Shown: piece by piece, positions 1 through 36,324 of the stretch
How the letters are laid out: every line of letters starts with the position of its first letter
Position numbering within the stretch: position 1 is the stretch's first letter
Assembly (NCBI GenBank): GCA_030041335.1
Contig: JASHOB010000259.1
Span: 1 to 36,324 of the forward strand
Reading direction: 5' to 3'
DNA: 36,324 bases
From: Alphaproteobacteria bacterium
GTDB taxonomy: Bacteria > Pseudomonadota > Alphaproteobacteria > ATCC43930 > CGMCC-115725
Notes under the pieces: generated by a model
Databases searched by the model: none
What the model saw: only the letters and a program-made list of their open reading frames with translations
Told to the model about the DNA's origin: nothing
Translations under genes and position numbers: made by a program

Positions 1-419
1 GACGCCAGGTGTTCCGTCATCAGCAAATAGAGGAAAAAAGCAGTGGATAATACGGCAGGAATAACCGTCGAAAAATCAATCGACGCCTGAATGTCGTAGT
101 GAAGGACGGTAATCGGATAGGCAAACACATAATGCCAATTGTGTACGATCGAATTCATCAGCTCGAAAAACCACCACATTGGTATTGAAAACATAAAGAG
201 CCAAATGAACGACCTCCCCATCGCAGTTTGGAGCGACCTTCCAAAGGCGACCTGACTTAGCCCATTCACAACGAAGATGTAGCCGAGCCAAAGCGGGAAA
301 AACGCATATTGCGCAGCCCACCCGATGGAGGACCACGCCGCCGCCCAAGAGATCACAGTGAGAAGAATTCCGTAGCCGAGCAACCGCATGATTAGCTTAT
401 ACCGCGAGTGTCGGGCCAT
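1..419 (-). CDS. Integral membrane protein, C-terminus cut by window edge
   Basis: An open frame runs from an ATG at 417-419 leftwards off the edge without a stop, giving about 139 residues. The visible part is strongly hydrophobic: segments near residues 12-35 (LLGYGILLTVISWAAAW), 42-60 (YAFFPLWLGYIFVVNGL), 75-95 (FIWLFMFSIPMWWFFELMN) and 118-137 can each cross the membrane. The Trp/Phe-rich stretch WWFFELMNSIVHNWHY is reminiscent of uncharacterised multi-pass proteins, but I cannot name a family. A second in-frame ATG at 387-389 (Met11) is possible. No good ribosome binding site is visible before either. It is transcribed away from the rest of the window, so neighbours give no hint. That it is a real membrane protein is well supported; its function is unknown. 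Confidence 0.7.
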   Translation of the reverse strand, partial: MARHSRYKLIMRLLGYGILLTVISWAAAWSSIGWAAQYAFFPLWLGYIFVVNGLSQVAFGRSLQTAMGRSFIWLFMFSIPMWWFFELMNSIVHNWHYVFAYPITVLHYDIQASIDFSTVIPAVLSTAFFLYLLMTEHLA

Positions 420-900
420 AGGATGATCATGGTGCCCTTTGTCGGGCCGTCTCCGGACGATCGCCAGGCAGCTCCCGTGGGTCTGCGCTCCGCTCGAGAA
501 CGCGGCAGCAAGGACGTCGAACTGCCCCCAACTCAAGATCCCGGCAGCACATCAAGACGCCGCGCCGCGACAGCCGTCGCGAGGATCGCCTTGAGGTTGG
601 CCGCGACCAGACCGCCAGCGCGACGAGTCCGTCGTTGCGCAAAAGCGCGTGTGGCAATTGAGCGGGGCCACAAGTGGACTGACCGAGGCCGGGCAGCTCC
701 GTATCGGGGGGCTTCCGCGTCGCGCGGATGCTTGATATCTACTCCGACGAACCCCGTGAAATTGTCGGCGCCATGCTGGTCACGCTGCTTCCGGCATCGT
801 TTAGTTTAGCGACGGCAATGGGCGGACGCCTCGGTGACATCGCTCACCCGGATGCAAGGCGGCTCAATCCGTGGCCCCTTTCACCCAAATGAGCGAGCCG
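420..900. other. Intergenic stretch, no convincing gene
   Basis: No frame here gives a recognisable protein. The longer open frames at 408-809 (plus) and 427-657 (minus) are rich in Arg and Ser and look like read-through of GC-rich non-coding DNA. The best remaining candidate is a 54-codon plus-strand frame from the ATG at 728 to the TGA at 890-892 (starting MLDIYSDEPREIVGAML). It has reasonable codon use but no ribosome binding site and no recognised family; it could be the tail of a decayed gene. Confidence 0.5.
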
Positions 901-2508
901 CTACTCCGCGGGCCCGCGCCCCGTGGCGAGTTCGGGACTAACGTCGTGGTGGTGATGATGGGGCAGGAACTCGGCATACCGAGCGCATATCATCAACACA
1001 ACCGCGACGCCGAGATAGGCGACCGCGACGGTCACCGATTGGCCGACACCGATCGCTTCGCCGTGGATGAAGCCGAAAAAGGTGAGAATGGCACCGGCAA
1101 CGGCGAAGGCAGCCGCTTTCTCAAGCTGACGGTCGATGATGAAGACGGTGATGGCGCCCAGGATGATGCCGGCTAGCGTTGCGCCACCACCCAGTATGTC
1201 CAGCCCGTGATAATTCACTCCGTTTTGCAGAAGATGATCCATGCCGACGGCGTGGGCGTTGGTGCCCGCGGCGCCGAGAGCATTGTCGATCTGACCCTTG
1301 CCCCAGGCAGCGATCTGCGGCAGGAACGCGAGGATGATCGCGGGAGCGTGCGCCTTGGGCGATTCCTGAAACGCCTGCGAGCCGATCAGCATCCCGATAT
1401 AGAGCAGGATCGGCAGGATCGCGACCACTGGAATGGCAGCCATCATGACGGCGATGATGCCGAACCACGACAAGATCAGGATCATGATGCCGGTGAGCGC
1501 CGAATAGCCCATGCGGCCACCCATCGCCTTCCACCCGGGATGGCCGATATAGACCGCGTTGATGAACGGATTCCCCATAAGACAACCGATCAGGCTGATG
1601 ACGCCGTCCGCGGTGAGTACGCGGGTGGTGGGGAAGGAGTCGCCCGCGGCATGCGCGCTCTCGACATTGTCCATTGCCTCGACGAGATCGTAGATGCCGA
1701 AGGGGATTGCCGTCACCAGAATGATGCCAAGAAACTGGAAACCGTGAAAAACGTGACCGACTTCGGGTATCGGAAAGGAAAACCCGAAATTCGCCACCGA
1801 GCCGGCCAGACTACCCCAATTTAGCCCGCCGAAATTCATGCCGAAGATGTTCGATCCCCAGGCGATGATGCTGCCGGCGACGATTGCCACCAACCCCCCG
1901 GGCACACCGCCGAAATACTTCACGCCGCCGAACCAGTTGGCGAGAATGACGGCGAAGCAGATGACGCCGATCACCGGCGTGGAAAAGATCTGCGCCGCCG
2001 GGCTCATCGAGATGAAAGTGATTGAGATACCGGCGAGCGATCCAAGGAGCGCAGCGCGGGGCGTGATCTTGCGTACCCACGGTGCGATGAAGCCGCCCGC
2101 CATCAGTACGAAACTCTGAATGAATACCCAGGTCAGTCCGGCTTCCCACGCCTGAATCGGATCGTGCGTCTTTCCAAGGATCGGCAGCATGATGACGAAG
2201 GTGACGACGAACATGTGCGGCACGCTGACGCCAGAGGGCAACGCGCAGACATTGGTCCTGCCCTCTTTCTTCGCCAGACGGTATGCCAGCCAGGCGTAGT
2301 ACATGGTCGACAGGAACAACATCAGCCCCGTCGCGGGGAGAATGCGTCCGAACACCAGCTGATCCGGCATCTTGAGGACGAAGCGCAACAACCCGGACAA
2401 TACCAGGACATTAACCAGGATGTTGGTGCCGAAACCGAAGAACGCATTGAGGTCGCCGGCAACCCAGAGCTTGGGTTTGAATCCCACGACGCTGTTCGAC
2501 ATGCTCAT
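901..2508 (-). CDS. AzgA-like NCS2 family nucleobase/ureide permease
   Basis: A 535-residue multi-pass inner-membrane transporter of the xanthine/uracil permease superfamily (PF00860), closest in pattern to the AzgA-like branch. Seen in the sequence: N-terminal VAGDLNAFFGFGTNILVN, many hydrophobic segments, and near residues 290-350 the block MDNVESAHAAGD...LTADGVISLIG...GNPFINAVYIG...MGGRMGYSALTG. This block aligns with the AzgA region that normally reads GTST..TSYVES and lines the substrate site; the altered residues suggest a substrate other than adenine or hypoxanthine. The C-terminus carries a natural run of five His (PHHHHHD). The gene follows the biuret-hydrolase-like gene by 40 bp on the same strand, so the two are probably one operon and the permease may import that enzyme's substrate or a precursor. 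A start at 2502 is also possible. Confidence 0.85.
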   Translation of the reverse strand: MSMSNSVVGFKPKLWVAGDLNAFFGFGTNILVNVLVLSGLLRFVLKMPDQLVFGRILPATGLMLFLSTMYYAWLAYRLAKKEGRTNVCALPSGVSVPHMFVVTFVIMLPILGKTHDPIQAWEAGLTWVFIQSFVLMAGGFIAPWVRKITPRAALLGSLAGISITFISMSPAAQIFSTPVIGVICFAVILANWFGGVKYFGGVPGGLVAIVAGSIIAWGSNIFGMNFGGLNWGSLAGSVANFGFSFPIPEVGHVFHGFQFLGIILVTAIPFGIYDLVEAMDNVESAHAAGDSFPTTRVLTADGVISLIGCLMGNPFINAVYIGHPGWKAMGGRMGYSALTGIMILILSWFGIIAVMMAAIPVVAILPILLYIGMLIGSQAFQESPKAHAPAIILAFLPQIAAWGKGQIDNALGAAGTNAHAVGMDHLLQNGVNYHGLDILGGGATLAGIILGAITVFIIDRQLEKAAAFAVAGAILTFFGFIHGEAIGVGQSVTVAVAYLGVAVVLMICARYAEFLPHHHHHDVSPELATGRGPAE

Positions 2509-2512
2509 CGTC

Positions 2513-2522
2513 TACCCCCCCC
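2513..2522 (-). promoter_or_regulatory. Unusual G8 ribosome binding site of the permease
   Basis: On the minus strand a run of eight G residues (plus-strand C tract at 2515-2522) ends six bases before the ATG at 2508. It is the only Shine-Dalgarno-like element and supports the 2508 start. A homopolymer of this length in a ribosome binding site is prone to slippage. Confidence 0.45.
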
Positions 2523-2548
2523 GTTGGTTGCCGCCCGCCGATCCGCCC

Positions 2549-3232
2549 TCAGATTTTTCTTACCGCGCCGATCACATCGGCGGATTTGCCCACCCATCCA
2601 AATATGCCGCCCTGCGCCTTGACCATTCGCAGGCCCATCTCGTGGAACTCGGGAAAATACGAACCCACGCAATCCTCGAGCACGAGGCAGTCATAGCCGC
2701 GGTCGTTGGCCTCGCGCACGGTGGTGTTGACGCAGACTTCGGTGGTGACGCCGGTAACGACGAGCTGGGTCACTCCGCGATTCTGCAGGATGGCGTGGAG
2801 ATCGGTGGCGAAGAAGGCGCCTTTTCCCGGCTTGTCGACGACCGGCTCGCCGGCCTTTGGATAAAGTTCCGGAATGATGTCGTGTCCCGCTTCGCCCCGC
2901 ACCAGGATGCGCCCCATCGGTCCGGGATCGCCGATCCTCTTGGCGCCGTGGCCGCGAACCCGCTTTGCCTCTGGCAGATCGGCGAGATCGGGACGATGAC
3001 CTTCTCTGGTGTGGATGGCGAGGAGACCGGCCTCGCGCCACGCCCCGAGCAGGCGCCGATTGGGCTCGATCGTGCGGCGCAATTGGCCGACATCGTTACC
3101 GAGCGTTTCGCCGAAGCCACCCGGTTCAAGAAAGTCGCGCTGCATGTCGATGATCAAAAGCGCGCAGTGCCGAGGGCATAGTTCGAAAGGGTAGGGCTCG
3201 GCGGCAACCGTCCGGATCTCGTCATTTCCCAT
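2549..3232 (-). CDS. Isochorismatase-fold cysteine amidohydrolase, biuret-hydrolase-like
   Basis: A 227-residue cytoplasmic hydrolase of the isochorismatase superfamily (PF00857) with the complete Asp-Lys-Cys triad: D29 in [11 protein letters not shown]134 in [10 protein letters not shown] and C167 in [20 protein letters not shown]. The blocks [39 protein letters not shown] and KAQGGIFG match what I recall of rhizobial biuret amidohydrolase (BiuH) closely. The likely reaction is hydrolysis of biuret or a related ureide to allophanate or carbamate plus ammonia. Ureidoacrylate hydrolase (RutB) and N-carbamoylsarcosine amidohydrolase are alternatives from the same fold. Start at the ATG 3230-3232 with GGACGGGGAC shortly upstream. 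The permease follows by 40 bp. No allophanate or cyanuric acid hydrolase gene lies in this window. Confidence 0.85.
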
Positions 3233-3247
3233 CGACGTCCCCGTCCT

Positions 3248-3257
3248 GCATACAATT
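3248..3257 (-). promoter_or_regulatory. Putative operator copy 1 (ATTGTATGCA)
   Basis: On the minus strand the sequence is ATTGTATGCA, 16-25 bases upstream of the biuret-hydrolase-like start. It is an exact copy of the element at 3398-3407. The TTGTATGCAA-like symmetry resembles operators of FCD-type GntR regulators; that assignment is an inference, and no regulator gene is in the window. Confidence 0.4.
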
Positions 3258-3397
3258 CCCCGGTGATACGCCCAGCAATTCGGGTGCCAGAATGGCGGCG
3301 TTGGCGATTACGCAGATAAATCAGGCTGATAGGGAAAGAATGCGGGCAACGACGCCCGCCACATGATGACTGTATTTCGAGCAGGCACGCCGATCTT

Positions 3398-3407
3398 GCA
3401 TACAATC
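3398..3407 (-). promoter_or_regulatory. Putative operator copy 2 (ATTGTATGCA)
   Basis: Second exact copy of ATTGTATGCA, 150 bp upstream of the first. Here the symmetry extends to TTGTATGCAA (3397-3406), a near-palindrome. Two copies in the leader of a single operon suggest a dimeric regulator that may loop the DNA. Confidence 0.4.
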
Positions 3408-3737
3408 CGGGCAGGTGCCGCCGAATTTGCCCGTGCCAGCCGGTTCGGCCGGCGCCGCTTGCGCCATCGCGGTACGCCATGTCGACTAAGGCATCATCGA
3501 TTCAGTCCTTGGACGGGGGACCCCGCGGGTGGCGACGTTGGTGGCAGGCGCGCCGGCAATGACGGGCCGTCTGATCGCACGCATCGCGATACACGCTCGC
3601 TGCTCGTGCGGCGCCGCGATAATCCCAGCTTGACGATAAGGACAAATCTCCAACACCGATGACAAGATCCGATGGTTTCGGGATCTTGATATCAATAGTG
3701 TCGTCAGCGGGAGGCGTTTCCAGCTCATTCTTGCGTG

Positions 3738-4658
3738 ATGTCGATGTGGCCGTTTCGTTACCCGATCCTTCCTGTCCTGCTCCTTGTCTCGGCGTTGTTC
3801 GTTCCGCCAGCGGCGAGTATCGCGGCGCCGCTCGATCGTGAGTTCCAAGAATGTACGCAATGTCCTGTGATGGTCGCCATCCCCGCGGGCAAATTCATGA
3901 TGGGGAGTCGGAAATCGGAACGTGGCCGCTTCGATTCCGAAGGTCCTCAGCATCTTGTCCGGGTTCGGGCCTTCGCGATCGGCAAATATGATGTGACGAC
4001 GGCGCAGTTCCGAATCTTTCTGCAGCAGACCGAATATCAACCGAGACCGTGCGATCCCATTCTCGGTCTCACTTGGCAGTCACCAGGACGCGGAATGGTG
4101 TACCCGCCTGGTCCGGTCGAAGAGCCCCGATGGCCCGCTACGTGCCTAAGCTGGAACGACGCGCTGGCTTATATTCGTTGGTTGAACGACAGAGTGCGTA
4201 ACCTGCCTTCAGCCCGCCAGTCGCGCGGCGGCCCGTACCGACTGCCAAGCGAAGCCGAGTGGGAATATGCCGCGCGTGCGGGCACCTCCACCTCGCGGTG
4301 GTGGGGTGACCGTGTCGGTGCCGGCAACGCCAACTGCAACGGCTGCGGCAGCAAGTGGGATGGTCAGCTCCTCGCTCCGGTGGGCAGCTTCGGACCCAAC
4401 CCGTTTGGGCTTTACGATATGCTGGGCAATGTCTGGCAGTGGACAAGCGATTGCTGGAACGACAGCTACGTTGGAGCACCAGCGGATGCCCGGCCGTGGC
4501 AAACCGGCGATTGCGCCGATCGCGTGATCCGCGGCGGGTCTTGGAGCAATGTTCCGATCTATATACGTTCCGCAACGCGAAGCAGGAACAAAGCTTCCGG
4601 AGGCGATGTCGACTATTCGAACTATGTCGGATTTCGCGTCGCTCGCTCACTGCCTTAA
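3738..4658 (+). CDS. Exported SUMF1-fold protein without the catalytic Cys pair
   Basis: A 306-residue protein of the formylglycine-generating-enzyme family (PF03781). It begins with a Sec-type signal peptide (WPFRYPILPVLLLVSALFV, cleavage near AASIAA). The domain follows: CTQCPVMVAIPAGKFMMGS, a DSEGPQHLVRV block, WNDALAYIRWLND, YRLPSEAEWEYAARAG, GLYDMLGNVWQWTSDCW, DRVIRGGSW and the terminal VGFRVARS. These are the core SUMF1 motifs. In true FGEs the stretch between the RGGSW motif and the AARS motif carries the two active-site cysteines; here it reads SNVPIYIRSATRSRN, with no Cys. It is therefore probably a substrate-binding or structural relative that acts outside the inner membrane. Start choice is uncertain: GTG 3735, ATG 3738 or ATG 3744, none with a well-placed ribosome binding site. 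It ends 28 bp from the convergent TonB-like gene. Confidence 0.85.
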   Translation: MSMWPFRYPILPVLLLVSALFVPPAASIAAPLDREFQECTQCPVMVAIPAGKFMMGSRKSERGRFDSEGPQHLVRVRAFAIGKYDVTTAQFRIFLQQTEYQPRPCDPILGLTWQSPGRGMVYPPGPVEEPRWPATCLSWNDALAYIRWLNDRVRNLPSARQSRGGPYRLPSEAEWEYAARAGTSTSRWWGDRVGAGNANCNGCGSKWDGQLLAPVGSFGPNPFGLYDMLGNVWQWTSDCWNDSYVGAPADARPWQTGDCADRVIRGGSWSNVPIYIRSATRSRNKASGGDVDYSNYVGFRVARSLP

Positions 4659-4686
4659 GGGAATCGGTGTGGCTGACTGTCGCCGA

Positions 4687-5607
4687 TCACTGGAGGACCT
4701 GTCTCGAAGCGAAGTCGACGACGATGTCCGTGGCGAAAGCGTAGGTTCCCGCGGGCAAGGTCAGTGGCGACGACAACAGAACGGCATTGCGCGCGCTCAG
4801 CGCAAAATCGTGGTAGGCACTATCCGAACGAAAACGTTCATTATCGACGATGTCTGCGCGACGCACCCTGCCGTCGGGTGAAAACCTGATGCGAATAGCG
4901 ACGACCCAATCGCGCGCCCCGAGCTGCGCGCGATCGAGATTCCACCGCCGTTCGACCTGGGCCCGGATGAGATCTCTCACCGCGTAAGAGGCATAGCGGC
5001 CAGAGACCGTATCGGCACTGGCAGCGGTCATGTTGGAGATTCCGGCGCCATCCTCTTGGCGGGCGTTATTCGACGTCGGCCGCACCGTCTGGCGCAGGCC
5101 CGCCAACAATTTGAGGCGCGCCGCCAGCTGCTCATTGGGAGACAGCCGCTGCGCCCGCGCAATCGGGGTTGTTGGTCGCGAAACCGACCTGACCACCATT
5201 CTCGAACTGTTTGTTTCGTGCTTCGGTTTCTGTGTCGCCCCGGACTCCGGCGCAGACGGTTCAACCGGTCTAAGCGGTTGCGGTTGTGGCGCGACGATCG
5301 GGGCCAACGCAGCCTGCGCCGATTGGGGCAGAGGCAGGGCCTTGGTCTTTTCCTGTGGGATCGGTGCCGTCTGAGACGAAGGCGGCGAGGTTGATTTATC
5401 GCCGAGTCGGACCAGATTGACCGCCAGCACCCTTGTGCTCGGTGGCGGCGCCTGATTTTCCCATGCCAGGACGATCAGACCCAGCACCAGCCCGTGCAAA
5501 GCCAATGAGCCGACGAAGCCGCTTCGCATCCGCGTTCCGTACCGGCTGGCCGTCAGGGCATCGGCACAGTCCAGCTGCTTCACCTCGGATATGTCGACCA
5601 TGGCCAT
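4687..5607 (-). CDS. TonB/TolA-like periplasm-spanning energy transducer
   Basis: A 306-residue protein with the classic order: short cytoplasmic N-terminus, one membrane helix (about residues 30-49, FVGSLALHGLVLGLIVLAW) with the SxxxH pattern of TonB (SLALH), a Pro/Ala/Gln-rich linker (about 52-130), then a basic stretch and a C-terminal domain (about 205-306). The latter contains YAVRDLIRAQVERRWNLD and WVVAIRIRFSPDGRV, typical of TonB/TolA C-terminal folds. It would couple the proton-motive force to an outer-membrane partner or stabilise the envelope. No exbB/exbD or receptor gene is nearby, so its partner is unknown. ATG at 5599-5601 is an alternative start. It converges on the SUMF1-like gene. 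Confidence 0.8.
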   Translation of the reverse strand: MAMVDISEVKQLDCADALTASRYGTRMRSGFVGSLALHGLVLGLIVLAWENQAPPPSTRVLAVNLVRLGDKSTSPPSSQTAPIPQEKTKALPLPQSAQAALAPIVAPQPQPLRPVEPSAPESGATQKPKHETNSSRMVVRSVSRPTTPIARAQRLSPNEQLAARLKLLAGLRQTVRPTSNNARQEDGAGISNMTAASADTVSGRYASYAVRDLIRAQVERRWNLDRAQLGARDWVVAIRIRFSPDGRVRRADIVDNERFRSDSAYHDFALSARNAVLLSSPLTLPAGTYAFATDIVVDFASRQVLQ

Positions 5608-5994
5608 CCGTTCGCGGCCGCGCTGGGCCGCTAAGCCAACTCTAGCGCTTCACCTCCGACGGCGGCAATGTCGCCGCCCAACTCCAGCGCCGCCGACAGC
5701 GCACGTCCACAAGCCCAGGATTTCCGTATTCTTAATGTCGCGGGATTGGTTGCGAGATGCCGGGCGTCGGCGGTTCGTCCCCTGATTATCCCAGTGTTAT
5801 CCACCACGCGGTCCCGGGCTGTTGCAACTCCAGAAGAAGGGGCATCAAGCGCGGCTTGGCCATATAAATAGCGGCGTTGTCTTCCGTTGTCGCTCCTGCG
5901 CAAGGCAATGATGCGAAACGCTTGCTTGTCGACATAAAACTGTCATAAGAGGAACGGTCATAAGAGTACCAAAATAATTACGCATGAGGTTTTC
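5608..5994. promoter_or_regulatory. Divergent intergenic region upstream of TonB-like and CYTH-CHAD genes
   Basis: No recognisable protein in about 390 bp. The right end is more AT-rich than its surroundings (around 5930-5985), as expected for a promoter of the plus-strand gene, and contains the tandem repeat listed separately. Confidence 0.4.
5942..5966 (+). repeat. Perfect 10-bp tandem repeat GTCATAAGAG
   Basis: GTCATAAGAG occurs at 5942-5951 and again at 5957-5966, a 15-bp period, ending 28 bp before the GTG start of the CYTH-CHAD gene. The leading CTGTCATAA / CGGTCATAA recalls Pho-box half-sites, but Pho-box halves repeat every 11 bp, so this is at best an atypical regulator site. Confidence 0.5.
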
Positions 5995-7575
5995 GTGGGC
6001 GACGCACGCATCGCGCTCGCGGCATCGCCGAGCCAAATACCAGCATTGAAGCGAGCTCTCGAGGAGATCGGTGCGTTGGCGACAGAAACGTCGCCCATTG
6101 TTCGCACGTACTACGATTCGCCCGATTTCCGATTGTTTCAGAAGGGCTTGTGCTTATCTGTTCAGCCTCAAGCGTCGAATTGGGTCCAGATGCTGAAGGC
6201 AATCGGCCCGGTCAGCGGCTGGGGGTTTGTGCCGGACCACTGGCGGGATGCTATCGCGGCTGACCAACCGGATCGCAACGCGCCCGAGACTGGTCCGTTG
6301 CTGGCTATGGTCGTCGACGATGACTTGCGGCCGCTTTTCAAAGTCCAGCTGACGCCAACCATTTTCAGGGTGCGCGCCGATCCCGGCGCTGAAATCACCG
6401 CCATGATCGGGGAGGGAGAAATCTTCCTAGCGGACGGCGAGGTCGCGGAACCGCTAGTGGAAGTCGAACTTGCCCTCGATCGTGGCGCGCCCGCCGCTCT
6501 TTATGACCTGGCTCTCAGACTGCTTGACGTGATCCCGCTTCGGTTACAGCCGGACGGAGAAGTTGAGCGTGGCTACCGGCTTGCTGGAGCGACACCTGAG
6601 CGCAATAGGGCAAAGCCATTTTCCCGCGAGCACCCCATGACCCTAGAAGCGCTCCTGCAAAAAGCAGCAGACGAGTGTCTCGGGGAATTGCTTAGCAACG
6701 AGCGCGCGGCGCTGGCGGGGGAGCCGGCGGCTTTTCATCAAATGCGCGTCGCGTTGCGACGGCTTCGCTCGGTGCTCTCGACCGTCAAGGCGATGCTCCC
6801 GGCTGAACACTACCGGTCCGTGCAAGCTGATTTGAAGTGGATGGCCGGCAGCCTGGCGCCCGCGCGTGACTGGGATGTAATGATGGCGGATCTGATCCCC
6901 CCGATTCAGTCCATCCTTCCGGAGGATGCCGATCTGAAGCGACTTGTCGCGACGGCCAAGCGGCAGCGCCGCGCAGCGTGCGAGATGGCCAGGTCTGTGA
7001 TCGAGTCACGCCGGTATATCGAGACGCTATTGAAGCTGGCCCGCTGGTTCGCGTCGCGCGGCTGGCGTGATCAGCCGGCATCTGAAAATTCCGCTCCCCT
7101 GTTCGCTCCTGTGGCGGTGGTGGCGCCGGCACTAATCGAGCGGCGTTGGCGCCAAGTCCGCAGGCGCAGCAAGGGCTTTGCCAAGTTGACGCAGGAGGAG
7201 CGCCACGAATTCCGGATCGCACTCAAGAAACTTCGCTACATGATCGAGGTCGGCGGCGAGGCATTTGATGCTCGTGACGTCAAGATCCTCATCAAGCGGG
7301 TAAAGCCGCTGCAAGAGGAACTTGGTCATATCAATGACATTCGCATCGCGCAGCGATTGATCAAGCATGTTGCGCATGCAGCCGGCGACGGTGCCGGCGA
7401 GCTCAGCCAAGACGCCGGGTTGGTTCTAGGTTGGCATATTCGCGGCATGGCCGAAGACGAGCCAAAGCTTCAACGCAACGTGCGACGCTTGCGAAAAGCG
7501 AGGCCCTTCTGGCGCGATATGGGGGAGTGGCCGACCGCCGGTGCCGTCGCCGAAGCTGAAAACCTGGTACCCTAG
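5995..7575 (+). CDS. CYTH-CHAD domain protein with degenerate CYTH half
   Basis: A 526-residue protein. Residues 1-200 resemble a CYTH triphosphatase domain (YYDSPDFRLFQKGLCLSV at 39-56, ADGEVAEPLVEVELAL at 146-161). Residues 215-526 form a CHAD domain (PF05235) with both conserved basic helices intact: HQMRVALRRLRS (248-259) and HEFRIALKKLRY (404-415). CHAD domains bind polyphosphate. The N-terminal ExExK metal-binding motif that defines active CYTH enzymes is absent (ARIALAA at that place), and the basic pair usually found after the GL-L motif reads LSVQ. The triphosphatase half is therefore likely inactive, leaving a polyphosphate-binding role. The GTG start is supported by TGAGG six bases upstream; extending upstream in frame does not restore an ExExK motif. 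Confidence 0.85.
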   Translation: MGDARIALAASPSQIPALKRALEEIGALATETSPIVRTYYDSPDFRLFQKGLCLSVQPQASNWVQMLKAIGPVSGWGFVPDHWRDAIAADQPDRNAPETGPLLAMVVDDDLRPLFKVQLTPTIFRVRADPGAEITAMIGEGEIFLADGEVAEPLVEVELALDRGAPAALYDLALRLLDVIPLRLQPDGEVERGYRLAGATPERNRAKPFSREHPMTLEALLQKAADECLGELLSNERAALAGEPAAFHQMRVALRRLRSVLSTVKAMLPAEHYRSVQADLKWMAGSLAPARDWDVMMADLIPPIQSILPEDADLKRLVATAKRQRRAACEMARSVIESRRYIETLLKLARWFASRGWRDQPASENSAPLFAPVAVVAPALIERRWRQVRRRSKGFAKLTQEERHEFRIALKKLRYMIEVGGEAFDARDVKILIKRVKPLQEELGHINDIRIAQRLIKHVAHAAGDGAGELSQDAGLVLGWHIRGMAEDEPKLQRNVRRLRKARPFWRDMGEWPTAGAVAEAENLVP

Positions 7576-8342
7576 CGGCCCGCGTGAGTGCGGCTTCCTA
7601 ACCTTGGTGTGTGGAAATTTTGCCAAACGATAGCGCCGTCGTCGGCTGCTGTTATCCGGTGCGCATTTTGGCGGGGCGAAGCGGCGCCTGAGGTGCCCTT
7701 TGACAAGCATCTTCCGCAAACGCGACCTCTCCACGGCGCCATCGTTGGGGCACGACGTTTCTTGCCATCGATACCCATACAATCACGAACTTGCCATTCC
7801 GAAGCAGGATGTTGCCGCCGCGGCATGTGAGACCATCGCCCAATATCCCGAGCATCACCGCTTTTGGTATATGGTACGACGAACGGCATGATGCCGCGTG
7901 CCCGTCGGTACACCCGTGCCTGCGGAAAACGGCTGGCACCTTGCGACTACGGCGTTATGATCGCGGCGCACGCGTCTTAAATGACAAAATGTCTGCGCGG
8001 GTGATCGCTGATCGGGAGGGAGCCTTCATCTCAAGCGCTCGCTACCGGCTCGCCGGCGCAGTTGATGCAACAAAGAGCGGCACGCCTTTGACGGCGCAGT
8101 TGCTTTCGCGGGGCAGAGCCAGAAGTAAAGACGAGCTCCCCAAAGGCGTCGGTAACGCTGGTGAGGGCCGCATGGGATATCCACGGGTTGAATTTGCGCA
8201 GCACGGACGAGTTCGCCTTGAGAAAACTGTGTCCTTCATCGTTTCCGGCGACGGAAGCAGGGTTGGCCGCGCGCCGCCCGCGCCGCCCTCAGCGGGCGAT
8301 AGCGTCTCGCCGCATCGCGCGTTCATCTGCACCATCGCCAGG
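7576..8342. other. Long intergenic stretch without recognisable gene
   Basis: About 770 bp. A plus-strand frame stays open from 7791 into the next gene, but residues before 8343 are low-complexity Arg/Pro/Ser text with no signal peptide or domain, so I treat it as non-coding. A 63-codon frame at 7700-7891 and minus-strand frames at 7426-7939 show no family resemblance. Either leader DNA or an eroded gene. Confidence 0.45.
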
Positions 8343-9521
8343 ATGCGCGTTGAGATCGGCAGAATTGTTCATCTGATCGCGAGGATTTGCCGGAGCTGGA
8401 ACGCACGGACTGCACCCCGACCGGGGCATCGTTTAGGATGGGCGCTCGTTCTTTACTTCGTGCTGCTCGGCCTGTTGCCGGCGGCGAGCGGGTCGGCGGC
8501 GGCACAGTCGGCTGCTCAGCCGCACCAGCGCCTTATCGTCGCTACCAAAGAGGCGCCGCCATTCGCGATGCGCGCGGAGAACGGCACTTGGACCGGCATC
8601 AGTATCGAATTGTGGAACCGGGTCGGGCGAAAACTTGGCGTTTATACTACCTTTCGCGAATACCAGACCGTCCCCGAAATGCTCGCCGCGGTCGCCAGCG
8701 GTGGCGCCGATGCCGCGGTAGCCGCGATTTCTGTGACGCCGGAGCGCGAGAAGACCGTCGATTTCACCCAACCGTTCTATGACTCAGGCCTCAGCATAGC
8801 GGTTCCCGCCAACAAGGAGATCGAATGGATCTTCATTCTGCGCAATGTCTTCACTTTCCGTTTTCTTGAAGCGATCGGTGTGCTCATCGCCGGCGCGATG
8901 ATTGTCGGCTCGGCGATCTGGCTCATCGAGCGACGCGTAACCGAGCACTATGCGAACGGTGCCCAGGGGTTTGGCACCGGGCTCTGGTGGTCGGCCTCCG
9001 CAATGGCTCAGGCCGCCGCCGCGGACAAGGCGCCGGCCACCTTGTGGGGCCGCTTGCTCGGCATGTTATGGATGATCACCTCGATCGTCGCCGTCGCCAG
9101 CTTTACCGCCGGGATCACGTCGCACTTGGCGGCAAGGCGCTTCGCCCAGGTAGTCAGAACCTCTTCCGACCTCGCTGCGATCCGCACCGGCAGTGTCCCT
9201 TCGACCAACGCCTTCGACTATTTGCGGAGCCAGCGTATCGACGCCCGATCCTATCCCAGCATCCCTGCCGGTCTCGACGCACTCAGGGCCGGCAAGCTCG
9301 ACGCTTTCGTCTATGACCGCCCGATCCTCGAGTGGAATGTGCATAAGGGGTACATCGACGACATCCAGGTGCTTGACAAGCTCTTTGTCCACGACAACTA
9401 CGCCATCGCGCTCCCCAAGGGCTCGGCATTGCGAATCAAGATCGACGTCGCCATGGGGGAGGAAATGCGCGACGTTTGGTGGCAGGATTTGTTGGTGCAA
9501 TATCTGGGGTCTGGCGAATGA
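8343..9521 (+). CDS. Prokaryotic ionotropic glutamate receptor-like protein (GluR0 type)
   Basis: A 392-residue protein with the split-lobe layout of bacterial glutamate-gated channels. It has an export signal or helix (about 32-52), binding lobe 1 (63-156, RLIVATKEAPPFAM), helix M1 (about 165-197), a pore loop (210-232), helix M2 (233-260, LWGRLLGMLWMITSIVAVASFTAGITS) and lobe 2 (268-392). Ligand residues of amino-acid-binding SBP_bac_3 domains are in place: R135 in SVTPEREKTVDF, the GSVPSTNAFDYL turn (283-294) and D325 in AFVYDRPIL. The pore loop reads GLWWSASAMAQAAAADKAP; homologues normally carry a TVGYGD-like K+ filter before KAP. It should sit in the inner membrane with the ligand domain in the periplasm. 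Start chosen at the last ATG before the signal. Confidence 0.8.
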   Translation: MRVEIGRIVHLIARICRSWNARTAPRPGHRLGWALVLYFVLLGLLPAASGSAAAQSAAQPHQRLIVATKEAPPFAMRAENGTWTGISIELWNRVGRKLGVYTTFREYQTVPEMLAAVASGGADAAVAAISVTPEREKTVDFTQPFYDSGLSIAVPANKEIEWIFILRNVFTFRFLEAIGVLIAGAMIVGSAIWLIERRVTEHYANGAQGFGTGLWWSASAMAQAAAADKAPATLWGRLLGMLWMITSIVAVASFTAGITSHLAARRFAQVVRTSSDLAAIRTGSVPSTNAFDYLRSQRIDARSYPSIPAGLDALRAGKLDAFVYDRPILEWNVHKGYIDDIQVLDKLFVHDNYAIALPKGSALRIKIDVAMGEEMRDVWWQDLLVQYLGSGE

Positions 9522-9620
9522 CAGCATTCGGCCGGCAAGCGGTGAAGCGCACGGGAATGCGCGGTCTCATCGTTTGATATATACCCGCCATCGTCACTTT
9601 CGGACGGCACAGGGCAACCG

Positions 9621-10851
9621 ATGGGGGCGCAAGACGGCATCGAGCACGTCGTTGTTCTCATGTTGGAGAATCGGTCGTTCGATTCGATGCTCGGCATGTT
9701 GTATCCCGCGAGCGTCGACTTCGATGGTTTGAGCGGGAAAGAGACTAATCTTTATCATTCGCCCGACGGCATCGTTCAAACAATTCCGGTCTGGCATAGC
9801 GCGGACATGGATGCGGCAACCGCGGCCATTCCCGATCCCGATCCGGCGAGCTGTTCACGGATATTAGCGAGCAGCTCTTCGGGCAGGGCGGCGTGCCCGG
9901 TATTCGGGTGCCGCCCATGAGCGGCTTCGTCGACAACTACATGGCGCAAAAATCGGCCGACCCGCCACCGCTTGCGGCGTCGATCATGCATTATTTCACG
10001 GCGGGGCAAGTGCCGGTTATAAGCGCTTTGGCGCGTGCCTTCGGTGTCAGCGACCAGTGGTATGCTTCGGCGCCGTGCCAGACCTGGCCCAATCGCTTTT
10101 TCGCGCATACCGGAACCGCCGGCGGTTACACCGATAATAATGTTGACGAGATTCCGTTTGGTCGTCCGACCCTCTTCAAGCGGTTGGGCGAGAAAGGGCG
10201 CAGCTGGCGCGTCTACTGCCACGACGTGCCACAGGCGCTGACGTTCCGTGATTTGTTGCTCGATGCCGCGACGCATCTCCGACATTTCAATGAGACGTTT
10301 GAGGACGACGCGCGCCGGGGCAATCTGTCGAACTACAGCTTCATTGAGCCCGGCTATTTCGCGAGCAGCGAATTGGGCCTGCTGCCGAACGACCAGCATC
10401 CGCCGCATAACATCGGCTACGGCGAGGAGCTGATCGCGCGGGCTACAACGCGGTTCGGGGCGCGCCGACATGGAAGAAGACCCTGCTCATCATAACTTAT
10501 GACGAGCATGGCGGTTGCTACGATCATGTGCCGCCGCCATTAGCCGTACCGCCTGATAATGCGCGCGGGCCCGACGGATTTGCTTTCGACCGCTACGGCC
10601 TGCGCGTACCGGCGGTTATCATATCGCCTTACATGTCGCCGGGAAAAATCGTCCGCGTGCCGGCAACGCCGATCCCACATCGGGGGTCCACCTTATCCAT
10701 TCGATCACACGTCTATCCTCGCGACCGTGCGCAAACTATTCACTCTCGGGGATCCGCTGACGGCAAGAGACGGCGTGCGCAGCAGGCGGCGCTCGTCCGT
10801 CAGCGGCCCGGTGAGTTCCAGGCGTCGAAGGGGAGCCCAAAAGCGCCATAG
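9621..10851 (+). pseudogene. Phosphoesterase family (phospholipase C/acid phosphatase), frameshifted
   Basis: A PF04185 phosphoesterase spread over three reading frames. Segment 1 from ATG 9621 gives the hallmark IEHVVVLMLENRSFDSMLG. Near 9843-9850 one base is missing, and the continuation GELFTDISEQLFGQGG...PMSGFVDNY is one frame back, running to about 10440 (AFGVSDQWYASAPCQTWPNRF, SNYSFIEPGYF). Near 10437-10445 a second one-base loss shifts to LIITYDEHGGCYDHVPPP and VPAVIISPYMSPG. Near 10675-10690 a third shift leads to GGPPYPFDHTSILATVRKLF; after 10770 the tail is unrecognisable. Catalytic motifs survive but no single frame encodes the enzyme. Real decay or homopolymer sequencing errors both fit; two breaks lie at G-runs. 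Confidence 0.8.
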
Positions 10852-11069
10852 CCTGGAGCCAGGCGGGTCGGCGCCATCCGGGCCGGCCACGAAGCGGCTA
10901 CTCCTGACGACGCCATCAAACCAGGATCTTGTGTGGAAAATGAGAAGAATTTAATCGGGTGCACGGGGAGCAAGTGCCGGGCGCACCGGGTTTTGCTTCT
11001 GAGGATCAAGCGAAAAGAATACGCAAACGCGGTCTTCGCAGCCGCGCAATGTGGTCCAGGGAGGGGAAG

Positions 11070-12608
11070 ATGGTAGCCAAGTCTGTTTTGGCCGGAATCT
11101 TTGCCGCTGTGCTCAGCTTGGGCATCGGCCCGGCCTGGTCGCAGAACGAGCCGCCGTTGCGGGTCGGCATGAACGCCGACCCGGACGTGCTCGACATGAC
11201 GGTTTCAACCAACCCACCTCAGGGACTGGCGACCCTCATCAACGTCTACGACACGCTCGACGAGACCGATGCCAAGGGCAACATGGTCCCGGGCCTGGCA
11301 GCGTCGTGGGACATTGAGGATGGCGGCAAGGTCATCACTTTCCATCTGCGCCACGGGGTCAAGTTCCAATCAGGCGACCCGTTTACCGCCGCCGACGTGC
11401 TATGGAGCGAGAACCGGCTGCTCAAAAAGACGTGGTGGTACGGGATCTTCGCGCGCTTTGTCGACAAGGTCGTCGCGGTCGATCCCTATACCGTCAAATT
11501 CGTCTTTAAGACGCCCGATTCCGAGTTCCTGCCGGTGCATGCGCTGATCATCGGCTCCAAGAAGTATTTCGATCGCGTCGGCGAGACCGAATTCGCGAAG
11601 CATCCGGTCGGCACCGGGCCATACCGGATCGTCGACTATAAACCCGCCCAGTATCTCGACCTCGCTGCCTGGGACGGCTATTGGGGTGAGAAGCCACAAA
11701 TCAGGCGCGCGCATTTCGTCTTCATCGGTGACGACAATACTCGCGTCGCCACGCTGCGAGCTGGCCAGGTCGATCTAATCATGGCGACGCCCTACTCCGC
11801 TTACGACGAGCTCAAGGCGGCCGGATACAGCGAAGTGAAGTTGCCCGTCCATCCGACCCAGTCGATCCAAATGCAATTCGCCAATACCCGCACGCCGTGG
11901 CACGACCTGCGCATCCGCCAGGCGATGGCCTATGCCATCGACAAGGATGCGATCGTCAACGGCTTATTGCACGGGGTGCCGACCGACTATCCACGCCTCA
12001 GCCCGGACGAGATCGGCTACGACGCGAATCTCAAGGACTATAAATACGATCCCGCCAAGGCCAAACAGCTCGAGGTCGCGGCCGGCTACCCTAACGGCTT
12101 CGCCATGCCACTCTATTATTCCACCGGCGTCTACTACGGTACCGAAGAGACTGCCACGGCGGTGGCGCTCTATCTGAAGCAAAACCTCAACGTTACCAGC
12201 AACGTTAAAGGTATCCAGCTCATCGAGCTGCTGCAGATGCTGGGCCGTATCGGCAACGACCCGAAAGCCGAATATGTCGGCGTCGCCGGGATTCCGGTGG
12301 CGAACCTGCTGACGCCGCTCGAGGGCGTCGAGCTCTACTATACCGGTCCTCGCGCCATCTATCACAACGACGAACTCAACAAGCTATTGGCGGAGGCCGA
12401 CGCGGTGTTCGAGCCCGCAAAGCAGGCGCCGCTGATCCAGAGGATGATGGCGATCGAGCAGAACGACCTGTCGACCATCACCCTTTGGCAGTATGTCGAC
12501 GTCTACGCGATGAAAAAGGGCATCAGCTACGTCCCCGGCAGACACGGACTTGAGGTCGTCTATCTGCCCCGGGTGCGCGCGAACACCACGATCGGCTCGG
12601 CCAAGTAG
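11070..12608 (+). CDS. ABC transporter solute-binding protein, family 5 (peptide/opine type)
   Basis: A 512-residue periplasmic binding protein of SBP_bac_5 (PF00496). It starts at ATG 11070 with a strong GGAGGGG ribosome binding site four to ten bases upstream and a Sec signal peptide (VAKSVLAGIFAAVLSLGIGPAWS). The mature part begins PPLRVGMNADPDVLDMTVSTNP and contains the family blocks VPGLAASWDIEDGGKVITFHLRHGVKF, HPVGTGPYRI and IRQAMAYAIDKDAIVNGLLHG. There is no Cys after the signal, so it is a soluble periplasmic protein, not a lipoprotein. No permease or ATPase genes adjoin it; the only ABC ATPase in the window is a distant remnant at 17077-17463. Substrate cannot be told from sequence; family members bind peptides, nickel chelates, glutathione, opines or sugars. 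Confidence 0.9.
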   Translation: MVAKSVLAGIFAAVLSLGIGPAWSQNEPPLRVGMNADPDVLDMTVSTNPPQGLATLINVYDTLDETDAKGNMVPGLAASWDIEDGGKVITFHLRHGVKFQSGDPFTAADVLWSENRLLKKTWWYGIFARFVDKVVAVDPYTVKFVFKTPDSEFLPVHALIIGSKKYFDRVGETEFAKHPVGTGPYRIVDYKPAQYLDLAAWDGYWGEKPQIRRAHFVFIGDDNTRVATLRAGQVDLIMATPYSAYDELKAAGYSEVKLPVHPTQSIQMQFANTRTPWHDLRIRQAMAYAIDKDAIVNGLLHGVPTDYPRLSPDEIGYDANLKDYKYDPAKAKQLEVAAGYPNGFAMPLYYSTGVYYGTEETATAVALYLKQNLNVTSNVKGIQLIELLQMLGRIGNDPKAEYVGVAGIPVANLLTPLEGVELYYTGPRAIYHNDELNKLLAEADAVFEPAKQAPLIQRMMAIEQNDLSTITLWQYVDVYAMKKGISYVPGRHGLEVVYLPRVRANTTIGSAK

Positions 12609-12942
12609 CGTGCCGCAGGGAACTTTGTGACGCTTAGGCGGCGCGAGGCAGTGCCGGCGAAAGCAATTGAGTGGATGGCGGATTTGTCTTCGGTCTGGCG
12701 ATCGTGCCGCGCGCGGCCGACGGATCGCGATCGCCTTAAGCCGTCGGCCGCCGCGTTCGAGGCGGTCGGAGGGTTTTGGTCCGTCCGGGCCGCCTCGGTG
12801 CCCCAGACGATTCCTGCGCGACGGCTTCGGACTGCCCAGGGGTCTTTGCCGACGCTTTTCGAGCCGTGATTCTCGTCCTGGCAGGCCAGCACTGGCCCCG
12901 CAGTCTCATCTCAGATCGGCGCACTAAAGCTTGGTCTAGACG
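12609..12942. other. Intergenic region between convergent genes
   Basis: About 330 bp between the solute-binding protein and the CoA-transferase operon, which point at each other. Open frames on both strands are Arg-rich and family-less. I see no clear hairpin-plus-T-run terminator. Confidence 0.4.
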
Positions 12943-13986
12943 CTAACCAGTGTTGGGACGTGGCGCGGTGGCTATCGCCCCAGCCTCCTCAAGTGCCTTG
13001 ATCTCACCGTCGCTGAAGCCGGCCTTCGTCAGTACGGCGTGATTGTCGGCGCCGAGATTGTGGCAGACGTCTTCCACCGCGAGCGGACGCGTCGCCAAAC
13101 GAAAGGGAATGCCCTTCGCGGGGCTGCCGTCTGGGGTGCGCAGCACCGCGGTGCCGCGGACAAATTCGTCGGCAGCACATAGGGATGCGCCATCCCGTAC
13201 TGCTGCGGTGCCGCCGGGCCACTCGACGCGCCAGCCGTCGCCTTCGGCGAGGAGTCGCTCCCCTGGCTCCGCCGGATCGGTGTTGTTTTGCCGGGGCGAG
13301 GGCGCACCGGCAGCGGCGGCAATTAGTTCCTCGCCCAAGAGGAAGCTCGTGAGCTCGCGTTGCGACAGGTCGAGATGCGCACCGTCCCCGCTGCGGTCAC
13401 GCTCCACGAGTGCCGCAATGATGGCGCCCGAAGCGAAGAGGCAGACGACCTGGTCCGGGTAGTTGACGTGGCGGCCGCTGATGACCGGGGCGTCGCCGGC
13501 GCCCGTCAAGGCAGCCAACCCCGCCATTGCCTCTAGCGTCGAGCCGTAGGAGATCATTTCGCAGTCGGGCCCGGTCTCGCCCTGGCTTGAAATGCTGGCA
13601 ATCACGAGGCGCGGGAAACGGCGCCGCAGCATGGCAGGCGCGAGATCGAGGGAGGCCATAACGCCGCGGCGAAAATTCTCGACAAGCACATCGGCGGTTT
13701 CCAGCAGCCGCAGTAGCACCTGGCGTCCAAGTGGATTCTTCAGGTCGAGACACAGGGACCGCTTGCCCCGGTTGGTGAAGACGAAGTGGCGCGAGTGGTT
13801 CCACCAGTCACTTCTGGGGTCGGCACCCTCCCAAGTGCGGAACGGGTCGAGAGCGCCGGGCCCTTCGACCTTTATCACATCGGCCCCGAGATCGAGCAGA
13901 ATAGTCGAGGAGGAAGCTCCGGCGGTGATCCAACCGAGATCGACGACGCGGATCCCGGCCAAAGGAGGCGGGAGGTCACGCGCCAT
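12943..13986 (-). CDS. Family III (CaiB/BaiF) CoA-transferase, catalytic-Asp subunit
   Basis: A 347-residue CoA_transf_3 protein (PF02515). Seen: LAGIRVVDLGWITAGASSSTILLDLGADVIKVEGP at the N-terminus, FVFTNRGKRSLCLDLKNPLGRQVLLRLLETADVLVENFRRGV, and VNYPDQVVCLFASGAIIAALVERDRSGDGAHLDLSQREL. D178 in NYPDQ lies where family III enzymes carry the Asp that forms the acyl-anhydride intermediate. Start at ATG 13986 (ARDLPPPLAGIRVVDLG); it overlaps the end of the preceding subunit gene by 11 bp, which suggests translational coupling. The protein is somewhat shorter than the usual 380-410 residues. With its partner it probably moves CoA between carboxylic acids, activating a substrate for the enoyl-CoA hydratase-like enzyme encoded first in the operon. 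Confidence 0.85.
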   Translation of the reverse strand: MARDLPPPLAGIRVVDLGWITAGASSSTILLDLGADVIKVEGPGALDPFRTWEGADPRSDWWNHSRHFVFTNRGKRSLCLDLKNPLGRQVLLRLLETADVLVENFRRGVMASLDLAPAMLRRRFPRLVIASISSQGETGPDCEMISYGSTLEAMAGLAALTGAGDAPVISGRHVNYPDQVVCLFASGAIIAALVERDRSGDGAHLDLSQRELTSFLLGEELIAAAAGAPSPRQNNTDPAEPGERLLAEGDGWRVEWPGGTAAVRDGASLCAADEFVRGTAVLRTPDGSPAKGIPFRLATRPLAVEDVCHNLGADNHAVLTKAGFSDGEIKALEEAGAIATAPRPNTG

Positions 13987-14962
13987 CGGCGATCTCCCCG
14001 CCGAGGCGCTGGCCGTTCCAGCCGACCGGCAGGACCGGCATGCCATCGGCTGCGAAGAAGCCGCGAGCCCGGTACTGCGGATCCTTCAGCAACTCTGTCG
14101 GCTGCATCACAGGCCCGATCGGCACCCGCTGCTCCTGCGCCGCCCGCGTGATTTCGGCGCGGGTCCGCGCCGCAAACCACGGGCCGATAATCGCCAGCAG
14201 CGCCGCACGGTTGGTGCCGCGGGCATGGTCGGTGCCGAAGCGCTGGTCCTTGAGCCGCGGGTCGCCGATCAGGTCGCGCAGCCGCGGCCAGTCCCTATCC
14301 TGGTAGACGAGAGCGACATGTCCATCCTTCGCCGGCACGGTAAACCAGTTTGACGTGGTGTCGCCGCGCGCCGGCGCGATGCCGGTCGCCATCGTATCCG
14401 CCGCGACTTTCCAGTTAAGCCAAGCCGTCACGTCGAGCAGCGAGACATCCACCACTTCCTCGCGGCCGGCGAGGACCGCAGCCAGCAGGCCTGTGCAGGC
14501 CGCGAGGCCCGCGGCGTAGGCGGCTTGGTGTCCTGCGAGCCGCGCCGGCGCCGCCGGCAGGGCGTCGCCGACGATACCGAGCAGACCGGAGAGAGCGAGA
14601 AGGCCCAGTTCCGTCATCGGCGGATCCTCTCCGGGGCCGAAAACCGAGATGCGGGCCTTGATCGGCACCGCAGCCGCGTGCCGCGCCAGCGCCGCCATAT
14701 CTCCGATCGCGGCATCGAAAGGGCCGACTGACGAACCGCAGCGTTTGCCGGCATTAAGAAAGATATCGAGGGACGAGCGACCATCGGGCCGCAGCGGCGG
14801 CAGGGTAGCGAAGGGCTCACCGCTCGCCGGCAACGGCCGCACCGTATCGGCACCATAGATGCGGCAGAGCTTGGCAGCCATCGAGACGGCGAGGGCATGC
14901 GGACGCTGGCTGCACAGCGCGCCAAGGTCCAAGACTCGGCGGCCCGCCAGCGGCGCTGGCAT
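13976..14962 (-). CDS. Family III CoA-transferase-like subunit lacking the catalytic Asp
   Basis: A 328-residue CaiB/BaiF-fold protein: LAGRRVLDLGALCSQRPHALAVSMAAKLCRIYGADTVRPL, SSLDIFLNAGKRC, AGLAACTGLLAAVLAGREEVVDVSLLDVTAWLNW and the C-terminal YQDRDWPRLRDLIGDPRLKD...VPIGPVMQPTELLKDPQYRARGFF, a strong family signature. At the place of the catalytic Asp the sequence reads GHQAAYAAGL, so the acyl-transfer residue seems missing. Its direct coupling to the Asp-bearing CoA-transferase gene downstream fits a two-subunit enzyme comparable to BbsE/BbsF of toluene degradation. Start at ATG 14962, two bases after the upstream TGA (TGACGATG). The frame remains open upstream to 15280, but that part is antisense-like text over the hydratase gene. 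Confidence 0.85.
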   Translation of the reverse strand: MPAPLAGRRVLDLGALCSQRPHALAVSMAAKLCRIYGADTVRPLPASGEPFATLPPLRPDGRSSLDIFLNAGKRCGSSVGPFDAAIGDMAALARHAAAVPIKARISVFGPGEDPPMTELGLLALSGLLGIVGDALPAAPARLAGHQAAYAAGLAACTGLLAAVLAGREEVVDVSLLDVTAWLNWKVAADTMATGIAPARGDTTSNWFTVPAKDGHVALVYQDRDWPRLRDLIGDPRLKDQRFGTDHARGTNRAALLAIIGPWFAARTRAEITRAAQEQRVPIGPVMQPTELLKDPQYRARGFFAADGMPVLPVGWNGQRLGGEIADGA

Positions 14963-14964
14963 CG

Positions 14965-15744
14965 TCAAACCCCCTGTCCGGGATTCTTGATCCCGGCCGC
15001 GAAGCGGGCGCTGCCCTCGGTTTGGGCCGCGGTGTTCGAACGAATGGTGAGGTTTACCAGCTGACCGTGGTCCATCGCCCCCTGCCAGTCGGTGACGAAA
15101 GCGGGGATGTAATCGAGGGCCTTCTTGCTTTCCGCCAACGCCACGGCATCGAACTGAGCCAGCTTTGCGGCCAGGAGGTGTGCGGTCGGCAGCAGCGCTT
15201 CCGGCTCGACACATTGGTTCACCATGCCCCACCGCTCGGCGGTGGTGCCGTCGATCCGGTTGGTGGTTAGTACCAGCCATGCCGCCTGCTTGCGCGTCAC
15301 GCCCGAAAGCTGGATCGCCGGTCCCGCCATGCCAGGGTAGGTAGCAAACCCCATCTCAGGGCAGCCGATGCTGGCACTGGTGCTGGCGATCGCGAGGTCG
15401 CAGACATTGATCAGTGTTGCACCGCCGCCAAGTGCCAACCCGTTCACTGCGGCGATGAATATGGCGGAGTGCGCCCGGATCGCCAGGTTCACCGCGATCC
15501 ACTCGTCGCCGGCGCCCTCGATGCCCTGTTGCCGGTCGTGCTCGCGCTCCTTCAGGTCAATGCCGGCACAGAAGCTACCGCCGGTGCCAGTCAGGACGAT
15601 GGCTTTCGCGTCGCCCCGCAACTGCTCGAAGGCGCGCATCAGCCCGTCGCGGGCGGCGCGGTTCATCGCATTGCGCTTGTCCTCGCGGTCGATGCGCAGC
15701 TCGGCCCAGCCGTCGTGCCGGCTAACGATGATATGGCTCGTCAT
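14965..15744 (-). CDS. Enoyl-CoA hydratase/isomerase family protein
   Basis: A 259-residue crotonase-fold enzyme (PF00378). Motifs: AELRIDREDKRNAMNRAARDGL, the oxyanion-hole pieces GSFCAGIDL (56-64) and AAVNGLALGGGATLINVCDLAIA (98-120), then SIGCPEMGFATYPGM (125-139). The second acid of enoyl-CoA hydratases is kept (E130 in CPEMGF), but the first, in the GGGCEL motif, is replaced by Thr (T110 in GGGATL). The enzyme may therefore be an isomerase, a hydrolase or a hydratase with one acid. It is the first clear gene of a three-gene operon with the two CoA-transferase subunits, so it should act on the CoA thioester they produce. Its ATG overlaps the stop of a small upstream ORF (ATGA). Confidence 0.88.
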   Translation of the reverse strand: MTSHIIVSRHDGWAELRIDREDKRNAMNRAARDGLMRAFEQLRGDAKAIVLTGTGGSFCAGIDLKEREHDRQQGIEGAGDEWIAVNLAIRAHSAIFIAAVNGLALGGGATLINVCDLAIASTSASIGCPEMGFATYPGMAGPAIQLSGVTRKQAAWLVLTTNRIDGTTAERWGMVNQCVEPEALLPTAHLLAAKLAQFDAVALAESKKALDYIPAFVTDWQGAMDHGQLVNLTIRSNTAAQTEGSARFAAGIKNPGQGV

Positions 15745-15938
15745 GGCTTATGGCTCTCCACCCTGATTGCGCCAAAAAGAAAGCTCTCTTGCGCCAGAAT
15801 TGCATCGCGAAGGTGAACACCGATCTTGGCACCGCCGGCGGCTGAGCCATCGGGTTCGACGGCAAGGTATCGAACCTTGCCAGAGGCGGACACGCCTCTC
15901 TTTCGGACGCACAGCAGCCGAATCATCCATGTCGGCAA
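15741..15938 (-). CDS. Possible small protein coupled to the hydratase gene
   Basis: A 65-codon frame from ATG 15938 (PTWMIRLLCVRKRGVSASGKVRYLAV...) whose stop overlaps the hydratase start in an ATGA arrangement. The middle, SGKVRYLAVEPDGSAAGGAKIGVHLRDAIL, has plausible codon use and looks more protein-like than neighbouring frames. I do not recognise a family. It may be a genuine leader gene of the operon, the tail of a decayed gene, or chance. No ribosome binding site was identified. Confidence 0.35.
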   Translation of the reverse strand: MPTWMIRLLCVRKRGVSASGKVRYLAVEPDGSAAGGAKIGVHLRDAILAQESFLFGAIRVESHKP

Positions 15939-16660
15939 TCATCGGGCTTCCGCGCATGTGCAGATTTTCGCAGGCGGCTCTTTATTGCGCCATATCTTGC
16001 CGCCAGCGATCTATTCTCAAGCATCCCCAAGGTAAGATCGAGGTCGATTTGAACAATATCGAGAACACGCGCTTGCCTTCTGGGTTGCCTCAACGATGCT
16101 CAACGTGGCGAGACCATGAATCCGGAATGACCGGCGATGTGCCGATGCGGATGTCAGCCATAGAAGGTACACGCGGCCGTTAAAACCCGCGACCAGAGAA
16201 GACCGTTGGGTATATGACCGCTCATGCATTCGACGAGCATCACGGTGGCTGGCATCGTCCGCGGTTTCTTGCCCGATGGCTGACGGGCCTCCGAGCCGAT
16301 CGTCGGCATCGTTGCGGCGTTCTTGGACGCCGACGCCAAGTCGGGCGAAACCCAAAGTCACGAAGTCGAGCCCTGCATTTTCCAGCACGATGACAGGTAC
16401 GGCAATCCGAAGATCAACCTGATCCGGCGTGGTGCGCCGGGCGCTGACTACGCGCGAACCAGGCAAATCGTCGCGGAATTCATCACGCGCGACAACGCGG
16501 CGCGCGCGAGCGGTGGCGAGTTCACACCAGAAGCACTCGCGGTCGCGCCGCTCGCGGCAGCAGCCCTCTTTCGGCGCCGATCGCGCCAGTGCGCAACGCA
16601 ACAGCGGACGGGAAACGACTTGCCACTAGACCAACGTCCGTGCTGTCGCGCCGCGGCGCC
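15939..16660. other. Gene-poor decayed region
   Basis: About 720 bp with overlapping open frames on both strands (largest 16017-16601 minus and 16323-16802 plus), none with recognisable motifs, signal peptides or ribosome binding sites. Composition stays GC-rich. Probably eroded coding DNA; origin not identifiable by eye. Confidence 0.4.
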
Positions 16661-16918
16661 TCAGAGCGGCTCGCCGATGGTCACAATCCGGCTATCGAAA
16701 CTTCCAGGGATGCCCATGAGACCATTGAATTTCGCGCGAAGCGCATCCCGGTCCGTCCGTCTCACGGACGGATTCGCCCAGAGGCAAGACCACTCGATAT
16801 AAAGCTGGGGCACCTTTGATTGGTGAAAACTCAAACGCAGCCATGTTTCGATGCGATCGGGCGGCGGCTCGCCGGTTTCCCATCCTCGCATGGTAAGATG
16901 AAACGCAATTTCGCTCAT
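16661..16918 (-). CDS. Hypothetical 85-residue protein
   Basis: A frame from ATG 16918 to 16661 starting MSEIAFHLTMRGWETGEPPP and containing TWLRLSFHQSKVPQLYIEW and DRDALRAKFNGLMG. The aromatic and hydrophobic pattern is more protein-like than the competing plus-strand frames, but I recognise no family and see no clear ribosome binding site. It lies in the decayed region, so it may itself be a fragment. Confidence 0.3.
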   Translation of the reverse strand: MSEIAFHLTMRGWETGEPPPDRIETWLRLSFHQSKVPQLYIEWSCLWANPSVRRTDRDALRAKFNGLMGIPGSFDSRIVTIGEPL

Positions 16919-17076
16919 TTCAGTGCAAACAGCTTGGAATGAGTCGCCGCCACGTCAAGAGGGTAGAGTTTCACATTTGTGACGCCATTCATGATGGCGA
17001 CATCTTGCTGACCGGAAGATGCTGGCCGCCGGATTACGGGGCAACGCGCCCGCTCCGGCGTGTAAAGGGCTAAGTC

Positions 17077-17463
17077 TCATTGATCTCTGGTATAGGGATG
17101 GAGCGACCGCCGGAACAAGTCCGCGGTTGTCGTCTCCTCGACCTTGCTCCCGGCATACATCACGATGATGCGCTCAGGAGGTCGCGGCGACCACGCCAGA
17201 TCGTGGGTGATGAGGATCATGCCCATTCCCGTCGCGCGCTTGAGCTCATTGAGCAAATCGAGACTCTGCGCCTGAACCGAGACATCGAGCGCCGTGGCGG
17301 GCTCATCGGCCACGAGAAGCTTTGGCGAGCAAGACAGCACCACCGCGATCACCACCTGTTGACGCATGCCGCCGGAAAGTTCGTGCGGATACGGTGACAC
17401 AAGGCGCTGCGGTTCGACGATACGGACAAGGTCGACGAACTCCACGGCCCGGCGCCGTGCCAC
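17077..17463 (-). pseudogene. Remnant of an oligopeptide-type ABC transporter ATPase (DppD/OppD-like)
   Basis: Only the C-terminal half of an ATPase is present: PHELSGGMRQQVVIAVVLSCSPKLLVADEPATALDVSVQAQ (signature motif, Walker B, D-loop), LITHDL (H-loop) and IIVMYAGSKVEE...LHPYTRDQ. The Walker A and Q-loop part is gone: the frame upstream of the GTG at 17463 gives unrelated sequence to at least 17562. The end stops at HPYTRDQ, where family members continue with LL and a zinc-less C-terminal domain. Between LITHDL and IIVMYAG (17171-17200) the present frame reads AWSPRPPE, while the +1 frame reads GVVAAT, the expected text, which indicates two compensating indels. No partner permease genes survive nearby. 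Confidence 0.8.
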
Positions 17464-17626
17464 CGGAGCAACGTCACCGAGATTTGGCGCCCGAAAGTGT
17501 TTTCGTATTCGGCTGATCCGGTTGATCGATCCTTGTGCGTTTCCGCTTCCGTCTCGCTTGCCAAGAACGTGGAGGGTCGATAACGGCTGGCACAGTCGCG
17601 CGGCGTCTCTTTCAGTTACATAAGGT

Positions 17627-18301
17627 TCAGACCGGTGGGCGCAAATGAATGGTCATGCGCCGAAACGTGTAGCGGATGCTCCAGGTCAGTAGCACCAAAT
17701 CCGTCGCCACGCCGAGGATCGGGGACATCAGTACAAATTGGTCGTGGGAGAGCCGGATCGCGAGCGCGATATGCACCCCGCTCATGACAACGAGACTGCC
17801 TCCCCAAATTATCGTCACCAGTGAAAATGTGCGGGCGCGATCTTGGGCCACGGCGAGGTCGAACCTTGCGCGCCGCTCAGGCCCGCTGGCGGTGACGAAT
17901 TGACGGGCGATGTAAAGAATAACCGGCCGCCCGATGGCTGCTGATGCGAGGAAGCACAAACCGATGATGGTGCCTTGAAAGGAACGCAATACCAGCGCGG
18001 TCGCAATATTGGGCGACAATAGGGTGACCGTCAGATGGATCCCGATGCCGGCCAGCGCGATCGCAGCGATGGCGTCGACCATACCTTTGCGCAGGACACC
18101 GAACAGAAACCCGGCGATGGGAAAGATCATCGTGTAGAGCAGCGGCAGGACGCTTCCCGCCGGAAAACGCGGCTCAAGGACACGAAACAGGAGATAGGGG
18201 CAGAGCGCGTTGACGATCAGGCTGAAGCCGATGGCGCGAAGTGGCGCGGCACGGCTGAAACCGGGTCGGCTCAAATCGGAGTTGGATCGCGCTGAGGACA
18301 T
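17627..18301 (-). CDS. VC0807-family integral membrane protein
   Basis: A 224-residue protein with about six hydrophobic segments and the pattern of the VC0807 family: SLIVNALCPYLLFRVLEPRF, then PLLYTMIFPIAGFLFGVLRKGMVDAIAAIALAGIGIHLTVTLLS, ATALVLRSFQGTIIGLCFLASAAIGRPVILYIARQFV, and a C-terminal pair of helices. The SFQG...GLCFL...RPVILYIARQ stretch is the most diagnostic part. Function is unknown for the family. The start is uncertain: ATG 18301 (SSARSNSDLSRPGFSRAA) is preferred because the 27 codons upstream look non-coding, but no strong ribosome binding site precedes it. Confidence 0.75.
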   Translation of the reverse strand: MSSARSNSDLSRPGFSRAAPLRAIGFSLIVNALCPYLLFRVLEPRFPAGSVLPLLYTMIFPIAGFLFGVLRKGMVDAIAAIALAGIGIHLTVTLLSPNIATALVLRSFQGTIIGLCFLASAAIGRPVILYIARQFVTASGPERRARFDLAVAQDRARTFSLVTIIWGGSLVVMSGVHIALAIRLSHDQFVLMSPILGVATDLVLLTWSIRYTFRRMTIHLRPPV

Positions 18302-18954
18302 GAACAGAAGCTCGAGCGGGTGCCGCAATCCCACGATTACCTGATCGCGTCGTCGTTCGCAGCACCAATCGCCCCGGATCACGTCCTCCGCATTTCTTGC
18401 GAGTGTATCGGGCTCGAAGGGCTATACCGGATGGTTGGCAGTCGCAGCCGCGGCGCGCAGGAACGAGGAGCCGACCAGGAAGAGGCCGGGTCTCGGGAAC
18501 GGGCGTCAGTGCCAAAAGGAGCCTGGCGCCGCGCGAAAGATTTGCCGCAACGCCCCTCATGCCTGTTGGGGGTCATCACGAACGAGCGCGGGGCGGATCA
18601 CCCAGCGACGTCGGGGTTGCGGCGAAAAGCCGAGGCTCAGCATTGGCTCGCGCGTCTGGTCCATCTTTACTTTCGGTGGTGGTGGCAGATATAGACTAAA
18701 TTCTATCAACACCCCAAGATATAGCGTCGGCATCGCTGCGCCAAGCGGCAGGCGGCGCCCTGATCATAAGGTGGTGGCCCTACGTTAACGTTAACGGTGT
18801 TCCCGCAACCGATGACATCGCACTATACGAAGGAAAGCCTGCGCCATGGGGAGTGGCCCCTGAAAGGGTGCGGGACAGTCGTTCGCGTTGCGCCTCCACC
18901 CCTTGGTGTTCACCGATTGTTCAAGGAGGCCAGTTATAAGGAGAACGTGGCGCC
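18302..18954. other. Intergenic, possibly decayed coding DNA
   Basis: About 650 bp. On the minus strand scattered pieces in different frames (LSLGFSPQPRRRWVIRPALV near 18600-18640, PGLFLVGSSFLRAAAATANH near 18435-18495) look protein-like but are separated by stops and shifts, as in an eroded gene; the family is not clear. Around 18783-18796 lies the perfect palindrome CGTTAACGTTAACG. No RNA gene was recognised. Confidence 0.35.
18783..18796. repeat. 14-bp perfect palindrome CGTTAACGTTAACG
   Basis: Two overlapping GTTAAC units make a symmetric AT-centred site in otherwise GC-rich DNA, about 170 bp upstream of the small Cys-rich ORF. It could be an operator; no function is shown. Confidence 0.4.
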
Positions 18955-19176
18955 TTGAACGTTGAACATGATTTTGTACCGCTCGCGACGCTGCAATGCT
19001 CGCGATGCGGGGCATGCGTTGATCTCTATCGCTATCGCCCGCCACAGTGGGATCTGCGCTTCCGCTGGGGGCCGTGCCAAGCCTACATGCTGATCGATAA
19101 CTGCCCGGAACTTCGCGAGCAGGCCGATCGCGTCGATCCCCATTGGCAAGACAAGGAAGACACGTTGCGCTATTAG
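18955..19176 (+). CDS. Possible small Cys-rich (zinc-ribbon-like) protein
   Basis: A 73-codon frame starting at TTG 18955 with AAGGAG 11 bases upstream. It reads NVEHDFVPLATLQCSRCGAC, then a Tyr/Arg/Trp-rich stretch and WGPCQAYMLIDNCPELREQ. The spaced cysteines (CSRCGAC and GPC...DNC) could hold a zinc ion. Codon use is ordinary for the window and the product is more protein-like than the overlapping minus-strand frames. I do not recognise a family. The weak start codon and isolated position keep confidence low. Confidence 0.45.
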   Translation: MNVEHDFVPLATLQCSRCGACVDLYRYRPPQWDLRFRWGPCQAYMLIDNCPELREQADRVDPHWQDKEDTLRY

Positions 19177-19497
19177 CCGTCGGTGCGCTGGTTGCGGGGT
19201 CAGGACGAGATCCGAAGTTGGAACCGTGTTCGCCGACACCTCGCAGCCCGGAACAGGGTTGTGCCGACCCCTTGCCGCTCCGCCTGACGGGTACGAGATG
19301 GGTTGCAAACGCATCTTCGGCGCGCACTGAAATCCTTCGCTCAAATCGGCGAACCAGACCGAGACGAGCGCGATGCGCCAGATCGCGCAGCCGCCATATT
19401 GCGATCACGGTGTCGGTTCTCTAGATATTCCTGGCGCGGTCCGATTTCCGGTTCGGTAACGGCGCTCAGGTTTGCCAAAAATAGTATCGCTTGAGGC
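19177..19497. other. Leader region of the putative oxygenase gene
   Basis: About 320 bp with only family-less open frames. The last 60 bases are somewhat AT-richer, as for a promoter. TTGAGGC directly before the ATG at 19498 is too close to be a good ribosome binding site. Confidence 0.35.
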
Positions 19498-20400
19498 ATG
19501 TACACGAGCCCGCCACTTCCGCTGCCAAGCTTGGACGCGTTCCAGGATCGCATCTATGCGGGGGATGTTCTTCGTTTCGACGGGATCCCGGCCCTGACGG
19601 AATTAGTCTCCTTTACAAGGGCGTTTTTGGAGGATGCCTTCTCTCCACATCCGCCGCTGCAAATACATGAACACCTTTCGCATGAGGCCCAAGTCGAGAC
19701 TTTCAGCGACTGCGCCCGCGAGTTCGGACAGCTGTCGGAAGTCAAGCGGCTATGGCAGTCCGTTTTCCAATCCGTCGGGCTCGACCCGATGGCGATCGCG
19801 CGCGATCGCTTGCGGCTGCGATTCCAGCCGCACCAATCTCCCGGTCAGATCATTCGGCGCGCGCCGAGCACCGCGACCATTGCGTTTCATCGTGACACTT
19901 GGGGAACCAATCTCTATGCGCAAACGAATTGGTGGACCCCGATCTATCCGATCTCGGTCGGCAGAACGATGGCGCTCTATCCGACGCTCTGGTCCCGCCC
20001 AGTTCGCAATAGCAGCGCGGCTTTCGACCTTGCCAAGGTAATCGAACGACGTAAAACGGGCGGCCGCAATTCTATCACTTCGGACGAGGCGATCCCTCAT
20101 TCGCTCGAGGAAGTCGCACCGGCGCTCGGGGTCCCCGTCGTGATTGATCCGGGGACGATTATTGCTTTCTCCGGCGCCCACGCCCATGCCGGCGTCGGAA
20201 ATGAGACGGGGCTCACGCGCATTTCCCTCGAGACCAGAACGATTTCGATCGCAGACTTTCGCACCGGCAAAGGCGCCCCTAATGTCGATGGCCGTGCCCT
20301 ATGGATGGCGCCTGGCCTGTTCCGCCGCGTGGCCGATGGCGCCAAGCTCGAGGAACTGGTTGGGATGCGCGGGTTGGAACCCTATCCCTTGCCGGCCTAG
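19498..20400 (+). CDS. Putative Fe(II)/2-oxoglutarate-dependent oxygenase
   Basis: A 300-residue protein that carries the facial triad pattern of 2OG oxygenases: H131-R-D133 in TIAFHRDTWGTN, a distal His (H228 or H230) in PGTIIAFSGAHAHAGVGNETG, and R241 in TRISLETRT, spaced as for the 2-oxoglutarate-binding Arg. Between them is the aromatic block TNWWTPIYPISVGRTMALYP, then WSRPVRNSSAAFDL. No signal peptide; likely cytoplasmic. Overall similarity to named families (PhyH, TauD) is not evident to me, so the substrate is open. It stands alone between a decayed region and the convergent Lhr helicase gene. The fold call rests on motif order and spacing only. Confidence 0.6.
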   Translation: MYTSPPLPLPSLDAFQDRIYAGDVLRFDGIPALTELVSFTRAFLEDAFSPHPPLQIHEHLSHEAQVETFSDCAREFGQLSEVKRLWQSVFQSVGLDPMAIARDRLRLRFQPHQSPGQIIRRAPSTATIAFHRDTWGTNLYAQTNWWTPIYPISVGRTMALYPTLWSRPVRNSSAAFDLAKVIERRKTGGRNSITSDEAIPHSLEEVAPALGVPVVIDPGTIIAFSGAHAHAGVGNETGLTRISLETRTISIADFRTGKGAPNVDGRALWMAPGLFRRVADGAKLEELVGMRGLEPYPLPA

Positions 20401-20424
20401 CCCAATCCCTGGTGCCACCAACAA

Positions 20425-20461
20425 GGCGGGGAAACCCGCCGCGCGCCGCCGTTTCGGCGGC
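20425..20461. terminator. Double hairpin between convergent genes
   Basis: Two adjacent perfect stems: GGCGGG (20425-20430) with loop GAAA and CCCGCC (20435-20440), then GCCGCCG (20445-20451) with loop TTT and CGGCGGC (20455-20461). They lie in the 81-bp gap between the oxygenase and Lhr stops and could end transcription from both sides. No T-run follows, so termination strength is uncertain. Confidence 0.5.
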
Positions 20462-20481
20462 GGAAACCACCGGCCATTGCT

Positions 20482-23400
20482 TCAGCCGAGGTCGGCTAGA
20501 AGTGTCGGTGCCGGCGAGCGCATCAGGATTTTCCGCACTTCCCATTCGGTCGCCGCATCGATCGAGGCCAGAAACTGGATCTTGCCGCCGGCGAGCCACG
20601 CGACCGGCAGCCCGTCGCGATAAATGAGGCGGTTGCCGGTCAACGCCGGAAGGCGCGGCCCGGGCGTAAGTACGCCCACGAGGTTCAGCGGATCGGCGCC
20701 TGAAAGCGAGATCCACTCGCCCGATGGAGCCTGGCGCCGCACTTCGCGCAAGAGGCCGACCGCTTCGGGCAGTGCGTATTGCTCGCCGGCAAAGCCCGCG
20801 ACGAAGCGGCCGCCGCGTATCTCGCCGCGCGCCTCGAGGCGACGCAGAACGCGCAGCAGGTCGCGCCATGGCGGCAGCCATTCCGCTTCACGTGCCAGCA
20901 ATTTCCAAAACACCACACCGTAGCGGCGCAACAGGATACGCGCGACATGCTCGACGGCGGCGTCCGTGCTTAGCTTGTCAGGGGACAAGGGCGCGTGTCT
21001 GGTCAGCGCCCACCGCCCGGCGCCTTGCATGCCGAACGGCGAAAGACGCCGGCGCCGCCGTGCGCCGGCAACCGAGGGGCGGCGATCCGACGGCACCAAT
21101 AGCGCGCGCAAGCCGCCAAACCCGTCCGAGGTGACCTGGCCGAGCGCAACCAGTTCGCCGAGCGCTTCTTCGACCTGCGGGCCAAGCAGGCCGGAAATCC
21201 TGACCAGCTCGTCGAAGAACAAGGCGCCGTGCTGACGAAGGCCGGAGAGCACGGCCTGCGCCCGGATACTCACCGTGGCCGGTTGGTCGCGGCCGGAGAT
21301 CGCGGTCCAATGCGACGCATGGCGCCGCGCCATCAAGGTAATGGGCGTGCTGCGTACCGGCGCGGGATTGCGCTCGCGCGTGGCGGCGCCCTGTGCTGGC
21401 GTGAGCCGGGCCCAAACGAGGTGTCCGCCGAGGCACTGATCGTCGAGCCAGCAGTGATCGTATTCGTCGATTCGCGCCGGCAGGATTTCGGTCTCCCACG
21501 CGGCTGCCGCGGCCTCATAGCCTTCGAGGAAGGCCGTCGCGACCGCCACAGAATCGGGCCCTTCGAGGCGCGTCTCCTTGGTGACGCGCTGCCACGCGAA
21601 CAGGAAGCGCAGAAAATCCTTGGCCGCGACCGGCTCGATCTCGGCCCGCAAGCGACGGATCGTGTAGTGGTGGATGCGCGCCAGCAGCCGGCGGTCGCAC
21701 CATTCGTCGATGGTCGTGCCGGGCGTAAAACGGCCGCGCATCGCGAAGCCTTCCGTTTGCAGCGCCAGCAACGCCGGCGCAACCTTGTGCGCCGGCAAGC
21801 CCAGCGACGCGGCGAGAGCGGCTTCGGTCATCGGGCCCAACCCTTCGAGCCGGCCGCGCAGGATTTCAAAGGGTGGCTCGTCATCCGGCCAGTTGGCGAA
21901 TTCCGACTCGCGCTCGGCCGCAACCCAAAGCGTCGCGCCCGGCAGTGTCAGTTTTACCGTGCGCCGGGCGGCGCCAAGCTTCTTCAACCACACCCCCCAT
22001 TCCGGCGGGTTTGCCGCTTCCTCGGCGGTAAGGAAGCCCAGCCATTGCAGCGCGTCGTGCAGCTCGTCTTCGTTGGTCGGGTCCGGCCAGGCCTCGTTGC
22101 GCACGCGCGCGATCGCTTCGGGATCAAGCCGGCCGAGCTCTGAGGCATCCTCGGGCGACATCCAGCGCCGTGCCATTACCGCCCGGGTACGCCGCTCTTC
22201 GAGCGGCGCGTCGTCGAGGAAAGCGTATGGCCGTGCCGACAATACTTCGAGGGCCAGCGGCGAGGGCTGGGTGAGGTCGCGGGCGACAACCTCGACCTGA
22301 CCGCCCTCGATGCCCGACAGCAACCGTTCCAGCCCGGTAATGTCCATCGCGTCGTGGAGGCAGTCCCAGATGGTCTGGTTGACCAAAGGGTGATCGGGCA
22401 CCTCACGTTCACCGACGAGATTCTCGCCGCACGCGATCATATCCGGGAATACGGCGCCGACCAGATCCTCTGCCTGCATGCGCGCGAATTGCGGCGGAAC
22501 CTTCTTGCCGCCCTGGAAGCGCGGCAGCGCCAGCGCGATGCCGGCGACCCAGCGCCAGCGCGTGTTGAACATGGGGGCGTCGAGCAGTGCCTGCACCAAC
22601 ACTTGGCGCACGCTTGCCGAATGGAGATAGCGTGCCACCTCCGCCAGTTCGAAACTGTGCGCGCTGGTTAGCGACAGGACGATATTGTCCTCGGTCGCCG
22701 CTGCCTGGAGCTCGAAATTGAATTTGCGGCAGAACCGCTTGCGCAAGGCGAGGCCGAAAGCGCGATTGAGCCGACCGCCGAACGGCGCGTGCACCACCAG
22801 CTGCTGGCCGCCCGCCTCGTCGAAGAAGCGCTCGAGCACGATGCGGTCCTGGGTCGGCATGGCGTCGAGCGCGGCCAACGCGGACGATAGGTACTCGACA
22901 AGCTGCCGCGCCGCAGCCTCACTGAGGCCGAGCTCTTTCATCACCCATGCCTGCGTCGCCTCGCCCGCAGGATCGTCGCGGAGCCGCGTCGCCAATTCCT
23001 CCCGCAGCCGCGATACCGAGAACGAAAGTTCGTCGCTGCGTGCCGGTGCCTCGCCCAGCCAAAACGGAATCGTCGGCGGCTGGCCGTGCGCATCCTCGAC
23101 ACGCACGACACCGCGCTCCACCCGCATGATGCGATAGGCGCTGTTGCCGAGCTGGAATACGTCGCCCGCGAGACTCTCGACGGCGAAATCCTCATTGACA
23201 GTGCCGATGATTTGGTTCTCAGGCTCGAGCAGCACTTGATAATCGGCAGTGTCGGGAATGGTGCCGCCGGAAGTGAGCGCCGTCATCCGCGCGCCGCGCC
23301 GCCCGCGAATCACGTGATTGATGCCGTCATAATGAATCAGGGCGCCGCGCCGGCCGCGGTGCGTGCTGAACCCCTCGGCCAACATGCGCACCACCGCCCC

Positions 23401-24813
23401 GAATTCATCGCGTCCGAGATTGCGGTAATGCCAGGCGCGGCGGACGCGGTCGAAGAGCGCCGGTTCGGGCCAATCTTGCGCGGCGCTCTCGGCGACGATC
23501 TGTTGCGCCAGCACGTCCTGCGGCTGGTCGGGCAGGGTGAGCCGGTCGAGCTCGCCGCGCCGCACGCTGTCGAGCAATGCTGTGCATTCGACCAGATCGT
23601 CGCGCGACAGCGGGAACAGCCTGCCTTTGGGCAAGCCGCCGACGGCGTGGCCCGATCGCCCGACCCGCTGGAGAAAACTGGCAATGGAGCGCGGCGAACC
23701 GAGCTGCACCACCAGATCGACGTCGCCGATATCGATGCCGAGTTCGAGCGATGCGGTCGCGACCAGGGCCTGAAGCTGGCCACGTTTCAGCCGCAGCTCG
23801 GCATCGCGTCTGTGCTCCTTGGCCATGCTGCCGTGATGCGCCGTGACAGCGGTTTCGCCGAGCCGATCGGACAATTGGCGGGCGACGCGCTCAGCCATCC
23901 GGCGCGTATTGACAAATACCAACGTGGTGCGGTGAGCGGCGATCAGACCGGTGATTTGCTCGTAGACCTGAAGCCAGGTCTCGCCGGACATCACGCCTTC
24001 GAGCGGCGCGGGTGGCACCTCAATCGCGAGGTCGCGGCTGCGCTGATGGCCGGCATCGATGATCGCCACTTCCGCCGCGGGGCGGCCGTCGGGCGCCGCG
24101 CCGACAAGGAGGTGCGCCACGGTCTCGATCGGATTCTGGGTTGCCGACAGGCCGATGCGCTGCAGCCGGTCGCCGCATAATGCTGCGAGCCGCTCCAGCG
24201 ACACGGCAAGGTGCGCGCCGCGCTTCGTCGGCGCGACGGCGTGTATCTCATCCACGATGAGCCGTTTGGTGGTCGCGAGCATGGCGCGACCCGACTGCGA
24301 GCCAAGCAGGATGTACAGCGATTCCGGCGTTGTCACCACGATGTGCGGCGGCCGCTTGTGCATCTTCTGCCGCTCGCCCGGCGAGGTGTCACCGGTACGG
24401 ACCCAGGTGCGGATTTCGATATCGGACAAGCCGCGGGCTTTGAGTTGTTCGCGGATACCGGCGAGCGGCGCTTCGAGGTTACGCTGAATGTCGGTGGAAA
24501 GCGCCTTCAGCGGGGAGACATAGACGATTTGGGTCTCATCGGTGAGCCCTTTTTCCAGCCCCTCCCGGATCAGCGCGTCGATCCCGGCAAGGAACGCGGC
24601 CAGGGTCTTGCCCGACCCGGTCGGCGCCGCGATCAGGACGTGGCGACCGGCCTTGATCGTCGGCCACGCTTGCGCCTGTGCCGGCGTCGGCACGCCGAAC
24701 TGGCCTGCAAACCAAGCGGCGACGGCGGGATGAAATAGCTCCCCGTAACTGCTGCCACGGTCCGTTCCGCCATGCTGATCGAGGGGCGCCATGCCGACCA
24801 GAGATTGGAACAA
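20482..24813 (-). CDS. lhr: Full-length Lhr-type DEAD/DEAH helicase
   Basis: A 1443-residue superfamily 2 helicase with all motifs: Walker A APTGSGKT (63-70), [13 protein letters not shown] (98-109), [10 protein letters not shown] (161-170), DEIH (188-191), SATQNP (223-228). In the second RecA domain it has [50 protein letters not shown] and [11 protein letters not shown] winged-helix and Lhr core region follows, then a long C-terminal extension (about 900-1443), as in Escherichia coli Lhr (about 1540 residues) rather than the short ligase-associated Lhr-Core. Lhr is a 3'-5' DNA translocase linked to DNA repair; the E. coli C-terminal domain has been reported to be a uracil-DNA glycosylase. 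Start at 24813 or at the ATG seven codons later. The gene is a single intact frame with no operon partner. Confidence 0.95.
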
Positions 24814-25179
24814 CGGCGGGTAAAATCAACAGCAAACGGAACCCCTCCGATGCCATGCTGCCAGCCCTTGCCGCTTCGACCAACTTCCGGCGTTCGTCGC
24901 ACCGGACGTCAGGGTGAATTGAGGCGGCCGGCCTGATACGGGATGAAATGAGGCATCGCGAAAACGGGGAGGAAGACGCGTGTGCCGTTCCGTCATTGTG
25001 ACAATCCCGGAGCGACCGAGTGCCCCTGCCGCCGGCAACAAATCCCGGCCCCCCCCCGTGCGGCGCTGTCGGGCGCCCTTGCGGGCAAATCAATGACGAC
25101 AGTCGCACGCGCTAACGATCTGCGATAGGGTGCCGATGATGTCGCGCATCGCACCTGCGTTGAGGGAGGCTTTCACGAG
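24814..25179. promoter_or_regulatory. Divergent promoter region between lhr and ubiD-like genes
   Basis: About 370 bp separate the divergent starts. Open frames here are shadows or family-less. The region contains a nine-base C tract (25049-25057) 123 bp before the UbiD start. The UbiD ribosome binding site GGGAGG (25164-25169) is clear. Confidence 0.45.
25049..25057 (+). repeat. Homopolymer tract C9
   Basis: Nine consecutive C residues in the lhr/ubiD intergenic region, the longest single-base run noticed in the window. Such tracts vary in length by slippage and are also frequent sequencing-error sites. Confidence 0.6.
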
Positions 25180-26718
25180 ATGAATGCCGATCGTCGATCG
25201 TCGAATGTCGATACCGAGCGGTTTCGGCTGCGCAATTTTGTCGCCTCTCTCGGTCCCGAGGAGCTGCAGGTTTGTCCCGATCCGGTCGCGCTGTCGCACA
25301 TCGCCGCGATTCTTCATGGCAATCGTAGGACGGTGTGGTTCAAGTCGGCGGCTAAAGAGGGTGCGGAGCTGGTCGGCAATGTTGTCGGGAGCCGCACGCG
25401 CTTGGCCCGGGCCTTTGGCGTCGAGCCGCCGAAGCTCGCGCTCGAGTTGATGGCGCGGCTCAAGAACGAACCCGAGATCATCGAGCTCCCGCGTGCCCAG
25501 GCCCCGGTGCAGGAGGTGGTGCTGACCGGAAGGGAGGCGGATTTGACGCGGCTGCCCGTCCATGTTCAGCACGCTGCGGACGGCGGACCCTATATCTCCG
25601 CATCGGTCGACTTCTGCATCGATCCCGCGACCGGCAAAACCAATTCCGGGGTGCGACGGATGATGCTGCGCGGCCCGCACGAAGCCGGCATCGACCTGAA
25701 CGCGCCATCCGATCTACGTCTCATTTATCAAGCGGCGGCGGCGCGGAAAGAGCGGCTTCCTGTCAGCTTTGTGGTCGGCTGTCATCCGGTCGACTTCGTC
25801 TCCGCGACCATGCGCGTGCCGGTCGACGAGCTCGGGTTGGTGTCGTCGCTGCGCGCCGCGCCGGTGCCGGTCGTCAAATGCGTGACCAACGACATCCGCG
25901 TTCCAGCCGATGCCGAATTCGTCATCGAGGGATATCTGGACGAGCGGGGTTATGCCGAGGCGGAAGGCCCTTACGGCGAATATCTCGGCTATTACGGCGT
26001 GGTAAAACAGAATCCGGTGTTCCATGTCACTGCGATCACCCGTCGCCGCGACGCGCTGTTTCAGACCGCGACCATTAGCGGCCGGCACATGGACATGACC
26101 GACACCGCCAATCTCGAGGCCGTGCGCACCGAACTGAGTGTCTGGACCGCGTTGCGCGGCGTCGTTCGCGAGCCGGTCTCCGTCTATGTGCCGGTATCGA
26201 CAGGCGGCGCGTTGAGTGCACGGGTTGCGCTCAGACCGCGTTTTGCCGGCGAGGCGCGCGCGGCCATTCACGCCGTGCTGGGTGCCGTTGCGGTAAAGAA
26301 CCTGTTCGTGGTCGATGCCGATATCGACGTATTTTCCGATGCGGAAATGGAGTGGGCGCTGGGCTCGCGATTCCAGGCGGACAAGGATCTGATCCTCGTC
26401 ACCGGTGTACGCGTCAGCCCGCTCGACCCTTCGCTCCAAGGTTCGCCGACGGGAGCCAAGGCTGGTTACGACCTCACCTGGCCGATGACAATTGCCGCAC
26501 GGTGGGAGTTGCAAATACCGACCCCGCCGAGTTTTGCCGGCAAGCAGTTCCCCTCGCTCGAAGCCGCACTCCGGGATGGGCCGAAGCGTTTCGAGGAGTT
26601 GATGGCGGCGCGTGGCAGCGATGACGGGCGCGATATCGTGCGCGAACTCGATACTTTCCGGCCCCGTGGACTGAAGCGGGACGATCAGGGACGGTACTAT
26701 CTCGCCGGGGCCGAATAG
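25180..26718 (+). CDS. UbiD family (prenylated-FMN) decarboxylase
   Basis: A 512-residue protein of the UbiD family (PF01977), which reversibly decarboxylates aromatic or conjugated acids with prenylated FMN. Visible family features are LPVHVQHAADGGPYISASVDFCIDP, NSGVRRMMLRG (the conserved Arg near residue 159), GYLDERGYAEAEGPYGEYLGYYG with the paired catalytic Glu at about 262 and 267, HVTAITRRRDALFQTAT and KNLFVVDADIDVF. The start is the ATG at 25180 with GGGAGG ten bases upstream. No UbiX-type prenyltransferase is in the window, so cofactor must come from elsewhere. It converges with the molybdenum-hydroxylase large-subunit gene and is near an aromatic-acid transporter, which points to catabolism of an aromatic or heteroaromatic acid rather than ubiquinone synthesis. 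Substrate unknown. Confidence 0.9.
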   Translation: MNADRRSSNVDTERFRLRNFVASLGPEELQVCPDPVALSHIAAILHGNRRTVWFKSAAKEGAELVGNVVGSRTRLARAFGVEPPKLALELMARLKNEPEIIELPRAQAPVQEVVLTGREADLTRLPVHVQHAADGGPYISASVDFCIDPATGKTNSGVRRMMLRGPHEAGIDLNAPSDLRLIYQAAAARKERLPVSFVVGCHPVDFVSATMRVPVDELGLVSSLRAAPVPVVKCVTNDIRVPADAEFVIEGYLDERGYAEAEGPYGEYLGYYGVVKQNPVFHVTAITRRRDALFQTATISGRHMDMTDTANLEAVRTELSVWTALRGVVREPVSVYVPVSTGGALSARVALRPRFAGEARAAIHAVLGAVAVKNLFVVDADIDVFSDAEMEWALGSRFQADKDLILVTGVRVSPLDPSLQGSPTGAKAGYDLTWPMTIAARWELQIPTPPSFAGKQFPSLEAALRDGPKRFEELMAARGSDDGRDIVRELDTFRPRGLKRDDQGRYYLAGAE

Positions 26719-26861
26719 TAAGCGTGGTCGCCCGCGCACGACGCCCAGTCGCCGAGGGGCGTCGGCGGCGCGCAACGCTGAAATCTGTGTGCCTCATGGG
26801 CATCGGCGAGACCGGGCAAGGTGCGGCGCGATCCTGCAACCCCATGCCAGGATTTGTCCTC

Positions 26862-29201
26862 CTAGGAGAGCCCGCGGATGGCGCGCCAAACGCGCTCCGG
26901 CGTTGCCGGCATTTCGACATGATTAACCCCGAATTCGGCGAGCGCGTTGCAAATCGCATTGACGACGGCCGCCGGCGCCGGCGTCGTCCCGCCCTCGCCG
27001 CCCGGCCTTATGCCAAAGGGATGGCTGGTCGCGGGCACTTCGCTTAGTTCGGTGCGGAATTCGGGCAGATCATCGGCGCGCGGCAGCGCGTAATCCATCA
27101 GCGAGCCCGCGAGCATCTGGCCGGTGTCGGCGTCGTAGTAGGCCTGTTCCAAAAGCGCCTGGCCGACGCCCATGGCGATGCCGCCGTGGGTCTGACCGTG
27201 AAGGATCAGTGGATTGATCGCTTTGCCGACATCATCGACTGCGGCGTAGCGGACCAACGCCACGACTCCGGTTTCGGGATCGACCTCGACCTCGCAGACA
27301 TGGGTCCCGAACGGATACGCGCCGACGCGAACCAGCTGGTCCGAGACCGCACCAAGAGTACCGCGCAAATGGTGTGGCAGGTCGTTGCGCTCGATTGCCG
27401 CGACCGCGACATCGAAAAGGCCGATGCGGCGATCGGTGCCCTTCACCGTGAAACGGGTATCGGCGTAGTCGAGATCGACGGCGGCGACTTCGAGCAAATG
27501 CGCGGCGATTTCCTTGGCCTTGGCGATGACGTCGAATGTCGCTTGACGAATGACAATCGAGGCGATGCGCATCGAGCGACCGGAGTGTGAACCGCCGCCC
27601 GCTTTGACGAACGCGGTATCGTGAGCGCGTAGCCGAACCGCCTCGAAGGGCACGCCCAGCCATGCCGCAGCCAACTGCGGAAACGCCGTCTCATGCCCCT
27701 GACCGCTGGCCATCGTGCCAAGGATCAGATCGACGTGACCGTCGGGCAGCACGGTGAGTTCGGCGCGCTCGCGCGGCATGCCGCTGGTGGTCTCGACATA
27801 GCAGCCGATGCCGATGCCGCGATATTTGCCGCGTTGCCGGGCCGCCGCGCGCCGTTCGGCAAAGCCGTTCCAATCGGCAAGCGCGAGCGCGGTTTCCATC
27901 ACTTTCGGGTAGTCGCCGCTGTCGTAGGTGATGCCGAGATTGTTCGAGTGCGGAAACGCGTTGGGCGGCACCAGGTTGCGACGGCGCAATGCGACCGGAT
28001 CGAAGCCATGCTCTCGGGCCGCGATGTCGATGACGCGTTCGATGGCGAAGATCGCCTCGGGACGGCCGGCGCTGCGAAAGGGAATTGTCGGCGGCGTGTT
28101 GCTCATCACCGCGCGCGCCCTGACAAAGGCCGTTGGCACGCGGTAGACGCTGGTCATCAGCTGCGCGCCCTTGTTCAGGGGGACAAAGGACACGGTGTGT
28201 GCGCCCACGTTGCTGAGATTGGAGGAACGCACTGCCAGGAAATTGCCCTCCTTATCCAGCGCCAGCTCGACCTCAACCCAGAGGTCGCGCGCTTGGTAGT
28301 CGGTGACGAAGGCCTCTTGTCGCTCTGCCGTGTGTCTTACTGGCCTTCCGAGCACGCGCGCCGCCCAGGCGACGAGCGCGAATTCCGGATTGAGAGCGTT
28401 GCGGGTGCCGAAACTGCCGCCGACGTCATGGGCGACGACGCGCACCGTCGCGGGATCGACGGCAAGAACGAGGGCGAGTTCTTCCCGGATGCGGACGACA
28501 CCGTGACCGCCGGCGGCATAGAGCGTCGTGGTATCGGAAGCGGCATCGTAGTCGCCGATCGCAGCGCGCGGCTCCATGTGGACCCCGGTGAGACGCTGCA
28601 ACCAGGTTGCCAATCGGCTGACATGAGCCGCCCCAGCGAACGCGGCATCGGTCGCGGCGCGGTCGCCGACCTCGGCGTCGATACACAAATTGGAAGGGTG
28701 TTCGTCCCAGAGGCTCGGCGCATCGTCTCGAACCGCGTCGAGCGCATGAATCACGGCGGGCAAAGGATCAAAGTCGGCCACAACCAAATCGGCGCCGTCC
28801 TTTGCCGCCGCGACGGTTTCGCCGATCACCACGGCGACGATCTCGCCGACCGCACGCGCCTTGTCTGTGACCATCGCGAAGTGCGGCGTCTTCACGCGGG
28901 TGAATCCCGGCCGGTCAACCAAGGCGATATCGGGCCCGCCGCCTTCGCCGCCGGGCGTATGCGGAATCGGCTTCAATCCCGCCGCCAACGCATCCGCGCC
29001 GGTCAGCACCAACAGCACGCCCGGTACCGCCTTGGCCGCGGCGGTGTCGATGCCGCGCAGGCGTGCATGGGCATGGGGCGAGCGCACGAAGACGGCGTGG
29101 GCAAGGCGATCGAACTTGATATCGTCGGCGAAGCGGCCCCTGCCGGTGAGCAGGCGGTCGTCTTCTCGGCGCTGGACTGGCTGGCCAATATGCACATCCA
29201 T
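26862..29201 (-). CDS. Xanthine dehydrogenase family molybdopterin-binding subunit
   Basis: A 779-residue large (molybdenum) subunit of the xanthine dehydrogenase/CO dehydrogenase family, starting at ATG 29201 (DVHIGQPVQRREDDRLLTGRG). Sequence marks: YADDIK-like FADDIKFDRLAHAVFVRSPHAHA near 25-47, GEIVAVVIGE (119-128), AHDVGGSFGTRNALNPE (258-273), PFRSAGRPEAIFAIERV (374-390), SGQGHETAFPQLAAAWLG and GGEGGTTPAPAAVVNAI with the probable catalytic base E736. The position usually reading AYRGAGRPE reads PFRSAGRPE, so it is neither CoxL (AYRCSFR) nor a standard type II member. The frame stays open upstream to 29585, but that part lacks family features. No FeS or FAD subunit gene adjoins it. It is divergent from the AAHS transporter and convergent with ubiD. 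Confidence 0.92.
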   Translation of the reverse strand: MDVHIGQPVQRREDDRLLTGRGRFADDIKFDRLAHAVFVRSPHAHARLRGIDTAAAKAVPGVLLVLTGADALAAGLKPIPHTPGGEGGGPDIALVDRPGFTRVKTPHFAMVTDKARAVGEIVAVVIGETVAAAKDGADLVVADFDPLPAVIHALDAVRDDAPSLWDEHPSNLCIDAEVGDRAATDAAFAGAAHVSRLATWLQRLTGVHMEPRAAIGDYDAASDTTTLYAAGGHGVVRIREELALVLAVDPATVRVVAHDVGGSFGTRNALNPEFALVAWAARVLGRPVRHTAERQEAFVTDYQARDLWVEVELALDKEGNFLAVRSSNLSNVGAHTVSFVPLNKGAQLMTSVYRVPTAFVRARAVMSNTPPTIPFRSAGRPEAIFAIERVIDIAAREHGFDPVALRRRNLVPPNAFPHSNNLGITYDSGDYPKVMETALALADWNGFAERRAAARQRGKYRGIGIGCYVETTSGMPRERAELTVLPDGHVDLILGTMASGQGHETAFPQLAAAWLGVPFEAVRLRAHDTAFVKAGGGSHSGRSMRIASIVIRQATFDVIAKAKEIAAHLLEVAAVDLDYADTRFTVKGTDRRIGLFDVAVAAIERNDLPHHLRGTLGAVSDQLVRVGAYPFGTHVCEVEVDPETGVVALVRYAAVDDVGKAINPLILHGQTHGGIAMGVGQALLEQAYYDADTGQMLAGSLMDYALPRADDLPEFRTELSEVPATSHPFGIRPGGEGGTTPAPAAVVNAICNALAEFGVNHVEMPATPERVWRAIRGLS

Positions 29202-29423
29202 CGATCGTTCCCCAACTTCCAATGTCCTTTGCAACACCCGTGTCATAAGACTTCGCTGACGCCACGCAAGAGATTCGTCGCGGCAGGGACGTGCTTGCCG
29301 TTTTGCGCAAATCAGTTCTGCCAAACTTGCAGGTGCGTCGCCGATGACGCTACAGTCGCATGACAGAAGAGCCGGCGATGTTTCGACGCAAAGGCGATAT
29401 GGCAAGGCGCGGGAGACTTGACG
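29202..29423. promoter_or_regulatory. Divergent promoter region, Mo-hydroxylase and AAHS transporter
   Basis: 222 bp between divergent starts, suitable for joint control. It contains the perfect palindrome TTTGCGCAAA (29302-29311), roughly central (about 100-110 bp from each start). No regulator gene is adjacent. GGGAG (29411-29415) is the ribosome binding site of the transporter. Confidence 0.45.
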
Positions 29424-30797
29424 ATGGCCGCACCGACAATTGATCTCAGCCGGCTGATTGATGGACAGAAGTTCAACCGCTTTCATCTCTGGGTGATCTT
29501 CTGGTGTTTTCTGGTTCAGTTCGCGGATGGCTTCGACATTAATGCGGCGGCCTATATCGCCCCAGCCTTGGTCAAGGAATGGCATCTCAGTCGCGCGCAG
29601 CTCGGCCCTTTATTCAGCGCCGGCCTGTCCGCCGGCTTCTTCGGTCCGCTGTTCTTCGGCTTCCTCGCGGATCGCTACGGTCGCCGGCTGTCGATAATCG
29701 CCGGGACCTTTGTCTTCGGCATCTTCACGGTCGTCTCCGTGCTGTCGACGTCGTTATGGCAGCTGATAGTCCTGCGCTTTCTCGCCGGTCTCGGCATGTC
29801 AGGCGCCCTGCCGATGACGGTGGCGCTGGTCAACGAGTTCGCGCCACGGCGGATTCGCGCGACGCTGGTTATCATCATGTTCTCGGGGAGCACGTTCGGC
29901 GGTGGCGTGCCCGGTCCGTTTGCGTCATGGCTTGTGCCCACCCATGGCTGGCAAATCCTGTTCTGGATCGGTGGCCTCATGCCTCTGGTCCTGACCGTCC
30001 TCTTGGTATTCGCGCTGCCTGAATCCGTGAAGTTTCTGACCCTGCGGTCGACGCGCCGGGAGGAACTCTTAAGGACGCTGGGCCGCATGGGGCTAGGCGG
30101 TAGCTTCGCGCCTGATTCTCACTTCGTCATCGGCGGCGAGGCCAATCGCGGCCGCTTTTCGCTTCGTCCGCTGTTCGAGGGCCGGCTTGCCGTGCTGACG
30201 CCGTTCCTGTGGTTGTGCTTTGCCATCACGACGATGAGCTTCTACTTCATCAACAGCTGGATGCCGACGATCCTCACCGGCAACGGTATTCCGCTCGAGC
30301 GCGCGGTCTACGCCACGACCTTGTTCAGCTTCGGCGGCACGTTGGGCGCCTGGGCGATCATGCGGCCTTTCGACCGTTACGGATTCATCCCGGTGACTAT
30401 TCTCTATATCTGCGCCATACCGATCGTGGCCAGCATCGGTCTTCCGGGGCTCAGCGAGGCCGGGGTAATGGCCATGGTTGCTGCGGCGGGCTTCTGCTTG
30501 CTCGGCCTCAATTTCGGCAACATTGCCGGTGCCGGGAACATCTATCCGACGGAAGTTCGCGGCTTCGGCGTCGGCAGTGCTTTTTTCATTGGCCGCGTCG
30601 GTTCGGTGATCGGGCCGCTGGTGGGCGGCTTGCTGATCGCGCGGCAGGTGGCAACGGAGCATATCTTTTTCCTGTTCGCCGTGCCGATCGTGGTAGCCGC
30701 CCTTGCTTCGATGGTCGTGCTGCGGCTCTATTGGCGGCAATATCAAAGGGCGAGCCGCGAGGAGGCTCCGGTGACGGCGTTTGCAAATGCAAAATAA
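29424..30797 (+). CDS. MFS transporter, aromatic acid:H+ symporter (AAHS) type
   Basis: A 457-residue, 12-helix major facilitator. The first helix holds VQFADGFDINAAAYIAPAL, matching the DGFD motif of AAHS carriers such as PcaK; the loop between helices 2 and 3 reads GFLADRYGRRLSIIAG, the MFS signature. Later blocks RFLAGLGMSGALPMTVALVNEFAP, MPTILTGNGIPLERAVYATT and GNIYPTEVRGFGVGSAFFIGRVGSVIGP fit the family. It would import an aromatic or heteroaromatic carboxylate with protons. ATG 29424 is preferred over TTG 29418 because GGGAG lies eight bases upstream. Divergent from the molybdenum hydroxylase and near ubiD, it is the probable uptake step of the same pathway. Confidence 0.9.
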   Translation: MAAPTIDLSRLIDGQKFNRFHLWVIFWCFLVQFADGFDINAAAYIAPALVKEWHLSRAQLGPLFSAGLSAGFFGPLFFGFLADRYGRRLSIIAGTFVFGIFTVVSVLSTSLWQLIVLRFLAGLGMSGALPMTVALVNEFAPRRIRATLVIIMFSGSTFGGGVPGPFASWLVPTHGWQILFWIGGLMPLVLTVLLVFALPESVKFLTLRSTRREELLRTLGRMGLGGSFAPDSHFVIGGEANRGRFSLRPLFEGRLAVLTPFLWLCFAITTMSFYFINSWMPTILTGNGIPLERAVYATTLFSFGGTLGAWAIMRPFDRYGFIPVTILYICAIPIVASIGLPGLSEAGVMAMVAAAGFCLLGLNFGNIAGAGNIYPTEVRGFGVGSAFFIGRVGSVIGPLVGGLLIARQVATEHIFFLFAVPIVVAALASMVVLRLYWRQYQRASREEAPVTAFANAK

Positions 30798-31069
30798 TCG
30801 GCGCCGGGCAAGAGCTCGCCCTGGACCGGGGCGGATCCGCAGACTCCGAGGCAGGTCGGTTGATTGCACTGAATCAAGGTTTGATCCCGCAGCACCCTTA
30901 GTTTTGTTCTCGGTTCGGCGGCGTGAGCGAAGCAAAGAAACCAGCCACCGGCAACATCGGCTAAGGGCGCAATCGGGTCGACACTTCGCGGCGAAGGACG
31001 GCAGTAGCAAGCTGGAAGGAGCCCATCCAACCCATCCTTCGCCCCAAGCCATCAAGGAGGATCAAAGCG
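30798..31069. other. Intergenic region before the small exported protein group
   Basis: 270 bp with no recognised gene. The 3' end has a strong AAGGAGG ribosome binding site (31054-31060) for the LTxxQ gene. Confidence 0.4.
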
Positions 31070-31564
31070 ATGAAGCATCCAATTAAATCAATGTCCGGCG
31101 CGCTCGTGGCGGCTGTCGTGACGGTGATCCTCAGCGCTCCCTCTGCCATCGCCTGGCCCGGCCTCGCCAAGCCCATGTTTGTTGGCAATCGGTCGATTCC
31201 GGTCGCGCAGACCCAGATGAACGGGCCGGAACAACGAGTGAAAGGCCGCATCGCCGAATTGCATGCCAAGCTTCGGATCACAGCGGCACAGGAAGCCAAA
31301 TTCAAGGCTATGGCTGACGTGATGACCGCCAATGCTCAGTCGTTGGCGACGCTTCTGCAAGAGCGGACACAAGATAAGGACACTTCGGCGGATGCCTCGC
31401 TGCACTGGTACGAACGTCTCGTCGACGCCCATGCGGATGCCTTGAGAAAGTTCGTTCCGGCATTTACCGAACTTTACGCGAGCCTGTCCGATTCGCAAAA
31501 GAAGACGGCGGACGCGATGTTCTCGCGGTTCGGTCAGCGGCCGATCCGTCGTCGATCGAGATAG
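31070..31564 (+). CDS. Spy/CpxP-like LTxxQ periplasmic protein
   Basis: A 164-residue protein with a Sec signal peptide (SGALVAAVVTVILSAPSAIA). The mature part is all-helical in character: GRIAELHAKLRITAAQEAKFKAMADVM near the middle and LYASLSDSQKKTADAMFSRFG near the end, the paired LTxxQ-type motifs of PF07813 (here LRITAAQ and ASLSDSQ). E. coli Spy is a periplasmic chaperone and CpxP a stress sensor inhibitor; this protein may serve envelope or metal stress. The ATG is fixed by AAGGAGG nine bases upstream. It is followed 32 bp later by a Gly/Tyr/His-rich exported protein, likely in the same transcript. It ends in a basic tail (RRRSR). Confidence 0.8.
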   Translation: MKHPIKSMSGALVAAVVTVILSAPSAIAWPGLAKPMFVGNRSIPVAQTQMNGPEQRVKGRIAELHAKLRITAAQEAKFKAMADVMTANAQSLATLLQERTQDKDTSADASLHWYERLVDAHADALRKFVPAFTELYASLSDSQKKTADAMFSRFGQRPIRRRSR

Positions 31565-31596
31565 CGACAGGCGGGGCGATGCTCCCGGAGGTCACC

Positions 31597-31935
31597 ATGA
31601 CATTTGCCGGAAAATTGGTCAGGAAGATCGGATCTTTTGTCGGAGTGGCGCTCTTCCTGTCCGGGGCCGCGCTGATCCCTTCGGCTCGTGCCCAATATGC
31701 CTGCCCAGCCTACTATTATTACGATCCCACTTACGGCTGTGTGCCTAACACCTATCTGACCTCGCCCTACTACGCCTATCCCGACCCCGGTTTTGATTTC
31801 TTTTACGGACCGGGTTGGAGCGGGAGCTGGGGAGGGTATCGCGGCGGTGGAGTCTATCGCGGCGGCGGTGCTTATCACGGTGGCGGCGCTCACGGTGGTG
31901 GCGGCGCTCACGGCGGCGGTGGAGTCCATCGCTGA
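31597..31935 (+). CDS. Exported Tyr/Gly/His-rich small protein
   Basis: A 112-residue protein with a signal peptide (KLVRKIGSFVGVALFLSGAALIPSARAQ), a Tyr/Pro-rich segment containing two Cys (YACPAYYYYDPTYGCVPN), then a Gly-rich tail with His-bearing repeats (GGGAYHGGG, GAHGGGG, GAHGGGGVHR). The GGAGG eight bases before the ATG 31597 fixes the start. The His-Gly repeats could bind transition metals, but the protein belongs to no family I can name. It is probably cotranscribed with the preceding LTxxQ gene. Confidence 0.75.
   Translation: MTFAGKLVRKIGSFVGVALFLSGAALIPSARAQYACPAYYYYDPTYGCVPNTYLTSPYYAYPDPGFDFFYGPGWSGSWGGYRGGGVYRGGGAYHGGGAHGGGGAHGGGGVHR
31845..31932 (+). repeat. Gly/His-coding short tandem repeats
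   Basis: Imperfect repeats of GGCGGTGG / GGCGCTCACGGT units encode the GGGAH tail of the exported protein. They are in-frame and likely prone to copy-number change. Confidence 0.55.
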
Positions 31936-32115
31936 TTTATGGGCCGCTCATTTGCGCGTCGCTTGTTCGCCACGCGCGCTTCGTGCCCGGTGATGACGCC
32001 GACGCGAGACTGATAGCGGATGGCAAAAGACCAAAGGGCAGCGTGTCGATATAACACCTAGCGGGGAGATAACCCGCTATTTAGGCTGATAGAGCCAATT
32101 CGCGGGTAATCGGCG

Positions 32116-32427
32116 TTGCGATCGCTGGTGATGTTCCGCCCCGGCCCGAAGTGGATCGCAGGTCAGCCTGCCAACCGGCAGGATCCCGCCGTCATGCTGC
32201 CTCATTTGATGCGCATGCGCGAACTTTACGACAGGGGTATCCTCATATTCGGCGGTCCCACCCGCGCGGGATTCGGCGGGATGGCACTGATGGAAACGAG
32301 CACTACCTCCGAGGCGGCCGACCTCATGCGGGAAGATCCGGCGGTGCTTGCGGGCGTTCTCGCCTACGAGGTCGCGGAGCTTAATCCCTATTTCGACGCC
32401 TTCGCCGGTCGTGCCTGGTCACCTTGA
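32116..32427 (+). CDS. YCII-related domain protein
   Basis: A 103-residue protein of the YciI-like fold (PF03795): SLVMFRPGPKWIAGQPANRQDP, HLMRMRELYDRGILIFGGPT, GMALMETSTTSEAADLMREDPAVLAGVLAYEVAELNPYFDAF. This is the usual strand-helix-strand order, with the DPAV motif. TTG 32116 is taken as the start because a later ATG would remove the first beta strand and a TAA lies two codons upstream. Many YCII proteins are encoded with SRPBCC and DHFR-like proteins, as here. Specific function unknown. Confidence 0.75.
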   Translation: MRSLVMFRPGPKWIAGQPANRQDPAVMLPHLMRMRELYDRGILIFGGPTRAGFGGMALMETSTTSEAADLMREDPAVLAGVLAYEVAELNPYFDAFAGRAWSP

Positions 32428-32454
32428 GCAGAGCCTCAGATCGGCTTCGCAAAC

Positions 32455-32736
32455 TTGGTTGCGGCGATCCGGAACGGGGCACCCCAGAGGCAGTGCCGAA
32501 ACTCTATCGGCAACGTGATCGACTTCATCTCAGGCGAGCAGCGCTTCGAGCATACGATCGAGGTCGACTTCCGTTCGCCCGGCGGCCCGGCCTCGATGGT
32601 GGTCACCATGCAGCCACACCTTGACACGCATTGGACGAGGATGGCTGTCGAAGGTTTCAATAGCAAGCTTGCCAACCTCGACAGGCGTTTTGGAGGACCC
32701 GCGCGAAAGCTGACATGCGCCTTGCTGCTTGACTGA
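32455..32736 (+). pseudogene. N-terminally truncated SRPBCC (AHSA1) protein
   Basis: A 93-codon frame whose C-terminal part, SMVVTMQPHLDTHWTRMAVEGFNSKLANLDRRF, matches the last strand and long helix of AHSA1/SRPBCC proteins (usually around 150 residues). The N-terminal half with the first strands and the W-G motif is missing; the first 35 residues are not family-like. It lies 27 bp after the YCII gene and 35 bp before the DHFR-like gene, so a full-length gene probably once stood in this operon. It might still be expressed from TTG 32455 as a short protein. Confidence 0.45.
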
Positions 32737-32771
32737 CGCAATGCTGACAAACTTGAGGGAGATCAAGTCGC

Positions 32772-33299
32772 ATGGCCAAGCTCGTCTTTGGAATGAACCA
32801 GTCCTTGGACGGTTACGTCGACCACCTCGAGATGAGACCAAGCACGGCCCTCTTCCGCCACTTCATCGAGCATGCGGGCGGCCTAACGGGCAGCGTCTAT
32901 GGTCGCCGGACGTACGAGGTGATGCGTGTTTGGGACGAAGACCTTGAGTGGGGCGCTGAGGAACGCGAGTTCGCGGCGGCATGGCGGAGCCGACCGAAGT
33001 GGGTCGTGTCGAGCGCGTTGAAGTCGGTCGGCCCCAACGCCACGCTTGTCGCAGACGGCCTCGAGGCGGTGACACGGCGGCTGCAGGCCGAGCGCGTTGG
33101 GGAGATCGAAGTCGCGGGACCAGAGTTGGCAGGAAGCCTGACCGACCTCGGTCTTATCGACGAGTATCGGCTCTACCTCCACCCCGTCGTGCTGGGCCGC
33201 GGCAAGCCCTTCTTCGCCGGCGCCCGGCCTCCGCTTCGCCTTGTTGCCAGCGATCGAATCGGGGAGGATGTGATCCGGTTGACCTACGTTCCGGCTTGA
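32772..33299 (+). CDS. Dihydrofolate reductase-family (RibD C-terminal-like) protein
   Basis: A 175-residue protein of the RibD_C/DHFR fold (PF01872): KLVFGMNQSLDGYVD at the start, GSVYGRRTYEVMRVW, KWVVSSALKSVGPNATLVAD, EIEVAGPELAGSLTDLGLIDEYRLYLHPVVLGRGKPFF and LRLVASDRIGEDVIRLTYVPA. The GxxYGRRTY and HPVVLGRGKPFF blocks are diagnostic. Such stand-alone proteins likely bind NADPH and reduce unknown pterin-like or other substrates; they are not proven DHFRs. GAGGGAGATC precedes the ATG. Last gene of the YCII / SRPBCC fragment / DHFR-like group. Confidence 0.88.
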   Translation: MAKLVFGMNQSLDGYVDHLEMRPSTALFRHFIEHAGGLTGSVYGRRTYEVMRVWDEDLEWGAEEREFAAAWRSRPKWVVSSALKSVGPNATLVADGLEAVTRRLQAERVGEIEVAGPELAGSLTDLGLIDEYRLYLHPVVLGRGKPFFAGARPPLRLVASDRIGEDVIRLTYVPA

Positions 33300-33333
33300 T
33301 CGGCTCCACCGCACGCCGCCGCCAAGCGGACGA

Positions 33334-33346
33334 TCCGAAATTCGGA
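33334..33346. repeat. Inverted repeat TCCGAA-A-TTCGGA
   Basis: A 6-bp perfect inverted repeat around one base, 35 bp after the DHFR-like stop. Short loop argues against a terminator; it may be an operator-like site or chance. Confidence 0.3.
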
Positions 33347-33499
33347 CAAGGGTCGTTTGCGCACCCCCCTTCCGCGAACCGGACCTTCGTCAGGGTCGGT
33401 TGTCGATTGGGTGGCAACGAACCGGAAACGCGTTAAGCCCTCAGTCGAGGCGATCAAATCAATCTAGAATCAATACGTTGAAACGGATGGAGACAGGCT

Positions 33500-33715
33500 T
33501 TGAGCTTTATCTCCGGGGATAGCCCGGAGCAGATCGGCCTGCGGCAGGCTTGCGCCGATGACTTATGTCGCCCGAACGCTCTCGTCCGCGTCGTCGATGT
33601 GTTCGTTGCCAGCCGCGATCTTGCCGAGCCGGGTTTCGATCGGGTGGTTGCCGCGGCGACCGGCAGGCCAGGCTGCCAACCTCGCGACATGCGTCGCCTG
33701 CCGCGCTACGCCTGA
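33500..33715 (+). pseudogene. N-terminal stub of an IS1182-like transposase
   Basis: The frame reads SFISGDSPEQIGLRQACADDL, then NALVRVVDVFVASRDLAEPGFDRVVAAATGRPGCQPRDM. This is the typical N-terminus of IS1182/IS5-group transposases (FIxGxxRxQ..., NPVRxxDAFV..LDLxxLGF..V.PxxTGRPGYxPxDLLKL). The match ends where LLKLYIYGYLN should follow; 33716 onwards gives no transposase sequence. The normal ATG is replaced by TTG. No terminal inverted repeats were found. A relic of a mobile element next to the exported-protein genes. Confidence 0.7.
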
Positions 33716-33887
33716 CGCCCGATCCACAGCGCAAACCAGTCGAGATGGCGACAGAGCGCTGGCCTTAAGCCGCTCGGCCTCATCACATTTCGCCCGAGGC
33801 AGGGATATTTCGGGTGCGAGCGATCCTAAGACCAAGGGACGGACCACCCGGCAGGGTGCGTATGTGGGTGCACTGAGGGAGATAAAA

Positions 33888-34430
33888 ATGACATCGGGAC
33901 GATGGCTTCCTGCCTTGGGCGTCGTCATTGGCGCCTCCCTTATGGTGGCAGCCGTAGCACTCGGTCAGCCCGCCAATCCGGTCGGGCCGCCCAACATGGT
34001 CGCAGGACCCGGCGGCGACGATCAATCGCCCATGGCTCGCGGCTGGGGTCGCGCCGATCGCGGCTGGCGCTTTCGACGCCTCGAGCCGGAGCAAATTTGC
34101 AAGCAGCGTTTCGCGCGTGAGGCTGGGTTCCTTGCCTACATTGGCGCGCTCCTTGAACTGACCGGGCAGCAGCAGCCGCTCTGGGACAAATATCACCAGG
34201 CGATGCTCGACAGCGCGACCAAGTTGCGCCAAGTCTGCCTTGATAACCTGGCTACGCCGCCATCGGATCAGACGGCCCTGCAGCGTCGTGACCGCATGGA
34301 AAAAATGCTGACGGCTCGGTTGGATGCGTTGCACGCAACACGCCCGGCGCTAGAGGCGCTTTACCAGTCCCTGACGCCGGAGCAGCGCGCCGTGCTTGAT
34401 CGTCCGCGGCACCGACAGCGACGCCGCTGA
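33888..34430 (+). CDS. Second Spy/CpxP-like LTxxQ exported protein
   Basis: A 180-residue protein with a signal peptide (RWLPALGVVIGASLMVAAVALG), a Pro/Gly-rich segment (NPVGPPNMVAGPGGDDQ), then the helical LTxxQ-type domain: ALLELTGQQQPLWDKYHQAMLDSA near 95-118 and ALYQSLTPEQRAVLDRP near the end. It has two Cys (EQICKQR and RQVCLDN) and a basic tail (RHRQRRR) like the first LTxxQ protein. ATG 33888 is chosen: GAGGGA lies seven bases upstream and the signal peptide starts there; the longer open frame from 33558 is not protein-like. It probably works in the periplasm in envelope or metal stress. Confidence 0.75.
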   Translation: MTSGRWLPALGVVIGASLMVAAVALGQPANPVGPPNMVAGPGGDDQSPMARGWGRADRGWRFRRLEPEQICKQRFAREAGFLAYIGALLELTGQQQPLWDKYHQAMLDSATKLRQVCLDNLATPPSDQTALQRRDRMEKMLTARLDALHATRPALEALYQSLTPEQRAVLDRPRHRQRRR

Positions 34431-34472
34431 CGGGACCCAGCCGGCGAAAACGCGATCGCGTCCGAGTCAATG

Positions 34473-34838
34473 TTATTGGGCGCAGCCGACGGTATCGAAG
34501 CTCAGATTAGCGGGGTCATCGGAACCGGCGATCGCGCAGTCCGGATTGAGCGGGCTGTTGGCGCCAGTCGCACTTCCCGAGGCAGCGCTGCTCGTTCCGG
34601 CAGGGTCACTGGTCGATGCCGCACCACTGCTACTTGTACTTGGCGTGGCCGCGGTGAAGGACGGTGTGGCCGGTGCCGTCACGGAGATCGTGTCCGTCGC
34701 ACTCGGCGCAATCATCACCGCCGCCGGCGCGTTGGGGGTTACGTCAGTACTGGTTGTCGCCGACTGCCCGTGCGCCTGGTCAATGATCAGCGTCAATATC
34801 GCCAAGGCAAAAATCGGTGCTACGCGAAGCCGCCTCAT
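34473..34838 (-). CDS. Exported Ser/Thr/Ala-rich small protein
   Basis: A 121-residue protein. ATG 34838 opens a signal peptide (RRLRVAPIFALAILTLIIDQAHG); the mature part is low-complexity Ser/Thr/Ala/Pro (SATTSTDVTPNAPAAV..., TPSTSSSGAASTSDPAGTSS) and ends with NPDCAIAGSDDPANLSFDTVGCAQ, where two Cys may pair. Probably an extended periplasmic or surface protein. It converges with the second LTxxQ gene (42 bp between stops). No family recognised. Confidence 0.65.
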   Translation of the reverse strand: MRRLRVAPIFALAILTLIIDQAHGQSATTSTDVTPNAPAAVMIAPSATDTISVTAPATPSFTAATPSTSSSGAASTSDPAGTSSAASGSATGANSPLNPDCAIAGSDDPANLSFDTVGCAQ

Positions 34839-34938
34839 GTCACAACGCCTGATGCGGTTAGCCGGGTGGCGAAAAACCAACAGGTGATCGCGTCCCGAGC
34901 CACTTCTTATACCATCTCCAGCTTCATTGAGCGATGCG

Positions 34939-35136
34939 CTACTTTTCCTGATCGTCGGTCGCGTGATGATGGTGGTGACCGTGGTGGTGGGTTTTCTGGG
35001 ATTGCGATTGGTCGCCGGAGGATGAACTCCCGGGCTGGTCGGTTTGGGCGAATGTCGGCACTGCCAGGCTCGCAGGCAAAACGATCAGAAGGATGCGAAA
35101 CAAAAGGCCGCTCCATCGTGCCAAACGGCTGCGCAT
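34939..35136 (-). CDS. Exported His-rich peptide
   Basis: A 65-residue product: signal peptide (SRLARWSGLLFRILLIVLPASLAVPTFAQ) followed by a short mature chain rich in Ser/Gln (QPGSSSSGDQSQSQ) and ending with HHHGHHHHHATDDQEK. Eight His in nine residues plus acidic residues make a likely Ni, Zn or Cu binding peptide in the periplasm. Start ATG 35136 with GGAGAG nine bases upstream. It follows the small membrane-peptide gene by 33 bp. Confidence 0.7.
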   Translation of the reverse strand: MRSRLARWSGLLFRILLIVLPASLAVPTFAQTDQPGSSSSGDQSQSQKTHHHGHHHHHATDDQEK

Positions 35137-35169
35137 AGGATTTCTCTCCATTGGGATCATTCGTGATCG

Positions 35170-35346
35170 TCACTCAACCTGCGAGACCAGAAGTGCGGTC
35201 ATCACAATCATCACCGCGATACCGGCGCCGATAGCCCACAATCCTGGCACTGATCGGCCCTTGGCGAGCAACTCGAAGATGTATTGCCGGGTCGCAAGCA
35301 ATTTCGGTCTCCTGAGGACGTGGTATGGCGGGATCGAGGAACCCAT
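35170..35346 (-). CDS. Small single-pass membrane protein
   Basis: A 58-residue product: basic, amphipathic N-terminal part (PPYHVLRRPKLLATRQYIFELLAKGRS) and one membrane helix near the C-terminus (LWAIGAGIAVMIVMTALLV). Probably an inner-membrane anchor encoded with the His-rich peptide (33 bp gap). The start is uncertain; a GTG at 35379 gives 11 more residues and neither start has a good ribosome binding site. No family recognised. Confidence 0.5.
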   Translation of the reverse strand: MGSSIPPYHVLRRPKLLATRQYIFELLAKGRSVPGLWAIGAGIAVMIVMTALLVSQVE

Positions 35347-35513
35347 CCCTTGGGGCGCAAAAGTTGATCCGCGACGCACGTCATAGCGCAGTAACCTGAC
35401 GAGTCCGGGACTGGACCTGAGGCGATTGAGATCCGTGAGTGAGAAAGGGCCGATGATATCGCTATGTCGAACAACCCCGGCGGCCGATCATCCCCACCAA
35501 GGCAATGCTCAGG

Positions 35514-35885
35514 TCAAGGCGTGAGGGCTTTTGCCGGTATCAGCGCCTCTCCCGCGCTTAGTTGCCTTCGCGCTTCATCGATCAGCGCGCTCGCATCGGC
35601 TTGGGGCGATGCGTCGGAAAAACTGCGTAACGCCGTAATCGTGTTGTGGAGCTTCTTCTGCCGATCGCTCAAGGTTGCGACAATGGCAGGATCGCTGCAT
35701 GCAGCGTTCGCCGGTCGGGGACAGGGCGGCAGAAGGTCGTAAGCCGTGGCGGGCATCAGGAATTTACTGACATATTCGAGTTCGATCGCCGTCACCGCCT
35801 GCCGTGACGCCGAGATCGGTGCTACCGTCGCAGGCGCGGCGCACCCCGCCAACAATAGGAGGCCCATGATCCACAATCGCCGCAC
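35514..35885 (-). CDS. Small lipoprotein
   Basis: A 123-residue protein starting at GTG 35885, preceded by GGGAGGGGGC about eight bases upstream. The N-terminus RRLWIMGLLLLAGCAAPA contains a lipobox (LLAGC), so the mature protein should be a membrane-anchored lipoprotein. The mature domain (SRQAVTAIELEYVSKFLMPATAYDLLPPCPRP..., SDRQKKLHNTITALRSF...ADASALIDEARRQLSAGEALI) is helical, with two more Cys, and matches no family I can name. The long open frame upstream to 36239 is Arg-rich, lacks family features and is rejected. Confidence 0.75.
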   Translation of the reverse strand: MRRLWIMGLLLLAGCAAPATVAPISASRQAVTAIELEYVSKFLMPATAYDLLPPCPRPANAACSDPAIVATLSDRQKKLHNTITALRSFSDASPQADASALIDEARRQLSAGEALIPAKALTP

Positions 35886-36288
35886 TTGAGTTTGCCCCCT
35901 CCCTCGCCGACGCCGCATTCTCCATTTGGCGGCGATTCGGTCAAAGGTACCACTAAATCTGCGCGACCGCCGCCCTCGCCCATCGTCGAGGAAACCCGGC
36001 CTTGTACTCTCGCCTGCCATCCGCCATCGCGACCGTGCCGCCATTCTTTGGGGAGCGTGTTGGCGCCGATCGTGCGGGCGGCGCCGCGAAGCGCGGGCAA
36101 GCCAGGCCGCCGGCGTGACGACATCGAGCGTTCGCGGACGCCGGTCTGGCATCGGCCTCGGACCGACCCCTGCCGAATTGGCGAAGCGCGGACGGCACCG
36201 ATCGGGACATGGCCCGCCCGGGTTCCCCGGCCACGCCACGTATAAAGCGTATGGCGGGATCTACGGGTAAAGGATAAACTAGAATTTT
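35886..36288. promoter_or_regulatory. Divergent intergenic region at the right end
   Basis: About 400 bp without a recognised gene; open frames on both strands are low-complexity Arg/Pro-rich. The last 60 bases become AT-rich and carry a 10-bp direct repeat TATGGCGGGA (36250-36259 and 36288-36297), the second copy containing the start codon of the truncated gene. Confidence 0.4.
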
Positions 36289-36324
36289 ATGGCGGGAGAC
36301 GTTTCGGCGGTATCCCGGCGGCTC
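36289..36324 (+). CDS. Start of a gene cut by the window edge
   Basis: ATG 36289 opens a frame with 12 visible codons, MAGDVSAVSRRL. AAAGGAT lies about 14 bases upstream. The start recalls DUF7146/toprim-domain proteins of plasmids and integrative elements (MxxDIxxLSRRL), but 12 residues cannot prove this. Confidence 0.3.
   Translation, partial: MAGDVSAVSRRL

Follow-up and report, generated by a model that had tools for sequence, protein, structure and literature searches.

The window analyzed in this study is the whole 36,324-nucleotide stretch of contig JASHOB010000259.1 from an alphaproteobacterial genome assembly (GCA_030041335.1), and it contains on its forward strand a gene encoding a prokaryotic ionotropic glutamate receptor of 392 amino acids. 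By frame reading, the gene extends from an ATG at 8343 to a stop codon at 9519-9521. This ATG is likely the start of the receptor gene; the same frame stays open upstream of 8343, with a TTG at 7791, and inspection by eye found no further in-frame ATG, GTG or TTG from there to where the hydrophobic N-terminal segment is encoded, downstream of 8343. The features of the gene are as follows.

8343..9521, + strand: whole gene, prokaryotic ionotropic glutamate receptor, 392 aa (open reading frame without an in-frame stop)
8430..8516, + strand: N-terminal hydrophobic segment, residues 30-58, signal-peptide-like (model helix 30-50)
8526..8822, + strand: S1 half of the ligand-binding domain, residues 62-160, with T132 and R135 (Pfam SBP_bac_3, Lig_chan-Glu_bd)
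8856..8930, + strand: M1 transmembrane helix, residues 172-196 (model helix; Pfam Lig_chan 183-279)
8958..8999, + strand: pore helix M2, residues 206-219, with W215, W216 and S217 (model helix)
9006..9032, + strand: replaced selectivity filter, residues 222-230, AQAAAADKA (alignments, clade conservation)
9009-9011, + strand: Q223, the Q/R/N-site position (alignments)
9042..9146, + strand: M3 transmembrane helix, residues 234-268, with the FTA gate motif at 254-256 (model helix)
9150..9509, + strand: S2 half of the ligand-binding domain, residues 270-389, with G283 and D325 (Pfam)

In the window protein, Pfam SBP_bac_3 is matched as one domain over residues 64-389 (88.4 bits, cutoff 26.4) interrupted by Lig_chan at residues 183-279 (51.4 bits, cutoff 30.8), and Lig_chan-Glu_bd is matched in S1. 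Pfam, the structural model and the fold match give the order S1-M1-P-M3-S2, in which two amino-acid-binding halves surround M1, the pore loop and M3; beside the N-terminal segment, M1 and M3 are the membrane helices of the protein, and both the N-terminal domain and M4 are absent. A preliminary description of this DNA had claimed that the GluR0 layout is kept, and the splitting of SBP_bac_3 by Lig_chan bears this out; its gene coordinates, frame and landmark residues are confirmed as well (R135, GSVPST at 283-288, D325, WW at 215-216, AMAQAAAAD at 220-228 and KAP at 229-231). The two-lobed domain is confident in the AlphaFold2 model of the window protein (8-row alignment, mean pLDDT 78.0, pTM 0.56), and filter residues 223-225 are poorly modelled (pLDDT < 50). 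In a Foldseek search the top ranks went to LBD-TMD chains of AMPA receptors, the best with an E of 4.5e-22 and a TMq of 0.60 over 375 columns. VIA-align was used to re-align 1000 of the chains matched by Foldseek, and among these the best match of the binding core was GluR0 with L-glutamate (1ii5, Z 26.7, rmsd 2.5, 218 residues aligned), tied with the glutamate-binding core of Nostoc (2pyy, Z 26.7, rmsd 2.7, 212 residues). In searches at E up to 0.001 this was the sole full-length receptor of the family in its genome, the second match being an 87-residue stretch. The usual automatic annotation, a free ABC-transporter solute-binding protein, was rejected because M1-P-M3 is inserted in the domain and because none of the neighbor families recurs at more than 5 of the 17 clade places compared. 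Shadow open reading frames on the opposite strand are ordinary by-products of GC-rich coding DNA, and promoter and terminator scans near the receptor start gave no useful site.

The pore loop of the window protein reads W-W-S-A-S-A-M-A-Q-A-A-A-A-D-K-A-P, compared to W-W-x-x-V-T-M-T-T-V-G-Y-G-D-K-A-P in the K+-type consensus (16 rows, some with different flanking letters), and its length is unchanged. The filter is therefore MAQAAAAD where K+-type relatives have MTTVGYGD, and GYG is not present in the protein. One of the GYGD relatives is L006 from Alteromonas halophila. The two closest relatives, from Rhodopila metagenome-assembled genomes (63 and 61% identity), have the filters MTQAAAPD and MTQSAASD. 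Together with the window, these belong to a clade of 38 intact genes found in Rhodopila's family, a genus of the window's class (g275), a Rhizobium megaplasmid and the window's own family, for which the filter consensus is M-T-Q-A-G-A-A. Across the 38 clade rows, 48 of the 326 core columns are invariant, including T132, R135, D325, W216, S217, Q223, P231, G236, R237, F254 and A256. T132, R135 and D325 are the putative ligand site; in this architecture, an Arg in S1 and an Asp in S2 bind the alpha-carboxyl and alpha-amino groups (PMC2950845). The preliminary description had also listed the GSVPST turn among the binding residues; the turn is present, but G283 is its sole residue that is invariant in the clade (38/38). 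W215 and T255 are found in 35 and 32 of the 38 rows, respectively. Within the filter (222-230), Q223 is the only invariant residue, while T222 is found in 37 of the 38 rows (the window, with A222, is the exception), A224 in 33 and Gly at 225 in 30. With Q223 excepted, the filter columns are conserved no better than the remaining protein (mean entropy 1.06 for 222-230, compared to 0.99 for S1, 1.25 for S2 and 0.69 for M3). The constant element is thus the glutamine, and the alanine run is the window's own extreme form. The preliminary description had suggested testing whether the Ala-rich filter marks a conserved clade; the loop type is indeed shared by all 38 intact genes, but with the consensus TQAGAA. 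The same 38 genes rule out a sequencing artefact or a sporadic mutant, including the rare sporadic mutants for which the preliminary description had allowed.

The position of this glutamine corresponds to the Q/R/N site of animal receptors, a point absent from the preliminary description; unlike the alanines, it is kept by the clade. The spacing from the pore Trp to the Q/R/N-equivalent residue is 8 in GluA2, GluN1, the K+ rows and the clade. At +8 after the first pore-helix Trp, Thr is found in 16/16 GYG rows and Gln in 16/16 clade rows of a 79-row set (in which the column letter was the ungapped letter in 77 of the 79 rows), while GluA2 has Gln and GluN1 has Asn, which we take to be the Q/R/N-site residues. 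Q223 aligns to the GluA2 Gln and the GluN1 Asn by profile, and to GluA2 also by MAFFT. The alignment of GluN1 with the clade is gapless through the filter, and GluA2 has one residue fewer. Clade positions 223-227 are mostly without fixed charge. Three clade members (L123, L124 and L125, from G1130, G1196 and G1199) read MTQR, with Arg right after the conserved Gln, and have a less constrained pore.

The Gln type was identified in 24 of the 195 genomes of genus g275 (23 intact and one with a frameshifted copy only), in 10 of the 249 genomes sampled from Rhodopila's family, on a Rhizobium tumorigenes megaplasmid, and in 2 of the 43 genomes of the window's order, namely the window's and that of a member of its own family (G025). 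Outside these groups the type is rare. Samples of 385 genomes from the class and 398 from the phylum, in which the receptor family was called at E up to 1e-30, contained the family in 13 and 28 genomes and the Gln type in one (the window itself) and three (the window, G852 and G868), respectively. In one of these genomes (G868:C1:3072737-3073809; L078, L093), a Gln-clade gene is frameshifted into two overlapping 235-codon frames. Left out of trees and counts were L010 and both halves of the frameshifted G868 gene (L078, L087, L126, L128), and duplicates (L012, L013, L014, L040, L107, L127) were removed along with identical frames. Nine of the 16 plasmid records and one of the two Rhizobium tumorigenes records were examined, and among viral contigs 0 of 56 candidate stretches were confirmed.

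Gene neighborhoods were compared at 17 clade places, made up of the window, L031 and 15 further stretches (6-20 kb), using frames of at least 100 codons at E < 1e-12. The receptor itself recurred at all 17, overlapping shadow frames recurred at 16, 15 and 9 of them, and no other family did so at more than 5; a conserved operon was rejected on these counts. The next family occurred in 5 places, its one scanned member being an ABC ATPase (PF00005/TOBE_2), and 30 neighbor families occurred in 3 places and 51 in 2. A formylglycine-generating-enzyme-like gene of the window (3735-4658) is common to the Rhizobium locus only (2/17, 28% identity). The same-strand neighbors of the receptor include a CHAD-domain protein (5995-7575, +) and an SBP_bac_5 peptide-type binding protein (10959-12608, +), neither of which belongs to a family shared with any of the 16 remaining clade places. 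Immediately after the receptor, at 9621-10495 (+), two overlapping frames match PF04185 (profile 1-43 and 86-270) and look like a frameshifted phospholipase-C-like gene.

Phylogenies calculated with the pore columns removed place the Gln receptors together: the 16 clade rows fall on one side of a branch in a 79-row tree (SH-aLRT 98) and form one clade in a 39-row tree (100/99.9), and all 38 clade rows are together in a 56-row tree (SH-aLRT 100). The closest rows outside the clade are GYGD receptors. One clade in pore-free trees beside GYGD receptors indicates one local replacement, and there is good support for the Gln filter having arisen once. The clade also separates from 14 K+ rows both in a tree of the binding domain only (97) and in one of the TM region only (94), with four ungrouped rows left uncounted, and a pore domain-swap from another family was therefore rejected. 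A single group of all 16 K+ rows was rejected (p-AU 0.00024, 39-row set), while 13 K+ rows as one clade were not (p-AU 0.0958, 34 rows after five long-branch rows were dropped, with the outlier L070 ungrouped). It is likely that the Gln filter arose from within the K+ types, and we infer that the K+ type came first. The preliminary description had considered a K+ filter usual among relatives, which is true of the closest rows beyond the clade; however, of the 79 family rows in the comparison only 16 have GYG, a frequency biased by the use of profiles partly built from K+ and Gln rows to find them. Its reservation that the family might never have had a K+-type filter is countered by the tree-nearest rows, which are GYGD types, although nesting within the K+ types is no more than likely. 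Within the clade, the window groups with Rhodopila and its family-mate G025 with genus g275, which suggests transfer between lineages.

Selection on the pore was estimated from pairwise Nei-Gojobori sums; the pairs lack independence, and the set containing the window has a dS close to 1. Among 21 rows of genus g275, dN/dS was 0.118 for the whole gene, 0.042 for the pore helix and filter (209-237), 0.039 for M3, 0.131 for S1 and 0.166 for S2. In the pores of three closely related copies from the family of Rhodopila, 19 synonymous and no non-synonymous differences were counted (summed over three pairs), the two Rhodopila genes had a dN/dS of 0.069 in the pore compared to 0.146 overall, and the window with the two Rhodopila genes had 0.068 compared to 0.226, with a loose M3 (0.348). 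The exception was the set of three MTQR rows of g275, where the pore (0.183) was no tighter than the whole gene (0.158). In four of the five sets, therefore, purifying selection acts more strongly on the pore than on the S1 and S2 lobes (pore dN/dS 0.00-0.07). These values, the intact flanks and the conservation of the clade uphold the claim that the change is a local replacement and not decay. A pore tighter than the ligand site is not expected of a non-conducting sensor, and as far as sequence comparison can tell, this constraint argues for a working channel.

Taken from the sequence, the receptor is probably an amino-acid-gated cation channel that is not K+-selective. A periplasmic two-lobed amino-acid-binding domain, split by an inverted two-helix pore, would presumably assemble as a tetramer; ligand binding would close the lobes and pull M3, and the pore would open. 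In the clade ancestor, a single event would have converted the K+ filter T-T-V-G-Y-G-D into T-Q-A-G-A-A-Q/D, so that Gln came to occupy the Q/R/N position and the K+-selecting ladder of carbonyls was lost. The product is predicted to be a ligand-gated channel without K+ preference, through which Na+ and perhaps Ca2+ may permeate. There is overlap between the Q/R/N site and the selectivity filters of KcsA and GluR0 (PMC3483616), breakdown of TVGYG admits Na+ and Ca2+ (PMC8667807), and the Q/R/N residue governs Ca2+ permeation in animal receptors (PMC3483616, PMC12226733). A 2026 paper reports a role for GluR0 in rapid ionic stress; GluR0 has been assayed there in E. coli deficient in K+ uptake (PMC13099474). 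As counterpoints, the window copy deviates from the clade (T222A, and Ala in place of Gly at +2), and a non-selective channel would be costly in an energized membrane, with no gene neighbor common to the clade places that would account for its use. The weakly modelled filter, the unremarkable conservation of the filter columns other than Q223, the MTQR set, the loose M3 of the window's set, the frameshifted G868 copy and the Ion_trans_2 score of L011, which passes the cutoff, likewise speak against the channel reading. More tentatively, it is possible that this bacterial clade independently made a K+-selective receptor AMPA-like, that is, Gln-filtered, Na+/Ca2+-permeable and amino-acid-gated, by one filter replacement, and so retraced in bacteria the transition presumed to separate GluR0 from the receptors of animals.

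There are several potential alternatives to a working cation channel. Of the two readings offered by the preliminary description, a pore of different selectivity is the better one, and a non-conducting periplasmic amino-acid sensor, with its pore closed or collapsed and signaling by contacts, is unlikely. The sensor would be consistent with the poorly predicted filter in the model, the shorter loop of some relatives (L044, L049) and the MTQR set, and we know of no filter chemistry that corresponds to QAAAAD; nevertheless, constraint in the g275 genes is strongest on the pore and M3, the pore is held more tightly than S1 and S2 in all but the MTQR set, the FTA gate residues are retained, and the 392-aa chain has no additional signaling domain detectable by Pfam and no shared partner gene was found at the clade places. 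It is slightly less probable that the pore passes protons or non-cations (anions, water or small amino acids) through a wide, neutral Ala/Gly filter. The neutral loop would suit such a pore, as would the Arg beside Gln in the three MTQR rows and the Lys or Arg at the Q/R/N-equivalent of four Vibrionaceae-type relatives, but fixed charge at 223-227 is absent from most clade rows, and among animal receptors Gln at this site marks cation channels (PMC12226733). That the pore is relaxed or decaying in the window's lineage alone while the remaining clade conducts has only a slight probability. T222A is confined to the window, M3 is loose in the set of the window and Rhodopila, and the gene was not found in the three genus-mates searched (61-80% complete); against this, the frame is open without lesions, the codon-position GC of the gene resembles that of neighboring genes, the pore dN/dS of that set is low, and R135, T132, D325, Q223, F254, T255 and A256 are all retained.

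The proposal of an independent origin also has to be weighed against shared ancestry, in which the Gln clade would be the bacterial sister of the eukaryotic receptor pore. The Pfam K+-pore model Ion_trans_2 scores 15.5 bits on the window protein (cutoff 22.5) and 14.0 and 13.4 bits on the two Rhodopila proteins, all below the cutoff, compared to 44.0-53.5 bits on three GYGD relatives; one clade member without GYG (L011) exceeds the cutoff at 26.3 bits. A TM profile of the K+-type rows matched KcsA/Kv channels first (up to 52.9 bits), while the clade TM profile ranked plant GLR3.4 (49.4 bits), GluN1 and GluA2 above K+ channels, the best of which among the matches listed reached 32.9 bits. This ranking favors shared ancestry, as does the fact that a grouping of GluA2 with the clade was not rejected (p-AU 0.397, with one long eukaryotic row only). 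However, GLR3.4 scored equally with the K+-type TM profile (49.6 bits), so that the change is a lost likeness to K+ channels, in keeping with a pore that is not K+-selective, and not a gained likeness to eukaryotic receptors, and the full-length K+-type profile scored higher than that of the clade on the same GluA2 chain (4u5f; 106.1 compared to 91.2 bits), although the profiles differ in diversity and their bits are not strictly comparable. In the free tree, GluA2 falls outside both the clade and the K+ types (83/93, not firm, with an end branch of 4.92 and some rows in no group and uncounted, as in the binding-domain-only and TM-only trees). Shared ancestry is regarded as improbable, with an independent replacement as the tentative proposal.

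Prokaryotic non-K+ filters have been published before (Ger et al. 2010); the new part is a Gln clade of single origin. Among 22 prokaryotic sequences with ionotropic glutamate receptor topology, that study found 12 with a K+ filter and 10, termed Group 2, with P regions matching no recognized selectivity that were closer to human receptors by BLAST count (PMC2950845). The window protein fits the Group 2 definition, having this topology and a P region that is not of the K+ type (PMC2950845). Group 2 itself is heterogeneous, its ten members being given by accession only, and was compared here by its definition. The loops of Paracoccus alcaliphilus (TSGR), Photobacterium (TKGP), Vibrio (TRGP) and Chamaesiphon (TQAEE) differ from that of the Gln clade and belong to separate lineages. 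Group 2 reportedly includes cyanobacteria, Paracoccus and Vibrionaceae. No description of the Gln clade was found among the top matches of the open-access full-text literature.

Compared to GluR0, the K+-selective Group 1 receptor of Synechocystis, the window protein shares the S1-M1-P-M3-S2 order, the lack of an N-terminal domain and M4, the carboxylate-binding Arg, the amine-binding Asp and a binding core that superposes on 1ii5, but it lacks TVGYG and carries Gln where the Q/R/N site would be. AMPA/kainate (Q/R site) and NMDA (N site) receptors share with the clade a Gln or Asn at +8 from the pore Trp, the Gly at +2 of the clade consensus and the FTA/YTA gate in M3, while the window protein differs from them in lacking an N-terminal domain and M4, in its Ala at +2 and in the rest of the filter. 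AvGluR1 of the rotifer Adineta vaga, seen as a bacterial-animal intermediate (PMC12332018, PMC12226733), is the mirror case, with a K+ filter in an animal receptor. A channel of Tsukamurella paurometabola with a proline-rich filter is likewise a bacterial cation channel whose K+ filter was replaced, but it is reported to be calcium-activated (PMC5052707) and is not a glutamate receptor. How non-selective animal receptors originated from K+-selective bacterial ones is an old question with few intermediates. Bacterial proteins of the same architecture but with unlike filters, the change being placed on a single branch, allow the effect of that change to be tested by filter exchange, and the clade would supply small single-gene Gln-filter receptors for structural work. 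If the channel reading is true, some bacteria possess ligand-gated depolarizing channels.

Beyond the clade, the aligned rows suggest that several bacterial lineages have lost the K+ filter. For the 47 rows that belong to neither the K+ nor the Gln group, the Q/R/N-equivalent residue is Ser in 13, Thr in 8, Asn in 6, Gly in 6, Lys in 2, Arg in 2, Gln in 2 (L023 and L025) and others in 8, with a register that is less certain where the loop is shorter; the Lys and Arg rows have the Photobacterium/Vibrio-type loops ITKGPF and ITRGPF. If true, the presence there of Asn, Ser, Lys or Arg in other lineages would make Q/R/N-site variation a bacterial theme as well. Three receptors from family f24 of the class (L016, L018 and L074) read VVNGGFEER[MV]P, with Asn at the Q/R/N-equivalent and Gly at +2, and are reminiscent of GluN1. 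As a profile, however, this Asn-type lineage (with L075) matches K+ channels first, so the NMDA-like appearance by eye is a weak likeness. One class genome carries four tandem receptors of the family (L019, L027, L029 and L030, at G175:C64:3951-9760) with odd filters, for example AVLNEAGD and VTSENVVDG.
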